This document shows, in pieces, positions 1-64,000 of a DNA stretch of 64,000 bases; the first letter of the stretch is position 1; each line of letters begins with the position of its first letter. The translations under genes and the position numbers were made by a program. The DNA is taken from IMG/VR virus record IMGVR_UViG_3300032093_000012, positions 62,001-126,000 of that record; one strand, 5' to 3'. Below the pieces are notes generated by a model. The model did no database searches, was not told the origin of the DNA, and was given only the letters and a program-made list of their open reading frames with translations. Origin of the DNA: a virus.

Positions 1-153
1 ATTTTCCCAAGTCCAGCATTCACCATCATCATCTTGAAAACAAACCCATTGCAAATCATTTTCTATACCACTATCAATCAAGAAATGAGCAACAGCTCTT
101 CCTTTTGGTGTCATAACTGGAATTGGTGGATCAATCCTAACAATATTACTCAT
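1..153 (-). CDS. Conserved T4-like small protein (C-terminus outside window)
   Basis: The reading frame starts at an ATG and is still open at the left edge, so only about 50 N-terminal residues are visible. They begin MSNIVRIDPPIPV and continue with a TPKGRAVAHFLID stretch and an acidic, Trp-rich part (DDDGECWTW). I recognise this as a small conserved T4-like phage protein of unknown function. Its ATG overlaps the stop codon of the gene upstream (ATGAGTAA), which suggests translational coupling. Confidence 0.75.
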   Translation of the reverse strand, partial: MSNIVRIDPPIPVMTPKGRAVAHFLIDSGIENDLQWVCFQDDDGECWTWEN

Positions 154-346
154 CATAAACTCCTATAATATCACGAGGATCTTCTTTATTATCCCATCTA
201 TATTGACCATTTAAATTTTTAACATGATTCTTACCACCATCATATGCTTTAAAGATAGTTACACCGGCTCTACGTTCAATAAAGACATACTTTGTACCTT
301 CTCTATCGACGTAGATCTTTCCTTCTTCAAAGATTAGATTTTGCAT
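146..346 (-). CDS. Small phage protein of unknown function
   Basis: This 66-residue, charged, soluble-looking protein has no signal peptide or membrane segment. It overlaps the 3' end of nrdA by a few bases and the next small gene by eight, so it sits in a coupled nrdA operon. I do not recognise a family. Confidence 0.7.
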   Translation of the reverse strand: MQNLIFEEGKIYVDREGTKYVFIERRAGVTIFKAYDGGKNHVKNLNGQYRWDNKEDPRDIIGVYDE

Positions 347-2625
347 GACTCACAATCCTCTTCATTTACTTCACCAGCTGGCAGCGGCTTTTCTTCATAT
401 TCACCAGCACCATCATTAGTATTAAAATAATATAGTTGTTTTCCACCATACTTATAAAACATCAGAAGATGACCAATCATCTCAGACATTGGGATCTTTT
501 CGTCTTCATAAAATCGTGGGTTGTACGAGGTGTTAACGCTGATACCTTGATCGATGAACTTTTGAAGGATGGCGCAGATTTTAAGATAACCCTCTGGTGA
601 CTTTTGATCCCAGAGCAAGTCATATTTCTTTTTGAGTTTACGAACTTCTGGTACAACTTGCTTCAATACACCATCTTTTGATTGCTTAACTGAAACGAGA
701 GAGCGCGGTGGCTCGATGCCGTTAGTAGCGTTGCTAATTTGAGCTGAAGTTTCGGATGGCATGAGAGCCATAAGCGTGGAGTTACGGATGCCTGATTTAA
801 GTACATCCTCACGTAGTGCATCCCATCTGCACGTGTACACCCCCGCAGCAAGTTCGTCAACATCTCGCTTGTAAGTGTCAATCGGGAAGATACCTTGTCC
901 ATATTTTGTTTCATTTGATTTAGGGCAAGCGCCCTTCTCCTTTGCTAGATCAATTGATGCTTTAATTAGATAATAAGACCATGCTTCAGTATATTCATGA
1001 AGCTTTTGTAAACCTAATGAGTCAATATTTTGATAACTGAGATCGTTGCGAGCGAGCCAGTAAGCAAGATTGATAATTCCAACCCCAAGAGGGCGACGAG
1101 CCATTGTCGAGTTTCTTGCTGCGAGTACTGGATAGTCTTGATAATCAAGTAGCTCATCCAATGCACGCACAGCAAGAGTACAAGGACGTTCAAAATCAGA
1201 AGGATCACGAATCTTTCCCCAATTGATAGCAGCTAATGTACATAGTGAGATTTCTCCATTAGGATCATTAATATCGGTCAGTGGCTTTGTAGGAAGATCG
1301 ATTTCACAACAAAGATTTGATTGTTTAATTGGTGCAACTTCTTTAATAAAAGCACCATGATCATTTGCGTGATCAACATTCATAAGATAGATACGTCCTG
1401 TATCCTTACGTTCCTGCATGAATGCAGAGAACAAATCAACAGCGGGTATTTGTTTCTTTCTGATTTTGGTAGAACGTTCATACTTTTCGTACAATACCCT
1501 GAATTGTTCAGTATTGGTGAAGTATGCATTATATAAGTCAGGGACATCGTTAGGGCTAAACAGAGTAATGTTCCCACCAGAAAGGAGTCGCTCGTACATA
1601 ACTTTATTAAATTGGACACCATAATCTAATCCTCTAATACGATTATCTTCTGTACCCTTGTTATTCTTAAGAACAAGAAGATCTTCTACTTCCAAGTGCC
1701 AGATAGGATAATAAAGTGTTGCCGCACCACCTCGTACACCTCCCTGAGAGCAACTCTTAACCGCCGCTTGAAAAAGCTTGTAGAAGGGGATAACACCAGT
1801 GTGAGTAGCGTCACCACGGCGAATGGGAGAGCCGAGAGCACGAATATTACCAGCACCAATACCAATACCAGCTTTTTGAGAGACGTACTTAACGATTGAA
1901 GAAGATGTGGCATTGATTGAATCCAATGAGTCATCAGTCTCGATAAGTACACACGAGCTAAACTGCTTTTGAGGACTACGGAGACCCGCCATAATAGGAG
2001 TCGGCAACGAAATCTCAAAAGTGCTTGTTGCATCATATAGTTCCTTTACCCATTTAAGTCTTGTTTCTGATGGATAGTTTCTAAATAAGACCATAGCTAT
2101 AAGCATATACGCCATCTGCGGCGTTTCATAGATGTAGCCAGTGGAGCGATTCTTAATTAAATACTTACCCCTGAACTGCTCCATGCCAACATAAGCGATA
2201 GAAAAATCTCGTTCGTGAATAAGTACAGAATTAAGATAATCAAGATCAGCAGGAGAATACCATTCTTTAATATCTTTGTCGTAATATCCAGCATCAATAA
2301 CGCTACGAATATGATCGCGAAGATGAGGGATGTTGTAATCGCCATAGACCTGCTTTCTTAGATGATAATTAATGAGTCTTCCTGCTACATATTGATATGA
2401 TGGAAATTCTTCACTAATTAGATCTGCAGCAGCCTTGATAAGAGTCTCTTGAATGTCGCTTGTTTTAATGCCATTATAAAATTGGATGTGTGATTTGATC
2501 TCTACTTCAGACTCAGACACACCATTTAGACCTTCACATGCCCACGATACAACTTTATGAAACTTGTTGAGATCAAGTGGTTCTTTATTACCATTACGCT
2601 TAGTTACAAGTATTTGCGACATCAT
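334..2625 (-). CDS. nrdA: Class Ia ribonucleoside-diphosphate reductase, alpha subunit
   Basis: The 763-residue protein matches the usual length of NrdA (about 760), which reduces ribonucleoside diphosphates to deoxynucleotides for phage DNA synthesis. An ATP-cone occupies roughly the first 95 residues (VTKRNGNKEPLDLNKF). The active-site context is present: SSCVLIETDD near residue 225, NLCCEIDLP near 437, SLCTLAAINWG near 460, and a C-terminal redox pair CESC. The start follows a GAGG ribosome site six bases upstream; the second Met is possible. The radical-generating partner NrdB is not in this window and presumably lies beyond the left edge. Confidence 0.97.
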   Translation of the reverse strand: MMSQILVTKRNGNKEPLDLNKFHKVVSWACEGLNGVSESEVEIKSHIQFYNGIKTSDIQETLIKAAADLISEEFPSYQYVAGRLINYHLRKQVYGDYNIPHLRDHIRSVIDAGYYDKDIKEWYSPADLDYLNSVLIHERDFSIAYVGMEQFRGKYLIKNRSTGYIYETPQMAYMLIAMVLFRNYPSETRLKWVKELYDATSTFEISLPTPIMAGLRSPQKQFSSCVLIETDDSLDSINATSSSIVKYVSQKAGIGIGAGNIRALGSPIRRGDATHTGVIPFYKLFQAAVKSCSQGGVRGGAATLYYPIWHLEVEDLLVLKNNKGTEDNRIRGLDYGVQFNKVMYERLLSGGNITLFSPNDVPDLYNAYFTNTEQFRVLYEKYERSTKIRKKQIPAVDLFSAFMQERKDTGRIYLMNVDHANDHGAFIKEVAPIKQSNLCCEIDLPTKPLTDINDPNGEISLCTLAAINWGKIRDPSDFERPCTLAVRALDELLDYQDYPVLAARNSTMARRPLGVGIINLAYWLARNDLSYQNIDSLGLQKLHEYTEAWSYYLIKASIDLAKEKGACPKSNETKYGQGIFPIDTYKRDVDELAAGVYTCRWDALREDVLKSGIRNSTLMALMPSETSAQISNATNGIEPPRSLVSVKQSKDGVLKQVVPEVRKLKKKYDLLWDQKSPEGYLKICAILQKFIDQGISVNTSYNPRFYEDEKIPMSEMIGHLLMFYKYGGKQLYYFNTNDGAGEYEEKPLPAGEVNEEDCESCKI

Positions 2626-2681
2626 TCAATACCTCTTTTGTTCTTTTAATATTACTATATATTGATTGCGTTGTACACCAC

Positions 2682-2689
2682 TATAAATA
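2682..2689 (+). promoter_or_regulatory. T4-type late promoter
   Basis: TATAAATA, the T4 late consensus, lies 26 bases before the AAAGGAGG site and ATG of the first plus-strand gene. Confidence 0.6.
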
Positions 2690-2714
2690 TTCCTGTCAGT
2701 AAAGGAGGAAAATC

Positions 2715-2996
2715 ATGGATACATGGTTTAAATTAATTGCAGACGTCGGCTTTCCAATTGCTGCCGCCTGCGCTATGGGATACTTTATTTTTCTAACTAT
2801 TAAATTTATCCTCGCCGGTGTCATGAGCAGCGTGCAAGGTCTCAGTGGAATCATTACTGCTTTGGATAACAGAGTTAAGACGATGAACCACGACGTCATA
2901 AGAATCGACACTCTCGTCTCCAACGCCATGGGTGTTAAACCTGACATTGACCGTATCGCCCGTGCGGACGGCAAAAACGATGCTAGACGCGATTAA
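2715..2996 (+). CDS. Small membrane protein, YvrJ-like paralogue A
   Basis: This 93-residue protein has one or two hydrophobic segments near residues 8-38 (GFPIAAACAMGYFIF) and a charged, helical C-terminus. It resembles the gene at 3535-3888: both share an N-terminal LI..GFPI.AA..MGY.IF pattern and a later D.IR motif. A strong AAAGGAGG site and a late promoter precede it. Its role is unknown; a late membrane or lysis-associated function is possible. Confidence 0.75.
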   Translation: MDTWFKLIADVGFPIAAACAMGYFIFLTIKFILAGVMSSVQGLSGIITALDNRVKTMNHDVIRIDTLVSNAMGVKPDIDRIARADGKNDARRD

Positions 2997-2998
2997 TT

Positions 2999-3006
2999 TA
3001 TAAATA
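2999..3006 (+). promoter_or_regulatory. T4-type late promoter
   Basis: TATAAATA begins just after the previous stop codon and is followed by a leader of about 50 bases and AAGGAGA before the NUMOD3 gene. Confidence 0.55.
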
Positions 3007-3063
3007 CATTGTAGGTCACGGACTGCCATCCCACCTACTCTATATCTATTAAGGAGATACAGC

Positions 3064-3531
3064 ATGAAAGTAAAAGATTCAATTGGTAAAGCTCTCGGTT
3101 TGTCTGAATGTATTGTCGATTTTGACATGTCAGAATATATATCGGAACCAATACCTAGTTTTTTCAAAGGATGCGCGCATACTGAAGAAACTAAAAAAGC
3201 TATTTCTGAAGCTTTCAAAGGGATTCCTATAGGTCCATTTTCTGAAGAGCATAAAAATAACATTTCTAAAGCCGCCAAAGGTCGAAAAGTTTGGAACAAA
3301 GGTCTTGATAAGTATGATCCTAGAGTTTTGAAAAATTCCATATCACGCTCTATGGTAAAATATAGTGAAGAAACTAAAAAAGCATTCAGAAAACCAAAAT
3401 CTGAAAAAGGAAAAATTAATATGAGTATTGGGCAAAAAGGTAAGCAATATCCTAAAATTCCATGTGAAATTTGTGGTTTAAAGTATTCTTCAAATGCTCT
3501 TCATTCTCATATGAAAACACACAAGGATTAA
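3064..3531 (+). CDS. NUMOD3-repeat DNA-binding protein with C2H2 finger (homing-endonuclease remnant)
   Basis: The 155-residue protein carries about three NUMOD3-like repeats (HTEETKKAISEAFKG, SEEHKNNISKAAKG, SEETKKAFRKP), the DNA-binding modules found in GIY-YIG and HNH homing endonucleases. It ends in a C2H2-like finger (CEICGLKYSS..HSHMKTH). No GIY-YIG or HNH catalytic domain is present, so it is either a remnant or a free DNA-binding protein. It lies between two paralogous membrane-protein genes, a typical position for a mobile intergenic endonuclease. AAGGAGA precedes the ATG. Confidence 0.75.
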   Translation: MKVKDSIGKALGLSECIVDFDMSEYISEPIPSFFKGCAHTEETKKAISEAFKGIPIGPFSEEHKNNISKAAKGRKVWNKGLDKYDPRVLKNSISRSMVKYSEETKKAFRKPKSEKGKINMSIGQKGKQYPKIPCEICGLKYSSNALHSHMKTHKD

Positions 3532-3534
3532 AAA

Positions 3535-3888
3535 ATGGGTGATATTGCTCAATTAATCTCAAAGTATGGTTTCCCTATCGTTGCAGCTGCAGGTATGGGT
3601 TATATGATATTCTATGTATGGACATGGGCAACGCAGGAAGTTAAACCTGTGTTATCAGAAGCTAATAAAGTTTTGATTGCTTTGATTGATCGTATTCGCA
3701 TGCTTGATAATGACCTTATTCGCTTGAATCAGAAAGTTAATATAGTCTTACAACTTCGTAAGATGGACCATGATGAACTAACAAAGCAAGCTCATGAGTT
3801 TATTGTTGAGGAACAAATCGGGTCCAAATCTATACCACAAAAAGAGCCCGAAAGTGATCCAAACACAAAACCCACAAAAGTAAAGTAA
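3535..3888 (+). CDS. Small membrane protein, YvrJ-like paralogue B
   Basis: This 117-residue protein has an N-terminal hydrophobic segment (GFPIVAAAGMGYMIF) closely matching the gene at 2715-2996, a helical middle and a polar C-terminal tail rich in Lys, Pro and Glu. It starts three bases after the NUMOD3 gene stops. The pair probably arose by duplication. Function unknown. Confidence 0.7.
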   Translation: MGDIAQLISKYGFPIVAAAGMGYMIFYVWTWATQEVKPVLSEANKVLIALIDRIRMLDNDLIRLNQKVNIVLQLRKMDHDELTKQAHEFIVEEQIGSKSIPQKEPESDPNTKPTKVK

Positions 3889-3889
3889 A

Positions 3890-5947
3890 TTACTTAGAAG
3901 TTGCACGATAAACACCATCCCAATCAGAGGGTAGAGGATTTTTCTTAAATTCCTCTACTCTTTCCATCATCATATCATAATACTCAGTCATTTCTCCGTT
4001 AAACGCAGATCTAAGAGTCTTATAATAATTTTCCAATGAAACCCAGTTCTGCTCTCTATAAAATTTAACAAAGTCAGCATGTGTTTTTGAATAAGCTCTA
4101 TTGATTCCAGTCTTTGGTACAATAGTGTATATATTGACACCCTGTGATTTGCCTTTAACTGCTAAACAATCAAGTTCTAAGCATAGATATTCATCTTTTA
4201 CTAGTTCATATGTTCTCTGACCAATTACAAGTTTAACATGATATGGTTTTGATTGACCCTCTAATCTTGAAGCAAGGTTTACTGAGTCACCAAGGCATGT
4301 ATAATCAAAACGCTGACTACTGCCCATGTTACCAACAACAACGGAGCCAGTATTAATACCGAGCCCCATGCCGAAAGGTGGTACGCCTTCAACAGAGATT
4401 TCGTCGTTGAATCTGGCCAAATCATCTAACATCTCCAGTGCTGTCTTAACAGCGTGTTTGGCATGATCTGCATCATCGAGTGGTGCATTCCAAAATGCCA
4501 TCTGTGCATCGCCAATATATTTGTCTAGTGTTCCATTATTCTCAAGTATCTTAGCAGTCATGGCCGTCATATAACGGTTCATGATTTTAGTTAAACCCTG
4601 AACGTCGCTTCCGTAATGCTCACTAATAGTAGTAAAGCCACGAACATCAGTAAACATGATTGATAATTCTCGAGTATCTCCACCAAGTTGTAGTAACTCC
4701 GGGTTCTTTTGAAGCTTCTCTACCAGAGCTGGAGATAGATAAGTTCCAAACTGTTTCTTGATTTGTTGTTTTAGTCTAAACTCTCTTGCAAAATTATTGA
4801 ATACAAGATGACCAAAAGTCATCGTAGAAGCAAAAAGTAAATAACTTGTATCCCATAACTGTGAATGCTCTTTAAACATATAGACAGAAAAAGCAACACA
4901 AGAAGATACGATCACTATATAAACAGGAACGGTCCACTTAACAGATGTTCTCGGCACTAGAAAAAGTAGCGATAATAATACTGATATCAGTATTAGTTTT
5001 TCTATTAAGTTACTATATCCTGGACGCGATATCGAAGAACCGTCAATGATAGTTTGCAGAGCACTTGCCTGTACATCATGCGCCCACTTCTCACCTACTG
5101 GTGTAGCTATTATACCACCGACACCCTCAATTGAAATGCCTAATATCACTATCTTTCCATCGACACGCTTATCGATCTCGGTAGCTTCTATTCTTTCGAA
5201 CTTTGTGTTCCATGTCGTCCAGATTCTTCCTCTTTCATCAGTCTGTATCGGCGCGAATGCAGGTACACGGACGAATTCTGGTCCAATCTCACTTGTTTTA
5301 ATTTGATAGCTAGGATCTCCAGCAGCCACTCGAATCGTTTCCAAAGGAATAGAAGGATAAAGACTCCCAGCAATATTGACAAGTAGAGGGATACGACGAA
5401 CCACACCGTCCACCTCACCAATGGTGGCGACCACTCCAACACCTCCGGCCACTTCGGCATGCTCACGTAAAGGACGTAGGCCGCCCCTCCAACGAAAGAC
5501 ATACTCAGTAGGGTTAACAGGCCCGATAGCAGCAAACCCACGACGTACAGCGTCTGGCGGTATATCTTGAGTAGTAGGTGTCTGAGCGATGACGACACCA
5601 TCCAGAGATTTTGTAAGTTCATTGTCGCCTCCAGCTCTATCTTTTTCTGAGAAAAGTATAGGCATAACTATAAGTGCTGCGCCGTTCTCTTTTAATTTAT
5701 TAACAGTCTTAGCTATATCTCTTCTATCAAACGGCCACTGGCCAAATTGTTTTACTGACTTCTCACCAAAATCAACTATTACTAATTCTTCTGATTTTTT
5801 CTCTTCGATAGAATTTATTAGATAATCAAAAGTCTTTAGTTGAAGTACCTGTACTGGACTAGGGTTGTACACATATACGACCAATAGCATTATCGCTGAG
5901 ATAACAACTGCCCAAACGCTGGTTAAAAGCTTTCCTAATATTTCCAT
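3890..5947 (-). CDS. CHASE2-domain membrane adenylate cyclase (class III)
   Basis: About 685 residues. An N-terminal membrane helix (about 10-28) leads to a CHASE2 sensor region facing the periplasm (about 35-320). Three membrane helices follow (about 325-405), then a class III cyclase domain (about 425-610). Catalytic features look intact: metal-binding aspartates in IMFTDVRGFT and KYIGDAQMAF, the adenine-selective Lys in that second motif, and the transition-state Asn and Arg in LGDSVNLASRLE. Known members make cAMP. It is the last gene of the curli operon. The ATG at 5947 is preferred; an in-frame TTG six bases earlier is possible. In bacteria CHASE2 cyclases are often paired with FecR proteins, as here. 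It is very unusual for a phage. Confidence 0.93.
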   Translation of the reverse strand: MEILGKLLTSVWAVVISAIMLLVVYVYNPSPVQVLQLKTFDYLINSIEEKKSEELVIVDFGEKSVKQFGQWPFDRRDIAKTVNKLKENGAALIVMPILFSEKDRAGGDNELTKSLDGVVIAQTPTTQDIPPDAVRRGFAAIGPVNPTEYVFRWRGGLRPLREHAEVAGGVGVVATIGEVDGVVRRIPLLVNIAGSLYPSIPLETIRVAAGDPSYQIKTSEIGPEFVRVPAFAPIQTDERGRIWTTWNTKFERIEATEIDKRVDGKIVILGISIEGVGGIIATPVGEKWAHDVQASALQTIIDGSSISRPGYSNLIEKLILISVLLSLLFLVPRTSVKWTVPVYIVIVSSCVAFSVYMFKEHSQLWDTSYLLFASTMTFGHLVFNNFAREFRLKQQIKKQFGTYLSPALVEKLQKNPELLQLGGDTRELSIMFTDVRGFTTISEHYGSDVQGLTKIMNRYMTAMTAKILENNGTLDKYIGDAQMAFWNAPLDDADHAKHAVKTALEMLDDLARFNDEISVEGVPPFGMGLGINTGSVVVGNMGSSQRFDYTCLGDSVNLASRLEGQSKPYHVKLVIGQRTYELVKDEYLCLELDCLAVKGKSQGVNIYTIVPKTGINRAYSKTHADFVKFYREQNWVSLENYYKTLRSAFNGEMTEYYDMMMERVEEFKKNPLPSDWDGVYRATSK

Positions 5948-5949
5948 GT

Positions 5950-6231
5950 TCAATATTGATTGATAATATAAGGATTAGTTGCGCAATTACTAGTACAATG
6001 AATATCAAGCGATATAGACTTATTGGTATTGCCGGATTGTGTGATATTGATGGGGACGTTATCACCAGTACTATTAATAATAGCAGTGTGAAAGCCAATA
6101 CCAGATTGATTAATAATGACATTATTAAAGTTCCCTGTTAAGTTTACTGTAGCAGTATTCATAACAGGTGATGGTAGTGTCTGTGAAAATGCAGTTGATG
6201 TCATGAATAGAAGTGCTAATAGTGTTTTCAT
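5950..6231 (-). CDS. Small secreted curlin-repeat protein (minor curlin or nucleator-like)
   Basis: The 93-residue protein starts with a Sec signal peptide (MKTLLALLFMTSTAFS). Two or three curlin-like strands follow, with Asn/Gln-rich alternation such as NNVIINQSG and VPINITQSGNTN. It ends with a segment holding two cysteines and a terminal INQY. Curlin repeats build amyloid fibres exported through CsgG. Its ATG overlaps the FecR stop (ATGA). With so few repeats it may act as a minor subunit or nucleator (CsgB-like), but that is inference. Confidence 0.8.
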   Translation of the reverse strand: MKTLLALLFMTSTAFSQTLPSPVMNTATVNLTGNFNNVIINQSGIGFHTAIINSTGDNVPINITQSGNTNKSISLDIHCTSNCATNPYIINQY

Positions 6232-7337
6232 TCTGATTGCTTTATGGTAATTATGGTTGTTCCAGTATTGTTTATTATTTGTTTAACCTCTAAACCCTCT
6301 TGAGTTATCTTAAGAGTACCAGCTTTATATTGAGACATAGTTAGCTCGGCGTAGCTATTTACTGTTTCTCTATACAATGTTAGCATTTCATTTTCAACAA
6401 AAAACTTAAGACCACTGGTTGGATTAAATTTAGGCAGTAGAGAATTAAACTCACTGAGTTCATCTGATAATAATTGTGACGAAGCCACATCTAAGAAGTT
6501 ATAAAGATAATCAGCACTAAGAAAATCTCTGTTTAGCTTATTAAACTCTTTTAAAAAATCTTTATCTAATTCAGTATATTTTAAATAATCTTTCTTAAGA
6601 AAGTCTTCATCTAAGAAATTATATCCTCTTCTTTCAATAGTTCTTTCAGTTTGTTCTACAATTTTAGGTGGTGTTACAATGATTAAATTATTAACTTGAT
6701 TCAAATCTAAGTTTAATATTGCAGAAGCTGTCGGCCTTGAAAAGCTAGTATCAACAGTCGTAGTTTCAAATGGTTTTGTTAGTAATACTGTACCCATGAC
6801 AGATGATACTAAGATCTTACCGATAACACAATCTCTTTGTATATCTTTCCAACCTTCGGGACAAGATGGTAATAGTATTATTTGTGATCTTCCAAGTTCA
6901 TCGACCGTACTTGAAAAGTCTGTACCTCTGACACCTATAGTAGCAGTTGGTGTAGTAACTACAACTTGTTGTGGATCATTCTTAGCTATTTGACCTGATG
7001 CATATTTAATAGTACCAAGCGCCATCTTGATACCAAGTTTTCCTGTTTTCTTATCACCATCATAAACGAAGTTATCAATGACTAATTTACTATGTTCAGT
7101 TATCTGGACTCTAGTATCATCTTTAAAGGTTATTCCAGCTTTTGAATTTGCTGTTGTGATGACATCTTGCATCTCGACACCAAATTGCAATGCACTAGGA
7201 ATAACCTCAGATTGCCTCTTTATCTCTGTAGGTCCAGTTTGTTCTGTTACTTGTCCAACTGAAGCATTAGTTGTGGTTGGACTTAATAGTAACAGCGTTG
7301 CTAGAACCGGTAATAGTTGTAACGATCTTTGAATCAA
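6228..7337 (-). CDS. Periplasmic FecR-domain protein of the curli operon
   Basis: A signal peptide (SLQLLPVLATLLLLSP..TNA) is followed by a FecR domain at about residues 30-160: QFGVEMQDVITT, TRVQITEHSKLVI and TPTATIGVRGTDF, the last being the typical FecR signature. The C-terminal 180 residues are charged and helical with repeated DFL motifs. FecR domains act in periplasmic sensing and often neighbour CHASE2 cyclases. No ATG is available near the N-terminus. I chose TTG at 7337, which has GGTGGAG upstream and leaves a normal signal peptide; the frame is open from 7361. It overlaps the upstream curlin gene by about 70-95 bases. Confidence 0.85.
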   Translation of the reverse strand: MIQRSLQLLPVLATLLLLSPTTTNASVGQVTEQTGPTEIKRQSEVIPSALQFGVEMQDVITTANSKAGITFKDDTRVQITEHSKLVIDNFVYDGDKKTGKLGIKMALGTIKYASGQIAKNDPQQVVVTTPTATIGVRGTDFSSTVDELGRSQIILLPSCPEGWKDIQRDCVIGKILVSSVMGTVLLTKPFETTTVDTSFSRPTASAILNLDLNQVNNLIIVTPPKIVEQTERTIERRGYNFLDEDFLKKDYLKYTELDKDFLKEFNKLNRDFLSADYLYNFLDVASSQLLSDELSEFNSLLPKFNPTSGLKFFVENEMLTLYRETVNSYAELTMSQYKAGTLKITQEGLEVKQIINNTGTTIITIKQSE

Positions 7338-7950
7338 TTGCTCCACCCTGTCTAAAGTCAACGGTGTTTAATGCACCATTTATTGATAAATCTACTTCAT
7401 GACCAGTAGTTCCTGCAGTTCCTGCCTGAACAACATCAACTATATTACCACTACCACCAACGATATCAACAAGATTCTTTGTACCAGCTACAGCAGATGA
7501 AGTATTTGTCATATTAACTTGGTTATTATCTGATTGTATGTTTACTGTAGTATTAGTTAGAGAGTTTGTACTCTGTGTTAGTGAGTTACCATCACCAGTT
7601 ACAGAATTAGTGATTGTTGATGGTCCACAAGAACCTCCATTAGCACCACACTCTAAATTTAGTATATTAGAACTGCCAGTAATGACAGATGATATAGTCG
7701 CACCATCTCCCATAACCGCCATATTCGTTACGTTATTATTGCCAATCTGCTCAATATTTACAGTGTTATTATCACCATTAAATGTTGATTTAACACTAGG
7801 TGTTCCAATTGCGTTTCCAGAACCAGACTGTGTGATGTTTATAGTAGAACCATCGCCGATCTGATCCATATAAATTAAGTTTGCCGCATTTACATAACCT
7901 GACATGACCAAGAATGATATAAACATCATCATTCTTGTGATTGTTTTCAT
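7267..7950 (-). CDS. Curlin-repeat amyloid subunit (CsgA-like)
   Basis: The 227-residue protein has a Sec signal peptide (about 1-22, ending VNA) and then a long Gly/Asn/Thr/Ser-rich region with recurring curlin-type strands, for example STINITQSGSGN, NTVNIEQIGNNN and NTVDFRQGG. This alternation is the hallmark of CsgA/CsgB amyloid subunits, which pass through CsgG and polymerise on the cell surface. It is longer than CsgA (about 150 residues) with more degenerate repeats. A Cys pair in the middle (CGANGGSCG) is unusual. Its start overlaps the csgG stop. Confidence 0.9.
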   Translation of the reverse strand: MKTITRMMMFISFLVMSGYVNAANLIYMDQIGDGSTINITQSGSGNAIGTPSVKSTFNGDNNTVNIEQIGNNNVTNMAVMGDGATISSVITGSSNILNLECGANGGSCGPSTITNSVTGDGNSLTQSTNSLTNTTVNIQSDNNQVNMTNTSSAVAGTKNLVDIVGGSGNIVDVVQAGTAGTTGHEVDLSINGALNTVDFRQGGAIDSKIVTTITGSSNAVTIKSNHN

Positions 7951-8774
7951 TTTTTGTTTTCCTTTTTAGTTGTCTCTTTATACTTCCATAACTTCTTTTG
8001 AGAACCTTGTTTTATCATGTCAACTACTGCTGCTTCTATAGCTATCCTTACAGCATAAGTTGTAGGTTCATTTATAGAAGTACCTGCTTCTAACTCTACT
8101 GATCTTGTTCCAGCATCAACAAACTTAAATACATTAGCACTTACACCAGTGCTATAGATAGTCTTTGTCACACCGCTAGAAATTAATATCTCACCTGTGC
8201 TAATTGATATTAATCTCAACATAATAGTTACTTCGTCTTTACGATATTCTTGCTGTGCTCCAAGGCCAAGATAACGTGCACCAATACCACCAGTTGCAAT
8301 ATTACTATCATAACCAACTATACCACCCTCTATCATTATACCAGCTACTATAAGTGGTGTTAAGGGTTTGGCTTGTTCTTTTTCATATACTTCACGTTGA
8401 CTTCTAATAAGTTGTCTTTCTTTAACAAGATTATCAAGACTTACTCTCTCGATAGGTTTAAAGAACTTACCTTTTGAAGCATCCTGTAAAGCTTTTATTA
8501 GTATGACTTCTCCACCTTGTGTGACAGCAGAACTTAAACTAGCATAATTGCTGGTTGGTTTTCTTTGTCCACTCATATCAGAGAATTTATACACTGCCAC
8601 TGGTATAGGGTCGCCATTTACGGCTGGTATATTTATGAGCTCATTGAATCTTTTAGCAGTAATTATTTCTGCTTTATCTACTTGATTCTCTAAATCTTTA
8701 CTAGATGTTATCTTACTGCCTGTACATCCAGCCAAAGCCAAAGCACAGACCATTAAAAATGCATATCTTACCAT
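7947..8774 (-). CDS. csgG: CsgG, curli secretion-channel lipoprotein
   Basis: The 275-residue protein matches CsgG (about 277). An N-terminal lipoprotein signal ends in the lipobox LAGC. The body shows family features: PIPVAVYKFSDMSGQRK, a region around ALQDASKGKFFKPIERVSLDNL, and GGIGARYLGLG before the transmembrane hairpin region. CsgG forms a nonameric outer-membrane pore that exports curlin subunits. It overlaps csgF upstream and the curlin gene downstream, so the secretion genes and their substrate are translationally coupled. Confidence 0.95.
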   Translation of the reverse strand: MVRYAFLMVCALALAGCTGSKITSSKDLENQVDKAEIITAKRFNELINIPAVNGDPIPVAVYKFSDMSGQRKPTSNYASLSSAVTQGGEVILIKALQDASKGKFFKPIERVSLDNLVKERQLIRSQREVYEKEQAKPLTPLIVAGIMIEGGIVGYDSNIATGGIGARYLGLGAQQEYRKDEVTIMLRLISISTGEILISSGVTKTIYSTGVSANVFKFVDAGTRSVELEAGTSINEPTTYAVRIAIEAAVVDMIKQGSQKKLWKYKETTKKENKK

Positions 8775-9205
8775 GCTAAGCTCCCGTATGGTACTACCAC
8801 TTGCGTAACACTACCACCGGGATCTGTAATTCTTAATGTTATAGTACTACCGTCAGACGTCCACTGTAAGTTATTTCCACCGATATCAAAAGATCCTGAA
8901 GATGCTCCGCCTTCTTTAAATAATTCAGCAGCGATATTTTGTGATATCGTTGCATAGATTCTACTCTCTAGATTATTCAAGAATTTAGCTAAGTTTGTGT
9001 TCTTAGCATCAGCTGCAGCTTTAGCTGCATCCGTCTTCTTGTCTTCTATAATCTTCTGCTTCCTTGTTTGTTCAAGGTTATCAATAGTTAAGACATGAGA
9101 CGAATAGCCGACGCCAGAAAAAGATGGGTTTTTAAACCCAAAGCTCACTTCACTTGCATAAGAAGCAGAAGAAAATAAGCACACTAGTAATGCTATCTTC
9201 TTCAT
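8768..9205 (-). CDS. csgF: CsgF, curli assembly factor
   Basis: The 145-residue protein has a Sec signal peptide (MKKIALLVCLFSSASYA) followed by the CsgF N-terminal signature (FGFKNPSFSGVGYSSHVLTID). In bacteria this segment plugs into CsgG and couples export to nucleation. The length fits CsgF (about 138). It is the first gene of the operon, 22 bases from a late promoter, with CAGGAG before the ATG. CsgE and CsgC are not seen. Confidence 0.93.
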   Translation of the reverse strand: MKKIALLVCLFSSASYASEVSFGFKNPSFSGVGYSSHVLTIDNLEQTRKQKIIEDKKTDAAKAAADAKNTNLAKFLNNLESRIYATISQNIAAELFKEGGASSGSFDIGGNNLQWTSDGSTITLRITDPGGSVTQVVVPYGSLAW

Positions 9206-9225
9206 GTTTTACTCCTGTTACTGGT

Positions 9226-10890
9226 TTATTTATAATCCCTCATCTCTTTCATATGTTGCTGTAGCTCAGGATCACCTATTAATGCTGGTTCCATAATAGG
9301 TTCAACTGAAGATTTTACGTACTTATGGAAAAGCATCTTAGCAGTCTCTTCATCTTTTGCCTTTGGAACACACATACCACAACCACAAAGGTCATGTGGG
9401 CATGTTATGTAGGGGATCTCCATGTTACCATAAAGATGATCTTTTAATTTTGATATGATCTTTGAGAACTCACTAACTTTACCGATAGGTTCCTCAACAC
9501 TATTAAGGCTTGTCCTACATGTCTGATGATGGAAGACAATATCCTTCTCTTGCTCAATATGCAAGAAGAACCAATTAATCATACACTTCCAGCCCTTAAA
9601 GTTTGTGTTCTTAGCAAACTTGATTTCATCCCACTGGTCTTTTTCAGAATGAACTGTTTGACAAGACAAGTCTCTGCCACCACAACACATCCTACCAATA
9701 GAACGGCCGACTACTTTACCTTCTTCAAACTTAGATTTCTTTAGAGTATCCACGGATTTAACAATGTTGAGTGGATCTTCAAAGTTCTTGCGTGACTCTC
9801 TTATCTTATCAAGTTTTTCTTGAAAATCAAAGTTGGCTGCTTCGATACTTTGCTTTGCAGGTTTATTAACATTATCGATAAGAGTATATGTTTTTTTTGA
9901 ATGTTCACCCTGTTCAATCAATACTGCAGGAACTTCTTCTTTCTTTTTACCTTTCATTGAAATATCAGCAACTTGCTGTTGTTTAATTTCAATCTTTTTA
10001 ATTTGCTTTTGTACTTCAACCGGTTCTTTAGACAAAAATTCTTCTACAGATTCTACTTCGACTTCTTTAGAACCAATTAGTCTATCAAAGAAACCATTCA
10101 CTGAATCTTCTACACTTAGACCACTAACTTTGATATTAGAGAAAGCATGTTCAGTAAGTTCTAAGTTTTTCTTATTCCAGTACATTGTAATGTATGCAGC
10201 CTGATCATGTGTATAGGCATGCACTTTACTTCTTGTAATTACTTTCTGCTTCTTAAGATCTACTTCATCTTTCTTTTGTTCTTCTAGTCTTTCACCAATA
10301 ATTCTAGGAATAAAATTAATCTTACGTGGTGTAAGAACATTCTCCATAAGATCAACACACTCATTAAAGTATTGATCATTGGCATGCATCATGACATTTA
10401 CTTTAAAACGTTGACCAATATCCTGTAGATGAAGGATATTCTTTACAACTTTTTCTTTCAATGTTGGGTGTGCTTCAGTATGGTAGCTAACAGTAATCAT
10501 GTTGAAGAGTTTAAGGATCTTCTCACTAGTATCTGTTGGCCAAGTAGCATTAGTCGTCATGCTAAGACGATACTTCTTAGGATAAGTGTCTCTAATCCAT
10601 TCTACAAACTTAAAGAAATTTGGATTAACAGTCGGCTCACCACCAGTGAAGCTAATAGTACATGCCATATCAATCTTATGAAATGATTTATAGATTGAAT
10701 AGTATTCGTCAATATGCTTCATGGTCTTCTTAAGTTCTTCCATCTCTGCATGAGCTGACCATGAATTATGCATGTATAGTGTACAATAGGTACAGTCGTA
10801 GTTGCATCTACGACCGAGATCCCATACAATCATCATATTATAGCCAGACTTTTCATTATAGTCAATGGCTGTCAAGAGTTGTTCTTGCAT
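9226..10890 (-). CDS. Radical SAM protein with long linker and C-terminal Cys-rich region
   Basis: The 554-residue protein has the radical SAM motif CNYDCTYC at about residues 29-36, followed by a TIM-barrel-like core (SFTGGEPTVNP, SMTTNA). A charged, coiled linker covers roughly 220-390. The C-terminal part holds many cysteines (CCGGRDLSC, CPHDLCGCGMC) that could bind further iron-sulfur clusters. Such proteins cleave S-adenosylmethionine to generate radicals; the substrate cannot be told. Its stop overlaps the curli late promoter. Confidence 0.88.
   Translation of the reverse strand: MQEQLLTAIDYNEKSGYNMMIVWDLGRRCNYDCTYCTLYMHNSWSAHAEMEELKKTMKHIDEYYSIYKSFHKIDMACTISFTGGEPTVNPNFFKFVEWIRDTYPKKYRLSMTTNATWPTDTSEKILKLFNMITVSYHTEAHPTLKEKVVKNILHLQDIGQRFKVNVMMHANDQYFNECVDLMENVLTPRKINFIPRIIGERLEEQKKDEVDLKKQKVITRSKVHAYTHDQAAYITMYWNKKNLELTEHAFSNIKVSGLSVEDSVNGFFDRLIGSKEVEVESVEEFLSKEPVEVQKQIKKIEIKQQQVADISMKGKKKEEVPAVLIEQGEHSKKTYTLIDNVNKPAKQSIEAANFDFQEKLDKIRESRKNFEDPLNIVKSVDTLKKSKFEEGKVVGRSIGRMCCGGRDLSCQTVHSEKDQWDEIKFAKNTNFKGWKCMINWFFLHIEQEKDIVFHHQTCRTSLNSVEEPIGKVSEFSKIISKLKDHLYGNMEIPYITCPHDLCGCGMCVPKAKDEETAKMLFHKYVKSSVEPIMEPALIGDPELQQHMKEMRDYK
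9227..9234 (-). promoter_or_regulatory. T4-type late promoter of the curli operon
   Basis: TATAAATA on the minus strand lies just inside the 3' end of the radical SAM gene and about 22 bases upstream of csgF, with CAGGAG in between. It predicts late transcription of all six curli-operon genes. Confidence 0.65.
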
Positions 10891-11159
10891 TATCGCTCCG
10901 ATACTTCTACTTCAACATACGACTCTTGAAATATTTCTCTATCACAAAAATAAAACTCACCTCTAATTCCTTTGCAAAGATAGTCACCCATCTTTCCAGT
11001 CATAGTACCTTCAAGAGTCCATACCATCATACCGGATGCTGTGCCATCAGGTCTTCGCGACACTGAAGCATTAGACCATTCAATAAGATCATCAATACTT
11101 TCTAGTGTTATTTGTCTAGCTTCAATGGGAATAGGCTTCTTCAAATAAAATGGCATCAC
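10890..11159 (-). CDS. PGDYG-type small phage protein
   Basis: The 89-residue protein ends with the pattern GDYLCKGIRGEFYFCDREIF, which I associate with the PGDYG family common in phages; function unknown. The second Met may be the start. Its stop overlaps the next gene by one base. Confidence 0.7.
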   Translation of the reverse strand: MMPFYLKKPIPIEARQITLESIDDLIEWSNASVSRRPDGTASGMMVWTLEGTMTGKMGDYLCKGIRGEFYFCDREIFQESYVEVEVSER

Positions 11160-11848
11160 TTATCTCCAAGATCAAGAGCATCCTTCAACGACGGAAACAC
11201 TTCTGTAATTTGATACCAAGCATCAGTAGCAAGTTCACGATGTTCCTTCTGAGTCGAAGGGTCCATACGAACTTGACAGTAATGAATCCAGCTACGAAGA
11301 GAACCCTTCATGTACATGCGCGACATAGTAAGACCCTCAGGAAGCACGGCACGAGCCTGTTCCTTAGCGATATTATTCCATGATGCCCAGTTGTAAGCTT
11401 CTTGAGCAGCGTCAATAGCCTTCTGCTGCACTTCACGCCATCTTTCAGCAACAGTTGTTTTCTGATCCATGTCAATGCTGTTCTGACGGTTCTTTTCATC
11501 CTGCAAACGAGCTTCACGAGTAACGAAACCCATATCTTTAGTAGGATCAGCATAACGCTGACTGAACTCTTGAAACGAGAATGAACGATGACGAATAACT
11601 TGGCGTCCAATATCGCGAGTTGTATTGATCTCCATCACTACATCAACCATCTCAAATGGCGACCAATGTTTATGCTTTGCAAGATACTTCAACAGCTTTG
11701 GTGCAGTCAAAGTGTTATTTTGATTTGATGGGTTACTCACTCGAGCAACGTATGCAATGAACTCATCAACAGTAATATATGGTGCTTCGGGGTCATCAGA
11801 GGTACAAATAGTAGGCTGAGTAACGGCAATAATCTTAGCAGTATTCAT
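11156..11848 (-). CDS. thyX: Flavin-dependent thymidylate synthase ThyX
   Basis: The 230-residue protein contains the ThyX signature RHRSFSFQEFSQRY near residue 82 and a second conserved region with RAVLPEGLTMSRMY. ThyX methylates dUMP to dTMP using FAD, NADPH and methylene-tetrahydrofolate. Length fits the family. It is coupled to neighbours by short overlaps. Together with nrdA it supplies DNA precursors. Confidence 0.96.
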   Translation of the reverse strand: MNTAKIIAVTQPTICTSDDPEAPYITVDEFIAYVARVSNPSNQNNTLTAPKLLKYLAKHKHWSPFEMVDVVMEINTTRDIGRQVIRHRSFSFQEFSQRYADPTKDMGFVTREARLQDEKNRQNSIDMDQKTTVAERWREVQQKAIDAAQEAYNWASWNNIAKEQARAVLPEGLTMSRMYMKGSLRSWIHYCQVRMDPSTQKEHRELATDAWYQITEVFPSLKDALDLGDK

Positions 11849-12108
11849 ATTTTAGTAGCTCCTTTAATAATCCATCCATCAATTTTATAATCATTACTTA
11901 GCCTTTTAACATGTTGCTGAGCTAAAGCAATGGCATCATCTCTATTTTTAGCGCGAACTTCTACTTCATGTAGATCATATAACATTCGTTCATATGGTTG
12001 AATAGTTACTTTATAGAGAGAAGTATTTTTATTTTTCTTTAACAAGTCTTTTAAATAACCAACTGGCTTGTTATTCCAGATATCTTCCATCTCAGCTTTA
12101 TTTAGCAT
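11845..12108 (-). CDS. Small phage protein of unknown function
   Basis: 87 residues with a basic, helical N-terminal half and an ALAQQHVKRL helix later. It overlaps thyX and the primase gene by about four bases and one base, so it is part of the same transcript. No family recognised. Confidence 0.65.
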   Translation of the reverse strand: MLNKAEMEDIWNNKPVGYLKDLLKKNKNTSLYKVTIQPYERMLYDLHEVEVRAKNRDDAIALAQQHVKRLSNDYKIDGWIIKGATKI

Positions 12109-13148
12109 TATATTTTACTCCAACGTTGCAAAGCTAGTTTAGCTGCCAAATCACGATGTGTATTCTGTTTTATTATATACTCAATAAATTCAGATGACAT
12201 GCCTGCAAGGATCATATCGTTAATATCTTTATGTTCTAAGTTTTCAGGCCATATACATACTCTATAACCCTGCATGATAGCCTTATCTATCTTCTTAACA
12301 GTCTCCTTAGAGCGTGGTTCATTGTCATAGACGATAACTAGTTTATCTTTATCAAAAGTACGAAGAGCAGATACTAAGTCACCACCAGCCGTAGCAATTG
12401 AATTATTAACAAACATACTATCAATTGGACCTTCAAATACGTATACATCTTTATCAAACTTAGCACGCTCAAGACCATAGACTTTTGGTACTGAATCATC
12501 AAGGATGATAGTGATGTACTTAACGTTTGAATTGCCTAATGCTCTACCCTGATAAGCATGAACGTTCTTATTAGTATCTATAAAAGGTATGAGGAGTCTT
12601 GTCTCATCTCGCGCTAAAGAATCTTCATCAAACTTATTAGGAATTAAGTTGTTAGTAAAGTTTTTAAAGTTAGGACATGAAAAAAGTATAGCATGAAACG
12701 GGTTAGGTATCTTACGACTCTCAACAAACTTTTTAATTCTATGATCTGGAGAAAGTTGAGATACTTTCTTTAAGCCTTTAAGTGGACCCATCTTTGTAAA
12801 GATAGGCTTCTTCATCTTATCTACAAACGTTTCAAGTTCTACTTGTTCAGGTGTTTTATTATTTGAGAGACATTCCATCTTATACTCAGAGAAAAGCTGA
12901 GCATCTATCTTCTTAAGAAAGATAGGAAAATCAGAATGAGCATTACAGTTGAAACAGTGAAACTTATACTTACCAGACTCTTGATAGATCCAGCCACGAC
13001 TCTTTGATCTACTACGAACAGAGTCACCACACAGTGGACACCGGAAATTGTATCCGTTGTTTCTATGTTTAAACCTTTCAAGTCTGAAAGCAATTAGATT
13101 GATATATTTTTGATCTAGCCAATACGTAGCTTGCATTACATTATCCAT
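12108..13148 (-). CDS. 61: DNA primase (T4 gp61-like)
   Basis: The 346-residue protein has an N-terminal zinc-binding domain (CPLCGDSVRSRS..HCFNCNAHSD, about residues 38-72) and a TOPRIM domain later (VFEGPIDSMF about 226-236, then VIVYDNEPRS). These are the elements of T4 gp61 and DnaG-type primases, which make RNA primers at the fork with the gp41 helicase. An early-type promoter lies directly upstream. Confidence 0.93.
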   Translation of the reverse strand: MDNVMQATYWLDQKYINLIAFRLERFKHRNNGYNFRCPLCGDSVRSRSKSRGWIYQESGKYKFHCFNCNAHSDFPIFLKKIDAQLFSEYKMECLSNNKTPEQVELETFVDKMKKPIFTKMGPLKGLKKVSQLSPDHRIKKFVESRKIPNPFHAILFSCPNFKNFTNNLIPNKFDEDSLARDETRLLIPFIDTNKNVHAYQGRALGNSNVKYITIILDDSVPKVYGLERAKFDKDVYVFEGPIDSMFVNNSIATAGGDLVSALRTFDKDKLVIVYDNEPRSKETVKKIDKAIMQGYRVCIWPENLEHKDINDMILAGMSSEFIEYIIKQNTHRDLAAKLALQRWSKI

Positions 13149-13168
13149 TATCAGTGTGCATGGATAAG

Positions 13169-13197
13169 ATTATAACTAATTTAAGAAGCTAAGTAAA
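13169..13197 (-). promoter_or_regulatory. Sigma-70-like (early) promoter for the primase operon
   Basis: On the minus strand TTTACT and TATAAT are separated by exactly 17 bases, about 20 bases before the primase start. Confidence 0.6.
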
Positions 13198-13200
13198 TGC

Positions 13201-13587
13201 TTATTTTAAGATACGTAGGATTTTATCACTATGTGTGATAACAAATGTAATTACGGTGAATCCACCGATGTACATCCAGATATACTTCTCGAGTGAAGTA
13301 ATCTTGTTAGTTAGTATCTCGTGTTGTTTTGTAGATTCTTCTCTAAGTTTATGTATTTCTGTTATGATATTCTTATCTTCACTTCTCATCGTATCATACA
13401 CATCTTTCAATTTGATATCTGATTCTTCGCGACGTCTTTCAAGTATATCTTCGATAGATGACACGTGTTTCTCTGAGCTTTGAATTCTTTGTTCATGCAC
13501 AGCCAGCATCTTAGTGAGATCTATCTGTACATCTGCTAGTTTTTCTAATGTTTGCTCTATCCTATCGAGCCTTTTTTCTTCTATCAC
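13201..13587 (-). CDS. Coiled-coil protein with C-terminal membrane anchor
   Basis: 128 residues: a long heptad-rich coiled coil (about 1-100) followed by one membrane helix near the end (YIWMYIGGFTVITFVI). The layout resembles haemolysin XhlA-type or holin-accessory proteins, but homology is not certain. Its start overlaps the downstream end of the next upstream gene by four bases. Confidence 0.7.
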   Translation of the reverse strand: MIEEKRLDRIEQTLEKLADVQIDLTKMLAVHEQRIQSSEKHVSSIEDILERRREESDIKLKDVYDTMRSEDKNIITEIHKLREESTKQHEILTNKITSLEKYIWMYIGGFTVITFVITHSDKILRILK

Positions 13588-13862
13588 TTTTCTAATTCTT
13601 TACGAGTTAGAATAGCTCTAAGCTTTTTCTTTCCTTTGACCCATGTAGCAGGATCATCACCTGTACCGGGAACACTTGGACCAGTAACATTTGCTGGAAC
13701 TGGCGAATCTTCTTTAATCTTTCCTACTGATGATTTTAACCAAGCTTTCTTGACAGCTTTATCGAGAGTCTTCTGAGCTGCAGCAGTCTTCGATGGCTTA
13801 CCTTCAAGCGCACGAGCTTTATTTACTTTACCAACTAATTCTGCAGAAATCTCGTTTATCAT
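13584..13862 (-). CDS. Lys/Ala-rich structural-type phage protein
   Basis: 92 residues, basic and alanine-rich, with a Pro/Gly linker (PVPANVTGPSVPGTGDDP) before a conserved-looking C-terminal piece (WVKGKKKLRAILTRKELEK). It lies in the block of virion-associated genes; function unknown. Confidence 0.65.
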   Translation of the reverse strand: MINEISAELVGKVNKARALEGKPSKTAAAQKTLDKAVKKAWLKSSVGKIKEDSPVPANVTGPSVPGTGDDPATWVKGKKKLRAILTRKELEK

Positions 13863-14257
13863 CAGATCTTCCTTAATGCTTCTACAATCTTATTATCCAT
13901 TGGGACAACATCTGTATTAATTATTTTTTCTTCACCTACATTATATAATCTACTAGGTAATATATTTAATAATATCATAAAAGGTTTTAAACACTTTAGT
14001 TGCTCTCTCATCTTTAAGAATATTATCTTACATGCAATCTCAGGACCAAAAACATTAGATAATATAATTAAATGATTTAAGATCAATCTTTCTTTTAATT
14101 CACCGGTCTCTTCATACCTAGTTACTAACTTTTTAATATACTTTATTCTTTGCAAATCTTCTATAAATTCTTCAGTACTATGACATTGTTTATCATAATG
14201 CCTGGCACAAAATACAAAGAAATTATCATCAGTTATTTTTTCAATATTCATTATCAT
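13862..14257 (-). CDS. Conserved T4-like protein (DUF7207-like)
   Basis: The 131-residue protein has a pattern I associate with a conserved T4-like family: an FFVFCARHYD N-terminus, FIEDLQRIKYIKKL, and ERLILNHLIILSNVFG. Helical and soluble; function unknown. The true start may be the Met at residue 3. Confidence 0.75.
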   Translation of the reverse strand: MIMNIEKITDDNFFVFCARHYDKQCHSTEEFIEDLQRIKYIKKLVTRYEETGELKERLILNHLIILSNVFGPEIACKIIFLKMREQLKCLKPFMILLNILPSRLYNVGEEKIINTDVVPMDNKIVEALRKI

Positions 14258-14262
14258 CTAAT

Positions 14263-14550
14263 TTAAAATGTACTTAATGCAACTCTCTTTATATTATTAT
14301 TAGATGTAGCTACATACAAGTACGTATTATCAAAAAATAAAGTACCGGCCTTTACTGTAAGAGAGGTACTATTTGCAGGTGTTGTTGTCTGTATAACAAT
14401 ATTGGCAGAAGAATTGCCAAGAAGATTAGAGACTTTAATAGTTTTTGTTGAAGGAGTCCCATCGGGGTCTTTCAATATAATGATTCTATCATTTGCTACG
14501 GCATTATTTGTCGTAGCTAACTCTGAAGTCTTCTTGGCATTATCTGTCAT
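14263..14550 (-). CDS. Probable virion surface or tail-fibre-associated protein
   Basis: 95 residues with an N-terminal segment typical of phage fibre proteins (KKTSELATTNNAVANDRIIIL) and a beta-rich, Ser/Thr-rich remainder ending in LYVATSNNNIKRVALS. It lies next to an Ig-like virion protein. Assignment is by style of sequence only. Confidence 0.6.
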   Translation of the reverse strand: MTDNAKKTSELATTNNAVANDRIIILKDPDGTPSTKTIKVSNLLGNSSANIVIQTTTPANSTSLTVKAGTLFFDNTYLYVATSNNNIKRVALSTF

Positions 14551-14562
14551 GTTAAACCGTTA

Positions 14563-15192
14563 TTAAGTTGTGATTGTCAATACTGCGTTTGAAGATACCT
14601 TGTTGTCTGCACCTGTTGCAGAAACTGTAACCTTGAAACTTGTATTTGTTGTTACAACACCTGAGTTTACAACTAAGTTTGCTGCAGTTGTTACACCAAC
14701 GTTGGCGCCGGCGCCGAGCGAATCGCCATTTGCATATGTCCACTGATAAGCAAGTGTTGCACCTGCAGGAACTGATGCAGCAACAACTCTAAACGTTGCC
14801 ATTCCAGCAGCAGATGTGTTAGCTGTATTTCCAAGTGGCTGTGTAGTAATTGTGATTGCATAGTCTGGGAATGCAGCATCTTCTGCGTCTCCAGACATTG
14901 AACCCATAGCTACAAGAACTTCGTGCTGGATACGACCTGCACGACCACCAGAACCTTCAATTCTGTTTACCCAGCCTGCATGAGCTGCACGATTTTCACC
15001 GTTCTGGCGAGTTGCTCTAATTTCTGATGTATCAACACCATACTGGCCAACAGTGATGCCTGTGATTAGAGCATCAGCAGTTGTGTTGCCAAAAAATGCA
15101 TTTCTATTTGCAGCGTTTGCTACTACTTTATAACCGCTAACGCCCCAAAGAACTGAGTTTGCTGCGCTATCGTCGTTTTTCCATTGTGACAT
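14563..15192 (-). CDS. Virion structural protein with C-terminal Ig-like domain
   Basis: The 209-residue protein starts with a module found in T4-like cyanophage and environmental phage virion proteins (DDSAANSVLWG, NRNAFFGNTTADALI). It ends with an Ig-like beta-sandwich (about 120-209; ATLAYQWTYANG, SFKVTVSATG). Decoration of the capsid or tail is likely. AGGAGG precedes the start. Confidence 0.75.
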   Translation of the reverse strand: MSQWKNDDSAANSVLWGVSGYKVVANAANRNAFFGNTTADALITGITVGQYGVDTSEIRATRQNGENRAAHAGWVNRIEGSGGRAGRIQHEVLVAMGSMSGDAEDAAFPDYAITITTQPLGNTANTSAAGMATFRVVAASVPAGATLAYQWTYANGDSLGAGANVGVTTAANLVVNSGVVTTNTSFKVTVSATGADNKVSSNAVLTITT

Positions 15193-15225
15193 TTAGATAT
15201 CCTCCTAAAATGTTTTTATTATTTA

Positions 15226-15432
15226 TTATTCTTCTATAATCATCATGTCTAAGAGATATTGTGACTTCTTACCAATCTTCTTTTCTTTACCATTAACAAT
15301 AAGGACTGGATCAGAAGGATTTCTTCTTTGGACGACAGCACGTTCACGCAAAGGTTTATTTACAGGTGCAACAGGAATTTCTTCCTGTTGCTCGTTAGAA
15401 GCTTGCTGCTGGTTAGCTATTATTAGAGGCAT
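15226..15432 (-). CDS. Small protein of the virion gene block
   Basis: 68 residues: a Gln/Glu-rich N-terminus and a short conserved-looking PVLIVNGKEKKIGKKSQYLLD part. Coupled to the upstream gene by a one-base overlap. Function unknown. Confidence 0.6.
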   Translation of the reverse strand: MPLIIANQQQASNEQQEEIPVAPVNKPLRERAVVQRRNPSDPVLIVNGKEKKIGKKSQYLLDMMIIEE

Positions 15433-16772
15433 TAACCACCAATCTCTTTTCTAAAAGCTTTTTCATGATCATCTTTTTCAGCAGGTGTTCTCTTTGAATG
15501 ATAACTATCTAAAAACCCTTGAGCCTTTCTATGTGGGATCTTTACTTTCTTATCACCGACGCTTACTTCAATATGACCAGTAACGGATGGCTTAGCATCT
15601 CTGATCTGTGCAGCAAGATTACTTTCTACCATATCACCTTCTGGCTCATATGAATTGTTCTGTGCTTGCTTACGAGCTTGATCTTTGATCTTATCTGCCT
15701 GAACAGTTGCTTTTGCTGTAATAGAAGCAGCTTTCATCTTCTGCTGTGCAGATTTTTGCGCTGACTGGACTGCATCTTCTGCAAATGTAGCAGCAATAGC
15801 ATCGAGTTTGGCTTGTTCTTCATCAGAAATACTTACTTCTTCATAAGTTTGCTTACCGCTGCCACCAACTTTAACATATCTTCCAATTATCTTGTTATAA
15901 GAAGTGCGAACACCTTGACTGCGATTTCTTGTCTTTCTGTTTCTATCAGCTTTCACTTCTGCAGAATCACCTGGCTCATGGCCCATTCTATGCTGCATAG
16001 CTTTTGTACGATAGCTCTTAAGAGTCGTATCAGAGATCTCGTCAACCTGCTCTACTTCTTCTTTTGCCATCTTATATGTGTGCTTCTCTGAGTTATCACC
16101 AAAACTGCCGCTTGTGTGTTTCTTCATGCTGACAACTTTATAACCCATCTTCTTGTGCTCTGCAGCTTTCTTTGCAGTATGCTGTGGAGAACCAGTGAAG
16201 ATTACTTCTTTCTCATCAATCTGCTCTACTTCTTCTTTTACTGGTTGTCCATTTTTATGAATTTGAGCTTTAGGATCTTTAGCTTTAATTTTCTTGTATA
16301 TCGAATGATTAGAAGTAATTGGATATTTTGAAATATGATAGATTTTATCAGTATCAGATTCTGTATTTCTAATAGAATAAGAGTCTGCTTCATCAAGTTC
16401 TACATCTTCTTTGCGAAGGAGTTTGAAATCATGAGCATCGATCTTACCATTCTTGTTCTTATCGATCTTATGCTGTTTGCCTTTTAGCTCTTCTTTTTTA
16501 ACTTTTTTATCGTCATCATCATCTGGATCTTTAATATCAGGCTTGTACTGTGGATTTACATCAACTTCAGTCTTGCCTTTAGCAATTGATTTTGCAGCTT
16601 CGATAACGGAATCAGGGATTCCAATTGCTTTATTGTTTAACATGTCTGGTTCCTCATCGATAATTTTCTTTTGAATCTGTTGTTGTTTATGATGAACTGT
16701 TTTTGGATCTTTAGTCCAAGGTCTAGCGACTATATCTCTAATCTTATTTTCTAAAGTTCTATAGTCTGCCAT
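15432..16772 (-). CDS. Large charged virion-associated protein with EF-hand and repeated acidic motifs
   Basis: About 446 residues from the Met before ADYRTLENKIRDIV, chosen because an AAAGG site precedes it. The protein is charged and low in complexity. It has one EF-hand-like loop (DKNKNGKIDAHDF, about 115-127) and near-identical acidic motifs (RKEDVELDE, KEEVEQIDE, KEEVEQVDE) between basic segments. Motifs of this kind occur in head-interior or prohead proteins of T4-like phages, where acidic sites may be cut by the prohead protease; that is inference. It overlaps no enzyme family I know. Confidence 0.7.
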   Translation of the reverse strand: MADYRTLENKIRDIVARPWTKDPKTVHHKQQQIQKKIIDEEPDMLNNKAIGIPDSVIEAAKSIAKGKTEVDVNPQYKPDIKDPDDDDDKKVKKEELKGKQHKIDKNKNGKIDAHDFKLLRKEDVELDEADSYSIRNTESDTDKIYHISKYPITSNHSIYKKIKAKDPKAQIHKNGQPVKEEVEQIDEKEVIFTGSPQHTAKKAAEHKKMGYKVVSMKKHTSGSFGDNSEKHTYKMAKEEVEQVDEISDTTLKSYRTKAMQHRMGHEPGDSAEVKADRNRKTRNRSQGVRTSYNKIIGRYVKVGGSGKQTYEEVSISDEEQAKLDAIAATFAEDAVQSAQKSAQQKMKAASITAKATVQADKIKDQARKQAQNNSYEPEGDMVESNLAAQIRDAKPSVTGHIEVSVGDKKVKIPHRKAQGFLDSYHSKRTPAEKDDHEKAFRKEIGG

Positions 16773-16774
16773 TT

Positions 16775-17212
16775 TTATGCCTTTATGATTGAACGAAGCA
16801 TCCAACCATGCTTCTCATGTGCTTCAATACGAGCTTGAATAATATTTGAAATACCAAACTTTTTAGCTTCTTCAGCTAGTTCATAAGCTTTATTTAATGA
16901 ATCTAAGACTTTTTCATTGTCATCTTTTAGTCTAGTCATCATTGATACAGCACTAGGTATAGTTGTCTCATCTTGAATAGATGTTAGTTCTTTGAATCTT
17001 GAGAATGAACCAGGAACATATATGTCAAGTGTACGAATGCCTTCGGCTATATTATCTACAGCTGCAAAGACTTCTTCATAAAGATCTTTTAAAAAAGAAT
17101 GATGTTGAGAGAAGTCTACTCCCTCAACATTCCAATGAAAATAATGAGCTTTTAAATAGAAAGCAAAAGTATCAGCTTGTGCTTCTTTTAAAGCTTGTTC
17201 TAACTCATCCAT
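16775..17212 (-). CDS. Dps/ferritin-like DNA-protection protein
   Basis: The 145-residue four-helix protein carries the Dps ferroxidase pattern: HYFHWNVEGVDFSQHH, then YEEVFAAVDNIAEGIRTL. Dps proteins oxidise and store iron and bind DNA under stress. It is slightly shorter than bacterial Dps (about 165) and lacks a long basic tail. Its presence in the late block suggests protection of DNA during infection or packaging. Confidence 0.9.
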   Translation of the reverse strand: MDELEQALKEAQADTFAFYLKAHYFHWNVEGVDFSQHHSFLKDLYEEVFAAVDNIAEGIRTLDIYVPGSFSRFKELTSIQDETTIPSAVSMMTRLKDDNEKVLDSLNKAYELAEEAKKFGISNIIQARIEAHEKHGWMLRSIIKA

Positions 17213-17477
17213 TCTTTGTTACCCTTGGCTTTTTTACTTTTGCAGCAACCTTAGTAGCTACAGCTTTTGTCTTTCTTGTTGTCTTCTTCACGACTTCAAC
17301 AGCATCAGCAGTATCAACCTTGCCATCTTGATTTACATCAGCAACTTTAGTTACTGCTGCAGCAGCATCAGCAGAATCTACCTTACCATCCTTGTTTACG
17401 TCGGCCTTTGGCCAAACATAGTACCAAAGAGCAAAACCAGCAATTGCAATTAATCCGAACCAAATGATATTATCCAT
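17205..17477 (-). CDS. Membrane protein with two dockerin-like calcium-binding repeats
   Basis: 90 residues. An N-terminal membrane helix (about 3-22) is followed by two near-identical repeats, ADVNKDGKVDSADAAAAV and ADVNQDGKVDTADAVEVV, that match the type I dockerin/EF-hand loop (DxNxDGxVxxxDA). A strongly basic Lys/Ala tail follows. Dockerins bind cohesin domains in a calcium-dependent way; none is seen here. Its 3' end overlaps dps by eight bases. Confidence 0.8.
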   Translation of the reverse strand: MDNIIWFGLIAIAGFALWYYVWPKADVNKDGKVDSADAAAAVTKVADVNQDGKVDTADAVEVVKKTTRKTKAVATKVAAKVKKPRVTKNG

Positions 17478-17514
17478 TTTATTACTCCTTCATTATATTT
17501 GAGTTATATTATAT

Positions 17515-18828
17515 TTATCTTGAAATTTCTTCCCAGTCCATTGAAGCAAGACAACTGACTGTGTTAACAGAAGCTGCCACAGCGATTGTTATTGGCTCTG
17601 GAATACCTGTTAAACTATTTCTTTGCAACTGGAACTTAAACAACGCTTCTTTAAGAATGTCAATTGTTTGTGAAGCTTGGTTAGTGATACCAATATATCC
17701 TTGCGCTAGTACCTGACCACCACTTAAACCAGTGGCTGCTGTATCATACTCAACAGAACTATCGGCTTCACCCGGTGTCCAAGACGGAGATGTTAGGGTT
17801 GTCCCTCTATAGACTCTCCAAGCAACACTACATGGATTTGAGTTAAGTCCTAAAATAGACAAAGCTGTTAAGATAGCAATCCCATCTAGATGATCAGATT
17901 TAAGTCGTATAGAAACGATAGGATAATACGTTCCTGCAGTTGTTAATGTTTTGGGTGTTTGAACAGGCGTACCGATAGATCTTTGATCACCGCGTAGTTC
18001 ATATCCACCCTCACTAATAACAGTAGAACAAACTTGCTTCATTGTAGAATTGCTTGCAGTCGTTCCGGTATTTTTAATTTCATAACGTAAAGGAAGAGAA
18101 GCAGTTGTCATATATGTAGAATCAATATAATTGGCATGATGGAATGAGTGGCAATGAATTAACTGACCATCAATTACAAAACCACATCTAACTGTTCCAA
18201 GACCTAGCCACTCAACATCGTGAAATACGATCTGTGCTTTTGACATGTCCAAAGTTTTTTGTGATGGACTAGATTCAACACTACCTAAAAGTGTATCGAT
18301 ATTCCAATTAGCTTGTTCTGCTCTTGTTTCAACCAATGAACCATTTGACCATGAACGCTCTACCCATGCAATATTGGTTCCATTAGCTTCAAGATAAACA
18401 CCATTATTTGCACCAAAATAACCAACACGCTGACGAAGATTTGCTTTAGGCGCAGACATAACAACAGTATTTAAAATTTGTAAAGATTTGCCGGGTTGAT
18501 AAGAAAATACTTTCGTTGTCTCTCTAATAATTTCTTGATCAGCAGTAGTTCCAAGATTTAATTGAATTAAACCGGCATTTGCATTAAAAGAATATGTAGT
18601 TCCGGAAGTATTAGATGTAGACCATAAACCATTGTCTTTATAACGATGTGAAGAATCAAATAAAGTTAATGGCATTGATACTCTAGAACGACCAAACGCA
18701 TCAACAGCAACACCAGAAGGATTTGCTGGTCCAACCAAGTTTCCATATTGATCGGAAAGCATGACTACTTCAAATATAGTTTTTCCATCACCTAGATACT
18801 GATGAGTATCTTTTCTAAATTGTGCCAT
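17515..18828 (-). CDS. Conserved virion structural protein
   Basis: The 437-residue, beta-rich protein begins MAQFRKDTHQYLGDGKTIFE, followed by GVAVDAFGRSRVS. I recognise this start from T4-like cyanophage and marine phage virion proteins. Gly/Ser/Thr-rich composition fits a tail or surface protein. Exact position in the particle is unknown. Confidence 0.75.
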   Translation of the reverse strand: MAQFRKDTHQYLGDGKTIFEVVMLSDQYGNLVGPANPSGVAVDAFGRSRVSMPLTLFDSSHRYKDNGLWSTSNTSGTTYSFNANAGLIQLNLGTTADQEIIRETTKVFSYQPGKSLQILNTVVMSAPKANLRQRVGYFGANNGVYLEANGTNIAWVERSWSNGSLVETRAEQANWNIDTLLGSVESSPSQKTLDMSKAQIVFHDVEWLGLGTVRCGFVIDGQLIHCHSFHHANYIDSTYMTTASLPLRYEIKNTGTTASNSTMKQVCSTVISEGGYELRGDQRSIGTPVQTPKTLTTAGTYYPIVSIRLKSDHLDGIAILTALSILGLNSNPCSVAWRVYRGTTLTSPSWTPGEADSSVEYDTAATGLSGGQVLAQGYIGITNQASQTIDILKEALFKFQLQRNSLTGIPEPITIAVAASVNTVSCLASMDWEEISR

Positions 18829-19287
18829 TTAGCAATTCCACTTTCTCAACGCTTTGTTGATTCTTGAATCTGGATCATTAGCTGTTTTAGCTGATGTTAA
18901 TCTCTTCTTCATACCACCCATGCGCGCACAGAAAGATTTACGACGATTGGCTGCTTTACTTCCCTTCTTTAATTTAGAAGGTTTAGTAGTAACAGGAGCT
19001 TTTAAGTTACTGCCTGTTGTTCTATTATAATAGTCTCTACCCTTTTGTGTTAATCCACCAGATGGACTCTTATGACCCTTAGAATCTTCACCTACATTGT
19101 TACACCCACAAGAACAGTTTCCATTACACTCTTGGATTTCTTCTTCTTTTACTGGAACACAATTAGGAACTTTACGACCATTTTTCATCTTCATGCCAAC
19201 GGCCGTATAGCCTTTCCAACATGCATTTTTAAGATTGCCTGTTGGTTCTTTTACGCCTTCAAGGATTTCTCTTAATTTTCTAGCCAT
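18829..19287 (-). CDS. Cys- and Lys-rich head-associated protein (DUF6321-like)
   Basis: 152 residues. The N-terminal part has the motif CWKGYTAVGMKMKNGRKVPN, common in T4-like head-interior proteins. The middle carries clustered cysteines (CNGNCSCGCNN), and the C-terminal part has HKSPSGGLTQKGRDYYN, which I associate with DUF6321. Very basic, suggesting DNA contact in the capsid. A late promoter precedes it. Confidence 0.75.
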   Translation of the reverse strand: MARKLREILEGVKEPTGNLKNACWKGYTAVGMKMKNGRKVPNCVPVKEEEIQECNGNCSCGCNNVGEDSKGHKSPSGGLTQKGRDYYNRTTGSNLKAPVTTKPSKLKKGSKAANRRKSFCARMGGMKKRLTSAKTANDPDSRINKALRKWNC

Positions 19288-19315
19288 ATTAAGCTCCTAA
19301 CTTTTAATTTATTAG

Positions 19316-19323
19316 TATTTATA
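19316..19323 (-). promoter_or_regulatory. T4-type late promoter
   Basis: TATAAATA on the minus strand, about 29 bases upstream of the head-protein gene start, with TTAGGAG between. Confidence 0.6.
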
Positions 19324-19325
19324 AA

Positions 19326-19961
19326 TTAATCTGCTTGAGGCTTCTTTAGTGAATCTTTGACATGATTGAATAACTCTTTAGCATGTTCTTGACTTACATG
19401 AGAAGGTATTCCCTTTTTAAACTCTTTAAATTTATTAGAACGAGCATGCTCTCTCATCTTAGAAGCAGACATGCCTTCAGTACCCTCTGCATCAGGATCT
19501 CTTGCACCAGCAGATACGACATCGATCTTATGAAAACTAAATGGTATCTGACCAGACTTATTAGGTTTACCATTATAACGATGAAGAAGATCTTTATATT
19601 CTTGTACTCTGTCTTCACCTGCTACCATGATAAGATGATCATGACCTGCTTTGTTTAAACGCTGCGCATGGTGTATGAGTGTAGGTTCAGCTTTAGATGC
19701 AGCTTTAATATTAGTATTTGGAAAGAACCTCTTAGCATGCATCAATTTTTGTTCTGGTGTCAGTGGGTTCTTATCATTATCATGCGTAGCAGATAGCACT
19801 ACTTCATGGTGTGCTTTATGTTTATCAGCAAGTTCATGAACTTTATTAACTAATACTTCATGTCCAGTTGTAGGAGGGTTCATACGACCAAAAGAAAACA
19901 CGACAGGTTTCTTCGGTTTTGGTTGATCTTCTTCTACTATAAAATCTTTAAACTTCTTCAT
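19326..19961 (-). CDS. Cytidylyltransferase-fold nucleotidyltransferase
   Basis: The 211-residue protein begins with a short T4-like leader (MKKFKDFIVEED) and then a nucleotidyltransferase core. FSFGRMNPPTTGHEVLV has the GxxxPxxxGH adenylyl/cytidylyltransferase motif near residues 25-36, and GMSASKMREHA near 165 resembles the ISSTxxR signature. It could transfer a nucleotide to NMN, a sugar phosphate or similar; the substrate is not clear. The leader suggests packaging in the head. Confidence 0.85.
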   Translation of the reverse strand: MKKFKDFIVEEDQPKPKKPVVFSFGRMNPPTTGHEVLVNKVHELADKHKAHHEVVLSATHDNDKNPLTPEQKLMHAKRFFPNTNIKAASKAEPTLIHHAQRLNKAGHDHLIMVAGEDRVQEYKDLLHRYNGKPNKSGQIPFSFHKIDVVSAGARDPDAEGTEGMSASKMREHARSNKFKEFKKGIPSHVSQEHAKELFNHVKDSLKKPQAD

Positions 19962-21162
19962 CTTTCTTCTTTCCGGCTATGGCACCATAACCAAGCAAGT
20001 TCATCTTCGAGAACTCAGAACGGTTCACGAACTTTGCCATGCTACCTTTATTATGTGCGACGAATCCTTCTGGTCCAGTCTTTTGACCAGCTATACTGTG
20101 TTCAAAGTCAGAGTGTTGTGACATGACACTAGTTAATGTATCTTTTGCTTTTTGAAGATGATGATGAAGCTCTAATACTTTATTAATATGTTCTTTATTA
20201 TCTTGAACATGTTGAAGTTTTTTTGCGAGAGCCTGCCTCTTTTTTTCTTTACCAGCATCTGACTTTAGTTTATCAATCTCTTTTTGATGTTTAGCAGTAA
20301 GATGATCCATGTAGCCTTCATGCGAAGGCTTTCCATCTTTACGAACCATGTCGTTAACATGGCCTTCTAAATCTGCCTCGTGACCCTTAATAGCATCAAA
20401 AGCTTCTGGCTTCATTTTTGAATAAGTCTTCTTAGCATTCTCCATATGATTCATGAATTCTTTTTGTTTATCTGGAGTGTACTTAGAAGAATCAAACTTA
20501 ACTGCTGGATCAATATTATGTACATCAGGGTGATGGGAGAAGTTTTCACGATCAACATGAGGTGTAGCTTCCATATCCTCTAGTTGTTTACCCTTGTACT
20601 TTGTATGTACTACTAAACCAAACTTTGCATGTCTGATTGCCTGACCATGATGAGTATCACGATCTACTGAATACTTTACTGTGTTTGGCTGGAAATGAAA
20701 TTGACCTTTATCACTAGTCACATCTTTTTTTCCAGAGTGCATGACATCACCTTGATATACACCATTTTTAGGTGCTATCTTAGGGAGATGTTGCAAAGCA
20801 TGTTTTAGCTTCTCTGCTAATCCGGGTGCATGACCATGATTATCATCGATGTCTTTATCAGTGTAATTTATTTTAGGATTCTTATTGAAAGCAGACTTAG
20901 ATGCAACAAAGAAACGACCATTCTTTGGATGATAACCAAAAACAATAGATGGTGCACCATCATATTTAGTTGAGATATGTGTGTCTGTCTTTTTACCAAG
21001 CAAAGCTTTATGCGCATTATCCAGCATCTCACCAGCTGCAGATACACCTTCATGACCACCATGTATTGGCATGTCTTCAAGGTGTGTGAGATGTTTTAGT
21101 TTCTTACCAGAACCAGATTCATCTGTTTCTTCTGTCAAGAATATGTTGAAAGATAATACCAT
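19948..21162 (-). CDS. KxDG-motif ligase-like protein (DUF6267-like)
   Basis: The 404-residue protein contains STKYDGAPSIVFG at about 66-78, resembling motif I (KxDG) of nucleotidyltransferase-fold DNA/RNA ligases, with later parts such as NGVYQGDVMHS and KFGLVVHTKYKG that could form the rest of the core. The C-terminal half is His/Lys-rich and helical. Similar T4-like proteins are called DUF6267. Ligase activity is not established. It overlaps the nucleotidyltransferase gene by 14 bases. Confidence 0.75.
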   Translation of the reverse strand: MVLSFNIFLTEETDESGSGKKLKHLTHLEDMPIHGGHEGVSAAGEMLDNAHKALLGKKTDTHISTKYDGAPSIVFGYHPKNGRFFVASKSAFNKNPKINYTDKDIDDNHGHAPGLAEKLKHALQHLPKIAPKNGVYQGDVMHSGKKDVTSDKGQFHFQPNTVKYSVDRDTHHGQAIRHAKFGLVVHTKYKGKQLEDMEATPHVDRENFSHHPDVHNIDPAVKFDSSKYTPDKQKEFMNHMENAKKTYSKMKPEAFDAIKGHEADLEGHVNDMVRKDGKPSHEGYMDHLTAKHQKEIDKLKSDAGKEKKRQALAKKLQHVQDNKEHINKVLELHHHLQKAKDTLTSVMSQHSDFEHSIAGQKTGPEGFVAHNKGSMAKFVNRSEFSKMNLLGYGAIAGKKKDEEV

Positions 21163-21181
21163 TTTAAATCCTGTTTTATTA

Positions 21182-21189
21182 TATTTATA
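21182..21189 (-). promoter_or_regulatory. T4-type late promoter
   Basis: Minus-strand TATAAATA, about 20 bases upstream of the KxDG protein start. Confidence 0.6.
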
Positions 21190-22198
21190 GTCTTTCTAAC
21201 AAGACTCTTAGATACTTAGCGCCTGTGTCAGTAGCAGTCGTGCCTCTAAATTGAAAGTCGACTTTATACTTTGCGCCATTAATGTTAGCTGAAACTTTTA
21301 TAGATCCACCTTTTCTTTTTCCAAGTTCCGGATAAGAATAAGAAGATTCACTTAAATTATTTACGGTTACTTGATTGCTGCCGCCTATATCTTTAACTAA
21401 TACATCACCAGTTCTTTTTTTATGAACGAAGACTACATTTGTACCTATAGCCTGTTCTAGTACATCTGCTAAGTTTTTAGCAACTGTTGCATAATTTGGT
21501 GTTTGTGTTTGGCATGCATATCCTTCACCAAATCCAACCATCTTTAAACCTTCGAAACCAAAAAACTCGTTTATATCAACCTGTGTATTTTTATTTAAAA
21601 AATACTTTTCTAATGCAGCATTTAGAACATAATATGTTTGCGACATCTTAAGAGAAAGAAAATGTAAATCTTTGCCATTTTTTTGTATAGTTACGTCTGT
21701 TAGTGTTTTTCCATCAGACTTGCTAATATCTAAACGGGTTCCAGTGAACACAACTTCTCTTTTTTGATTCTTATAACCTTCTCTCGTTGCACTGTACGCA
21801 TTACTTTGAGTTAAGTCTAACTTTTTCTGCAATTCATTAATAACATCTGGATGTTTGATATCTGTCATATCAGCACCAGCAAAATAATTATTGAGATCTT
21901 TTTCTATCTCTGATTCGAAAGCTATACCGCCCTGACCTTTAGCAATGATAGGTTTAAAGATGATATCTGTTTTAAAATCAGGAACTGTTAAGACATCTAT
22001 TGATCCAGATTTACTCCTTTTAAAGACACTCGTGAAGTCAACTTTACTGCTTCCTAAAAGCTTCTCAACTTCTTTCTTTGTATCTTCTCTATTCTTTGAC
22101 TTAACATAGATATCATTCTTCTGTAGTAATACTACAGCGTCATTTTTAAACTTCTCTTGTATAAGATTTTTTAATACTTCTATATTTTTACTTGCCAT
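21185..22198 (-). CDS. Conserved phage protein, possible PD-(D/E)XK-type nuclease
   Basis: 337 residues. Residues about 95-200 show a pattern that could be a PD-(D/E)XK nuclease core: GIAFESEIEKDL, then TLTDVTIQKNG, then HFLSLKMSQ (acid, acid, xxK). The remainder is mixed alpha/beta. This reading is tentative. The gene follows its own late promoter and a terminated ncRNA. Confidence 0.6.
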   Translation of the reverse strand: MASKNIEVLKNLIQEKFKNDAVVLLQKNDIYVKSKNREDTKKEVEKLLGSSKVDFTSVFKRSKSGSIDVLTVPDFKTDIIFKPIIAKGQGGIAFESEIEKDLNNYFAGADMTDIKHPDVINELQKKLDLTQSNAYSATREGYKNQKREVVFTGTRLDISKSDGKTLTDVTIQKNGKDLHFLSLKMSQTYYVLNAALEKYFLNKNTQVDINEFFGFEGLKMVGFGEGYACQTQTPNYATVAKNLADVLEQAIGTNVVFVHKKRTGDVLVKDIGGSNQVTVNNLSESSYSYPELGKRKGGSIKVSANINGAKYKVDFQFRGTTATDTGAKYLRVLLERL

Positions 22199-22221
22199 TA
22201 CTTCACCTTATTTTTTATAGA

Positions 22222-22229
22222 TATTTATA
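22222..22229 (-). promoter_or_regulatory. T4-type late promoter
   Basis: Minus-strand TATAAATA between the terminator at 22239-22260 and the start at 22198, with AAGGTGAAG before the ATG. Confidence 0.6.
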
Positions 22230-22233
22230 AAGT

Positions 22234-22260
22234 GAAAAGGGCGAGCCTTTCGACTCGCCC
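22234..22260 (-). terminator. Intrinsic terminator of the 22.3-kb ncRNA
   Basis: Perfect 7-bp G+C-rich stem (22239-22245 with 22254-22260, eight-base loop) followed on the minus strand by TTTTC. Confidence 0.75.
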
Positions 22261-22385
22261 CAATGTGCAACATGGACGGGTGGAACCCCACCATTTATCC
22301 CGTCAATTCCAATCCTGATTTATCAGCTTGCCACTTGTGCTGCAGACACAAACGTGTTGCATTGCCGCTCTATTGAAGCGGAACT
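22239..22385 (-). ncRNA. Candidate free-standing late ncRNA with cloverleaf-like fold
   Basis: No gene fits this 190-base gap. Read on the minus strand it holds a 5' hairpin (22377-22381 with 22365-22369). A multibranch structure follows, closed by a 7-bp helix (22355-22361 with 22266-22272). Inside are a TTGTG/CACAA hairpin, a CTGA-TAAA-TCAG hairpin and a GACGG/CCGTC arm capped by GGTGG/CCACC. The intrinsic terminator ends it. A late promoter lies about ten bases before the first hairpin. Transcription unit and folding are both predicted by eye. The outline is tRNA-like but lacks tRNA consensus loops. Confidence 0.6.
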
Positions 22386-22390
22386 GTTAT

Positions 22391-22398
22391 TATTTATA
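22391..22398 (-). promoter_or_regulatory. T4-type late promoter for the ncRNA
   Basis: Minus-strand TATAAATA spanning the stop codon of the upstream gene. The next element downstream is the ncRNA, not a coding region. Confidence 0.6.
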
Positions 22399-22600
22399 CT
22401 TCAGGCAGCAGTTTTTCCTGAGGGATATTAATTTTTTTTAGCATAAATGATGGCGTCCAACCATCAAAAGCGCCGCCTAAGTTTAGATGACGAAGAAGTT
22501 TTCTTGCTGGTTCCAACCCGTCATAGTTACGAATAATCTGGTTCGTAGCAGTTTCTACGACTCCAACACCATTTTCATTCATCTTAATCTTATAGTTCAT
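22394..22600 (-). CDS. Small T4-like protein of unknown function
   Basis: 68 residues with a basic helical segment (LEPARKLLRHLNLGGAFDGWTP). Its start overlaps the helicase stop by one base, so it is coupled to the replication genes. Confidence 0.7.
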   Translation of the reverse strand: MNYKIKMNENGVGVVETATNQIIRNYDGLEPARKLLRHLNLGGAFDGWTPSFMLKKINIPQEKLLPEV

Positions 22601-24021
22601 TATTTAAACCCCACAAATGCTTCTTTACTAAAGTTAAACTTTGGCTTTGGAAGATTTCTTTCTGTATCTTCCGAACCAAACTTGGAATTGTCAAACACAG
22701 ACTTATTCTTTGGACCATCCAAAAGATCTTCCTGTGCTGATTGTTCTACGTCATAAAGCCGCATTTTACTGCGATCAATGCCAAGGAAAAACCTACGATT
22801 AGACCCTGGATCATTATAGCGATTCTTGAGTTGCTTAACCAAGATTTGATTTCGTGATTCCATTTCTTCGTTTGTTTGGAGTCCAAACATAAAATCAGCT
22901 GTGGCCGGGAGTCCAAAGGATTCTGATGTATCTTCCAATCCCAAGTCGCTGCTCGAATATCCACCTCGAGTTGTTTGAGTCGCACTGACGATAGGTACAT
23001 TGAACTCCACGGCAAGTCCTCGTAACTCTTCTGCGATTGCTTTGATATAGGTATAAGAATTGACGTTGGCTCCATACTTCATCCTCGAAGACATGCAGAT
23101 GTTTAGATAATCAATATAGATGATATCTGGTTTAAAGTTCTTCTTGATCTTCAATTCATTAAGAAGATGCCTGAAGTTTGCAGATCCAGCACAGGCTGTT
23201 GGATATTCTTTAACAATCAACTTGCCTGTAGTCTTAGACATAAGCTTCTCGATCTTACCCTTATAAGATTGTAGTGGTATGATCTCGAGCTGATCGAGAG
23301 GGATATCAAGAAGGTTAGAATCAATACGTTCAGCGATGCGTTCTTCTGCCATTTCCATCGTGATGTAAAGGACGTTATATCCCTTAGTCAAGTTAGATGC
23401 AGCACAATGACACATAAACAATGACTTACCAACACCAGTACCAGCAAGAGCAATGTTTAGTGTCTTGTTTGGTAATCCGCCGCCAGTAATTTCATTGAAG
23501 TAGTGCAAGTCGAACGGGATTCGACTTTCTTTCTTGTGGTAAAACTCATAACGTGCATCCGAGTCTTCAAGGAAGTCATGCCCAATATGCGTATCAAAAG
23601 ATACTGCAAGTGCATCTGATAAGATCTGTGGAATGGCCCCTTTAGAGGCTTTCCCACTCTTATCATCCAATATTTGAATGGAGGCCATGATCGCGTTGTA
23701 GACCGCTTTTTCTTGACAGAACTTTTCTGTTTGGTCAAGTAACCATTGGATTTCAGTCTTCTCATCCGGTTTTAGCTCCGAGATCTTATCACGAGTCTTC
23801 TTAAATACTTCTTCATTGATACCATCTTTGTTTGATAGATCGATGATTAGTGCTTCTTTAGTTGGGAATGTGTTGTACTTCTTAACATACTCATCAACAA
23901 GATTAAATGCTAATTTATCAGAATAATCTTGAAAGTATTCTTCTTTCAAAAAAGGTATAACTTTTCTACCGTAATCTTCGTTTGTTAGAAGATTACCAAA
24001 GATTAGTTGTTCAATAGCCAT
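22600..24021 (-). CDS. 41: Replicative DNA helicase (T4 gp41-like)
   Basis: The 473-residue protein has a DnaB-type RecA core: Walker A GTGVGKS (about 192-198), YNVLYITMEMAEERIAERID (H1a/motif region), Walker B DIIYIDYLNI (about 295-304), and a conserved TQTTRGG loop. It unwinds DNA at the fork as a hexamer with the gp61 primase. The length fits gp41 (475). Confidence 0.96.
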   Translation of the reverse strand: MAIEQLIFGNLLTNEDYGRKVIPFLKEEYFQDYSDKLAFNLVDEYVKKYNTFPTKEALIIDLSNKDGINEEVFKKTRDKISELKPDEKTEIQWLLDQTEKFCQEKAVYNAIMASIQILDDKSGKASKGAIPQILSDALAVSFDTHIGHDFLEDSDARYEFYHKKESRIPFDLHYFNEITGGGLPNKTLNIALAGTGVGKSLFMCHCAASNLTKGYNVLYITMEMAEERIAERIDSNLLDIPLDQLEIIPLQSYKGKIEKLMSKTTGKLIVKEYPTACAGSANFRHLLNELKIKKNFKPDIIYIDYLNICMSSRMKYGANVNSYTYIKAIAEELRGLAVEFNVPIVSATQTTRGGYSSSDLGLEDTSESFGLPATADFMFGLQTNEEMESRNQILVKQLKNRYNDPGSNRRFFLGIDRSKMRLYDVEQSAQEDLLDGPKNKSVFDNSKFGSEDTERNLPKPKFNFSKEAFVGFK

Positions 24022-24030
24022 TCGTTTTCC

Positions 24031-24249
24031 TTAGTAGCTAATTTGAAGATCTTTTAGACTAAAAACACCAATTACCCAATTCTCTGCAGCATCTTCGACA
24101 TAATGCATAGATCGATCTGGAAATACACGGTGTTCTTCAATATCATTAATCTTATAGATTACACCATAATCGTTTCCATCATGCACTACGCGTGCACTAC
24201 GATTGGAATATTCATCAACACCCTTGTACTCATGCAGCGTCTTCATCAT
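24031..24249 (-). CDS. Small phage protein of unknown function
   Basis: About 72 residues from the Met that begins MMKTLHEY. The reading frame extends further upstream into uvsX, but that part is the uvsX gene in another frame. The start overlaps the uvsX stop by about 20 bases. Acidic and soluble; no family recognised. Confidence 0.6.
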   Translation of the reverse strand: MMKTLHEYKGVDEYSNRSARVVHDGNDYGVIYKINDIEEHRVFPDRSMHYVEDAAENWVIGVFSLKDLQISY

Positions 24250-25279
24250 CAACCTCCATGATTGAACCAACTGCCATCTTATAAGTATTTTTGATATAAT
24301 CAGCAAAATCTGTATCCTGGAACATCTTGGTCCAAAATTCTTTATTATCTACAATGTCGCCAGCACGCATTGAAGGCTGTCTGACTTCGCCTGTTTCTTT
24401 ATCTACGGTAGCATACCAACCAGCTTTAGGCTTAACAATGTAGCCACCATCAATAGCAACATCCAATAGGCCAGACCACCTATTAATACCTCCATCATAA
24501 CTGACCGTGATAGGGATCTTAGACTTTTCTTTAACATAACGGGACTTCTCCACGTTGATTACGAAATGGTAGCCAGAGATACCATCCGCATCTTTTTCCT
24601 GTTGACGACCAAGGATCCAGATATTATCTGATCCATAGTAAGATCCAGTACCACCGCCAACGATATCCTTAGGATAGAGACCGATCTCCTTATATGTATG
24701 GTTGATCACTATCATAGGAATATCTTTAAGAGAAAGATGTGGTGTAATCATACGGAAGAGTGACTTAAGTTGTTTAGCACGAGACATGTCAGCAACTGAC
24801 TTACCATCAAGTGCATCCTCAACTTCTTTCTTAGAAGCAAGGTTACCAATAGAGTCGATGATAATCATGACATGATCATTGCGATCAAGCTCTTTCATCT
24901 GAGCCATAATATCAAACTTCAATTCTTCGATGTCGGTGATAGGAGTATGCACAACAGACTCAAAAGGAATATTAAAGGTACTAAAATAGGACTGAGGAGT
25001 GCCGAACTCAGAATCGTAAAAAAGAACAATGCCATCTTTGTACTTCCTTAGAAAGGATGATGCCATTAAAAGAGCAAAGCCAGTCTTAAAGTGCTTAGAT
25101 GGTCCAGCAAGCATTGTAAGGCCGGGTGTGATACCACCATCAACTGAGCCAGACAACGCAACGTTGATCATGGGTACAGGAGTAGGGATCATATCCTTCT
25201 TTGCAAAGACTTTACTGTCAAGTAGAGTAGATGTAAGATCAATCGTAGAATTCTTAATAAGCTTATCTTTAAGTGACAT
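24230..25279 (-). CDS. uvsX: UvsX RecA-like recombinase
   Basis: The 349-residue protein has the UvsX form of the Walker A region (GPSKHFKTGFALLMA, about 58-72), Walker B MIIIDSIGNLAS, and the conserved INHTYKEIGLYPKDIVGGGTG segment. It promotes strand exchange and recombination-dependent replication. Length is close to T4 UvsX (391, somewhat longer). Confidence 0.95.
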   Translation of the reverse strand: MSLKDKLIKNSTIDLTSTLLDSKVFAKKDMIPTPVPMINVALSGSVDGGITPGLTMLAGPSKHFKTGFALLMASSFLRKYKDGIVLFYDSEFGTPQSYFSTFNIPFESVVHTPITDIEELKFDIMAQMKELDRNDHVMIIIDSIGNLASKKEVEDALDGKSVADMSRAKQLKSLFRMITPHLSLKDIPMIVINHTYKEIGLYPKDIVGGGTGSYYGSDNIWILGRQQEKDADGISGYHFVINVEKSRYVKEKSKIPITVSYDGGINRWSGLLDVAIDGGYIVKPKAGWYATVDKETGEVRQPSMRAGDIVDNKEFWTKMFQDTDFADYIKNTYKMAVGSIMEVDDEDAA

Positions 25280-25287
25280 AACGACTC

Positions 25288-26088
25288 CTATTTGTCAAGT
25301 ACTTTATCATCAATTTCTAATATACCAATATTTTGCTCTTTTGTAAACCGTTTTTGATTAGTTATACCAATATTTGCTGCTATTAAGAGTACGATAGCGA
25401 GAGGATCAAAAACAAAAACAAGAAGAAGAATGACCATCCTAACACTTCTTTCAAGGTTATCAACAGACTGTACTTCATATATGAGCTCAGAAATGTATTT
25501 GAGTGGTCCAACTTCTGCTTCGAGTTTTTTGATATCAGATTCAAGTCTAATTCTTTGTTCTGTATATGTGGATATATTTTTGACATGATCGTCTTTCCTT
25601 TTGACGAGTGATTCTCTCGTCTTTCTCTGCTGGTCAGCAGCTTTGAGTGCTGTTGCTGCTTGTCCACGATCAGTCATCTTATTTAATGCAGCATCAATTT
25701 GTTGTATCTGTTTGTCTAAGTCATCTATGCTTTGTTTTTCAAATCCAATCTTAGAGTTTAATATTTGTATTTGATCAGCAGTGCCAGTATTTAAATTAAC
25801 TGTCTGGTCAATATGTGCTTTAGATAAGAAACCAAATATACCCATGCTTGTAATAAACATCAATATAAAAACAGCTGTACTTAAATATGTTTTAATTAGA
25901 AACGGTGTTTGCCTCCAGTTTCTATACAACCATGATGCTGTTACTAGTTTACCAACTTCTAATACAGATCCCATCACTACAACTGGCCAGAACGCTGACG
26001 CAAATATGGTCGTGAGACCTATGATTGAATAGTAGCCAGAGACACCCGATAGAGCTAAGGCTACTGCGAGTGCCAGATAGTTTATCAT
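25288..26088 (-). CDS. Membrane protein with cytoplasmic or periplasmic coiled coil
   Basis: 266 residues: three or four membrane helices in the first 90 residues, a long coiled coil (about 100-205) and one more membrane segment (VRMVILLLVFVFDPLAIVLL). I know similar proteins from environmental T4-like phages, without a function. Confidence 0.75.
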   Translation of the reverse strand: MINYLALAVALALSGVSGYYSIIGLTTIFASAFWPVVVMGSVLEVGKLVTASWLYRNWRQTPFLIKTYLSTAVFILMFITSMGIFGFLSKAHIDQTVNLNTGTADQIQILNSKIGFEKQSIDDLDKQIQQIDAALNKMTDRGQAATALKAADQQRKTRESLVKRKDDHVKNISTYTEQRIRLESDIKKLEAEVGPLKYISELIYEVQSVDNLERSVRMVILLLVFVFDPLAIVLLIAANIGITNQKRFTKEQNIGILEIDDKVLDK

Positions 26089-26363
26089 CCGTCTACGTAA
26101 GTATTAATTTTCTTTATGAAAGCTTGGATCCTTGCAGATCGATCGGGCCAGAGGATATATTCTTTATTAGGATCTTTTGATAAGTTTTGTAGTAAAGGCA
26201 TGATCATATCTCTTAGTCCGTGTAACTTATCTTGAGCTTCAGCAGTCTTTTGTTCTACTGCTTTAGATTGTTGTTCTACTACTTTTTTTAGTTGTTCTTC
26301 GTGGGCTTTTAGTTCTGACTCAGATACAAGACTAAAGCCAAAATCGTCATCATTTAATTTCAT
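26085..26363 (-). CDS. Helical small protein between polymerase and membrane protein
   Basis: About 92 residues from the Met of MKLNDDDFGF, whose ATG overlaps the polymerase stop (ATGA). It has a Gln/Glu-rich coiled-coil part and a C-terminal YILWPDRSARIQAFIKKI motif that I have seen in T4-like phage proteins. Function unknown. Confidence 0.7.
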   Translation of the reverse strand: MKLNDDDFGFSLVSESELKAHEEQLKKVVEQQSKAVEQKTAEAQDKLHGLRDMIMPLLQNLSKDPNKEYILWPDRSARIQAFIKKINTYVDG

Positions 26364-28873
26364 GCGAACCAATCCTCTAACGTAGATATCTTCTTATTAT
26401 TTACTTTCCAGTGTAGTACATCAAGTATAGACTTGATCGGATCAAGGAAAGCTCTATCAAATTGCTTATCATAGTCAATGTATTTATTAATCTCAAGTTG
26501 TTTAGGCATAGCAGAATTTGTAGCTATGACGTTTTCTTGTCTTGTGATAGGATTAGGAGTAATAAGATATGCAAACTTGATCTTATCACCATTAGCAATT
26601 GGCTGATGCTTCTTCTCGAGACCTGCATCTTTAATTACTTTATTGTAGAGGAGAGATGCTCTAACTTGGATCGGCAGAGATTTCTGATCAAGCTTGTAGT
26701 GAAGAGGGAATGTACTACCACCATCATTCTTACGAAAGTAAATCATCTTAACACTACGAGGAAATGCTACTTCTTCGAACTCCATGTTATAGAACCTATC
26801 TCTAAAATCTTCAATGAAGTTAAGGACAGTTTTCTGATCAGTATTCATGATGAGTTCTAGTGTTTTCTTAATGTTCTCACGGCAAGATGCGGGTGTAGAT
26901 GAACGAACTGCTTCGATACCCATGATCTTAAGTTCTGGCTTTTCATACTGCACACCCTCGCTATTCCATACGTTGAGGATGTACATCTTCTTTGCTTTCC
27001 AGATACCTTTATTAGCGATGTTCTCTCGCTTCATCTGCATCTTCTGTTGATATGCATTCATCATGTCAGCAAGGTCTTGATACGACTTATTGATATAAGG
27101 CTGTATCTTCTGTTCACAGAATGCATCAAGCGCTCTAACTACCTCGTGATCATCTGTCATTTCCAACTTCTCAACGAGAGGACCCATGTTGACATACACC
27201 GAGTCAGTATCAGATGCAATCACATAGTCTTTATTATCCGTCTTGAGCATCTTGTTGAAGTATGCATTAATCTTCTGTTCGATCCAACGGATCGATAGCT
27301 GACCAGAAGTTGTGATTGCCTCCGCGTGATTAAAGTTGAACCACCTGAAGTATTGGTTACCCAACGCACCATATGCCGAGTTGAGCTGGATCTTTTTGGC
27401 AAGCTGGAGATTGTGATAACGCGATGCAAGTTTTTCGTCATCTTTGCTTTTCGTTTCTTTGAATCTTTTCTTGGCTTCAAGCATCTTGTCTTTGTAGATA
27501 ACACGATCATTGTACATCTTCTCCATGAGTTGAGGCAAGAATCCTTGTGTGTCTTTACGGTACATACAACCATTGGCTGCATAAGCTACCATGCCATCAC
27601 GATATTCCCAATTACCTTCTAGCAAATAATCGATTGAAGGAAATTGTGTACGACCAACAAAGGTTTCTGGTGAGATATTATATTGCATGATAAGGTGTGG
27701 ATAAAGAGAGTTCAAGTCGAAAGATACAACCCATTTATGCATACCTACCTGCGGGTCTTTAACATAGCCACCAACGAGAGTGTCGTAGTTATCTTCGATC
27801 TTTTGCTGCGGGATGACGATCTTCTGATCCAACAGGTAGTTGTGGATGATAACATCCCACGGTCGAACTGTAGTTAGTGTATCCATATAGTTGACTTTGG
27901 CATCATATGCAAGCGCAAACACCTGCTTAATAAAACCAAGCTTATCTTCAAGACGGTCTACGAGCACACAGTCGTGAATGTTATAGTCGATGAACTTCTC
28001 GTAGTCTTTCTTGTAAAGATCCAAGAGACTATCATATTCAGAGTAATCGAGCTTACGTTCACCAAGGACGATGTTAGCGATATGGTCTAGACGATACGAT
28101 TCTTGGTTAGTAAATGAAAACTTCTTATAGAGATGCATGTAGTCAAGGATAGTTACACCAGCAGGAACGAATGCTTGGTTCTTCTGGTCTCGAACGATGA
28201 TCTCTTTCTCGTCGAGGAACTTCCACGGCGAAAGCTTCTTGGCTTCTTTCTCGCCAAGCTGGCCGATGATACGGTTAACGATATACGGTACGTCAAAGAA
28301 CTCTACGTTCCAACCAGTCAATACATCTGGTGTCCAGTCAGGATGATTCCATGCAAGGATAAACTTAGCAAGCAGATCTTTCTCATCTTTACAAAGGACA
28401 TATGAAACATCATCAGACTTTGGCTTATAGTAACCACAACCAAACACGATGCTACGACCATTCTTACGAAGAGAGATAGCAGTGATTGGTTTAGATGCTT
28501 GCTTGATATCCGGAAAGCCGTCATCGCTAGCTACCTCGATATCGATAGTCACTACTGAAACTAGTTCAGGATCGTAGTCGATCTGACCGGGATACTCATC
28601 ATTGATGAATACGTATGGGTAGTTAGTTAGACCATAGAACTTGAAGTTAGATACGTCGCCATATTGCTTGACGAAGTCACGCGCTTCTCGCATAGAACTA
28701 AAGTTGATCTTGCCAACTTTCTTGTTGTCGAGAGTTAAATATTCGCCCTTATCAGAAGGGATGAAGAGGTAGGGTTGATAGTCTACCTCTTCACTAATGC
28801 GTTTACCGTTTTGATATCCACGTAGATAAATCTTGTTACCACGTGCATAGAAGTTTGTATAGAAACGTGACAT
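26360..28873 (-). CDS. 43: Family B DNA polymerase (T4 gp43-like)
   Basis: The 837-residue protein has the exonuclease motif TIDIEVASDDGFPD (about 108-121) and the Exo II/III regions (TGWNVEFFDVPYIVNR, NIHDCVLVDRLE). Polymerase motif A is DLNSLYPHLIMQYNISPE, motif B is KIQLNSAYGALGNQYFRW, and motif C is ASDTDSVYVN. All catalytic aspartates are visible. It is slightly shorter than T4 gp43 (898). GAGGTAGC precedes the start, and an early-type promoter lies upstream. Confidence 0.98.
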   Translation of the reverse strand: MSRFYTNFYARGNKIYLRGYQNGKRISEEVDYQPYLFIPSDKGEYLTLDNKKVGKINFSSMREARDFVKQYGDVSNFKFYGLTNYPYVFINDEYPGQIDYDPELVSVVTIDIEVASDDGFPDIKQASKPITAISLRKNGRSIVFGCGYYKPKSDDVSYVLCKDEKDLLAKFILAWNHPDWTPDVLTGWNVEFFDVPYIVNRIIGQLGEKEAKKLSPWKFLDEKEIIVRDQKNQAFVPAGVTILDYMHLYKKFSFTNQESYRLDHIANIVLGERKLDYSEYDSLLDLYKKDYEKFIDYNIHDCVLVDRLEDKLGFIKQVFALAYDAKVNYMDTLTTVRPWDVIIHNYLLDQKIVIPQQKIEDNYDTLVGGYVKDPQVGMHKWVVSFDLNSLYPHLIMQYNISPETFVGRTQFPSIDYLLEGNWEYRDGMVAYAANGCMYRKDTQGFLPQLMEKMYNDRVIYKDKMLEAKKRFKETKSKDDEKLASRYHNLQLAKKIQLNSAYGALGNQYFRWFNFNHAEAITTSGQLSIRWIEQKINAYFNKMLKTDNKDYVIASDTDSVYVNMGPLVEKLEMTDDHEVVRALDAFCEQKIQPYINKSYQDLADMMNAYQQKMQMKRENIANKGIWKAKKMYILNVWNSEGVQYEKPELKIMGIEAVRSSTPASCRENIKKTLELIMNTDQKTVLNFIEDFRDRFYNMEFEEVAFPRSVKMIYFRKNDGGSTFPLHYKLDQKSLPIQVRASLLYNKVIKDAGLEKKHQPIANGDKIKFAYLITPNPITRQENVIATNSAMPKQLEINKYIDYDKQFDRAFLDPIKSILDVLHWKVNNKKISTLEDWFA

Positions 28874-28907
28874 TAAATGCTACCTCAAGACTGTCAATTA
28901 TAGGCAT

Positions 28908-28936
28908 ATTATAACATATTTTAGATCAGAAGTAAA
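28908..28936 (-). promoter_or_regulatory. Sigma-70-like promoter for the polymerase gene
   Basis: Minus-strand TTTACT and TATAAT separated by 17 bases, about 35 bases upstream of gp43; the same layout as the primase promoter. Confidence 0.6.
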
Positions 28937-29407
28937 TTACTGTTTACCAGCTATCTTCTCTTGTCCACGTGTCCAAGCAGCAACACCAAGGATGGCACCG
29001 AATGCCATGTGAATCAATCCACCATTATCAAGTGTGATTGACTTCCACGGGATGTATGTCATGCCTTTTAAGAATTGTGGCATGAACATCGCGATGATTG
29101 GAAAAGCAACGAAGTCACAGAAACACATGATCATGTAAAGCCAGCCCATAGCTGGTCTCCACATTGATTTCATCCACGGTTCTTCTTGCTTAGCGTTTTC
29201 CGCTTTCCATTTTTCTCTTTCTAATTCAATGGCTGCAAGTTGTGCTGCCTCTGAAACTTGTGGTGTTGCGCTTGGTCTTGATGGACCAGTATCAACATAA
29301 CTAGTTTGTATAGATGCAGCTGCACCCTTTGTTGCGGGTGGTAGCTGATCCATCGCAGGCTTTGGTGCTACTGGTTCGTCGTCTAGTGTACCGAATTTAG
29401 GCATCAT
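28937..29407 (-). CDS. Holin-like membrane protein (GTA 3TM holin type)
   Basis: 156 residues: a Pro/Ala-rich N-terminal half, then WRPAMGWLYMIMCFCDF and two more hydrophobic segments. The RPAMGW start of the first membrane helix resembles the GTA/3TM holin family. It directly follows the endolysin gene with a one-base overlap, which supports a lysis role. Confidence 0.75.
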   Translation of the reverse strand: MMPKFGTLDDEPVAPKPAMDQLPPATKGAAASIQTSYVDTGPSRPSATPQVSEAAQLAAIELEREKWKAENAKQEEPWMKSMWRPAMGWLYMIMCFCDFVAFPIIAMFMPQFLKGMTYIPWKSITLDNGGLIHMAFGAILGVAAWTRGQEKIAGKQ

Positions 29408-30027
29408 TAACCTCCAAAGATTTCTAAGGCTGCTTCATAATGATGCTTACGGTCTTCAAGACCTATTGTTCCACCGTTGATTTTTTTAGTTACAGTTAGG
29501 ATATCATCCTTATCTGCCCATTGATTGAGTTCACGTGAATCCCAGAACCAACCTGCAGACCATGCTGCACCCTCTTCCGTTTCTAACCATGTAGCTGCTT
29601 CTTGTAACTCCATGTTCATATCAGAAGCGAATGCTTGATAGTTGCTTTTGCCTGTTAATTGAATAAGACCACGACCGCAGTAGCGGTAACCATCACCAGA
29701 CTCAGGAGGACCGTTGCCCATTCTACTTGCGTAGACGAGGTTAGCAATCTTCTCTGGATTCTTGGCATACTCGTTTGGGTTCTTACCACGAAAATACTTC
29801 GGGAACACTTTTACGAGTGTCTCCGCCCTGTAGTTTAAGTTCTCCTTCCTAGCGCGTAGGCCACCAGATTCATGGCCTACTTGTGCTAAGAACATTGATA
29901 TTCTTCTTGGATTATTGATCTCATAGAATTCCATTACTTCATTTAATGAATCTACGAATGCTTGAACGATGTCTTCGTCAGTGTCTTCAAAAAACTCATT
30001 CAACTGTTCAAATGTTACTAAAGCCAT
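29407..30027 (-). CDS. Endolysin, glycoside hydrolase family 19
   Basis: The 206-residue protein has the GH19 pattern: AQVGHESGGL with the catalytic Glu (about 48-57), a second acidic site in LVYASRMGNG, and YRYCGRGLIQLTGKSNY, the most conserved segment. GH19 phage enzymes cut peptidoglycan glycan chains. No signal peptide, so it needs the holin next to it. A CATAAATA late-promoter variant lies about 60 bases upstream. Confidence 0.93.
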   Translation of the reverse strand: MALVTFEQLNEFFEDTDEDIVQAFVDSLNEVMEFYEINNPRRISMFLAQVGHESGGLRARKENLNYRAETLVKVFPKYFRGKNPNEYAKNPEKIANLVYASRMGNGPPESGDGYRYCGRGLIQLTGKSNYQAFASDMNMELQEAATWLETEEGAAWSAGWFWDSRELNQWADKDDILTVTKKINGGTIGLEDRKHHYEAALEIFGG

Positions 30028-30077
30028 TTTAATCTCCTATATCGTAATCAGATCATAATATAGGGATTCATCATGGC

Positions 30078-30176
30078 TTATTTATGATTTAAGAACGCTC
30101 CAGTTTTAGTATGCCACTGATCTTGCAAATCTTTAATCTCTAATATTAGTTCGTAAATGAACTTAAACATGTTCAT
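30078..30176 (-). CDS. Tiny protein coupled to the DUF1127 gene
   Basis: A 32-residue frame starting MNMFKFIYELILEIKDLQ. Its ATG overlaps the upstream stop codon (ATGA). Coupling and position support it, but it is short and unrecognised. Confidence 0.4.
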   Translation of the reverse strand: MNMFKFIYELILEIKDLQDQWHTKTGAFLNHK

Positions 30177-30337
30177 GACCTTGCAAAGTGCTTGGCAGCT
30201 TCAAACAAGATCTCTTCTCTACTAAGACCAAGACTTTTTAACTCATGATCTGTAAGTGAATTTAACTGTGAAATTGTTGACACGTATAGTGAATAGTTAC
30301 TTGCCCATTTGGCAGCAGCTTCTAGTATATTTAACAT
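30173..30337 (-). CDS. DUF1127 (YjiS-like) small protein
   Basis: The 54-residue protein contains SLTDHELKSLGLSREEILFE, the DUF1127 signature, widespread in small proteins of Alphaproteobacteria, some of which influence RNA or phosphate metabolism. A phage copy hints at the host group. AAAGAAAGA lies upstream of the ATG. Confidence 0.7.
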   Translation of the reverse strand: MLNILEAAAKWASNYSLYVSTISQLNSLTDHELKSLGLSREEILFEAAKHFARS

Positions 30338-30426
30338 TTGTGTAGTCTTTCTTTAGTTCGTATTAAATGAAAATGTGGCCAGTTGCTTTTGCCACCAGCC
30401 ACATGTCACATTATGTCATGATATAA

Positions 30427-30948
30427 TTACTTGTCTTCTACAAGAAGTTCTTTCTTTGACTTCTTTGAAGCTTCTGTATCTGTGATATCAATCTTCTTTG
30501 GCTTCTTATCTTCTGGAATGATATGTTCCAACCAGATCTTAAGGATGCCATTGACCATAGCAGCATTATTAACGACAACATTATCAGCTAGTGAGAATGT
30601 ACGAGTGAATGCACGATCAGCAATTCCCTTGTGAAGGTATTGAACATCAATGCCGTCTTCTGTGAGAGTTTCGACAGTTGTTTGACCCTTGACAACAAGC
30701 TTGTTATCTTCGAGTGTAAGTTCGATATCTTGCTTACCAAACCCTGCAACAGCAAGCTCAACTACATAGACGTTATCGTCTGTCTTCTTGAGATTGAATG
30801 GAGGGAATGCAGCACCAGCAGTCTTAGAAATGTGTTCTACAGTTTCTGCCATGCGTTGTGCAACTTTATCAGCACCAACGAAGAACTTACCAAACTTTTC
30901 GAGATCAGCAAAAGAGTGGTCGAATTTATATGTAGGCCAGTTTGTCAT
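30427..30948 (-). CDS. Small heat-shock protein (Hsp20/alpha-crystallin)
   Basis: The 173-residue protein has an alpha-crystallin domain (about 50-145): NVYVVELAVAGFGKQDIELTLEDNKLVV in structure, with ADRAFTRTFSLADNVVV and the C-terminal I-x-I type tail region. It acts as an ATP-independent chaperone. Hsp20 is common in T4-like cyanophages. A sigma-70-like promoter and AGGAGAAA precede it. Confidence 0.94.
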   Translation of the reverse strand: MTNWPTYKFDHSFADLEKFGKFFVGADKVAQRMAETVEHISKTAGAAFPPFNLKKTDDNVYVVELAVAGFGKQDIELTLEDNKLVVKGQTTVETLTEDGIDVQYLHKGIADRAFTRTFSLADNVVVNNAAMVNGILKIWLEHIIPEDKKPKKIDITDTEASKKSKKELLVEDK

Positions 30949-31008
30949 GTGTTTTCTCCTATTAAGCGAGTATTATAATAATGGATCCATTAGGCATCCA
31001 CAATTCTA

Positions 31009-31036
31009 TATATATTCATTCACTTAAAAATGTCAA
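31009..31036 (-). promoter_or_regulatory. Sigma-70-like promoter for hsp20
   Basis: Minus-strand TTGACA and TATATA separated by 16 bases, 60-90 bases upstream of the Hsp20 start. Confidence 0.55.
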
Positions 31037-31039
31037 TGG

Positions 31040-31246
31040 TTAGTGTGCATTTCTTGTTTCTTTTGCTTCAACTGACAGTGACATAGTGTCCATGTGAAAG
31101 TAATAAATTGGTGTTAATCCATGTTCTTTAAGTTTTTCACCACCTCGCAACATTAGACCAAAATTATTATTAACATCACCCATAGCGCAACACAATGTGT
31201 TTGCTTCTTTTAAGATTGATTCTTCAATTTCTTCCATAGTATTCAT
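31040..31246 (-). CDS. Small phage protein of unknown function
   Basis: 68 residues, acidic, with two cysteines (NTLCCAMGD). One-base overlap with the gene upstream. No family recognised. Confidence 0.65.
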   Translation of the reverse strand: MNTMEEIEESILKEANTLCCAMGDVNNNFGLMLRGGEKLKEHGLTPIYYFHMDTMSLSVEAKETRNAH

Positions 31247-31830
31247 CAGTCCCAGAGTCCTCTATAGTATTTGCCAAAAAGACGTAATCCATTTCTAATA
31301 CGATCATTATATTTGTTACTTGCTTCCAAGTCCCAACCATTTTCTTCTGAATAGAAGAGATCAATGTCACGTTCGGTATTAATAAGTTGATCAAAAGTCC
31401 AGATCAACTCATCCATGACCCAGTTATAACGTTCTTCTGCTTTCGAATCACTGCCATATTCATCTTTTACACCAGCTTCAATAGGTGTATCTTCTTCGTC
31501 AACAGAAAAATAACCGTGATTCTTTTCTTTGAGTTGAACAAGTAATGGATGAATTATAAGAGCAAGTGTGTGATCCATTGACCATGTATCATATGGATCA
31601 ATATGGATTTTTACTTTACGTTTCTTTTTGTTATCAAACCAATTGCAAAAGTCAGATACCCATGTGCTGGCTAGCCAATTGCCGAGTTTATCATGAGCTT
31701 TATAGTCCCAACGTTTTAAACGAGGATCATCATCATCGTAAATACCATGTTGATCTAGCCAAAAGAAGATCTTATCAGCTATCTGATAAGGTCCTGTCCA
31801 TCCTTTATAAGGTCCAATATTTACTTTCAT
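31246..31830 (-). CDS. Conserved T4-like protein
   Basis: 194 residues, rich in Trp, Asp and Tyr. Its start (KVNIGPYKGWTGPYQIADKI) and the DPYDTWSMDHTLALIIHPLL segment match a protein I know from many T4-like phages, with no assigned function. The start overlaps the next gene by four bases. Confidence 0.8.
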   Translation of the reverse strand: MKVNIGPYKGWTGPYQIADKIFFWLDQHGIYDDDDPRLKRWDYKAHDKLGNWLASTWVSDFCNWFDNKKKRKVKIHIDPYDTWSMDHTLALIIHPLLVQLKEKNHGYFSVDEEDTPIEAGVKDEYGSDSKAEERYNWVMDELIWTFDQLINTERDIDLFYSEENGWDLEASNKYNDRIRNGLRLFGKYYRGLWD

Positions 31831-32024
31831 GGTTCATCCTGTATGGTTTCATCTTCGATCGGTGGCCAATCAAGATTAGGAGCTTTTGCTTTCTCTGATT
31901 TAATTGCTGCTTCAAGAGAAGCAATGATACCGATACGAGCAAAAGCTTCTAGCTCTCCTGGTCCAAATTCTACAGTAGCATCAGCAGATCCGTCTTCATT
32001 TACTCTAACAATCTCAAGCTTCAT
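31827..32024 (-). CDS. Small conserved phage protein
   Basis: 65 residues: a beta-type N-terminus (MKLEIVRVNEDGSADATVEF), one helix, and an acidic Pro-containing tail. It lies back to back with the spanin genes. Function unknown. Confidence 0.7.
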   Translation of the reverse strand: MKLEIVRVNEDGSADATVEFGPGELEAFARIGIIASLEAAIKSEKAKAPNLDWPPIEDETIQDEP

Positions 32025-32035
32025 GATGTCACTCC

Positions 32036-32043
32036 TATAAATA
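32036..32043 (+). promoter_or_regulatory. T4-type late promoter for the spanin genes
   Basis: TATAAATA, 27 bases before the i-spanin ATG, with GAAAGGAA between. Confidence 0.65.
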
Positions 32044-32069
32044 GAGGGTATGGGTGAAAGGAACTAAAA

Positions 32070-32414
32070 ATGAACAAGCTTACCTTATATATAGCTGCCG
32101 GTATAATTGGCTTCGGTGTCCTTAGCGGTCTCTATTACAAGTGGCGCAAGGATATTGAACGCGAAGCCCTGTATGAATATAACCAGAAGCAGATCGAACA
32201 AAATCAAAGAGACCAAGAACGTCTTAGACAACAGCTTGAAGATATAGCCAAGAAACAAAAAGAAGTTGAAGAGGCTAATGCTGCTGATAAGAAAGAGTTC
32301 AAGGGCAAGATGGATGTTATCACTGCTGATATCGAATCAAAAGATACTGTAGATAGACCAGCTTCCGATGTACTTAAGAAGACTGTAAACAAACTAAAGG
32401 ATGCACCAAAATGA
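32070..32414 (+). CDS. Inner-membrane spanin (i-spanin, Rz-like)
   Basis: 114 residues: an N-terminal membrane helix (about 5-24) and a long Gln/Lys/Glu coiled coil in the periplasm. The overlapping lipoprotein gene after it makes this an Rz/Rz1-type pair that fuses inner and outer membranes at the end of lysis. Confidence 0.8.
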   Translation: MNKLTLYIAAGIIGFGVLSGLYYKWRKDIEREALYEYNQKQIEQNQRDQERLRQQLEDIAKKQKEVEEANAADKKEFKGKMDVITADIESKDTVDRPASDVLKKTVNKLKDAPK

Positions 32415-32704
32415 AGTTGTTATTTGCCTCTCTTGTTGCTATCACGCTAGCTGGATGTGCATCTAAACCTCCTCAGGTTCTCACAAAGACTGAGATGCAG
32501 GTTGTAATGCCAGAAAGAACTATGTTCTATTGCCAGAATGTTCGCCGCTTTCCAAATCCAGAAACACTTACAGATGCACAGGTTGCTAAATTATTAGTTG
32601 AATTACATTCTAAAAATACAGAGTGTCAGAAAAATATGAATGCAGTTTATAAGTTTTTAGATGCTGCAAAGAAAGAAACTGAGAAGAGAGAAGAGAAGAA
32701 GTAA
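32411..32704 (+). CDS. Outer-membrane spanin lipoprotein (o-spanin, Rz1-like)
   Basis: 97 residues with a lipoprotein signal ending LAGC, then a short Pro-containing part and a helical Lys/Glu tail. The ATG overlaps the i-spanin stop (ATGA). Its 3' end abuts a converging minus-strand gene. Confidence 0.8.
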   Translation: MKLLFASLVAITLAGCASKPPQVLTKTEMQVVMPERTMFYCQNVRRFPNPETLTDAQVAKLLVELHSKNTECQKNMNAVYKFLDAAKKETEKREEKK

Positions 32705-33505
32705 TTACCACCAACCTAATTTTTTAAGATGACTGATCCTATCATCCCATAGTTCATTAGTTATTTTTTTATTTTCATCGGAGAGCTTTTGAACAAGTTT
32801 CCATGATTTACTCAATTGAGCATATAGACCATCAAAATCTCTATTGAATAGAAGATTATCAAGATCTATAATCTCAAAATTTATTTTTTGTTTATTTAAT
32901 TCATCTAGTATAATTTTATGATTTAATAATCTGTCAGATTTTAAAATCGATTTTTCTGTTTTTTCAAAATTTTCTTTTATATTTGTTAAATCAACATTTG
33001 ATTTATACATAGTATTTGATTTAACATACAATGTATAGAGAGATGTTAATTCTAACTTATAATCAATGTAGTATAATTTTATATTGTGTTTATTAAACAA
33101 TTTTAATATAGTGAAGAATTTATCAAAAATGTCTTTACGATTAATATGATCATTAATATATGTAGTATGTGTGTTTATCAATGATCTACTGGTATCTTTT
33201 TTAAAATATTTAAAATAAGTTTCAAGATTTATATCTTCTAAAGATATATTTTCCCATTTGTTTGCAGAAAATTTATCTCTTATATTTTCATCTGCTATAG
33301 GAACAAATTTTTCTAACTCTCCTCTATATCCATTAGACCACCTATTAGATGATGAATAAATTTTATTTTTAGTTAGAGTCCAACCAGATCTAAATGATCT
33401 TTGTGTCACAGTGTCTAAAGTATACGAACACACATCTGTAAAATTAACTAAAAAATCTCCTGAAGCTCCTGGATCTGTTAGAAATACTATACCATTATAA
33501 GACAT
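32705..33505 (-). CDS. Protein with N-terminal Gly-rich loop, sulfotransferase-like style
   Basis: 266 residues, very Asn/Lys-rich. The N-terminus GIVFLTDPGASGDFLVNF looks like a nucleotide- or PAPS-binding loop after a beta strand, and the C-terminus is Trp-rich. The same N-terminal style (YSSGGSGDWLSYLI) occurs in the gene at 54711-55436. I cannot assign a function. Confidence 0.65.
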   Translation of the reverse strand: MSYNGIVFLTDPGASGDFLVNFTDVCSYTLDTVTQRSFRSGWTLTKNKIYSSSNRWSNGYRGELEKFVPIADENIRDKFSANKWENISLEDINLETYFKYFKKDTSRSLINTHTTYINDHINRKDIFDKFFTILKLFNKHNIKLYYIDYKLELTSLYTLYVKSNTMYKSNVDLTNIKENFEKTEKSILKSDRLLNHKIILDELNKQKINFEIIDLDNLLFNRDFDGLYAQLSKSWKLVQKLSDENKKITNELWDDRISHLKKLGWW

Positions 33506-33783
33506 TACACTTTCTTTTCTTCCTCTTCTTCCTCTTCCTCTTCTTGTTCTGCGAGAAGTGCTAATGAAGCAGCAACACTATTCATAGTACTAGTCAACTT
33601 CTCAATAATTGTATCTTGACTGTAAATTGTAACCCAACAATAAGCAGCCCAAAATGACATCAACACCATATTACCATATGTAAAAGTATCAAACATGCTA
33701 TTAGACATGAATGTGAAATAAACAAACATTGCAGCTGAATATGCACTAGCAATGAGAGGGAAATATTTCCTATAAAAATGCAT
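33505..33783 (-). CDS. Small membrane protein with acidic tail
   Basis: 92 residues with two or three membrane helices (about 8-28, 35-55) and a C-terminus of nine or so consecutive Glu residues before KKV. It overlaps both neighbours by one base. Function unknown. Confidence 0.7.
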   Translation of the reverse strand: MHFYRKYFPLIASAYSAAMFVYFTFMSNSMFDTFTYGNMVLMSFWAAYCWVTIYSQDTIIEKLTSTMNSVAASLALLAEQEEEEEEEEEKKV

Positions 33784-34934
33784 TATGACTCCTTGATATA
33801 TTCTTTCAGCATATCATACAATTCTGGATTATGATCCATCCAGTGTTCACTTCTAATGTTATTAAGCTTATTATCTATCTCTAAGAATGAATTGAAATTT
33901 CCTGGTTTTTTCATCATTTCATTTTCAACCATCCTATAAGTATAATCGTCTATTTTATTTTTTAGATTAGAGAGAATACGATATTTAACTTCAAGAGGTA
34001 AGTTAAAACACTTTAACCAGTCTCTTCCATCCACCATATGCCACTCTATACCAATCTTATATAAGTGTTTCTGTTTTAAATATTCTTGTAACTTATAGAA
34101 TTGGTTTACATTATAAATCGATATGACAGAAAAAATCTTTACTTTGGTTCTTTTATTTCTAGGATGATTTTCAGCGAACCAATCAATAACTTTCTCTACA
34201 TTCTCCCATTGACTACCTTTTCTTAAGAAACTGTTTAAACTACCATAAGCATCTACGCTTAGATTTACAGATAAAAATTCACACTGTTTTAATAATGCAT
34301 TTAATGCTTCACTTGGTATTAGAGTAGTATTTGTTGTTAAAAATATTTTAAGTTGTGATAAGTTACATTTATTGAGTATTTCAATAAACTTTTTTTCTTC
34401 CATCAGTGGCTCACCACCAATTAGTTTTATGTGACGAAGTTTTGAGAAATCATATATTTCAAATAATTCTTTGCTATATTTAACACCAGAAATTCCGTCT
34501 TTTATATTTACACCAAAAAAATCTAATCCTAATTTAATAGCATCACTATACCAATTAGTACTTAGTCCCGGATTACACATCCTACATCTATTATTACACA
34601 CATTACTTAGAGCCAGATCAAGATGAGTTAATACTGGATTTTCTGGTATTGTTGTTCCTAATTGTTTAGCAAAACCTAAACGCATACTTGATGTATTATT
34701 GCTAGTTTTTTCTTGTTCATAACAAGAAGAACATCCAGCCACATATTCATCTTTTATCATGCTCTCACGAAGTTGTTGCATGAACGGATGATTGAACACA
34801 TCATCATGTGATAAGTCTAAATCTTTAGGTGTGTGTTCCCACCTAAATTGACAACACGGGAAAACACGACTATCGGGACGTACAGCTATATGATGAAATG
34901 GTAAAAGACAACGATGTTTATATTCAGTCATCAT
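33783..34934 (-). CDS. Twitch-type radical SAM protein
   Basis: The 383-residue protein opens with a twitch/SPASM-like cluster region (CLLPFHHIAVRPDSRVFPCC, later CSSCYEQE). The radical SAM motif CNNRCRMC follows at about residues 113-120, then IKLIGGEPLMEEK and LTTNTTLIP. Such proteins are frequent in environmental T4-like phages; the substrate is unknown. A tRNA gene lies directly upstream. Confidence 0.88.
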   Translation of the reverse strand: MMTEYKHRCLLPFHHIAVRPDSRVFPCCQFRWEHTPKDLDLSHDDVFNHPFMQQLRESMIKDEYVAGCSSCYEQEKTSNNTSSMRLGFAKQLGTTIPENPVLTHLDLALSNVCNNRCRMCNPGLSTNWYSDAIKLGLDFFGVNIKDGISGVKYSKELFEIYDFSKLRHIKLIGGEPLMEEKKFIEILNKCNLSQLKIFLTTNTTLIPSEALNALLKQCEFLSVNLSVDAYGSLNSFLRKGSQWENVEKVIDWFAENHPRNKRTKVKIFSVISIYNVNQFYKLQEYLKQKHLYKIGIEWHMVDGRDWLKCFNLPLEVKYRILSNLKNKIDDYTYRMVENEMMKKPGNFNSFLEIDNKLNNIRSEHWMDHNPELYDMLKEYIKES

Positions 34935-34944
34935 ATATTCCTAA

Positions 34945-35020
34945 TGGCTCGGGGTGATGGGCTCGAACCACCAACACACGGATTCAAAGTCCGTAGTTCT
35001 ACCAATTGAACTAACCCCGA
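34945..35020 (-). tRNA. tRNA-Gln(UUG)
   Basis: Complete cloverleaf on the minus strand, with TCGGGGT/ACCCCGA acceptor, anticodon loop CTTTGAA, T-loop TTCGAGC and encoded CCA. It stands apart from the main array. Confidence 0.95.
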
Positions 35021-35040
35021 ATAAATTCATACACACTATC

Positions 35041-35586
35041 TTATTTGCGCCAGGGTTGTCTAAGATAAGACAAGATATTTTCTGGACTTGTTTCGCCATA
35101 AGGATCTGTTTCACAGTCATCACAGATCCCGGGTTCTTCGAACCAAGCTTCGATGATACCATCATTAACTACTGCAGCATAACGCCACGAACGTTCACCA
35201 AATCCAAGATTCATCTTAGATACTAACATACCAAGTTCAAAAGTAAACTGGCCATTACCATCAGGAATCACTACAACATTTTCAATGTTCTGTGACTTAG
35301 CCCACGAATTCATTACGAATGAATCATTGACTGACATACAATAGATGGCATCAATTCCATACTTCATGAACTCATCATAGTTCTTCTCAAAGCCGGGAAG
35401 CTGATAAGTTGAACACGTAGGTGTGAATGCACCAGGCAATGAGAACAAGACTACACGCTTATGCGCAAAGAAGTCTCGTGAGTTGACTGTCTCCCAACGA
35501 TATGGGTTATCACCACCAATACTCTCATCACGTACACGAATCATAAAATCTACATCTGGTACTGGTCGACCAACATTAGTTACCAT
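35041..35586 (-). CDS. Peroxiredoxin (Prx5/AhpE-like)
   Basis: About 181 residues from the Met of MVTNVGRPVPDVDF, which overlaps the upstream stop. The peroxidatic Cys lies in PGAFTPTCSTYQLPGF, the Prx5 signature, with the resolving Arg later (GFGERSWRYAAVV). Prx5 proteins reduce peroxides. A CDDC-type Cys pair near the C-terminus could resolve the disulfide. Such genes occur in cyanophage relatives. Confidence 0.93.
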   Translation of the reverse strand: MVTNVGRPVPDVDFMIRVRDESIGGDNPYRWETVNSRDFFAHKRVVLFSLPGAFTPTCSTYQLPGFEKNYDEFMKYGIDAIYCMSVNDSFVMNSWAKSQNIENVVVIPDGNGQFTFELGMLVSKMNLGFGERSWRYAAVVNDGIIEAWFEEPGICDDCETDPYGETSPENILSYLRQPWRK

Positions 35587-35917
35587 AATATTCTTCACCC
35601 TTTTCTGCATAGAATCTAGCAATAGTTAAAGCTTTTGCTTCTGTGTAGTCAGTAATAGCACTCTCTTCATAATGAGAAGAGAGTTCATTGTATGCACCCT
35701 CATTCACTACTTTATATGAGATACGTATATTGTCTTTATACACGTGTACATCAATAGCTATAATCTCTTTGACTTTTGTATAAGATTCAAAAGAATCTAT
35801 TTTACGCTGCCAAGTCTCACCCTCATAAGTAAGTTCTTCAACTGCGTATGTCTTACGACATCGCGGCACAATAAACTTATGACCTATGTCATATGTAGTT
35901 TCGATGATCACTGACAA
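35576..35917 (-). CDS. Conserved small phage protein
   Basis: 113 residues, mixed alpha/beta, beginning MSVIIETTYDIGHKF. I have seen this start in T4-like phage proteins without a function. It overlaps both neighbours. Confidence 0.7.
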   Translation of the reverse strand: MSVIIETTYDIGHKFIVPRCRKTYAVEELTYEGETWQRKIDSFESYTKVKEIIAIDVHVYKDNIRISYKVVNEGAYNELSSHYEESAITDYTEAKALTIARFYAEKGEEYYGN

Positions 35918-36222
35918 TACCTCTGAAACACTTCACGTCCACGACGATCATAACCAACAAACTCATCCCAACATGGACGGCTATTGTAATAATACATGCC
36001 TGTACCAAGAGCGCCGAGCGCAAGACCACCGAGAGCATACGGGACCCAGTTATTCTGGCGATGACGAGGCGGGTGATAGTGCTGGCGTGGAGGCGCATAA
36101 TGATGACGAGCGTGTGGCTGACGATAACCATGATCTCGCCTGTGATGGTGTTGTGCAAAAGCAGGCGCAGCCGTGAGTACAACCAGTGATACTGCTATGA
36201 CACCTAAGATGATCTTACGCAT
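35908..36222 (-). CDS. Secreted His/Arg-rich protein with Gly-rich hydrophobic segment
   Basis: 104 residues: a Sec signal peptide ending AFA, a low-complexity His/Arg/Pro/Tyr region (about 24-58), then YALGGLALGALGTGMYYY, and YDRRGREVFQRYC at the end. It may bind metal or the envelope. Two other long frames over the same bases are shadows of this low-complexity sequence. Confidence 0.7.
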   Translation of the reverse strand: MRKIILGVIAVSLVVLTAAPAFAQHHHRRDHGYRQPHARHHYAPPRQHYHPPRHRQNNWVPYALGGLALGALGTGMYYYNSRPCWDEFVGYDRRGREVFQRYCQ

Positions 36223-36316
36223 GTTTCTTTACCTCTATGACTACAAAACGGGTGTGATCATAATAACCAATTTCCCAGTAGTTCGTCACGATATTATAAC
36301 GGCTCACATACTTCAT
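36215..36316 (-). CDS. Tiny protein coupled to the His-rich gene
   Basis: A 33-residue frame, MKYVSRYNIVTNYWEIGYYD then VVIEVKKHA. Its stop overlaps the next ATG (ATGCGTAA) and its start follows the upstream stop by two bases, fitting the packed operon. Confidence 0.5.
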   Translation of the reverse strand: MKYVSRYNIVTNYWEIGYYDHTRFVVIEVKKHA

Positions 36317-36318
36317 GA

Positions 36319-36510
36319 TTAGACCCTCTCGATGATGGGACGACCAATAACCTGAATCTTGTTAGTACGCTTACCTTCCATATCCTTAGCAAACTTGATT
36401 GCAGACTGGAGGGTGGCAAACTTGCACGTCTGATCGGTGCTCAATATACCATACAAAGCACTTGACTTGTTAACATGCTTGATATCATATGTGACTTTAA
36501 ACCTGTACAT
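36319..36510 (-). CDS. Small basic phage protein
   Basis: 63 residues with a KFATLQSAIKFAKDMEGKRTN helix. An upstream TGTACA-type promoter starts the transcript. Function unknown. Confidence 0.65.
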   Translation of the reverse strand: MYRFKVTYDIKHVNKSSALYGILSTDQTCKFATLQSAIKFAKDMEGKRTNKIQVIGRPIIERV

Positions 36511-36538
36511 GCTTGCCTCCTATGCTTGTTACATCTAT

Positions 36539-36566
36539 ATATTACCACAGTGGCACTGTTTGTACA
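36539..36566 (-). promoter_or_regulatory. Phage promoter, TGTACA family
   Basis: Minus-strand TGTACA, 16 bases, TAATAT, preceded by AAATAAAT. Same family as the promoters at 41-45 kb. Confidence 0.6.
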
Positions 36567-36569
36567 TAT

Positions 36570-36845
36570 TTATTTTGAGTCGGGGCGGATCATGCGAATA
36601 TTTTCTCTATAGTCGCGCAGTGTCTTCACATCGATTTCATGTGCTGCAGTGTAATAGGCAGCTGCACCAATCATGACGAAGACCCATGCAACTGCTATCC
36701 ATGTAGCGATGAATACGTCATTGAGGATTACTGTAAGTTCTGTGCGGAGACCGAGCGTGCTGGTAATGCAAATGATTACGAGGAACGAGATCTTAAAGAA
36801 GTTTCGCACAAACCCAGATGAAATGTCATAACCATTATGCATCAC
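36570..36845 (-). CDS. Small membrane protein
   Basis: 91 residues with two membrane helices (about 15-32, 45-68) and a basic C-terminal tail. Function unknown. Confidence 0.65.
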   Translation of the reverse strand: MMHNGYDISSGFVRNFFKISFLVIICITSTLGLRTELTVILNDVFIATWIAVAWVFVMIGAAAYYTAAHEIDVKTLRDYRENIRMIRPDSK

Positions 36846-36860
36846 TTGTCTCCATTATAT

Positions 36861-36888
36861 AAAAAAGAGGGGAGAGTACTCTCCCCTC
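36861..36888 (-). terminator. Intrinsic terminator after the OMP gene
   Basis: A perfect 10-bp stem (36867-36876 with 36879-36888, two-base loop) followed on the minus strand by TTTTTT. Confidence 0.85.
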
Positions 36889-36898
36889 TAAAGTCCTA

Positions 36899-37441
36899 TT
36901 AGAACTTGTAGTTTACACCGGTTGTAACGCGATCTTCGGCATTACGGTTGGCTTTCTCGATAGCATCGATCCGACGATAGCGTACATCAAGCTCAACACT
37001 TGGTACGATCTCGTACTTAGCACCAACACCAATGTTATAAACGGAATAATCTGCAGTTACAGAATTCCAACGATAACCAACACCGCCGATACCATAAACG
37101 GTAACGTCAACGCCGGGAATCTTGTACTGTGGTACAACGTTTAGAGCAAATGTATTGCCATAATTCCACTCACCACCAACCTTAGTCTGTGGACGAGAGA
37201 AGTCATATGTACCCTCTACTGCGAGGAACGGAAGGACGTTCCAGCCAGCAACAGCACCACCAGAGTAGACGCGAGCATCTTCACTCAAGTTTGCACCGAC
37301 ATTAACACCAGCATAGAACTGAGTCTGTGCGAGTGTTGGAAGTGCCGGAGCAGCCGGAGCCTTCTTTGAAGGTAGATCAGAAGCCGAAGCTGCTGCTGCC
37401 GACGCAAGAAGAGCGAGCGCCGCTACGATAGTCTTTTGCAT
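36899..37441 (-). CDS. Outer-membrane beta-barrel protein (Omp25/Omp31-like)
   Basis: The 180-residue protein has a Sec signal peptide (about 1-21) and a mature start SDLPSKKAPAAP that resembles rhizobial and Brucella-type OMPs. An eight-stranded barrel pattern follows (FYAGVNVGANL, YGIGGVGYRWN, VELDVRYR) and it ends in the aromatic VNYKF signature used by the BAM machinery. A terminator directly follows. Probably acquired from an alphaproteobacterial host; it could alter the surface of the infected cell. Confidence 0.88.
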   Translation of the reverse strand: MQKTIVAALALLASAAAASASDLPSKKAPAAPALPTLAQTQFYAGVNVGANLSEDARVYSGGAVAGWNVLPFLAVEGTYDFSRPQTKVGGEWNYGNTFALNVVPQYKIPGVDVTVYGIGGVGYRWNSVTADYSVYNIGVGAKYEIVPSVELDVRYRRIDAIEKANRNAEDRVTTGVNYKF

Positions 37442-37464
37442 TTTAGTTCTCCTAGTTTGTTACA

Positions 37465-37596
37465 TTACTCAAAGATGTTTCGGATTAAAAAGAATAAGCC
37501 TACTAATATAGGCATCCAAAACAACATTATTATTAGCCAGAAAGCTTGTACGAACTTGTCGAATAACTTGCTGGCACTTACATGCTCATGAAGCAT
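37465..37596 (-). CDS. Tiny single-pass membrane protein
   Basis: A 43-residue frame with a hydrophobic core (AFWLIIMLFWMPILVGLFFL). AGGA lies just before the ATG. A TATAAATA at 37602-37609 is too close to the start to be an obvious promoter for it. Confidence 0.5.
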   Translation of the reverse strand: MLHEHVSASKLFDKFVQAFWLIIMLFWMPILVGLFFLIRNIFE

Positions 37597-37604
37597 GATC
37601 CTAT

Positions 37605-37823
37605 TTATAACCCTAGAGCTTTATGGGTGTACTTGAGATAGCCACCCTTAAAGTCATGAGTCAAGTATTCAGAGAGGATCTCAAAACGAAGGGCTGCTGC
37701 TTCGTCTGAGGAGTCTCTGAGCTGTTTAGCTGCATCATTGCAGAAACGGATAAGAGAGACCAATGAGACTTTGTCCTCGTGGTCGTGAAGAGTCATAGCT
37801 TGCTTTTTACCAGGGCGTTGCAT
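37605..37823 (-). CDS. Small phage protein of unknown function
   Basis: 72 residues, helical, with a basic N-terminus and AAKQLRDSSDEAAALRFEIL. CATGGAGAC precedes the start. No family recognised. Confidence 0.65.
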   Translation of the reverse strand: MQRPGKKQAMTLHDHEDKVSLVSLIRFCNDAAKQLRDSSDEAAALRFEILSEYLTHDFKGGYLKYTHKALGL

Positions 37824-37849
37824 GTGTCTGTCTCCATGTTATACTTTTC

Positions 37850-37879
37850 ATTATATACACTTTTCAGAAAATGTATACA
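37850..37879 (-). promoter_or_regulatory. Phage promoter, TGTATACA variant
   Basis: Minus-strand TGTATACA, about 17 bases, TATAAT, immediately upstream of the gene at 37605-37823. It resembles the TGTACA family. Confidence 0.45.
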
Positions 37880-37880
37880 G

Positions 37881-37997
37881 TTAAATATCACCTTCCCATG
37901 GGTTCTTGTAAGGATCTATCTTTAAGATCTTAACTTCCAAGATATAGATCATAGCGCAGTACAATATTACTGCTCCTGCAATCATAAATGCATCCAT
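37881..37997 (-). CDS. Tiny single-pass membrane protein
   Basis: A 38-residue frame with a membrane helix (AFMIAGAVILYCAMIYIL) and a polar tail ending NPWEGDI. Its ATG overlaps the upstream TGA. Confidence 0.5.
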   Translation of the reverse strand: MDAFMIAGAVILYCAMIYILEVKILKIDPYKNPWEGDI

Positions 37998-38263
37998 CAT
38001 CTCTTAACACTCCATTCACGTGGTCTTTCTGGTGCAGGTTCGGGTCCGGGCACGACGGGTGTATTACTGATACGACGATGGAGGTACTCACCAATAGCTT
38101 CACGTATGCATGACGATGGGTCTTTTCCCATTGCCTCTGCATACTCGTACAGTCTGTCTCTCAGGATAGTATTACAACGAAACGAAGTAATTCGATTTTC
38201 CATACCTGACTTAGCACGATACAGCGATGTCGCGCCATCTTTATATTGGTGTCTCTCTGGCAT
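37997..38263 (-). CDS. Ribbon-helix-helix (CopG-like) DNA-binding protein
   Basis: About 88 residues starting MPERHQY, where ATG overlaps the upstream stop (TAATG). Residues about 20-65 fit a ribbon-helix-helix: ITSFRCNTILRDRLYEYAEA then SSCIREAIGEYLHRR. A Pro-rich tail follows. It may regulate the small-gene operons here. Confidence 0.7.
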   Translation of the reverse strand: MPERHQYKDGATSLYRAKSGMENRITSFRCNTILRDRLYEYAEAMGKDPSSCIREAIGEYLHRRISNTPVVPGPEPAPERPREWSVKR

Positions 38264-38568
38264 TATACCTTGTATGTGTAGTAGCACTCTACTATCGATT
38301 TGAGTTTATCATCCATGATGTTGTTACACCAGTCATGATCCATGATGCCACAACACAGGTCCATATAGTCTTCGACAGTGAGGAACTGTTTACATAACAT
38401 CAGGTACTCGTATTGTGTACGAGGTTTCATGACTTGTTTACCATTTATATATCCGAATTCTCGAGAGGCTGGATCGAGATAACGTGTATCAACGAGCTCT
38501 GAGTTATCGATCAGACCTGTGTCTTCTTTCTTTATCTTTGGTTTAAATTCTATGATATCAGCCATCAC
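38263..38568 (-). CDS. Small phage protein of unknown function
   Basis: 101 residues, acidic, with several cysteines in the second half. Coupled to both neighbours by short overlaps. No family recognised. Confidence 0.65.
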   Translation of the reverse strand: MMADIIEFKPKIKKEDTGLIDNSELVDTRYLDPASREFGYINGKQVMKPRTQYEYLMLCKQFLTVEDYMDLCCGIMDHDWCNNIMDDKLKSIVECYYTYKV

Positions 38569-38999
38569 ACATCTTTCATCAGACGTTGGATACGTGTTAC
38601 AATGCTCTCTTTGCCAGCGCGCAGTCGACGCAATGCTTTTCGCTTGATATGCATTCGAATCTTTGCTGATTCAGAGAAAGATTTCATGTTACGAATGTCA
38701 GAATCGATATCAGCGATACGAATAGGATTATAACCAGCGGTGTGATCTTCCCATTCACGGGCGATATAGTCAGCGATCCACTTATCGGTGTCCATAAGCA
38801 TCTCGTATTCTTTACGAGCTTCAGCTAATTGTTCTGCTGGACTCCAACAAGCGAGGGCAGTTTCTTTGTCTAAATAAGCTGTAGGCACAATAGTATTTCC
38901 TTGTGATCCAATACTGATACTATTAAATGCTTCTTGTGCTACCGATGGTCCTGCTGCTGCTCCGAGACCTAGTAATCCTAGCATTGATCGTCTATTCAT
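38565..38999 (-). CDS. Protein with a predicted Tat signal peptide
   Basis: 144 residues. The N-terminus MNRRSMLGLLGLGAAAGPSVAQ has the twin-arginine motif, a hydrophobic core and an A-x-A-like cleavage site, as in substrates of the Tat exporter. The rest is helical and basic with no recognised domain. Tat-exported phage proteins are rare. Confidence 0.65.
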   Translation of the reverse strand: MNRRSMLGLLGLGAAAGPSVAQEAFNSISIGSQGNTIVPTAYLDKETALACWSPAEQLAEARKEYEMLMDTDKWIADYIAREWEDHTAGYNPIRIADIDSDIRNMKSFSESAKIRMHIKRKALRRLRAGKESIVTRIQRLMKDV

Positions 39000-39002
39000 G
39001 TA

Positions 39003-39320
39003 TCACCCGCAATATGCTCGTGTTTGTTTCCAACAGTCACAGTCTCTGCACATCCTGTCTGGATTTTCTGACTCACAGTTTCGTTGGTCTCTCTGATCAA
39101 GATGGTGTGCCTTCACTTCCATCATCTTCTTGTATTGTCTCTCGTATGCAGCGAGTAGATGATCGTATGCTTTGATGTGTTTATCCTCGATAGCAGCGAC
39201 GAACTCTTCTAGCTCTGGCATATCTGCATTACCGCTGATAAAGTAACGACGTGGTGTCTCATTATCAATATAATTGACGAGACCTGCATCGAGTGCTAGC
39301 TGTAGGATCTCTGGCTTCAT
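39003..39320 (-). CDS. Small Cys-rich-tail protein
   Basis: 105 residues; helical, with a C-terminal cysteine cluster (MCRDCDCWKQTRAYC) that may bind zinc. Function unknown. Confidence 0.65.
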   Translation of the reverse strand: MKPEILQLALDAGLVNYIDNETPRRYFISGNADMPELEEFVAAIEDKHIKAYDHLLAAYERQYKKMMEVKAHHLDQRDQRNCESENPDRMCRDCDCWKQTRAYCG

Positions 39321-39338
39321 GTCACCACTCCAAGATCG

Positions 39339-39497
39339 TCACTTTTGCACACAAGTTGCATACACAAAAGCTGCCCATCTACTATTAGATTTAACGGAGT
39401 CCAAAGCAACCATACAGTTCTTTTCAGAGGTAAACTCTTGCATGGTCACTACCTGCCCACTGTTTACTACCGATATAACAATCAAAACATATAGCAT
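39339..39497 (-). CDS. Small secreted or membrane phage protein
   Basis: 52 residues starting MLYVLIVISVVNSGQVVTMQ, followed by EFTSEKNCMVALDSVKS and a second cysteine near the end. I know this form from phage periplasmic proteins. The frame upstream of this Met overlaps the next gene and is not used. Confidence 0.65.
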   Translation of the reverse strand: MLYVLIVISVVNSGQVVTMQEFTSEKNCMVALDSVKSNSRWAAFVYATCVQK

Positions 39498-39501
39498 TAC
39501 T

Positions 39502-39765
39502 TTACCACTCCGGGCCAGTTGTCTTTTCGGTACGTTGATATATGTATGCGAAGTCGACGCCATATGCAGGTACAACCAACAGTTTTTCTGGCATGTTATT
39601 CGTATCACGTTCACCTAACACACCACTGATAAACAGTGTATCAGGATGACTCTCAGGTGTCAACCGACGAAGGATCGTGGCCTGCATATCACACTTATTC
39701 TTGAGTCGTGTAATATCTTCCATAAGTGATTGAATAAAGCGTTTTGTTTCATCATTCTGAGTCAT
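39502..39765 (-). CDS. Small phage protein of unknown function
   Basis: 87 residues, helical in the first half. It overlaps the start of the gene upstream by 14 bases. No family recognised. Confidence 0.65.
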   Translation of the reverse strand: MTQNDETKRFIQSLMEDITRLKNKCDMQATILRRLTPESHPDTLFISGVLGERDTNNMPEKLLVVPAYGVDFAYIYQRTEKTTGPEW

Positions 39766-40051
39766 TGTCTACCTCGATGCAGTGCCAGACGTGTGGATAA
39801 CCATCGCTGGATGCTGCGTGTACTGTGCCTAGATATGTACCTTCCCAGCTCATGCCTGTACCGGTAAATCGTAGTGTTTTCCAGTCGACCAGAGCATCAG
39901 ATTCTTTAGTGTTTGGTAGATCTTGCCATGATGGATCAACCTCGCACCACACGTATGGATCACCGTGTTGAACACCGAAGCTGACAGGTCGACCAAGGAC
40001 CTTCAGTGATTCGCCGGGCAGAAATGGACCGAATTTCCAGATTGCTTTCAT
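39752..40051 (-). CDS. DUF7352-like small phage protein
   Basis: 99 residues. The pattern WKFGPFLPGESLKVLGRPVS, DPYVWCEVDPS, FTGTGMSWEGTYLGTV and HVWHCIEV resembles the DUF7352 family of phage proteins. Function unknown. Confidence 0.7.
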   Translation of the reverse strand: MKAIWKFGPFLPGESLKVLGRPVSFGVQHGDPYVWCEVDPSWQDLPNTKESDALVDWKTLRFTGTGMSWEGTYLGTVHAASSDGYPHVWHCIEVDNDSE

Positions 40052-40052
40052 A

Positions 40053-40337
40053 TCAAAATTCTTCCCAAAAGTAAACAGAGTTCTTTGTCTTGAACTTCAT
40101 TGATCGAAGCCCATTCTTATCAGTGTATTCCTCGAGGATCTCTGTGACTGGTGATGTTTGCCACCAGTCTTGCATGGTGTAGCTACGAGCGTAGTATGAC
40201 CCGACGCGGACACCGCACCCTACACGTGGGTATGTCTCACCGGGTATTGGTTGGTATGATTCTGAGTCGAGGATCTGGCACATTGGTCCGGAGTCGCCTG
40301 CTGACCCGTCTTCACGTACGAGTGAGTATTTAGTCAT
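40053..40337 (-). CDS. Small phage protein of unknown function
   Basis: About 94 residues from MTKYSLVRE, whose ATG overlaps the upstream stop (TAATGA). Beta-rich; no family recognised. Confidence 0.6.
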   Translation of the reverse strand: MTKYSLVREDGSAGDSGPMCQILDSESYQPIPGETYPRVGCGVRVGSYYARSYTMQDWWQTSPVTEILEEYTDKNGLRSMKFKTKNSVYFWEEF

Positions 40338-40696
40338 TACTTGCATTCCCTTACGTGTTTGCAGTCTTTGCGAAATCCGAAGCCTACGCAGGTACAACTC
40401 CAGTGTTGGCCGTTACGTGTGACTGTGTAGGATGTACCGGGTTTGGTGCCGGCGACGATGTGGGTCTCGCTGTCGCTCTTGGTTGTATTACTAGTGTATC
40501 CAGAGCCGATGATGCGGTTGAGGTCGATGATGCGAAAGGGGAATTGTGTTTGGCCTGTTGACAGGCATATGCAGTCTGGACCGACCCAGCGTGGGTTTGG
40601 TAGGACTTTGCCCGTGTATGTGTTGACCAGTGGACCGGGCATATTGGTCTTGACTTGTTTGACTTGGATGGTGATGTCTTGTCCGATGGCGTACAT
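40337..40696 (-). CDS. SWIM-type zinc-finger protein
   Basis: About 119 residues from MYAIGQDI, chosen because the frame further upstream overlaps the next gene. The C-terminus WSCTCVGFGFRKDCKHVREC matches the SWIM finger (CxC...CxH), a zinc-binding module in DNA- or protein-interacting proteins. The N-terminal part is beta-rich. Confidence 0.7.
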   Translation of the reverse strand: MYAIGQDITIQVKQVKTNMPGPLVNTYTGKVLPNPRWVGPDCICLSTGQTQFPFRIIDLNRIIGSGYTSNTTKSDSETHIVAGTKPGTSYTVTRNGQHWSCTCVGFGFRKDCKHVRECK

Positions 40697-40704
40697 GGTT
40701 GTCC

Positions 40705-40923
40705 TCAGTCGCAGGAGTCGGCAACTTTGAGTGTGCAGTAGAATAGGCCGTCTTTTTCCCATTTGTCAGTGATGCGAGGGAAGTAGACGTAGTTGTGTTC
40801 GTCTTGGTATTTGCCGAACTCGGCTACTTCTTCGAGGGAAGAGAAGCCGGTGTAGGTATTGTACCAGTCGCGGCCTTGTTTCTTGCGGTCCACGAACTGT
40901 AGGTGTTTCCAGTCTGTCTTCAT
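40705..40923 (-). CDS. Small phage protein of unknown function
   Basis: 72 residues, rich in aromatic and charged residues. Four-base overlap with the gene upstream. No family recognised. Confidence 0.65.
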   Translation of the reverse strand: MKTDWKHLQFVDRKKQGRDWYNTYTGFSSLEEVAEFGKYQDEHNYVYFPRITDKWEKDGLFYCTLKVADSCD

Positions 40924-41171
40924 CTTGCCACCATTACTTTCTTGTTGATCAGGTCGTAGGAGACGTAGCCGTCTTTCATGAGGATCTGGCCGGGAGCCTC
41001 GTCCTTGAGGCGAGAGAAGTAACTCTCTGTATCGTAGTACTTGCAGAGCAGGCGGACATAGTCTGATTTCTTGACCATGCCACGATACTTGAACCGAGCC
41101 ACGAACCGGTTATCAGGTCCGTAGGTGAGGTATCCGCCGTGATAGTTGAACTGTGACCGCTCGAACTTCAT
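40920..41171 (-). CDS. Small phage protein of unknown function
   Basis: About 83 residues from MKFERSQFNYHGG, chosen because GGAG lies eight bases upstream; an earlier in-frame ATG lacks a ribosome site. Its promoter is at 41199-41226. It is the first gene of the leftward run of small genes. Confidence 0.65.
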   Translation of the reverse strand: MKFERSQFNYHGGYLTYGPDNRFVARFKYRGMVKKSDYVRLLCKYYDTESYFSRLKDEAPGQILMKDGYVSYDLINKKVMVAR

Positions 41172-41198
41172 GTGTTCCACTCCGTTATTCATATTAAG

Positions 41199-41226
41199 AT
41201 AGTACCATACCCACAGTCCCTGTACA
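41199..41226 (-). promoter_or_regulatory. Phage promoter, TGTACA family (leftward)
   Basis: Minus-strand AATAAACATGTACA, 16 bases, TACTAT. It reads leftward out of the divergence zone. Confidence 0.65.
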
Positions 41227-41250
41227 TGTTTATTTTAAAAATAATTCGAG

Positions 41251-41436
41251 ACCTGATAACCTATTGACCAGTATACCAATCCACCAGTCAACCTATCCAC
41301 CTGTAGACCTGTTAACCTGCCGACCTGTAGACCTACCGGCCTGCCGGCCTACCTGACCTGTAGACCTATCAACCAGTAGACCAGAGGACCAGTGTACCTA
41401 TGGACCTGTAGACCTGTAGACCTACCTGACCTGTAC
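41251..41436. repeat. Degenerate 8-bp tandem repeat (about 23 units)
   Basis: From 41251 the sequence keeps an 8-base period with consensus ACCTGTAG. Every unit starts with (A/G)CC(T/A), and only two single-base insertions break the phase (near 41355 and 41428). The unit is not a multiple of three and no gene fits. It lies where leftward and rightward transcription diverge. An iteron-like replication origin or protein-binding array is possible; function is not shown. Confidence 0.75.
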
Positions 41437-41490
41437 CTAGCCATACACGTATACCCTCATGCATACCTGATATACATGATCTCATCTCCC

Positions 41491-41673
41491 CTAGAACAAG
41501 AGACCAGCAGACTCACGTTCCTCAGCATCAAACCGCTTAACAACCGCCTCCTTGATCTCAGTCATACGAGCATGCATGCCCGGTACCTCAATAACCTCAG
41601 CGATACAGATCATCTCCTCAATAAAATCATGGATAGTCCAAGTGCTAGTCTTATTCTCAGAATAGGCAGACAT
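41491..41673 (-). CDS. Small acidic protein in the divergence zone
   Basis: 60 residues, acidic and helical. GGAGTAACAC lies upstream of the ATG, and a promoter is at 41712-41741. No family recognised. Confidence 0.6.
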   Translation of the reverse strand: MSAYSENKTSTWTIHDFIEEMICIAEVIEVPGMHARMTEIKEAVVKRFDAEERESAGLLF

Positions 41674-41711
41674 GTGTTACTCCATAGGATATATTATGCT
41701 CGATACTGCTC

Positions 41712-41741
41712 ATTATACAGTAGCAGTATATACCATGTACA
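41712..41741 (-). promoter_or_regulatory. Phage promoter, TGTACA family, possibly bidirectional
   Basis: The palindrome CATGTACATG at 41734-41743 serves a minus-strand TATAAT (18-base spacer) and could also serve a plus-strand TATTAT. Confidence 0.5.
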
Positions 41742-41810
41742 TGCCCTGAAAGGGTCTATTATAGTATTACAAACCAGAGAAATTGATAATTCTGACGTCC
41801 GCGCTAGGGT

Positions 41811-42104
41811 GTGTTTCTGTGGATGGAACACGATACCGCCTGCAGGAACACAACTACGCAGAGCTCTGTTCCGCATACAGGAACACGCGATGTGACACGA
41901 GCATGACTTGGCAATCCCAGTGTTTCGCATGGAGGAACACCGTGATCAGCAGCACGCATGACTGGCCTCCGGAGGGTCCGGATCACCATTTATAGATCCA
42001 TTCTATCACATCAGTTTTTTTTGTACATAGCGCTTTAGTATAATGTACACGTGCTGTGGGATGTGGTATAATGAAATGAGGACATGTTTCGCATGGAGGA
42101 ACAC
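41811..42104. repeat. Four copies of a 21-base hairpin (7-7-7)
   Basis: Dyads at 41811-41831, 41866-41886, 41920-41940 and 42084-42104 each have a 7-base arm (near GTGTTTC), a 7-base loop and a GGAACAC arm. The last two share the loop GCATGGA. They fill a stretch of about 590 bases (41674-42268) with no convincing gene; short frames starting inside the hairpins look random. They may be protein-binding RNA or DNA sites. Confidence 0.65.
42044..42072 (+). promoter_or_regulatory. Phage promoter, TGTACA family
   Basis: TGTACA, 17 bases, TATAAT. It points into the last 7-7-7 hairpin; no long gene follows before the next promoter. Confidence 0.55.
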
Positions 42105-42215
42105 GGGATCTACCAACACTCCCAGCTCCCCGCTCTCCCCGGACTTCTATTATATCCTATCAAGTTTCCTGCCTATGTACACCGTTTTTTTTCGATTTTT
42201 TTTTCGAAATAAGCA

Positions 42216-42243
42216 TGTACAATCCCGGTGAGCTTGATATAAT
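42216..42243 (+). promoter_or_regulatory. Phage promoter, TGTACA family
   Basis: AAATAAGCATGTACA ends at 42221, followed by a 16-base spacer and a perfect TATAAT; it drives the gene at 42269. The longest open frame of that gene begins inside this promoter and is therefore not the real start. Confidence 0.75.
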
Positions 42244-42268
42244 GATCTTATCGAATGGAGGAATGGTT

Positions 42269-42574
42269 ATGCAGTTCACTCAGTCCCTCGCTTATACCCG
42301 CCTGCTGGCTAAGGGTGTGAAGATCATCGATTCCCGCTTCCGTCCTCTGGCTAAGCTGGATGATGATCGTCAGTTTGAGGCCATAATGGAGATCGCGATG
42401 GAAACGATCGACGAATCCACTTTCGATCTCACGTACTTCCTCCGTAGTGAAGCTGAAGATGAGCTCGACGAGATGGAATACGAACTTCACATGACCCTCC
42501 AGGCTGATCTCACCTCATATCTCGTCAATGAGATTCGCGAGATCACCCGCCTCAAAAAAGAGATCGTCTTCTAA
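42269..42574 (+). CDS. Small acidic protein, first gene of the rightward block
   Basis: About 101 residues from MQFTQSLAY; GGAGG lies seven bases before this ATG. Acidic and helical in the second half. No family recognised. Confidence 0.7.
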   Translation: MQFTQSLAYTRLLAKGVKIIDSRFRPLAKLDDDRQFEAIMEIAMETIDESTFDLTYFLRSEAEDELDEMEYELHMTLQADLTSYLVNEIREITRLKKEIVF

Positions 42575-42582
42575 AAAAAGCA

Positions 42583-42610
42583 TGTACATGTCACCTGGAT
42601 GTGGTACATT
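42583..42610 (+). promoter_or_regulatory. Phage promoter, TGTACA family
   Basis: AAAAGCATGTACA, 16 bases, TACATT, before the gene at 42637. Confidence 0.65.
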
Positions 42611-42636
42611 TAGATAGTCAACTTGGAGAGAATCAC

Positions 42637-42975
42637 ATGAGCAAGTATCGTTCCTCGGCCTACGTGGCCACTGTGTATGACATCAATGATCCGCTCATTG
42701 CCGAGCAGAAGCGAATCGCACGTATCATCAATGCCAAGAAGCGAGTGTTCGAGTTGCAGGGTATTGGCAAGCAGGTGACGTATGGTGATCGCACCTACGT
42801 AGAACGCACGCGTGTCGTCGTTCGTCCTCGCCTTGGCAAGAACAATGTCCACGCACCACTCTATCGTCGTGGTGGAGCACTTAAGCGTATGAGTGCACAG
42901 ACGATTCGTCCTGAACATGGCACACGCTTCGACGTGTACATGTCACCTGCCTTGGTCCAACGTAAAAAAGTTTGA
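42637..42975 (+). CDS. Small basic protein
   Basis: About 112 residues from MSKYRSSAY, preceded by TTGGAGAG. Strongly basic in the middle (YVERTRVVVRPRLGK), suggesting nucleic-acid binding. No family recognised. Confidence 0.7.
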   Translation: MSKYRSSAYVATVYDINDPLIAEQKRIARIINAKKRVFELQGIGKQVTYGDRTYVERTRVVVRPRLGKNNVHAPLYRRGGALKRMSAQTIRPEHGTRFDVYMSPALVQRKKV

Positions 42976-42983
42976 AATAAGCA

Positions 42984-43012
42984 TGTACATATCACGGTGA
43001 CTGTGGTAGGAT
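42984..43012 (+). promoter_or_regulatory. Phage promoter, TGTACA family
   Basis: AAATAAGCATGTACA, 17 bases, TAGGAT. Confidence 0.65.
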
Positions 43013-43035
43013 ATATCATGGTCAAGGAGAGAGAC

Positions 43036-43284
43036 ATGATACTGATCGAACTGACACTGCCCACCTTCTGGGCGTCTTCGCTGGTCAACGGTGACGACAC
43101 CGGTCTAGATGACGAAGATCAAGCCCAGCTGGATGCCTTCATCGATGACATGGTCAACCAGTATGGCAAGTGCTGGTGCCTCGGCATCAAGGACGGCGAT
43201 GAGCCTGTCTTCACCTCGTACCACGACGCCAATGCATTCGGTGTCCTGGCCTGTGACTGCGCAATCTTCGTATTTGAGGGCTGA
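43036..43284 (+). CDS. Small acidic protein
   Basis: About 82 residues from MILIELTLP, with AAGGAGAG upstream. Very acidic middle. Followed four bases later by the next gene. No family recognised. Confidence 0.65.
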   Translation: MILIELTLPTFWASSLVNGDDTGLDDEDQAQLDAFIDDMVNQYGKCWCLGIKDGDEPVFTSYHDANAFGVLACDCAIFVFEG

Positions 43285-43287
43285 ACC

Positions 43288-43524
43288 ATGCAAGCTGAAC
43301 AACTCCACCTCGAGAACCTCCCATTGGCCGATGCACAGGCAAAGGCCATTGCCATCCTGAAGGACACCAAGACGAAACAGGCAAAAGTTAACAACCTGGT
43401 CCGAGACGTCCAGCGTGCCCGGTCCTCCCGCGAGGTCCAGCGCATCATGTGGAACACCCTGCTGGCAGGCACCGGCTTTGGCACGGTGGACAGCCCCTGG
43501 CAACAATTTCACAAAATGACGTAA
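43288..43524 (+). CDS. Small helical protein
   Basis: 78 residues, helical, with a Lys/Arg-rich centre. Co-transcribed with the gene before it. No family recognised. Confidence 0.6.
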   Translation: MQAEQLHLENLPLADAQAKAIAILKDTKTKQAKVNNLVRDVQRARSSREVQRIMWNTLLAGTGFGTVDSPWQQFHKMT

Positions 43525-43541
43525 AAAACGCGAAATAAGCA

Positions 43542-43569
43542 TGTACAAGCATGCAGGACTTGATAAGAT
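43542..43569 (+). promoter_or_regulatory. Phage promoter, TGTACA family
   Basis: AAATAAGCATGTACA, 16 bases, TAAGAT. Confidence 0.65.
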
Positions 43570-43597
43570 CAGATAGTAAGCAAATGGAGTACACACG

Positions 43598-43705
43598 ATG
43601 AGCACCTCAGATATCATGATTGTCCTGGCCCCGTTCGCGATCCTGTGGTCGGTCATGGCCATCGGGTTCCTCATCGTCCACATCTTTGAAGTGAAAGGAA
43701 ACTAA
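43598..43705 (+). CDS. Tiny single-pass membrane protein
   Basis: 35 residues dominated by one membrane helix (IMIVLAPFAILWSVMAIGFL). ATGGAG lies upstream of the ATG, and the next gene starts three bases after its stop. Confidence 0.55.
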   Translation: MSTSDIMIVLAPFAILWSVMAIGFLIVHIFEVKGN

Positions 43706-43708
43706 GTC

Positions 43709-44020
43709 ATGACTACTGCGACTGTTGAAGCCATCAAGGCCAAGAACCTCGACACCATGCGTGCTGTCACCCAGATGCTCAAGGACGAGCAGCGCGCCCC
43801 TAAGCGTTCCACCAAGGAAGTCCCTGCTGCCAAGCTCCTGAAGGAAGTTGGTGTCAAGGTGCCCAAGCAGGCAGGTAAGGAAACGAAGCTGGCCTGTTCC
43901 CTGCGCTTGATCGAGACCTACAAGGTCCGTGATGAGTTTGTCAAGATGCTGCAGGGCCACTTCCCGGATCTGTCCGAGTTCAATGCCCGCTGCTACTTCA
44001 ATAAGGTTCGTCAGGGGTGA
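43709..44020 (+). CDS. Small basic protein
   Basis: 103 residues: Lys/Ala-rich first half and an LSEFNARCYFNKVRQG end. A terminator follows. Possible nucleic-acid binding from composition; no family recognised. Confidence 0.7.
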   Translation: MTTATVEAIKAKNLDTMRAVTQMLKDEQRAPKRSTKEVPAAKLLKEVGVKVPKQAGKETKLACSLRLIETYKVRDEFVKMLQGHFPDLSEFNARCYFNKVRQG

Positions 44021-44051
44021 TCCCTCTCCTCCGTATACCCTGACGCTTGTT

Positions 44052-44088
44052 GGGGCCGGTTGCCTTAGCGCGCTGGCCCCACTTTTTT
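44052..44088 (+). terminator. Intrinsic terminator
   Basis: GGGGCC (44052-44057) pairs with GGCCCC (44075-44080), and a run of T follows. Confidence 0.7.
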
Positions 44089-44100
44089 CGAAAATAAGCA

Positions 44101-44128
44101 TGTACAACCCCTCTGGATATGGTATTCT
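44101..44128 (+). promoter_or_regulatory. Phage promoter, TGTACA family
   Basis: AAATAAGCATGTACA, 16 bases, TATTCT. Confidence 0.6.
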
Positions 44129-44152
44129 AGATTATACCAAGGAGAGAGCACC

Positions 44153-44353
44153 ATGTACACCGTTGACCAGATCCGCACCATCCTGGACGAGCTTGAGTCC
44201 AACTACTCGATGGCTATGGACTTCCAAGCCTATCCCCTGGCTAATCACCTCCTGAAGCAGATCGATGCCCTCCGGGATGAGTTGGTTGGCCTGATCATGG
44301 CCGAGGATCCTTATACGTCTGAGGCTGATGTCCGCTACTTCGAGGGGTTCTGA
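44153..44353 (+). CDS. Small helical protein
   Basis: 66 residues, acidic, with an AAGGAGAG site upstream. No family recognised. Confidence 0.65.
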   Translation: MYTVDQIRTILDELESNYSMAMDFQAYPLANHLLKQIDALRDELVGLIMAEDPYTSEADVRYFEGF

Positions 44354-44354
44354 G

Positions 44355-44621
44355 ATGCAGGTAATAGCCAACTGCCAGGCCGGTGGCCACAAGACCGGCG
44401 AGCTCAATGACATCACGGTCGAGGAGATCAGCGCCACCCTGGGCTTCGAGCCTAACGTGGATGATGATCCCTGTAAAGTGGTCAATTCCTGGGGCTTCAC
44501 CGTCGATGGCCATGACTGTGGCATCTGGGACTATAAGGGCTCTCACAAGATCGGCATGTTCTCCACCTTCGGTCCGGACTACGTCTTCCGCGCACTGTTC
44601 TCACCATACTACAGCCGCTGA
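44355..44621 (+). CDS. Small phage protein of unknown function
   Basis: About 88 residues from MQVIANCQAGG, starting one base after the previous stop; GAGGGG lies upstream. The pattern GFTVDGHDCGIWDYKGSH suggests a compact beta domain. Function unknown. Confidence 0.65.
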   Translation: MQVIANCQAGGHKTGELNDITVEEISATLGFEPNVDDDPCKVVNSWGFTVDGHDCGIWDYKGSHKIGMFSTFGPDYVFRALFSPYYSR

Positions 44622-44647
44622 TTCCTGTACATTATACTAAAGCACTA

Positions 44648-44675
44648 TGTACAAGGCACGTGACTGTGGTAGGAT
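44648..44675 (+). promoter_or_regulatory. Phage promoter, TGTACA family
   Basis: TGTACA, 16 bases, TAGGAT, before the gene at 44700. Confidence 0.6.
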
Positions 44676-44699
44676 TAGATATCAAAAGGAGAGACTAAC

Positions 44700-44963
44700 A
44701 TGCAAGCACAGACCTACAGCATCATCGAAGCAGTCCAGGACTTTGGTCCGATCGTCCACGTGGACGAGGATCTTGGCTTCATCTTCTGCTGGAACCGCAA
44801 CCACACCTTCAATGTCCTGACCAAGTTCAATGATCGTTATCAGGTGGTTGACGCTTTCCAGAACTACGACGTCGAACGCACAGATTCGCTGACCAAAGTG
44901 ATTAGCAAGTGCGAGTGCTATTGCATCAATCTCCATGACGAGCTCAACGAGGAGTATGCTTAA
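44700..44963 (+). CDS. Small acidic protein
   Basis: 87 residues; AAAGGAGAG lies upstream and the stop overlaps the next ATG (TAATG). No family recognised. Confidence 0.65.
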   Translation: MQAQTYSIIEAVQDFGPIVHVDEDLGFIFCWNRNHTFNVLTKFNDRYQVVDAFQNYDVERTDSLTKVISKCECYCINLHDELNEEYA

Positions 44964-45148
44964 TGTCCAAGCTGTCTCAATTCATCGTCAAGCACAACGT
45001 CGAGGATGGCTACTCTGTGGCCTTTGCTGTGGAACGCATTGCCATCTTCCTTCGTTGTTCAGAGGACGAGATCCTCTCTGGTGCTCTTAATGACACCAAG
45101 GCTGCACAGTATCTTCTTAACCTTTCTCGGAGACTCGCTAATGTCTAA
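44963..45148 (+). CDS. Small helical protein
   Basis: 61 residues. Coupled by overlap to genes on both sides. Helical; function unknown. Confidence 0.6.
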   Translation: MSKLSQFIVKHNVEDGYSVAFAVERIAIFLRCSEDEILSGALNDTKAAQYLLNLSRRLANV

Positions 45149-45416
45149 GAACCTCGAACTGGCGAAAGCCATCCGCCACGGCCTCTTCGCAGACCGCGCC
45201 ACTGTCAAGGAAGCATTTGATTATGCCTTTGACGTCATCTCCCGCCTCCCTTCTTCTGAGCAGATCGCTGCCACGACAGCCATGTACGTCGTCCTCAACA
45301 CGATCTCCAAAGAGATTGAGAAGAACGAAGCGGCTGCAGAGGAATACCCTGCAGGCGGCGGCATCGAGAAGGCCTTTGCCACAGGCGACCACTCTCCCAA
45401 GAACGTCTGGCCATAA
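45141..45416 (+). CDS. Small helical protein
   Basis: About 91 residues from MSKNLELAKAIRHG, whose ATG overlaps the previous stop by eight bases. The longer frame upstream is a shadow of that gene. A helical core and a Gly/Lys/Pro tail; no family recognised. Confidence 0.65.
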   Translation: MSKNLELAKAIRHGLFADRATVKEAFDYAFDVISRLPSSEQIAATTAMYVVLNTISKEIEKNEAAAEEYPAGGGIEKAFATGDHSPKNVWP

Positions 45417-45426
45417 GGATAACACC

Positions 45427-45606
45427 ATGTCTGAGACACTGACTCCTACATCATGGACCATCATCGTCCGCAAGGGCTCCATTGGTGGCAACCTCATCAT
45501 CCTCAAAGAGGAATACACCGACTATGACGCTGTCATGACCCGCCTTGACGAGGTCGAGCGCAACTACGGTAGCCGCTACTGGATCGACCTACGCACCCAC
45601 TACTAG
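45427..45606 (+). CDS. Small phage protein of unknown function
   Basis: 59 residues from MSETLTPTSW, with AAGGATAAC upstream. Ends YWIDLRTHY. The longer frame lies over the previous gene and is a shadow. Confidence 0.6.
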   Translation: MSETLTPTSWTIIVRKGSIGGNLIILKEEYTDYDAVMTRLDEVERNYGSRYWIDLRTHY

Positions 45607-45613
45607 GACTAGC

Positions 45614-45647
45614 CTAGAGCAGGACCAGTGACTATGGTAAGCTCTAG
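45614..45647 (+). terminator. Possible terminator hairpin
   Basis: CTAGAGC (45614-45620) pairs with GCTCTAG (45641-45647); a short T run follows. It lies in a 190-base gap (45607-45798) that otherwise holds only A/T-rich sequence and the next promoter. Confidence 0.4.
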
Positions 45648-45763
45648 GTACCCTTTTACTATACTGGATCTAGTACGTCGGTCTCCTATTAATAGACTTT
45701 GCGTTCCCTCACTTTGAAAATTTTTTCTGGAAATTTTTTTAGCTCTCCACGGTCATATAGCTG

Positions 45764-45792
45764 TTTACATCTGTCCTCATCTGGGGTATAAT
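45764..45792 (+). promoter_or_regulatory. Sigma-70-like promoter
   Basis: TTTACA and TATAAT with a 17-base spacer. The expected start of transcription falls on or next to the ATG at 45799. Confidence 0.6.
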
Positions 45793-45798
45793 GATTTC

Positions 45799-45993
45799 AT
45801 GATCAAACATATTACTGATAAAGACAACTACTGGGTACGAGTTACCTGGCGTAAGACTGTGGTACCTTACGGTCCCCGTAAGGTACAGACTATTACCAAC
45901 CTGAGTAGGGATAGAGCTTCTCAGTTGTACCGTAGGTATGACTATGAGATGGAAATCCTTGACATCTACAAGGTGGAGATGGGTCGAGGATGA
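45799..45993 (+). CDS. Small protein from a probable leaderless transcript
   Basis: 64 residues starting MIKHITDKDNYWVRVTW. The ATG lies only six bases after the -10 box, with no room for a ribosome site and no good later start. It overlaps the next gene by four bases. Function unknown. Confidence 0.6.
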   Translation: MIKHITDKDNYWVRVTWRKTVVPYGPRKVQTITNLSRDRASQLYRRYDYEMEILDIYKVEMGRG

Positions 45994-46277
45994 GTAAGTA
46001 TCGTTTAGAGGTATCTCATTGGACCCGTAGCCGTGATGGGGATGATTGGGTTGACTCAGAGTATTGGGTTAACTTTCAGTCTCTATCAGAGGGCATGGAG
46101 CGTATTGAGAGGATCTCCGATCCCTTGAACAGGAGTCTTATAGAGGTACGTCTCTACAACATGACTGATAGTAAGGACCTCGTTTACAGGAAAGACTTTA
46201 TCTCAGGGAAGGTGGAGGATTATACTACTATCCCTGATTTCGATTATCACAACAAGGAGTATGACAATGGTAAGTAA
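45990..46277 (+). CDS. Small phage protein of unknown function
   Basis: 95 residues; ATGA overlap with the gene before. Mixed charge, no family recognised. Confidence 0.65.
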   Translation: MSKYRLEVSHWTRSRDGDDWVDSEYWVNFQSLSEGMERIERISDPLNRSLIEVRLYNMTDSKDLVYRKDFISGKVEDYTTIPDFDYHNKEYDNGK

Positions 46278-46524
46278 AGCAGCAGAATACACTAAGACTA
46301 CAGATACTAAAGAGAAGAAGCCGGGCCGGTACGTGTTCTACGTGAACGTAGATCAGTACTGCAAGCAGGGTTGGTTGAACCAGATCTTCATGTCCGAGTC
46401 GCGCAGCGAGAAGCTGCTGCGTATCAAGGCTGAGATCGCTCGCTCAGGTTTCTTCAAGCCAGATGAGGAAGTCCTCATCGTCCCCTCTAACGGCACCCAT
46501 CTCGAGAAGCTCTGGGAAGAGTAA
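46267..46524 (+). CDS. Small basic protein
   Basis: About 85 residues from MVSKAAEYTK; GGAG lies seven bases upstream of this ATG. It resembles short nucleic-acid-binding proteins in charge only. It overlaps the previous stop. Confidence 0.6.
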   Translation: MVSKAAEYTKTTDTKEKKPGRYVFYVNVDQYCKQGWLNQIFMSESRSEKLLRIKAEIARSGFFKPDEEVLIVPSNGTHLEKLWEE

Positions 46525-46570
46525 GATCTCTCTGGAAATCTAGAAAAATGTGCCGTAATAGGATAGAGAA

Positions 46571-46777
46571 ATGACAGACGTACTAGATGAACTGACACAG
46601 GCATATAGCTTTACCAGAGATGAACTTCTTGGTAAAGCTATCGACGAGATCGCTCAACAACGTAGACACATCGAGAACCTCTCTCGAGAACACTCAGACC
46701 TACGACATGAGAATCAGATCCTCGTAGAGATCAATCGAGACCTACACTGGAAAATGGAATATGAGAGGAAACACTAA
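46571..46777 (+). CDS. Coiled-coil small protein
   Basis: 68 residues, heptad-rich (IDEIAQQRRHIENLSREHSD). The stop overlaps the next ATG (TAATG). Function unknown. Confidence 0.6.
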   Translation: MTDVLDELTQAYSFTRDELLGKAIDEIAQQRRHIENLSREHSDLRHENQILVEINRDLHWKMEYERKH

Positions 46778-47235
46778 TGTCCGATGCATTTACACAGGAA
46801 GAAGCATGGATCTTCGACATGGATGGTACACTCGCTAACTCTAAATGGCGACAACACCACCTCATGGGCATCAAGAAAGACTGGAAAAGCTGGAATACCG
46901 GCATGATCCACGACCTGCCAAATCATGAGATCATCCAGTTTACTCATATCGCTAAGGAAAAAAACATCGCTGTCATAGTCTGTACAGGCCGAGAGGATAC
47001 ATACAGAAAAGACACCGAAGATTGGCTCAAGATGCACTGCGTTTCCTACGATATGCTCTTCATGCGAAAGGCAAAAGACTATCGCAAGGATCAATTCATC
47101 AAGAAAGAAATGCTCGAGACTATCAAGTTTCTTAACTACAACCCTACACTCTCTTTCGACGATCGCGACCGAGTGGTCAAGATGTGGCGAGAAGAAGGTA
47201 TCCGATGCTTTCAGGTCGACTACGGCGACTTTTAA
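46777..47235 (+). CDS. HAD-family 3'-phosphatase (polynucleotide-kinase phosphatase-like)
   Basis: The 152-residue protein has HAD motif I WIFDMDGTLAN (about 10-20), motif II in IVCTGREDTYR, a motif III Lys (MRKAKDYRKDQF) and motif IV SFDDRDRVV. The order and spacing resemble the 3'-phosphatase half of T4 polynucleotide kinase, which heals RNA ends. The kinase half is absent. A role with the adjacent tRNA island is possible but not shown. Confidence 0.85.
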   Translation: MSDAFTQEEAWIFDMDGTLANSKWRQHHLMGIKKDWKSWNTGMIHDLPNHEIIQFTHIAKEKNIAVIVCTGREDTYRKDTEDWLKMHCVSYDMLFMRKAKDYRKDQFIKKEMLETIKFLNYNPTLSFDDRDRVVKMWREEGIRCFQVDYGDF

Positions 47236-47252
47236 CATAGAAAGGTGATAAT

Positions 47253-47525
47253 ATGCATATCAATGCCAACATCAGCGTAGAACTAGACGAAGATCAGGCT
47301 GACGAAGTCCTGCTTAACATCCTCAAGAGGGACTACGTACGTCTCTACGACGAACGTCAAGATCTCATGCAACGCGTCAATGAGCTTGCAGAGTACGAAA
47401 AAGAAGACCTTGAGCACATTAATGGCTACATAGTCGCTATCGAGACCCTCCTGAAGTACTACATGTACGTCGGAGACGCTGAAGAGTTCATTCGAGGCGT
47501 AAAAGGGGTTTACATCTCTGAATAA
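47253..47525 (+). CDS. Coiled-coil small protein
   Basis: 90 residues with an acidic start and a helical middle (DLMQRVNELAEYEKEDLEHI). GAAAGGTG lies upstream of the ATG. Function unknown. Confidence 0.65.
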   Translation: MHINANISVELDEDQADEVLLNILKRDYVRLYDERQDLMQRVNELAEYEKEDLEHINGYIVAIETLLKYYMYVGDAEEFIRGVKGVYISE

Positions 47526-47565
47526 CCGTGGTATAAAGAGTCTGTAAGTCACAAGGAGACACAAG

Positions 47566-47736
47566 ATGAACGTGTATATCCAGTATCAAGACGTTACAGG
47601 CTCATGGTACCAAGTCATGGTCACAGAAAATGAGGGCCCTCGTATCCTCATGGCCATGAAGACAGTATCCAGCCAGTATCCTGGCTCACGTGTTCGTGCC
47701 GTTGATGAAAACGGGCGAGTAGTTGACATCCTCTAA
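47566..47736 (+). CDS. Small phage protein of unknown function
   Basis: 56 residues with beta-type pattern (NVYIQYQDVTGSWYQV) and GSRVRAVDENGRVVDIL at the end. CAAGGAGA precedes the ATG, and TTTACA-17-TATAAA lies upstream at about 47508-47536. Confidence 0.6.
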   Translation: MNVYIQYQDVTGSWYQVMVTENEGPRILMAMKTVSSQYPGSRVRAVDENGRVVDIL

Positions 47737-47745
47737 AAAAAGTTG

Positions 47746-47774
47746 TTGACAAATTTTCATCGTTGTAGTACTAT
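47746..47774 (+). promoter_or_regulatory. Strong sigma-70-like promoter
   Basis: TTGACA, 17 bases, TACTAT, before the HTH gene at 47818. Confidence 0.7.
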
Positions 47775-47817
47775 CTAAACAGTGGCAGTGAGCCACACAA
47801 CTAGGAGAATATACATT

Positions 47818-48087
47818 ATGCGTAATACTCAGTCTACCAAGCTCGTCACCGCTCTCGAGAAGGGTGAAGAGCTCACTGCCAAGCAGATCTCTGCTCGGTT
47901 CAACATCGCTAACCCTACCGCAGTCATCGCTAACCTTCGTTCCGAGGGTCATGTGATCTACACCAATACCCGCAAGAATCACCGCGGCGAAACGGTCTCT
48001 AAGTACCGTATCGGCAAGCCCACTAAGCGTCTCGTCGCCGCTGGTCTCGCTCTTCTCGGTGTCCAGGGTGCAGGACTCGTCAACTAA
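47818..48087 (+). CDS. Winged-helix DNA-binding protein
   Basis: About 89 residues from MRNTQSTKLV, preceded by CTAGGAGA. Residues about 12-55 form a helix-turn-helix (EELTAKQISARFNIA, TAVIANLRSEGHVIY) with a wing (KNHRGETVSKYRIG). It may be a transcription regulator. It lies directly before the promoter of the tRNA array, where a 10-bp inverted repeat could be its operator. Confidence 0.75.
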   Translation: MRNTQSTKLVTALEKGEELTAKQISARFNIANPTAVIANLRSEGHVIYTNTRKNHRGETVSKYRIGKPTKRLVAAGLALLGVQGAGLVN

Positions 48088-48104
48088 AAAATAATGTCTA
48101 ATAG

Positions 48105-48153
48105 TTGACAGTTTTACAACTCTGGTGTATAAATAAAGTGATTCCAGAGTTGT
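48105..48153 (+). promoter_or_regulatory. Promoter of the tRNA array with overlapping inverted repeat
   Basis: TTGACA (48105-48110), 17 bases, TATAAA (48128-48133) is a near-consensus promoter. A perfect 10-bp inverted repeat, 48116-48125 with 48144-48153, straddles the -10 box, as an operator or a 5' hairpin would. Confidence 0.65.
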
Positions 48154-48190
48154 AATACTCTCGCTGTTTGACATTGTTGGTAAGAATGTT

Positions 48191-48331
48191 GAGACAATCG
48201 AAAGGTTGTCTCTTCACGGATGCATCAGAACCCGAAGTGTGTGCACAATATTAACATAGAGGTAGGCTACTCAGCCCGTCTAAGTCGGCCGTAATTGACG
48301 GTGGTATTAGTAGTTAGATAGCTGGTGCATC
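48191..48331 (+). ncRNA. Structured leader before the tRNA array
   Basis: This non-coding stretch has a 9-bp hairpin with a GAAA tetraloop (48191-48212). A domain follows, closed by 48219-48226 with 48324-48331, holding hairpins at 48265-48276 and 48276-48301 (these two share a base, so they may be alternatives). It may be a leader or a processed ncRNA. Structure assigned by eye. Confidence 0.4.
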
Positions 48332-48345
48332 TTTGTAGAGACAAT

Positions 48346-48422
48346 GGACCCTTAGCTCATTTGGTTAGAGTAGCGGTCTTTTAAACCGTTGGTACTGGGT
48401 TCGAATCCCAGAGGGTCTACCA
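48346..48422 (+). tRNA. tRNA-Lys(UUU)
   Basis: Full cloverleaf with anticodon loop CTTTTAA, T-loop TTCGAAT and encoded CCA. Confidence 0.95.
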
Positions 48423-48439
48423 TAATATGGAGAAGTGTA

Positions 48440-48673
48440 ATGAAGAAGATCTTTTTAGCAAGCGCATGTGGATTATTTTTGGCCGGTTGCAATGCAACTG
48501 TCTATGATAGTCGTCCATCAGTGTATGTTCCTCGGCCGGCAGTAGTCGTACCACCGGTGTATGCACCGTTGCCACCGCCGCGTCCTTACTATGTTCGTCA
48601 ACCTCGTAGAGAGTGTTTTACGACATGGGACCGTACTCCTTATGGGCTGCGCGAGCGAGTTGTCTGTCGTTAA
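48440..48673 (+). CDS. Small Pro-rich lipoprotein inside the tRNA array
   Basis: About 77 residues from MKKIFLASACGLFLAGC, a lipoprotein signal with lipobox LAGC, preceded by TGGAGAAG. The rest is Pro/Val/Tyr-rich with RRECFTTWDRTPYGLRERVVC at the end. The longer open frame starts inside tRNA-Lys and is not used. An envelope role is likely. Confidence 0.75.
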   Translation: MKKIFLASACGLFLAGCNATVYDSRPSVYVPRPAVVVPPVYAPLPPPRPYYVRQPRRECFTTWDRTPYGLRERVVCR

Positions 48674-48679
48674 AAGTTT

Positions 48680-48769
48680 GGAAGGGTGGCCGAGTGGTTT
48701 AAGGCTCCAGTCTTGAAAACTGGCGTAGGCGCAAGTCTACCGTGAGTTCGAATCTCACCTCTTCCGCCA
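48680..48769 (+). tRNA. tRNA-Ser(UGA)
   Basis: Class II tRNA with long variable arm, anticodon loop CTTGAAA and encoded CCA. Confidence 0.95.
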
Positions 48770-48774
48770 AATAA

Positions 48775-48852
48775 CCCGTGTTAGTGTAGCGATCAAACAT
48801 ACCCGCCTTTCAAGCGTGGAGATCATGGGTTTGAATCCCATACGCGGGACCA
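48775..48852 (+). tRNA. tRNA-Glu(UUC)
   Basis: CCCGTGT/ACGCGGG acceptor, anticodon loop CTTTCAA, one mismatch in the anticodon stem, encoded CCA. Confidence 0.85.
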
Positions 48853-48856
48853 ATAC

Positions 48857-48932
48857 GGACCGTTAGCTGAGTTGGTTTTAGCAGGAGACTCTTAATCTCT
48901 TGACGGGGGTTCGAATCCCTCACGGTCTACCA
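48857..48932 (+). tRNA. tRNA-Lys(CUU)
   Basis: Cloverleaf with anticodon loop CTCTTAA and encoded CCA. Confidence 0.92.
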
Positions 48933-48942
48933 AAAAGTTTAT

Positions 48943-49019
48943 TCGCTTGAACCCGAATGGGTATCGGGACCTGACTGTTAATCAGGCCACTGTAGGTTCG
49001 AATCCTACCAAGCGAGCCA
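48943..49019 (+). tRNA. tRNA-Asn(GUU)
   Basis: Cloverleaf with anticodon loop CTGTTAA, T-loop TTCGAAT and encoded CCA. Confidence 0.93.
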
Positions 49020-49022
49020 AAT

Positions 49023-49093
49023 TTGAAGTGTCGGCTTATAGCACTATAAATAAACCGATATATCATCACCGAGTGTTAGTGATGACGCTTCAA
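49023..49093 (+). ncRNA. Three-way-junction RNA between tRNA-Asn and tRNA-Val
   Basis: A 9-bp helix (49023-49031 with 49085-49093) encloses a CGG/CCG arm and a 7-bp hairpin (49063-49069 with 49079-49085). No gene fits. Possibly a processing element or ncRNA; helices assigned by eye. Confidence 0.4.
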
Positions 49094-49102
49094 GCCAATT
49101 AT

Positions 49103-49177
<75 letters not shown>

Positions 49178-49190
49178 TTTTATAGGATAT

Positions 49191-49358
49191 ATGATGAATG
49201 AGTTTGTGATTGAAGTTGGTGATAAGCGTTTGCAAGTTCATGCAAACAATATGATTGAAGCTATTTACATAGCTAGATCATACAACCAAAAGCGACAAAC
49301 TTATAGAGTAACAGATACAAAGACTGGAAAAACCGTAACAGGTATTCCACTTGATTAG
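49191..49358 (+). CDS. Small protein inside the tRNA array
   Basis: 55 residues, MMNEFVIEVGDKRLQVHANN then AIYIARSYNQKRQTYRVTDT. Too short for usual cut-offs but it starts after ATAGGATAT and fills the gap between two tRNAs. Function unknown. Confidence 0.55.
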   Translation: MMNEFVIEVGDKRLQVHANNMIEAIYIARSYNQKRQTYRVTDTKTGKTVTGIPLD

Positions 49359-49361
49359 TTC

Positions 49362-49437
49362 GGGGCCATAGCTCAGCTGGGAGAGCGCTTGATTTGCATT
49401 CAAGAGGTCTGCGGTTCGATCCCGCATGGCTCCACCA
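49362..49437 (+). tRNA. tRNA-Ala(UGC)
   Basis: Canonical cloverleaf, anticodon loop TTTGCAT, encoded CCA. Confidence 0.96.
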
Positions 49438-49497
49438 ATAACGGTTAGTCGCGATAAATAGACTCGCGTGGGCCCACGGTTAGCCCATAACAGTTTC

Positions 49498-49573
<76 letters not shown>

Positions 49574-49579
49574 TATTGA

Positions 49580-49654
49580 CGCAGAGTGGAGCAGTAGTAG
49601 CTCGTTTGGTTCATACCCAAAAGGCCGGTGGTGCAATTCCATCCTCTGCAACCA
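49580..49654 (+). tRNA. Initiator tRNA-fMet(CAU)
   Basis: Anticodon loop TTCATAC, a C1-A72 mismatch at the acceptor end as in bacterial initiators, D-arm start TGGAGCAG and encoded CCA. The anticodon stem has only two of the three G-C pairs typical of initiators, and the T-loop is TGCAATT. Confidence 0.85.
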
Positions 49655-49664
49655 ATTCACAGGG

Positions 49665-49763
49665 ATGGGTTCCTGTGCGTCACCAACATCACCGATCGCA
49701 CGGTCTGATGTTGGGTATAGTGACCAGCCACTGAGGTCTGGAGTGTGCGATCGTCTAACCCAT
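49665..49763 (+). ncRNA. Pseudoknotted structured RNA after tRNA-fMet
   Basis: Three long perfect helices: 49665-49671 with 49757-49763 (7 bp), 49683-49691 with 49706-49714 (9 bp), and 49693-49701 with 49745-49753 (9 bp). The 5' strand of the third lies in the hairpin loop of the second, so they form a pseudoknot. A small GACC/GGTC hairpin lies between. No gene fits. A ribozyme, a tRNA-processing element or a regulatory RNA are all possible. Confidence 0.6.
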
Positions 49764-49808
49764 AAAATCTGACACGCGAAAAGGTGTCGCTGGATGGCAG
49801 TAACCAGC

Positions 49809-49861
49809 TATGTTATAAAACGGCTAATAGTAGCAAATATTAGTAGCCGTTTCATAACATA
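49809..49861 (+). ncRNA. Long hairpin between the pseudoknot RNA and tRNA-Asp
   Basis: 8 bp (49809-49816 with 49854-49861) plus 8 bp (49819-49826 with 49844-49851) form one long stem. Confidence 0.45.
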
Positions 49862-49863
49862 TT

Positions 49864-49940
49864 GGCCTCGTAGCTCAGTTGGTTAGAGTGCCAGCCTGTC
49901 ACGCTGGAAGTCGCCGGTTCGAGCCCGGTCGAGGTCGCCA
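49864..49940 (+). tRNA. tRNA-Asp(GUC)
   Basis: Canonical cloverleaf, anticodon loop CTGTCAC, encoded CCA. Confidence 0.96.
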
Positions 49941-49941
49941 T

Positions 49942-50017
49942 TCCGGAATAGTTCAGCTGGTAGAACATCAGACTCTGAATCTGAGTGTCGGTGGTTCGAA
50001 TCCATCTTCCGGATCCA
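49942..50017 (+). tRNA. tRNA-Gln(CUG)
   Basis: Cloverleaf with anticodon loop CTCTGAA and encoded CCA. Confidence 0.95.
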
Positions 50018-50022
50018 AGCTT

Positions 50023-50099
50023 GGGGAAGTGCGCTGGAGAGGCAACAGCAGGGTCTGCAAAACCTTCGAATGTCGGTTCGAATCCGATCTTCCCTTCCA
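50023..50099 (+). tRNA. tRNA-Cys(GCA)
   Basis: Cloverleaf with anticodon loop CTGCAAA, G1-T72 wobble, encoded CCA. Confidence 0.9.
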
Positions 50100-50100
50100 T

Positions 50101-50177
50101 GTCTCGTTAGCTCAACTGAATAGAGCGTCGGTCTACGGAACCGAAGGTTGAGGGTTTGATTCCTTCACGGGACTCCA
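50101..50177 (+). tRNA. tRNA-Arg(ACG)
   Basis: Cloverleaf with anticodon loop CTACGGA and encoded CCA. A34 would need editing to inosine to read all CGN codons. Confidence 0.93.
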
Positions 50178-50180
50178 TTT

Positions 50181-50255
50181 GCGGGTGTAGCTCAGTGGTA
50201 GAGCGTCACGTTGCCAACGTGAATGTCGTGGGTTCGACCCCCATTGCCCGCTCCA
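50181..50255 (+). tRNA. tRNA-Gly(GCC)
   Basis: Canonical cloverleaf, anticodon loop TTGCCAA, encoded CCA. Confidence 0.95.
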
Positions 50256-50260
50256 ATAAT

Positions 50261-50337
50261 GCGCGTGTGACGGAATTGGTATACGTATTAGTCTTAGAAA
50301 CTAAGTTTTGCAGGTTCAAGTCCTGCCATGCGCACCA
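50261..50337 (+). tRNA. tRNA-Leu(UAG) with short variable arm
   Basis: Acceptor GCGCGTG/CATGCGC, anticodon loop CTTAGAA and encoded CCA. The D-arm resembles other tRNA-Leu, but the variable region is only about five bases instead of the long arm normal for leucine. Confidence 0.85.
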
Positions 50338-50343
50338 TAAATT

Positions 50344-50455
50344 AGGTTCACTACAGCATATAGACATGATAATAGGAAAGTTCCGGTGTACAATTCCGGA
50401 GGACCTAAGGGTCTTAGTGTAATAGGCTAGCACGTCCTAACCTAAGTGTGAACCT
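50344..50455 (+). ncRNA. Y-RNA-like element A with tRNA-like module
   Basis: Closed by an 8-bp helix (50344-50351 with 50448-50455) directly followed by the motif TACAGCATA. Inside, a T-arm-like hairpin (TTCCGG..CCGGA), an acceptor-like stem (50400-50406 with 50409-50415) and a D-arm-like sequence follow in permuted order, as in bacterial YrlA RNAs that mimic tRNA. First of five tandem elements upstream of the Ro60-like gene. Confidence 0.6.
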
Positions 50456-50465
50456 GCATAGTTTT

Positions 50466-50579
50466 AGGCTATCTACAGCATATCTTTCGCCTTGTAAGCC
50501 GTAGGTCGTTGGTTCGAATCCAACTAGGAGCTCTTTGCTTCTATAGCTCAGCGGATAGAGCAACGTAAATGCATAGCCT
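50466..50579 (+). ncRNA. Y-RNA-like element B containing a circularly permuted tRNA-Thr
   Basis: Closed by a 7-bp helix (50466-50472 with 50573-50579), then TACAGCATA; TGTTGA follows the closing strand. Inside, the 3' part of a tRNA (50489-50532) precedes its 5' part (50537-50565). Joined in normal order they make a perfect tRNA-Thr(UGU): GCTTCTA/TAGGAGC acceptor, D-arm, ACGGC/GCCGT anticodon stem, loop CTTGTAA, T-loop TTCGAAT. This may be a functional permuted gene or a tRNA mimic. Confidence 0.75.
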
Positions 50580-50637
50580 GTTGAAAATAAATGTTTACTT
50601 AATAAATCTTTATGGTATTATCAAGTTATAGAGTTTA

Positions 50638-50696
50638 AGGATCCGTACAGCATACTCGCCGTAAGGCACTTTTATTGGAAAAAGCAAAGGGATCCT
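50638..50696 (+). ncRNA. Y-RNA-like element C
   Basis: Closed by 50638-50644 with 50690-50696, followed by TACAGCATA and ending in CTGTTGA. Inside is a GCC-GTAA-GGC hairpin (50658-50667). The shortest type, without a tRNA-like module. Confidence 0.55.
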
Positions 50697-50706
50697 GTTG
50701 AGTTTA

Positions 50707-50835
50707 AGATTGACCATACCGCAAAACATTTGACTCTTAGAGTCTTACAGCACTGATACAACTTTGCGAAGTTGTTATCCACGTGGATAGTTTCGAGGGT
50801 ACACCACGTTAAAAAAGGAAAGTAGAAGTCAATCT
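50707..50835 (+). ncRNA. Y-RNA-like element D
   Basis: Closed by an 8-bp helix (50707-50714 with 50828-50835), motif variant TACCGCA, ending in CTGTTGA. Inside are three hairpins, including CAACTT-TGCG-AAGTTG. Confidence 0.55.
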
Positions 50836-50844
50836 GTTGAGTTT

Positions 50845-50896
50845 AGATTCAGTTCCGCATACATTACAGTCTCGAAAAACTGACAAAGTTGAATCT
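50845..50896 (+). ncRNA. Y-RNA-like element E
   Basis: Closed by 50845-50851 with 50890-50896, motif variant TCCGCATA, ending in CTGTTGA just before the ribosome site of the Ro60-like gene. Confidence 0.5.
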
Positions 50897-50916
50897 GTTG
50901 AAAAGGAGAAAGTGAA

Positions 50917-52350
50917 ATGACTACTTTTGTAAATGCTGTTGTTAATCAGTCTGCTCGTACTGAGAACGGGATGAAGGCTCGTCAGAATACTGCTAACGCA
51001 CTTACTGACTTGTTTTTCAAGATCGGTGCTATGCGTGGCCAAAACGTAATCCCTGCTTGGACTGCAGCTCGCGTGCAAGATCCTGACTTAGCAGCTCGTG
51101 TTGCTCTGTGGGCACGTGACGTTCGTGGTGGGGCTGGCGAACGTAAGATCTTCCGCGATATTCTTGTTGATCTCGCTAACACTGACGCTTCTCAAGCAGC
51201 TGCTTTGGCACATAAGGTTCCTGAGCTTGGTCGCTGGGATGACCTACTTGTTCTCGTTGGTACTCCAATTGAAGAAGTAGCATTCTTTCGGATCAAGTGT
51301 GCCCTTGAAGATGAAAACGGTCTCTGCGCAAAGTGGATGCCTCGTCAGGGTGAAGTAGCTGCAAAGCTGCGTAACTATCTTGGCTGGACTCCAAAGTTCT
51401 ACCGTAAGCGTCTGGTTGAGCTGACTAAGGTTGTCGAGACTCAGATGTGTGCTAAGGACTGGGATAACATCAACTTCAGTCATGTTCCTTCTGTTGCATC
51501 TGCACGTTACAAGAAGGCTTTCGCTCGTCATACTGAAAAGTATAAGGAGTGGGCAGCTGCGCTTGTTTCTAAGGATCCAGAAGTGCGCGAATCTGTAAAG
51601 GTTAACGCTGGTGCAGTGTATCCTTATGATGTATTGAAGGGTTTGTATAACGGTTATCATACTAACTATGATAAGGCAAACTACGATCACATCGTAGCGC
51701 AGTGGGAAGCACTTCCTAACTATATTGGCGATGCAAGCATCTTGCCATTGGTTGACGTTTCTGGATCTATGACTTCATCTGCGGGTGGTTATAGCTCTAA
51801 GTCAACTACTACATGTCTTGACGTAGCTGTGTCTCTTGGACTGTATCTTGCAGACAAGAACAAGGGTAAGTTCAAGGATACGTTCTTGACTTTCTCTAGC
51901 AAGCCTCAGCTGATGCACCTCAAGGGTAATATCCTTGATAAGCACCATCAGATGTGCACTTCTAAGTGGGAGATGAATACAAATCTCCACGTTGCTATCC
52001 AGAAGATCCTCGATGTAGCAATCGAGGGTTCTGTGCCTCAGGAAGAGATGCCTTCAATGCTTCTTATCCTGTCTGATATGCAGTTTGATATGTGTACTAA
52101 TTATGACGATTCTGCTATGCAGATGATCGCTCGTAAGTATGCTGATGCTGGTTATGTCGTGCCTAATATCGTGTTCTGGAACTTGAATGCACATGACAAT
52201 GTGCCTGCTCGTTTCAACGATAAGGGTGTTGCGCTCGTGTCTGGTTTCTCACCAGCGATCGTCAAGGGTATCCTTGCCGCTGATCTTGATGACTTCACAC
52301 CAGAAGCCATCATGCTAAAGACGATCATGAGTGATCGCTATGACTACTAA
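50917..52350 (+). CDS. Ro60/TROVE-domain RNA-binding protein with C-terminal vWA domain
   Basis: The 477-residue protein has an N-terminal HEAT-like TROVE region (about 1-250; DLAARVALWARDVRGGAGER, LGRWDDLLVLVG). A von Willebrand A domain follows (about 275-470) with the metal site LVDVSGSM and later SDMQFDMC. Ro60 proteins bind Y RNAs and misfolded RNAs and work in RNA quality control with exonucleases. AAAGGAGA precedes the ATG. Tandem Y-RNA-like elements directly upstream support the assignment. Confidence 0.88.
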   Translation: MTTFVNAVVNQSARTENGMKARQNTANALTDLFFKIGAMRGQNVIPAWTAARVQDPDLAARVALWARDVRGGAGERKIFRDILVDLANTDASQAAALAHKVPELGRWDDLLVLVGTPIEEVAFFRIKCALEDENGLCAKWMPRQGEVAAKLRNYLGWTPKFYRKRLVELTKVVETQMCAKDWDNINFSHVPSVASARYKKAFARHTEKYKEWAAALVSKDPEVRESVKVNAGAVYPYDVLKGLYNGYHTNYDKANYDHIVAQWEALPNYIGDASILPLVDVSGSMTSSAGGYSSKSTTTCLDVAVSLGLYLADKNKGKFKDTFLTFSSKPQLMHLKGNILDKHHQMCTSKWEMNTNLHVAIQKILDVAIEGSVPQEEMPSMLLILSDMQFDMCTNYDDSAMQMIARKYADAGYVVPNIVFWNLNAHDNVPARFNDKGVALVSGFSPAIVKGILAADLDDFTPEAIMLKTIMSDRYDY

Positions 52351-52391
52351 ATGATGAGAGTTACGGCTCTTATTGTATGATCTAAGTACTA

Positions 52392-52418
52392 ATTCTACGA
52401 TCGGGTCGCGCGTAAGTT
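52392..52418 (+). other. Hairpin in the gap after the Ro60-like gene
   Basis: CTACGA and TCGTAG, separated by a G+C-rich loop, can pair near 52396-52424. The 124-base gap (52351-52474) holds no gene. It could be a terminator without T run or a processing site. Confidence 0.25.
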
Positions 52419-52474
52419 TCGTAGTACAGTCGCAATCTTAGACAACATTCGAGGTGACACGTGAGCCTCAGCAT

Positions 52475-52565
52475 GGGTGGGCTGCAGAGACGGTGGTTCT
52501 GCGACGGACTGTAAATCCGTTCCCTAAGGGTAACACTGGAGGTTCGAATCCTTCCCCACCTACCA
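52475..52565 (+). tRNA. tRNA-Tyr(GUA)
   Basis: Class II tRNA with long variable arm, anticodon loop CTGTAAA, encoded CCA. Confidence 0.93.
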
Positions 52566-52566
52566 T

Positions 52567-52643
52567 GCCGTTGGGTCGGTAGTGGCTATCGAGACGGTTT
52601 CATACACCGTTTAAAGTTGTTTCGAGTACAACCCTCGGCACCA
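52567..52643 (+). tRNA. tRNA with CAU anticodon (elongator Met or Ile2)
   Basis: Anticodon loop TTCATAC, T-loop TTCGAGT, encoded CCA. The acceptor stem (GCCGTTG/CCTCGGC) has two mismatches at positions 5 and 6, so function is less certain. Confidence 0.7.
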
Positions 52644-52649
52644 GTTTCT

Positions 52650-52807
52650 TGACGCATAGCTCAGAGGTAGAGCAATAAAAGCAAAAAGAGCACTGCGACC
52701 CAGCTAGTGAAGGGGCTGTCCTGATAAGACAGTAGCAGCGAGGGGCGGAACCTCGGCGGTGCACCATAAGACAGGGGTGGAAGGATCGTTACCTTCTGCG
52801 CCAACCA
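52650..52807 (+). tRNA. Split tRNA whose anticodon arm is interrupted by a complete tRNA-Ile
   Basis: A 5' half (TGACGCA acceptor, D-arm to about 52674) and a 3' half (T-arm and TGCGCCA acceptor, encoded CCA, from about 52767) pair across the tRNA-Ile(GAU) at 52690-52766. The acceptor has one A-C mismatch. The 3' half starts with ATAAGACAG, the same bases as the 3' half of the anticodon arm of the inner tRNA. It may need splicing or may be dead. Confidence 0.55.
52690..52766 (+). tRNA. tRNA-Ile(GAU), nested in a split tRNA
   Basis: Acceptor GCACTGC/GCGGTGC, anticodon arm CTGTC-CTGATAA-GACAG and encoded CCA are all well formed. The T-loop is GGCGGAA instead of the usual TTCRANY, which is odd. 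Confidence 0.8.
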
Positions 52808-52843
52808 TTTACATAAATATTTTTTTATGTAGGAGTATTTTAG

Positions 52844-53464
52844 ATGGAAGATTTTTTAAACGCTGTTGAGAGCAGTCAACACTGTCAAAGAAATTGGGAC
52901 TTAAGTAGAGAGATTGATCCAGAACATATCAAGATATTTGAAGAAGTAGTAAAGAATGTACCTAGTAAACAAAACATAGCTTATTATAAAGTACATTTTA
53001 TTACTAACAGAAATATTATTGAAGAAATATATCAATGGACAATGACTGAGAGCTCTGAAGACACAGACTTTTATAATCCTCAAGTATTAGCAAATTTGCT
53101 TGTAGCATTTGAAGCACATTGGGATACAAGCAAAGATGGAAGAGGTGAACGTATAATCGAAAGAACTATAAAAACTATAGATTATAATGGATACACTATC
53201 AACGTTGATAGACATCAATCAATAGGAATAGCTTCAGGTGTTCTAGCTTTGATAGCAAACTATCTTGGTTATAAGACTGGTTTTTGCAGATGTTTTAAAC
53301 AAGATCCAGTTAATAACATAATTAAATCTGAAAATAATATTGATATGCTATTAGGAATAGGATATCCTAAAAATGATAAACCACATACTGTACATCATAT
53401 GTTAAGTATGGTAAATGTAGAACCAATTCCTAAAACTGAGATACCTATAATTAAGCTACCTTAG
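52844..53464 (+). CDS. Nitroreductase-family protein
   Basis: The 206-residue protein has the nitroreductase fold pattern: FLNAVESSQHCQRNW (cf. RRSxR start), PSKQNIAYYKVHFI, and QSIGIASGVLALIANYLGYKTGFC near residue 125, the usual FMN-site helix. Such enzymes use FMN and NAD(P)H; some phage members have lost activity. CATAAATA, a late-promoter variant, and TAGGAG precede it. Its last ten bases overlap tRNA-His. Confidence 0.8.
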   Translation: MEDFLNAVESSQHCQRNWDLSREIDPEHIKIFEEVVKNVPSKQNIAYYKVHFITNRNIIEEIYQWTMTESSEDTDFYNPQVLANLLVAFEAHWDTSKDGRGERIIERTIKTIDYNGYTINVDRHQSIGIASGVLALIANYLGYKTGFCRCFKQDPVNNIIKSENNIDMLLGIGYPKNDKPHTVHHMLSMVNVEPIPKTEIPIIKLP

Positions 53465-53530
53465 TGTAATTGGAAAGCACCCGGTGTTGTGGACGCCGGA
53501 GTTCAAGTTCGAATCTTGGAGGTAGTACCA
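53455..53530 (+). tRNA. tRNA-His(GUG)
   Basis: Anticodon loop TTGTGGA, T-loop TTCGAAT, encoded CCA. The 5' end overlaps the stop codon of the nitroreductase gene. No extra G-1 is obvious. Confidence 0.9.
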
Positions 53531-53546
53531 TATAAATAAAATATAA

Positions 53547-53623
<77 letters not shown>

Positions 53624-53627
53624 ATAT

Positions 53628-53703
53628 GCCGACTTGGTGAAGGTGGTCCTCACGCTAGTCTGAAGAACTAGAGAACCTCGATCGAAACGAGGAGTCGGCA
53701 CCA
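53628..53703 (+). tRNA. tRNA-Phe(GAA)
   Basis: Cloverleaf with GCCGACT/AGTCGGC acceptor, anticodon loop CTGAAGA, T-loop ATCGAAA, encoded CCA. Confidence 0.92.
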
Positions 53704-53707
53704 TAAT

Positions 53708-53793
53708 GGAGCGTGGGCAGGATGGTAATGCAGCGGTTTGCTAAACCGTGCAACCGCAAGGTTGAATTGGTTCGATTCCAATACGCTCCGCCA
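53708..53793 (+). tRNA. tRNA-Ser(GCU)
   Basis: Class II tRNA with long variable arm, anticodon loop TTGCTAA, encoded CCA. Confidence 0.94.
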
Positions 53794-53805
53794 TAAATAA
53801 GAAAT

Positions 53806-53879
53806 ATCGGTGAAGTGTTACGGTAGCACATCAGTCTCCAAAACTGAGGGCGAAGGTTCGACTCCTTCCACCGGTGCCA
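53806..53879 (+). tRNA. tRNA-Trp(CCA)
   Basis: Cloverleaf with anticodon loop CTCCAAA and encoded CCA. Last tRNA of the array. Confidence 0.93.
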
Positions 53880-53896
53880 TTTAAAAGGGGCATCAC

Positions 53897-54319
53897 ATGT
53901 TAGAATGCATGATTCTAGGTGATAGCATTGCTGTTGGTATAGCACAGCACAAAAAAGAGTGTGTGAGTATTACGCGTGTCGGTATAACAAGCCATAAATG
54001 GTATAGCGAGTTTATTGAAAACCCTACTTATAATAAAAAATATAGAGTCGTAGTCATTAGTCTAAGTACTAATGATTTTAAGAACATGTCTCCACATTCT
54101 ACTGAAGAATTTTTATATAATATTAGGAAGAGAGCTAACGCTCAACTGGTTATCTGGATTCTTCCTAATCCAATTTTGAAACCAAACCAACATAAAGTTA
54201 TTAAAGAACTAGCTAAAGAATTTGGTGATAAAACACTTGAAACTCTTAATCATGTTGGGTATGATTCTATCCATCCTACTGTTGAAGGCTATAAAGAATT
54301 AGCAAAGAATATAAAATGA
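53897..54319 (+). CDS. SGNH-fold hydrolase
   Basis: The 140-residue protein has the SGNH blocks: GDSIAVG with the catalytic Ser (about 8-14), a Gly in block II, STND (block III Asn) and DSIHPTVEGY with the Asp-His pair (about 123-132). SGNH enzymes are esterases or deacetylases; a cell-envelope substrate is possible. No signal peptide. Confidence 0.88.
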   Translation: MLECMILGDSIAVGIAQHKKECVSITRVGITSHKWYSEFIENPTYNKKYRVVVISLSTNDFKNMSPHSTEEFLYNIRKRANAQLVIWILPNPILKPNQHKVIKELAKEFGDKTLETLNHVGYDSIHPTVEGYKELAKNIK

Positions 54320-54543
54320 ATCATGTTTTCTATATTAAGTGGTGTAGTGCTATAATTATATTATGTGCTATGGTTTTACACGTATTAGGTATAACTCCAT
54401 ATAATTCAATCCTACAACTTTTTGGAGCTGCAGGATGGACATATGTAGGTTATCGATGGAATGAAAAAGCAATCATAGTAAATTTCTTACCACAATTTTT
54501 TATTATTATTCCCGGTCTGATATACCTTTTGTTTTATCGTTAA
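54316..54543 (+). CDS. Small membrane protein (DUF6552-like)
   Basis: 75 residues with three short membrane segments (about 8-24, 33-45, 57-74). The ATG overlaps the SGNH gene stop. It converges on, and overlaps by 38 bases, the minus-strand gene at 54506-54727. Confidence 0.7.
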   Translation: MNHVFYIKWCSAIIILCAMVLHVLGITPYNSILQLFGAAGWTYVGYRWNEKAIIVNFLPQFFIIIPGLIYLLFYR

Positions 54544-54727
54544 GAAGCATTAAAAGAGCCTGTCTAAGTTGATTCTTAGCAGGCTCGTATTCTATCTCGC
54601 ACAGATTATTTGCATAACGATAATTAGCATATTTCTTTTCTTCAAAGATCTTATCACTTGATAAAAGCATCTTATCAAGAGCTGTTATGACTTCTTCTAC
54701 TAAAACTTGATTATAATTGCTTTTCAT
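54506..54727 (-). CDS. Small helical phage protein
   Basis: 73 residues, helical, with YANNLCEIEYEPAKNQLRQAL. It overlaps the upstream gene by about 17 bases. No family recognised. Confidence 0.65.
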   Translation of the reverse strand: MKSNYNQVLVEEVITALDKMLLSSDKIFEEKKYANYRYANNLCEIEYEPAKNQLRQALLMLLNDKTKGISDRE

Positions 54728-55436
54728 ATATTTTCAATGCCTCCAAACGGTTTTGACTATATTCAAAAAACATTCTTCTTACTGTGTTTTCATCTTCTAC
54801 TTCGTATAATGATTTAAACTGTTTTATAAAAGAATCATAGTCTTGATTTAAAATATACTTTGTTATTGGAAATTTTATTACTTGATTTTTATATTCTAAT
54901 AAAATTTCATTAACTTTATTTATCTCTTCTGAAAGATATTTTTTAATTCCACGAATTTTTTTAATATTATATCCATATTTTTGATAAAAAAATAAATAAT
55001 AATGGCAAAAAAATGTTAATTTGAATGATTCTGCAGAATCATCATGTAAGATTAGTAATCTACTATGATGATTCTTAACAATATAATCAATTATTTTTTC
55101 AAAATTTTTAATGGAATTATTTTCAATTCCTGGAGGATGGATATTCATCCTAATAAATAATTCATTTTTAAAATTTAATTTATAAATTTCTATTTCTTCA
55201 AATATTTTATTTTCTTGCAATATCTTATATTGATTATGTGATATATTATTTTGTAAACCGTATAAACCATAAGAATACGTTTTTATATCACATAATAACC
55301 AATCAAAAGTATTTCTTTTACTTAATTCAGCACCTAAAAAAGCTTTATGATTTTTACAAGTTTTACCTATTAGATATGATAACCAATCACCGGAACCACC
55401 ACTTGAATATATGATGCAATCAAATTGTTGCATCAT
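54711..55436 (-). CDS. Protein with N-terminal Gly-rich loop, unknown function
   Basis: About 241 residues from the Met that overlaps the upstream stop (ATGA). The N-terminus FDCIIYSSGGSGDWLSYLI has a loop like that of the gene at 32705-33505, suggesting a shared fold (possibly sulfotransferase- or kinase-like). The rest is Ile/Lys/Asn-rich. It is coupled to a PP-loop enzyme gene. Confidence 0.65.
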   Translation of the reverse strand: MMQQFDCIIYSSGGSGDWLSYLIGKTCKNHKAFLGAELSKRNTFDWLLCDIKTYSYGLYGLQNNISHNQYKILQENKIFEEIEIYKLNFKNELFIRMNIHPPGIENNSIKNFEKIIDYIVKNHHSRLLILHDDSAESFKLTFFCHYYLFFYQKYGYNIKKIRGIKKYLSEEINKVNEILLEYKNQVIKFPITKYILNQDYDSFIKQFKSLYEVEDENTVRRMFFEYSQNRLEALKIYEKQL

Positions 55437-56305
55437 ACTACCGAACACATTTTTTTCATTCGATCAGATGGTGGAATATATTCTAGTGAATTTTCTTTAT
55501 ATTTTGTAAAAGCCCATTTTCTTTCTCTACACCACCAGCATGTTTTACATGTTTCTTTAAAAAAATTTGTGGATTTTATAAGACCTTCACATGATCTCGT
55601 ATAAGGTAATAGTGAATCTAATAAATCATATTTTTTATACAAATTAGCAACAAATTCTTTTGTCAAAAACATAAGAGGATTTGCTACTAACTTTTCTTCA
55701 ACATAGTTTATTGATTCAGTTCCTTTAAAGTGATTATCAGGTTCATCTCTGATAGTTTCTCTTTCATTTATAAGTTCTTCTGGAAGTGGATCAGGATTTT
55801 TTGTTAATCCACTATAAACTATAGTTATTAAACCGTTTCTTTTTAAACTGTCAATATGATTAAACATTTTTTTACTGAATTCATCAACCAATTCATGATT
55901 GCCAAGATAACAATAATTATGACTTAAAAATATTTTACCTTTTTCAATTTCTAATATTTTTTCTATTTGTTCTATAACATTTGTAGCTACAGCTAAGTTC
56001 CAAGGCTTATTATCTCTTTTAAAAGTCATTGGCATAATTTTAATATCTAGATTATAATCTTTTATAGTCTTAGCTAATAAAAATGCTAAAAGACTACTAT
56101 CAGCTCCACCGCTGACCCATATACCAACTGGTCCTTTTAAAGGAATATAAAGATCAACATACTCTGTTTCTTCTAGATTATAATATCTAGCGCAAAACAA
56201 GTCATCACCATAATACGGTGTATGTCTATTATTATTTTTTACAGTTATTCTTTCGGCTTTTTTACTTTTTAATATATTACCGAATATTTTATTTAATGAT
56301 AGCAT
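55433..56305 (-). CDS. PP-loop ATPase, QueC/asparagine-synthase-like
   Basis: The 290-residue protein has the PP-loop motif IWVSGGADSSLLAFLL (about 63-78), which binds and activates ATP. Near the C-terminus a cysteine set (CEGLIKS..CKTCWWCRERKWA) resembles the zinc site of QueC-type enzymes, which make 7-cyano-7-deazaguanine. The substrate may differ; no other queuosine genes are seen here. Confidence 0.8.
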   Translation of the reverse strand: MLSLNKIFGNILKSKKAERITVKNNNRHTPYYGDDLFCARYYNLEETEYVDLYIPLKGPVGIWVSGGADSSLLAFLLAKTIKDYNLDIKIMPMTFKRDNKPWNLAVATNVIEQIEKILEIEKGKIFLSHNYCYLGNHELVDEFSKKMFNHIDSLKRNGLITIVYSGLTKNPDPLPEELINERETIRDEPDNHFKGTESINYVEEKLVANPLMFLTKEFVANLYKKYDLLDSLLPYTRSCEGLIKSTNFFKETCKTCWWCRERKWAFTKYKENSLEYIPPSDRMKKMCSVV

Positions 56306-56323
56306 AACAAAAAAACTCCTATT

Positions 56324-56731
56324 TCAATTCTTTTTTCTTCCAATATTATATTTAGCAACAAGTTCCCAATCATTCTTTTCTTTATGATTAATGATTTTGA
56401 TATGATTCATTTGTGCTTGATCATCTTTTATAGGATCTGGTTCTACTATCTTAAGTAGTCCCCATTCTTGGAGTAAGAATGCTATCTTATTTCTTCTAAG
56501 CTTATCTTCATCAGAGAAGTTAGTATCTTTACCATCAAGAGCAAATAACTCTTTAAAGTGAACTATATAATACTTACCTTGTTTATGTAAGATATGGCAT
56601 GATTGGTAAAGCTTCTTGTCTTTTCTAGAAGCCACTCCTATTCTAGTCAGTGTTTCTTTGATTTTTAGGAAGTCTTCTTCTTCAGCGATTTTCACTTCCA
56701 CTAGCGAATTGATTAAACTCATAATTCCCAC
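56324..56731 (-). CDS. regA: RegA translational repressor
   Basis: The 135-residue protein closely matches T4 RegA: EEDFLKIKETLTRIGVASRK, YQSCHILHKQGKYYIVHFKE and ending KYNIGRKK. RegA binds start regions of early mRNAs and represses their translation. As in T4, it lies near the clamp and clamp-loader genes. Confidence 0.97.
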   Translation of the reverse strand: MGIMSLINSLVEVKIAEEEDFLKIKETLTRIGVASRKDKKLYQSCHILHKQGKYYIVHFKELFALDGKDTNFSDEDKLRRNKIAFLLQEWGLLKIVEPDPIKDDQAQMNHIKIINHKEKNDWELVAKYNIGRKKN

Positions 56732-56770
56732 CTTTTTTAATTATTATTATCAGGTAGGAATATTTATGAA

Positions 56771-57847
56771 TTATTCAAACTCATCTTCTACATCATTCTT
56801 TTTATTACTAGTGCCCCAAATACCGCATAGTATAGGGTACTTGTCTTCTTTTAGAGACTTTTGATCATAAAGATTAGCTGCTTCCATGACTCTCAGTTCA
56901 TCAAAAGCATATCTAGGAATGGTCATAGTTGTTTCGTCTCTCAACTTTACTACTGCTTCTGCGTCAGAAAGCATCTCAGGATTTTCTAATGTTTTTGGGC
57001 GATGTATAGTACTAAAGAGCTTGGCTAGTGATGCAGCCTTATCACCGAATTCTTGAGACAATTCTGCAAAATCATCTTCTCTTAAGACACACTTGGTAAA
57101 AGCATTTGTGCCAAAAATTGAATGCAGGCCTGCAGCCAAACATAATTCTGTGTCGTAATTTCTTTCTTTTAATAAAGAAAAATTTCTCATAAGATGATCG
57201 TGTAAAGAACCTCTAGAATGTTTATGTTTATTAGCTCCCTTACTCACTAAGAATTCACTAAGTCTTTCAAAATCATCACATCTTCTTGCTCTGAACTTAA
57301 ACATTAGTGTTCTTCTGAGACTAAAACACGTGCGCGAGACCGCGCGCGCAGCATGAATATTATTACCAGGAAATATTAGAGCTCTGTTTCTTTTTGGTAT
57401 AACAGATTTAACTATTTCTCCGTCATCTACAACAATTGTTTCACCTGCCCAATCTATATTCCAATTATCTATAAGGTAAATTACTATAGTCCATTCATCA
57501 TCTCTATGAGAATCTTTATGTGTATAACCATCAACACCATAAGTGTGTGCGTTGATATAGCATCTCAGCAATTTCGTATCTTGAAGAGAATATTTTTCTT
57601 GTATTGAATTCCAAGCAACTTTTAAATTATCCGGTAATGAGTATGTTATATCAGCTAAATTGGCACCACCTGCAAAAGCTTTTGCAAAATTGATATTCCA
57701 ATGACCGTGAGGATCTGTCTTTTTTGATGATTTCCATCCAGGCGTGTATGATCCTCTATCGGCTATTTTAGATAAAGTATTATAAATCTCTTCATCTAGA
57801 AAATTTTCTATAACATGATATTTTTCGTTTTTTAAATCAATACTCAT
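56771..57847 (-). CDS. 2-oxoglutarate/Fe(II) oxygenase with C-terminal HD-like domain
   Basis: 358 residues. The first 190 show a prolyl-hydroxylase-type oxygenase: YTHKDSHRDDEWTIVIYL with the HxD iron ligands, NWNIDWAGETIVV, and the distal His and Arg region NNIHAARAVS..CFSLRRTLMFKF. The C-terminal part (GSLHDHLMRNF, LCLAAGLHSIFGTNAF) looks like an HD-type helical domain. The target could be a nucleotide, protein or small molecule. It is inserted between regA and the clamp loader. Confidence 0.82.
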   Translation of the reverse strand: MSIDLKNEKYHVIENFLDEEIYNTLSKIADRGSYTPGWKSSKKTDPHGHWNINFAKAFAGGANLADITYSLPDNLKVAWNSIQEKYSLQDTKLLRCYINAHTYGVDGYTHKDSHRDDEWTIVIYLIDNWNIDWAGETIVVDDGEIVKSVIPKRNRALIFPGNNIHAARAVSRTCFSLRRTLMFKFRARRCDDFERLSEFLVSKGANKHKHSRGSLHDHLMRNFSLLKERNYDTELCLAAGLHSIFGTNAFTKCVLREDDFAELSQEFGDKAASLAKLFSTIHRPKTLENPEMLSDAEAVVKLRDETTMTIPRYAFDELRVMEAANLYDQKSLKEDKYPILCGIWGTSNKKNDVEDEFE

Positions 57848-58203
57848 TTGTTTCTAAATCTCTCAAGTTCTTTCTTATCTATTAGTGTCAAAGCAACTTT
57901 TGCTTTCGTTCTATTATAGTTAAACAGCTTACAAATAAGATCTATATCTTCATTTTCTGATGATTTTGCCCACTTAGAATATCTCTTTCCAGGCTTAATT
58001 GCATTAAGATAATAATCATACTGCATCCTATTTGAAAGATGTGAGTTCATATTAATTTCATTAGCATACAAGACGCTATCTTTAAAATAAGATAACGCCT
58101 TGTTAACTAGCCAAGGATTATAAGCTTTCTCTGCAAACTCATCTACCATAAGGTTCTCTTTCTTAGATGAGTTTATTGAGTTTACGTAATCAAATGGGTT
58201 CAT
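57844..58203 (-). CDS. 62: Clamp-loader small subunit (T4 gp62-like)
   Basis: The 119-residue protein has the gp62 style (MNPFDYVNSINSSKKENLM, YNPWLVNKALSYFKD). With gp44 it loads the sliding clamp. Its ATG overlaps the gp44 stop, as in T4 the two are translationally coupled. It is shorter than T4 gp62 (187). Confidence 0.88.
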   Translation of the reverse strand: MNPFDYVNSINSSKKENLMVDEFAEKAYNPWLVNKALSYFKDSVLYANEINMNSHLSNRMQYDYYLNAIKPGKRYSKWAKSSENEDIDLICKLFNYNRTKAKVALTLIDKKELERFRNK

Positions 58204-59144
58204 TTAAACTCGCAATTAATTAGGACTTCGGTGAAACACGCTATGATATTTATTTCAGGATCAGCCACGAAAGCAGCTTGATATTGATATTTTGATAGGA
58301 TCAACACAAGTTGAGGTACACTGTTAACAGTCATATATTGATCTGCAGACTCATAGAGACGTCTAAAAATTTCAGTCTGTTCAATATCAACGTTCTCAGC
58401 TACCCACTTACGAAGAGATGTAAAGTCTTTCTCTTTAAGAAGTTTATAGATAGAGTTAACTTCAAGATCCTTGATATTGCCAAGGATTCCACTATCAATC
58501 TTACCAGTTGATGCATAACGCTGCAGTTCATTAAGAACACGTCGCCAATCTGGAAAGAACTTAGTAATAATCTCAGCAACTACTGCTCTATCATATTCCA
58601 CATTTTGATTAGTTAAGATCTTCTCAACTCTCTTAAAGAATTGAGCAGCAAGTTTCGCCGTATCTTTCTTGCTTATCCTAAAGTCCACAACGGAACAACG
58701 CGAATGAAGTGGTTCAATGATTCGAGTTTTAAAATTACAGGTGAGGATGAACCCGCAATTCTTGCTGAATTCTTCCATAAAATTTCGTAGAGCTGGTTGT
58801 GTTGAGTTTGCGTTAAGGTAATCTGCTTCATCGAGGATAACGTACTTACGACCTCCAGAGAGACTGACGGAAGATGCGAAGTTGAGAATCTCATTACGCA
58901 AGGTATCGATATTGCCATTCATAGATCCGTTAATTACAATGTAATCGCATTCAAGTTCTTCTAACATGGCTCGCGCCACTGTTGTTTTACCAACACCGGC
59001 GCTGCCACTTAGAATAAGGTTAGGAATGTTCTTCTGATCTACAAACTGTTGAAACGTAGATTTAAGTTCTTCAGGCAAGATAGTATCAGCGATAGTCTTG
59101 GGGCGGTATTTCTCCACCCACAAGAACTGTTCTTTAACATCCAT
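58200..59144 (-). CDS. 44: Clamp-loader large subunit (T4 gp44-like AAA+ ATPase)
   Basis: The 314-residue protein has Walker A SGSAGVGKTTVARAML (about 45-60), Walker B YVILDEADYL, and the SRC arginine-finger motif LHSRCSV. It uses ATP to open and close the clamp. Length matches T4 gp44 (319). Confidence 0.96.
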   Translation of the reverse strand: MDVKEQFLWVEKYRPKTIADTILPEELKSTFQQFVDQKNIPNLILSGSAGVGKTTVARAMLEELECDYIVINGSMNGNIDTLRNEILNFASSVSLSGGRKYVILDEADYLNANSTQPALRNFMEEFSKNCGFILTCNFKTRIIEPLHSRCSVVDFRISKKDTAKLAAQFFKRVEKILTNQNVEYDRAVVAEIITKFFPDWRRVLNELQRYASTGKIDSGILGNIKDLEVNSIYKLLKEKDFTSLRKWVAENVDIEQTEIFRRLYESADQYMTVNSVPQLVLILSKYQYQAAFVADPEINIIACFTEVLINCEFK

Positions 59145-59153
59145 TTGTTAACC

Positions 59154-59807
59154 TCAGAAAGTTGAATTGGACTCTACAGCGATGAGATACATGATATCGC
59201 TACCAGTAAAGCGGGCGATACCCTTAGACGTGATATCAACATCATAGTCACCTGTCAAGAGCTTGATATTTTCAGCGCGAAGGATTGCTCTGAACTTCTT
59301 ATCAGATTTACCAACAATGATTGAATAAACATCACCACTTGGGTTCTTAGAGTCGATAGCCTGAAGCATGATGTCTGTACCATCACCAGTAACTGCAATT
59401 TCAGGAAGACGAAGAACACCCATGCCTTTCATGACACTAGTAAGAGAGTCATTAGTAAGCTTGAAACTAACTTCAGGTTCAGGAATATCCTTTACAGTTT
59501 CAGGTGCAGAGATAATAGTAGCTGCTTCAGCGAGCGTGTAGTTAACTACATTATTCTTACCACGAATGGTAATAGTCTTCTCATTGATAGTCAATTCAGG
59601 GTCTTCGAAGAGAGAAAGCGTGCTAAGGAATTTAGATAGATCGTAGATAGCAAATGTACTATCAAACTCCATATCAACCTTAGCACGAGACATGATGCTC
59701 TTTACAGGTGATACTGTAGAGAGATAATTGCCCTTCCGAATAAGGATAGAAGGGTTAATCGTAGAGAAGTTCTTAAGAACTTGGATTGTTCGCGTATCGA
59801 GTTTCAT
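59154..59807 (-). CDS. 45: Sliding clamp (T4 gp45-like)
   Basis: 217 residues with the beta-rich clamp pattern (VLKNFSTINPSILIRKGNYL, DLSKFLSTLSLFEDPELTI). As a trimer it tethers the polymerase to DNA and in T4 also activates late transcription. The presence of late TATAAATA promoters in this window fits that role. Confidence 0.94.
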   Translation of the reverse strand: MKLDTRTIQVLKNFSTINPSILIRKGNYLSTVSPVKSIMSRAKVDMEFDSTFAIYDLSKFLSTLSLFEDPELTINEKTITIRGKNNVVNYTLAEAATIISAPETVKDIPEPEVSFKLTNDSLTSVMKGMGVLRLPEIAVTGDGTDIMLQAIDSKNPSGDVYSIIVGKSDKKFRAILRAENIKLLTGDYDVDITSKGIARFTGSDIMYLIAVESNSTF

Positions 59808-59823
59808 AATATAGACCTTTCAA

Positions 59824-60663
59824 TTACTTCTTAAGTTGATCAGAATCGGCAGTTGCAGAAGCACCAATAGATGCAAGATCTGCGAGTGAACCACCGAAGA
59901 TATATGTTCCAACATGCTGGAGCTGCATCCACGGGCAAAGCCATGTACGAAGGTTTGCTTCTTGAAGCTTCTGACAGAACCAATAATCTTCAGAGAGATA
60001 ACGTTCAGACTTAGGATCTACTTCAGCTTGGAAGTACATCATGATCTTACGAGAACCATCGAAATGCTTTGTTCTAACATGATCCGGCTTATAAAGATAC
60101 TGCGGGAACTTTTCATTGAAGGCTTCAAACGTCTTACGACGAATCATCATGAAGCCGGTGCCAATTTCTAGAACTTCTGCAGGTTCACCAATCGGAATAG
60201 CACCAGTGCCACTCTTAGGATTAAAGACGTAGTCACCAACAAACTTTTCTAGTACGCTAGGATCCTTGTCAGCAACACCCTTATCGACAGCGTGCTTAAT
60301 CTTTTCCCATGAGATACACTTCTTAGGATATGGACCACCAATGACGTCATAGTCTTCGTTTTGGATCTGCAGAGCAAGAAGTGCAATAACATCCTGCGGG
60401 TTGAATCCAATATCGGAGTCGATAAACAACATGTGAGTTGCATCTGAGCGCATGAACTCATCACAGCAATAATTTCTTGCTCGTGTAATCAACGATTCAT
60501 TAAACAAGAAATACATTTGCAAAGGAATACCATGATGTGTGCATAGAGCAGAGAGATCTGCGATGCTACGTGCAAACATACCAGCACACTGGCCACCATA
60601 CATAGGTGTAGCTACAAATAGCTTGCACTTTCTAAGTTCGTCGGTGTTAATCTTAATTTCCAT
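59824..60663 (-). CDS. GT-A-type glycosyltransferase-like protein
   Basis: About 279 residues from MEIKINTDEL, which fits between the stop of the gene upstream and the body of the fold. Features: LFVATPMYGGQCAG at the start, then ITRARNYCCDEFMRSDATHMLFIDSDIGF with a DSD metal site (about 82-90), and IGTGFMMIRRKTFEAF. This is the GT-A pattern of many phage glycosyltransferases. The acceptor (glycan or DNA base) is unknown. Confidence 0.85.
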   Translation of the reverse strand: MEIKINTDELRKCKLFVATPMYGGQCAGMFARSIADLSALCTHHGIPLQMYFLFNESLITRARNYCCDEFMRSDATHMLFIDSDIGFNPQDVIALLALQIQNEDYDVIGGPYPKKCISWEKIKHAVDKGVADKDPSVLEKFVGDYVFNPKSGTGAIPIGEPAEVLEIGTGFMMIRRKTFEAFNEKFPQYLYKPDHVRTKHFDGSRKIMMYFQAEVDPKSERYLSEDYWFCQKLQEANLRTWLCPWMQLQHVGTYIFGGSLADLASIGASATADSDQLKK

Positions 60664-60946
60664 TATTATTCTCCTTATCATGAATATAAAGTGCAAGAAT
60701 ACCGTAATGAAGGATCTTCAAAAGATCCTGTCTATTCCTACCGTTTTTCTTACCATATCTGGCTGCATACTTAATAATATCACCGATGGTGAACCCAACA
60801 CCGTGACCTGCAGAAGCAATTAGTTCAAACGCTTGAATATTATCAGGTCCGACATAATGCTTAGTATATGTATCAGCGATGTACTGATACAATTCATTAA
60901 TTAGTTCTGGTTCATTAAATTTATAATTTGCTGACATTTTATCCAT
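60653..60946 (-). CDS. DUF3310 protein
   Basis: The 97-residue protein contains GVGFTIGDIIKYAARYGKK followed by NRQDLLKILHYGILAL, the DUF3310 signature found in many phage proteins of unknown function. It overlaps both neighbours by a few bases. Confidence 0.9.
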   Translation of the reverse strand: MDKMSANYKFNEPELINELYQYIADTYTKHYVGPDNIQAFELIASAGHGVGFTIGDIIKYAARYGKKNGRNRQDLLKILHYGILALYIHDKENNNGN

Positions 60947-62145
60947 TACATAAAATACTCCACCAGTGTACTAGTTTTTGTGCTAATAATTTCATTGGTA
61001 CGATCATGATTATATTGATAAACCATAAAATTGTCAACATAATCTCTTTCACCATTCAATACTGCTTTAACTTCTGTTGCCATATCAGTTGCAGTCTTAA
61101 CAGGAACGTTCTGACATATGTGATTATAACTTACCGATGGCTTAAGAAGCTCATAGTCTTCTGGCATTCCCATGATACTGAGAGCTTCTCTGTAAGTAAT
61201 GTATCTATCTTCATATGGATGTGTGAGCATCTTAGGATAGTGACCAACGAAAGCACCAATATGATCTTTTGGAACGATAGTGCCGCGCCTCATGATGTTA
61301 CCACCAGAGGCAAGTTTTTCGTGCATACGTTTACATTTTTCAACTTCTTTCTCATAACCTTGTTTCTGCATCCATTCACCAACCTGTACGTATGAATGGT
61401 TATGATGTTCAATCAATGATTTAGCATCAAAATATCTAACAGCGATATCTCTTAGATCAAGAAGATCAAAGTGTTCACGATGAGTAACTCCACCATGAAT
61501 GACTTCTAGCAGATAACGATAGTAAGGATCATTGCTTGGCGTGTTTTTATTAATTGGCTCCATCATAGTATTTGATTTTACGCCAGTGATGACATCTTCA
61601 ATCTTTTCATATTCACGACTATAGAAGTTAAGGAGAGGTGTCTTATTACCACGCCAGAAGAAATAGAATGTGCGTTCTCTAACCTGAGGAACACCATGAA
61701 GCAAACTCTTAGTACGATAAAGAGTCATAGTGTAACCGTTCTCTTTACCAATCTGTTGAAGTTGTTCTCTAATTGGCTTACCTACTTTACCAGCAAGAGC
61801 TGGTGCATTCTCACCCCAAAATACTTTTGGCTTAACTTCACCAAGAACATATTTTGCTGTTTCAATCATCCATTTATTATTAGGATTATGTTCACCATAT
61901 CCTAATGAAAACATAGAAAGACCTGCGCAAGGACATACACTAGAAACAATATCAACTTCATGAGGATGGCGTTGACCCTCATCAAGAAGATAGTATGGAA
62001 CTTCGTGGTTCCAATAATTTAGAAGGTGTGATTCGTTATCTTTGAATGCGCTATATGAAAGGATATAGTCTGGTCGACTTCCAAACACATTAGTCGAAGC
62101 AATTGCTTCTCCGCCAATAAGCGGGATAATCGTCGCATGTCTCAT
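60946..62145 (-). CDS. DNA (cytosine-5) methyltransferase
   Basis: The 399-residue protein shows C5-methyltransferase motifs: VDIVSSVCPCAGLSMFS with the catalytic PC dipeptide (motif IV, about 65-81), WGENAPAL (ENV-like motif VI), and LHGVPQVRERTFYF (motif VIII QxRxR). Motif I (IIPLIGGEAIAS) is weak. The overlap with GT-like, GDSH and PLP-type genes raises the possibility of further base modification. Confidence 0.85.
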   Translation of the reverse strand: MRHATIIPLIGGEAIASTNVFGSRPDYILSYSAFKDNESHLLNYWNHEVPYYLLDEGQRHPHEVDIVSSVCPCAGLSMFSLGYGEHNPNNKWMIETAKYVLGEVKPKVFWGENAPALAGKVGKPIREQLQQIGKENGYTMTLYRTKSLLHGVPQVRERTFYFFWRGNKTPLLNFYSREYEKIEDVITGVKSNTMMEPINKNTPSNDPYYRYLLEVIHGGVTHREHFDLLDLRDIAVRYFDAKSLIEHHNHSYVQVGEWMQKQGYEKEVEKCKRMHEKLASGGNIMRRGTIVPKDHIGAFVGHYPKMLTHPYEDRYITYREALSIMGMPEDYELLKPSVSYNHICQNVPVKTATDMATEVKAVLNGERDYVDNFMVYQYNHDRTNEIISTKTSTLVEYFM

Positions 62146-63233
62146 ATAAAACTCTCAAGGCTGGCATGATGTACTTTAACTGGTTTATTTATAGGAGGAT
62201 TAAGCCCGTTCCACTCCCAACCTTGCCAATGTGGATAAAATTCTCGAGAAAGATGAACTGATTGCGGCTTTTCCATGTACTTAAAATCAAGTTCACCATG
62301 TTCGTTAATGAGACCGTCAACCCATTCAAATACACGAAGAGAAGAGCATTCATACTTCTTTAGTTCTTCTTTGAAGAGTCTACGAATATTATCACGTTCA
62401 ACACGAGATCCATAGAATGGTGTTTTCTCATACCAACCAGTCTTTGGAATATGACGCTTCTCATTTTCGATAGGAAGAAGTTCATAGAGAGTAACGGTGG
62501 AATTATACATCTCTGCAACGCCAAGCGCTTGACGAGTATATTCTCTAACGAGTTCTTTAGTTGCTGCTACAGGATCTGGTTGACGTAGAAGATGATGACG
62601 AACATCAATATTGCCGAAATAAAATTCTACATTTTCAAAATCATGATCGCATGGTTTAATGAAAGTATGAAGGCCCATCTTCAACGCGCCATGTAGAGTC
62701 TTAAATGGCATTGAATAATTTATCCATTCGGGGCGATACATACAAATAGCATGACTATCCCCAATTGCAATATTTGGGTATACTTTCAATAAGTTTGGTG
62801 TAATAGTCTCAGCTTCATTCTGCATGCGAATGATGTTGTTCCAATCAACTTGATTCCATCGAGGATCAATAGGTTTATTCTTGCTATTAGCTAGATCAAC
62901 TTTATGTTTTAGTTGTTCATAATAATCAGGAAAATCAATTATTAACGAATAGACTTTACCCTTGAACTTAGAGAAGTTTAAGAAGTTATCTACGTGTGGA
63001 AATTCTTTCAATCCACCAAACAAGTTAAGATGACCTGACCAATCGTTGCCATGATACACATACATGGTATCAAACGTGTTATGATCTTCTACATAACGAT
63101 CAAGTGACATATTAACGTATAGATCGATACCAGCTTGTTTAAGCTGATCAGCATAAATCACACCCTGCGCAGCACGATGTGAAGAAAGATTCTTAGCAAT
63201 AGGAATGAAAGGAGCTGTTAAAACTGCTGTCAT
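62142..63233 (-). CDS. GDSH-motif protein, possible SGNH-like or base-modification enzyme
   Basis: 363 residues. The motif NIAIGDSHAICMYRPEW (about 152-168) looks like a GDSH variant of SGNH block I. A later VHLSREFYPHW could supply the catalytic His. The N-terminal half is unlike standard SGNH enzymes. It lies between a methyltransferase and a PLP-enzyme-like gene, coupled to both by ATGA overlaps. Confidence 0.65.
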   Translation of the reverse strand: MTAVLTAPFIPIAKNLSSHRAAQGVIYADQLKQAGIDLYVNMSLDRYVEDHNTFDTMYVYHGNDWSGHLNLFGGLKEFPHVDNFLNFSKFKGKVYSLIIDFPDYYEQLKHKVDLANSKNKPIDPRWNQVDWNNIIRMQNEAETITPNLLKVYPNIAIGDSHAICMYRPEWINYSMPFKTLHGALKMGLHTFIKPCDHDFENVEFYFGNIDVRHHLLRQPDPVAATKELVREYTRQALGVAEMYNSTVTLYELLPIENEKRHIPKTGWYEKTPFYGSRVERDNIRRLFKEELKKYECSSLRVFEWVDGLINEHGELDFKYMEKPQSVHLSREFYPHWQGWEWNGLNPPINKPVKVHHASLESFI

Positions 63234-64000
63234 AGATTTTTATCCCAATCTTTATAAGATTTTACAGTATCATAGAGACTCAAATTTGTCAACTGTGGCT
63301 CAGTACCAACATTCCACATCAATATATTTCTTCCAGTATTCTTAGGAATATACTTCCACACTTTAGCATCATAAGATTTTACCGTAGGAAATGGTGGCAA
63401 TTCAGTTTCTTCTTGTGCAAATTCTAGAGGTTCTGATATGACTCTTGCTCTGCCAAGTTCACCTTGTTTAAGGTTACGAGCTACAGCAACACAGTTAAAC
63501 TTTGCATTTGGCCATGCGATCTGCAAGGCTCGAGAAAGTACACCAGTAGAGATTGCTACATAGACTTCTTCCGGTTCAGGAATCTTTGAAGCAGCATGTA
63601 CAATTCCTGCGGTAGCTAGTTCATGTTTCAATCCAAGTGGTACGAAAAAAGCATTGTTCTTATCGGCCCACTCTTTAGCTTTCATGTTTAAGATTGGCAT
63701 AGCCGCAATACGCTCGAACATAGGTACAGCACCTTGTTCAATGCAGCATGCTTGATGTAATGATATGCGCTTAGATGCTGGCATAAACAAAACTATCTTC
63801 TTATTATGATGCTTTGCAACATCAAGCAAAGAAACTCCAGCCAAACCAACTCGTGGTTGTGAATAAACGATAGTATCATTATTTAATTTTGAAGCAAGAA
63901 GATCACCTGCCCTAGTTTTTGTGCCAACGATTAGATCGTCACGCACTACTCTGACACCTTCATGATCGATTACTACAGGATCCGGGTTATATGGAATCCA
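63230..64000 (-). CDS. PLP-dependent enzyme-like protein (N-terminus outside window)
   Basis: The frame is open to the right edge: 18 more codons (ending IDHEGVRVV) lie upstream of the GTG that would start a shorter protein, so the gene is partial. GTKTRAGDLLASKL may hold the PLP-binding Lys; KKIVLFMPASKRISLHQ and VYVAISTGVLSRAL fit the tryptophan-synthase-beta/threonine-synthase fold. Similar phage genes take part in hypermodification of DNA bases, but the substrate here is unknown. Confidence 0.75.
   Translation of the reverse strand, partial: WIPYNPDPVVIDHEGVRVVRDDLIVGTKTRAGDLLASKLNNDTIVYSQPRVGLAGVSLLDVAKHHNKKIVLFMPASKRISLHQACCIEQGAVPMFERIAAMPILNMKAKEWADKNNAFFVPLGLKHELATAGIVHAASKIPEPEEVYVAISTGVLSRALQIAWPNAKFNCVAVARNLKQGELGRARVISEPLEFAQEETELPPFPTVKSYDAKVWKYIPKNTGRNILMWNVGTEPQLTNLSLYDTVKSYKDWDKNL

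What the first reader, a model, noticed from the sequence alone, without database searches (positions are those of the whole stretch)
3890..9234. Complete phage curli operon fused with a FecR protein and a CHASE2 adenylate cyclase
Six genes (csgF, csgG, curlin protein, FecR protein, small curlin protein, CHASE2 cyclase) lie head to tail, overlapping or only a couple of bases apart, behind one late promoter. In bacteria CsgG/CsgF export curlin subunits, and FecR/CHASE2 pairs are membrane signalling modules. A phage operon uniting all of these would let an infected cell make an amyloid and change cAMP late in infection. Possible roles: trapping progeny or cells, superinfection exclusion, or altering host behaviour. 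I have an unverified memory of csgF/csgG homologues in marine T4-like myophages. The link to FecR and a cyclase is what I do not know as described.
Basis: partly seen in the sequence, partly recalled or inferred. Interest (0 to 1): 0.92.

Follow-up and report, generated by a model that had tools for sequence, protein, structure and literature searches.

The report
Phage curli operon with cAMP-signalling genes
A T4-like virus of bacteria carries six genes that should let the infected cell export an amyloid-type fibre and make the messenger cAMP at its membrane; the gene set is real and strongly conserved, but it was already described in 2022 in marine phages, so this is a new member and the published functional readings can be sharpened.

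Summary
Window 3890-9205 (minus strand) holds csgF, csgG, a curlin-repeat protein, a FecR-domain protein, a small curlin-repeat protein and a CHASE2-adenylate cyclase. The genes overlap end to end behind one T4-type late-promoter motif, in a 167-kb T4-like phage. It is not chimerism: the same order occurs in Melnitz, HTVC008M and about 100 viral contigs; every locus with enough flank had FecR and cyclase with CsgG (42/42 and 48/48). All six genes are under strong purifying selection.

The supposed new link, FecR plus cyclase in a phage curli operon, was published by Wittmers et al. 2022 (PMC9599517): a new member of a known kind.

Added here:
- FecR is a secreted FecR-domain protein beside a CHASE2 receptor cyclase, not an anti-sigma iron regulator; such pairs also occur in bacteria without curli.
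- CsgF keeps the CsgG-plug peptide, against the published idea that it diverged from CsgG.
- The window's cyclase keeps all catalytic residues; a Melnitz-like subclade lost two.
- One Hyphomonas MAG has the module on a chromosomal contig, nested inside the phage clade.
- An HK97-type phage carries it too.

Most likely function (inferred): late export of curlin fibres with envelope-coupled cAMP signalling.

The parts
9227..9234 (-). T4-type late promoter motif TATAAATA, 22 bases upstream of the csgF start codon
   Evidence: enriched only before csgF in relatives (28/98 vs 1.8 expected)
8768..9205 (-). csgF: secreted CsgF-family protein, signal peptide, conserved N-terminal FxFxNPxFxG plug motif
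   Evidence: Pfam CsgF 8e-18; profile match to PDB CsgF 6l7a over the N-terminal segment; motif in 123/134 viral homologues
7947..8774 (-). csgG: outer-membrane curli secretion channel lipoprotein (lipobox LAGC)
   Evidence: Pfam CsgG 2e-51; profile match to PDB CsgG 3x2r 3e-63; lipobox in 129/134 viral homologues
7267..7950 (-). curlin-1: secreted curlin-repeat protein, 227 aa, probable fibre subunit
   Evidence: repeat motifs against shuffles P<0.0005; AlphaFold2 all-beta model, mean pLDDT 85; Pfam Curlin_rpt only 0.003
6228..7361 (-). FecR-domain protein: N-terminal signal/anchor, FecR domain 66-154, low-confidence linker, C-terminal beta segment with curlin-like motifs; start codon uncertain
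   Evidence: Pfam FecR 6e-12; AlphaFold2 model matches the PupR periplasmic signalling domain 6ovk; weak profile similarity of the C-terminus to curlins
5950..6231 (-). curlin-2: small secreted curlin-repeat protein, 93 aa, C-terminus with two cysteines and final INQY
   Evidence: motif shuffles; Pfam Curlin_rpt 0.04 only; length of homologues varies from about 90 to 630 aa
3890..5953 (-). CHASE2 receptor adenylate cyclase: N-terminal TM, periplasmic CHASE2, TM segments, cytosolic class III cyclase with all six catalytic residues
   Evidence: Pfam CHASE2 2e-36 and Guanylate_cyc 1e-20; catalytic set D-K-D-D-N-R; hydrophobic segments; PDB class III cyclases 1e-43

Best explanation
It is a phage-borne type VIII (curli) secretion module with its own envelope-signalling pair. 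Late in infection one transcript makes: CsgG, an outer-membrane channel; CsgF, which plugs into it and anchors or nucleates the fibre; two secreted curlin-repeat proteins that leave through the channel and form an amyloid-like fibre on the infected cell; a secreted FecR-domain protein in the periplasm or at the channel; and a membrane CHASE2 cyclase whose periplasmic domain reads the FecR protein or the secretion state and makes cAMP in the host cytoplasm. Shown by sequence: the families, order, late-promoter motif, conservation, secretion signals, intact cyclase catalytic residues and CsgF plug motif. Inferred: that the fibre forms, that FecR is the ligand or partner of CHASE2, that cAMP rises, and that the benefit is a coated or aggregated infected cell (exclusion of other phages, or keeping cells near the burst).
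For: Family matches. Invariant order, with FecR and cyclase obligately linked to CsgG in 42/42 and 48/48 relatives that have enough flank. dN/dS about 0.04-0.14 for all six genes against the closest relatives. Late-promoter motif only before csgF. The CsgF segment that matches solved CsgF (6l7a) is its N-terminal segment, which binds CsgG in E. coli. Curlin-1 is a confident all-beta model. FecR lacks an anti-sigma region and models like a periplasmic signalling domain. FecR and CHASE2-type cyclase genes lie side by side in many bacteria without curli and in Campylobacterota (PMC9239204).
Against: No CsgE gate in the record and no phage cNMP-binding effector, so cAMP would have to act through host proteins. 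Curlin Pfam scores are below cut-off and the fold search of curlin-1 found no significant solved homologue. Buchholz et al. saw no clumping of Melnitz-infected cells (PMC9004378). In 11 of 82 distinct relatives the cyclase lacks one or both of the adenine-binding Asp and the catalytic Asn, so cAMP synthesis may not be the essential output everywhere.
Confidence: 0.6

Rival explanations
1. The CsgG/CsgF channel has been repurposed as a pore (pinholin- or secretin-like) that times lysis, and the curlins are accessory (Buchholz et al. 2022).
For: Late-promoter motif; in the HK97-type phage L150 the module lies between an endolysin-like gene and the terminase; Melnitz-infected cells showed no clumping.
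Against: Curlins are kept in 42/42 loci under purifying selection; CsgF keeps the CsgG-plug motif; CsgG sits in the outer membrane, whereas holins act on the inner membrane; the phage has its own endolysin-like gene 29407-30027 and holin-like genes next to the module.
Confidence: 0.12
2. The channel serves uptake of nutrients or siderophores, with FecR as an iron-related regulator (offered in PMC9599517 and PMC7029224).
For: CsgG without the CsgE gate could be leaky; the FecR name comes from iron-citrate signalling.
Against: This FecR protein has no anti-sigma part, no FecI or FecA lies beside it, and FecR/CHASE2 pairs occur without iron genes. Uptake does not explain the curlins and CsgF.
Confidence: 0.06
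3. The FecR/CHASE2 cyclase is the main payload: cAMP made late reprograms host metabolism or motility, and the fibre only supplies the signal.
For: All catalytic residues intact in the window and 71/82 relatives; obligate linkage to curli genes.
Against: A subclade keeps the gene but has lost two catalytic residues; no cAMP effector in the phage.
Confidence: 0.15
4. Assembly chimera or host DNA captured in the contig.
For: Same family set occurs in one bacterial chromosome contig.
Against: Identical or near-identical module in independent contigs (L004, L006, L008), in cultured complete phage genomes, flanked by T4-like genes.
Confidence: 0.01

Closest known systems
Pelagiphage T8SS module (Wittmers et al. 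2022, PMC9599517)
   Same: CsgF, CsgG, curlin, FecR, second curlin, adenylate cyclase in conserved order; wide in marine myo- and podophages; late-type phage context
   Different: Here no histidine kinase precedes csgF (a radical SAM gene does, in the closest clade only); here the cyclase is identified as a CHASE2 receptor and FecR as a secreted, non-anti-sigma protein; paper states AC and FecR are not in bacterial curli operons, whereas one Hyphomonas contig has them
Methylophilales phage Melnitz and Pelagibacter phage HTVC008M curli regions (MZ577098, NC_020484; PMC9004378)
   Same: Same six genes, same order, proteins 36-48% identical where aligned (CsgF, CsgG, FecR, cyclase)
   Different: Curlin-2 is much longer there (338 and 441 aa against 93); Melnitz cyclase has lost the adenine-binding Asp and catalytic Asn; papers describe the module as incomplete and suggest CsgF diverged
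E. coli curli (csg) type VIII secretion system
   Same: CsgG channel, CsgF with plug peptide, curlin-repeat substrates
   Different: No CsgE, no CsgC or CsgD beside it; adds FecR and CHASE2 cyclase; curlin repeats degenerate
Bacterial CHASE2 adenylate cyclase / FecR-domain gene clusters (e.g. Campylobacterota, PMC9239204)
   Same: CHASE2 class III cyclase next to a FecR-domain envelope protein
   Different: No phosphodiesterase or TPR gene here; coupled to curli genes
Hyphomonas sp. TMED17 chromosomal locus (L167)
   Same: csgF-csgG-curlin-FecR-CHASE2 cyclase; cyclase 41% identical
   Different: One long curlin instead of two; bacterial flanking genes; CsgG branches inside the phage clade

Membership tests
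Phage T8SS (curli) module as in PMC9599517 | CsgF, CsgG and curlin-repeat gene adjacent on one strand | tested here: met
Phage T8SS (curli) module as in PMC9599517 | FecR after curlin, then second curlin and adenylate cyclase | tested here: met
Phage T8SS (curli) module as in PMC9599517 | Histidine kinase directly before csgF (podophage form) | tested here: not met
   the gene before csgF is a radical SAM protein; this feature is stated for the podophages, not for the myophages
Functional type VIII secretion | CsgG fold family with lipoprotein signal | tested here: met
Functional type VIII secretion | CsgF keeps the CsgG-binding N-terminal peptide | tested here: met
   (sequence only)
Functional type VIII secretion | CsgE gate | tested here: not met
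   no PF10627 match in the record; the record may be incomplete
Functional type VIII secretion | Substrate forms amyloid | not testable with these tools
   needs Congo red, ThT or fibre structure
Curlin family (Pfam PF07012) | Repeat match above the curated cut-off | tested here: inconclusive
   17.8 and 14.3 bits against 20.7; motif shuffles significant
FecR anti-sigma regulators | Cytoplasmic anti-sigma N-terminal domain and neighbouring FecI/FecA | tested here: not met
   only a 25-residue signal/anchor helix before the FecR domain; no FecI/FecA neighbours
CHASE2 receptor adenylate cyclase | CHASE2 domain plus class III cyclase domain with catalytic residues | tested here: met
CHASE2 receptor adenylate cyclase | cAMP synthesis | not testable with these tools
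   needs an enzyme assay

The most novel reading that the evidence does not exclude
The six genes form a closed circuit: the secreted FecR protein, whose C-terminus resembles a curlin strand, reports curlin export or fibre growth to the CHASE2 cyclase, so that the infected cell couples amyloid assembly at its surface to cytoplasmic cAMP; phages spread this circuit and have delivered it at least once to a bacterial chromosome.
Probability: 0.2. Interest if true: 0.75.

Novelty: new member of a known kind. Interest (0 to 1): 0.4.

Why it matters
If the module works, lytic phages build an extracellular amyloid and make a second messenger in hosts that lack curli, which bears on aggregation, superinfection and gene exchange of abundant marine bacteria. 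The work here turns a vague 'FecR iron regulator plus cyclase' annotation into a specific, testable signalling pair and argues against the published view that phage CsgF no longer serves CsgG. The window itself adds one more phage lineage to a published system.

Tried and rejected
Chimerism: rejected by independent contigs and cultured phages. FecR as anti-sigma factor: rejected (no anti-sigma domain). A bacterial source module: CsgG scan of about 85,000 species genomes returned mostly ordinary curli loci without FecR/cyclase; apparent bacterial copies in L190 and L207 sit in T4-like contigs wrongly binned (L190 read; the others judged by gene content and tree position); only L167 has bacterial flanks, and it nests inside the phage clade, so the direction of transfer is unresolved. 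CRP-type effector in the phage: none. Solved homologues of curlin-1 by fold: none significant. Curlin-like C-terminus of FecR: hhalign P about 0.002 against 0.14-0.89 for five control segments but probability only 12-14%, so kept as a hint.
Full report
The observation. Six head-to-tail ORFs lie at 3890-9205 on the minus strand. Pfam finds CsgF, CsgG, FecR, CHASE2 plus a class III nucleotide cyclase, all over the curated cut-offs, and weak curlin-repeat matches in the two remaining proteins. The curlin assignment is supported by repeat motifs: in curlin-1 the patterns G..N.[ILVTA].[ILVFM] and [ILVF].[ILVFM].[QE].G occur 7 and 5 times against shuffled means of 0.40 and 0.08, and the AlphaFold2 model of curlin-1 is a series of beta strands with mean pLDDT 85, although no solved structure matches it significantly. 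The contig is a 167,475-base virus record with a T4-type gp23 capsid gene (E 1.5e-152) and a T4-like DNA polymerase nearest to cyanomyophages at about 50% identity.

Operon and expression. Adjacent genes overlap by 4-7 bases, except FecR, whose start is uncertain. TATAAATA, the T4 late-promoter motif, lies 22 bases before the csgF start. In the window alone this motif is only mildly enriched (13 against 6.2 expected), but in relatives it is found before csgF in 28 of 98 distinct upstream regions (1.8 expected) and before none of csgG, curlin-1, FecR or curlin-2. One late transcript is therefore the likely mode of expression; this is inferred from sequence.

Conservation. Scans of viral contigs with CsgG and with the cyclase gave 158 loci. 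Gene order csgF-csgG-curlin-FecR-(curlin)-cyclase is kept: 87 loci with six genes and 16 lacking the second curlin gene, the rest mostly cut by contig ends; in two loci the cyclase lies upstream instead. Among loci with enough flank, 42/42 found by CsgG have FecR and cyclase, and 48/48 found by cyclase have CsgG, CsgF and FecR. Only the 80 best matches per scan were examined, so this describes the nearer relatives. All six genes show dN/dS of about 0.04-0.14 against the closest relatives L006 and L008. The module also occurs in an HK97-type phage (L150: fused protease-capsid, portal and terminase genes), so it is not confined to T4-like phages.

What the parts say about mechanism. CsgG matches solved CsgG over its length and carries a lipobox in 129 of 134 viral homologues. 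CsgF matches solved CsgF only over its N-terminal segment, the part that inserts into CsgG in E. coli (established knowledge of the 6l7a-type complexes), and the motif FxFxNPxFxG is present in 123 of 134 viral homologues. This argues against the suggestion in PMC9004378 that phage CsgF no longer pairs with CsgG. The FecR protein has an N-terminal hydrophobic helix, a FecR domain that models like the periplasmic signalling domain of PupR, a low-confidence linker and a C-terminal beta segment; it has no anti-sigma domain. Its conserved C-terminus (LxIxQ...GTTxITIxQxN) weakly resembles curlin repeats. The cyclase has a hydrophobic N-terminus, CHASE2 and further hydrophobic segments before the cyclase domain, the topology expected of a receptor cyclase with an extracytoplasmic sensor. 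It keeps both metal-binding Asp, the substrate Lys, the adenine Asp and the transition-state Asn and Arg; 11 of 82 distinct relatives, Melnitz among them, lack the adenine Asp, and 10 of these also lack the Asn.

FecR and CHASE2 as a pair. Of 30 FecR loci from genomes of the order that contains Hyphomonas, each read with about 1.5 kb of flank, ten (the TMED17 locus included) have a match to the CHASE2-cyclase profile nearby. Campylobacterota CHASE2 cyclases are also reported in clusters with a FecR-domain outer-membrane protein (PMC9239204). FecR next to a CHASE2 cyclase is thus a bacterial signalling neighbourhood of its own, which the phage module couples to curli secretion. That FecR is the CHASE2 partner is inferred from this neighbourhood, not shown.

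Origin. The genome scan with CsgG returned mainly ordinary bacterial curli loci with no FecR or cyclase match beside them. One exception has bacterial flanks: Hyphomonas sp. TMED17, a 705-kb contig with csgF-csgG-curlin-FecR-CHASE2 cyclase among CoA-transferase, TonB-receptor and FAA-hydrolase genes. No other member among 105 genomes of its family has a FecR of this type, and it is the extreme outlier among 385 genomes of its class. In the CsgG tree it sits inside the phage clade, sister to phages L139 and L150 (99/95), while ordinary bacterial CsgG form a separate group; its branch is long, so the position carries some doubt. This fits transfer from phage to bacterium, or an origin in bacteria not sampled. 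PMC9599517 argued for an alphaproteobacterial origin and stated that FecR and cyclase are not part of bacterial curli operons; the TMED17 locus is an exception to that statement.

Comparison with what is known. PMC7029224 (2020) reported csgF/csgG and a curli-associated gene in pelagimyophages and proposed 'sibling capture'. PMC9004378 (2022) described Melnitz and proposed a pinholin or secretin role. PMC9599517 (2022) described the full set including FecR, second curlin and adenylate cyclase, in myo- and podophages, with metatranscriptome support. Nothing later on this topic, and no experimental test, was found in the held library. The window is a new member of that published kind.

Verdict. 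Observation confirmed; the main novelty claim is not, because it was published. The most likely reading is late export of a curlin fibre coupled to envelope cAMP signalling (0.6). The refinements above make the published hypotheses testable but are themselves sequence-based.

Noticed in passing
window 2715-2996 (+), 3064-3531 (+), 3535-3888 (+): Two related small membrane proteins (both phrog_18771; the second has a weak holin match over its first 21 residues) flank a NUMOD3/zinc-finger homing-endonuclease-like ORF, convergent with the curli module; TATAAATA motifs at 2682 and 2999.
   Followed up: partly
window 36899-37441 (-): Phage-encoded outer-membrane beta-barrel protein with signal peptide (OMP_b-brl 1e-9); a candidate surface or superinfection-exclusion protein.
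   Followed up: partly
window 50917-52350 (+): DUF7788/DUF2828 protein directly after an array of 15 tRNA genes.
   Followed up: partly
window 9226-10890 (-): A 554-aa radical SAM protein directly upstream of csgF, found at that place only in the closest relatives.
   Followed up: partly
L002:11667-13718 and relatives (L026, L028, L038, L046, L051, L060, L061, L072, L079): Melnitz-like cyclases have replaced the adenine-binding Asp and the transition-state Asn while keeping the other catalytic residues: possible loss or change of activity.
   Followed up: partly
L003:10061-11386: HTVC008M curlin-2 has an extra N-terminal domain (PA14-like by eye) before its curlin repeats; curlin-2 length varies from about 90 to over 600 aa among phages.
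   Followed up: no
L162, L163, L166, L190, L207: Probable phage contigs with this module binned into Rhodobacteraceae, Planctomycetota and Bacteroidota MAGs; L190 clearly carries T4-like genes.
   Followed up: partly
L150:3712-12043: An HK97-type phage carries the module between an M15/GH19-like endolysin gene and the terminase, with a GAF-like protein upstream (domains read by eye).
   Followed up: partly
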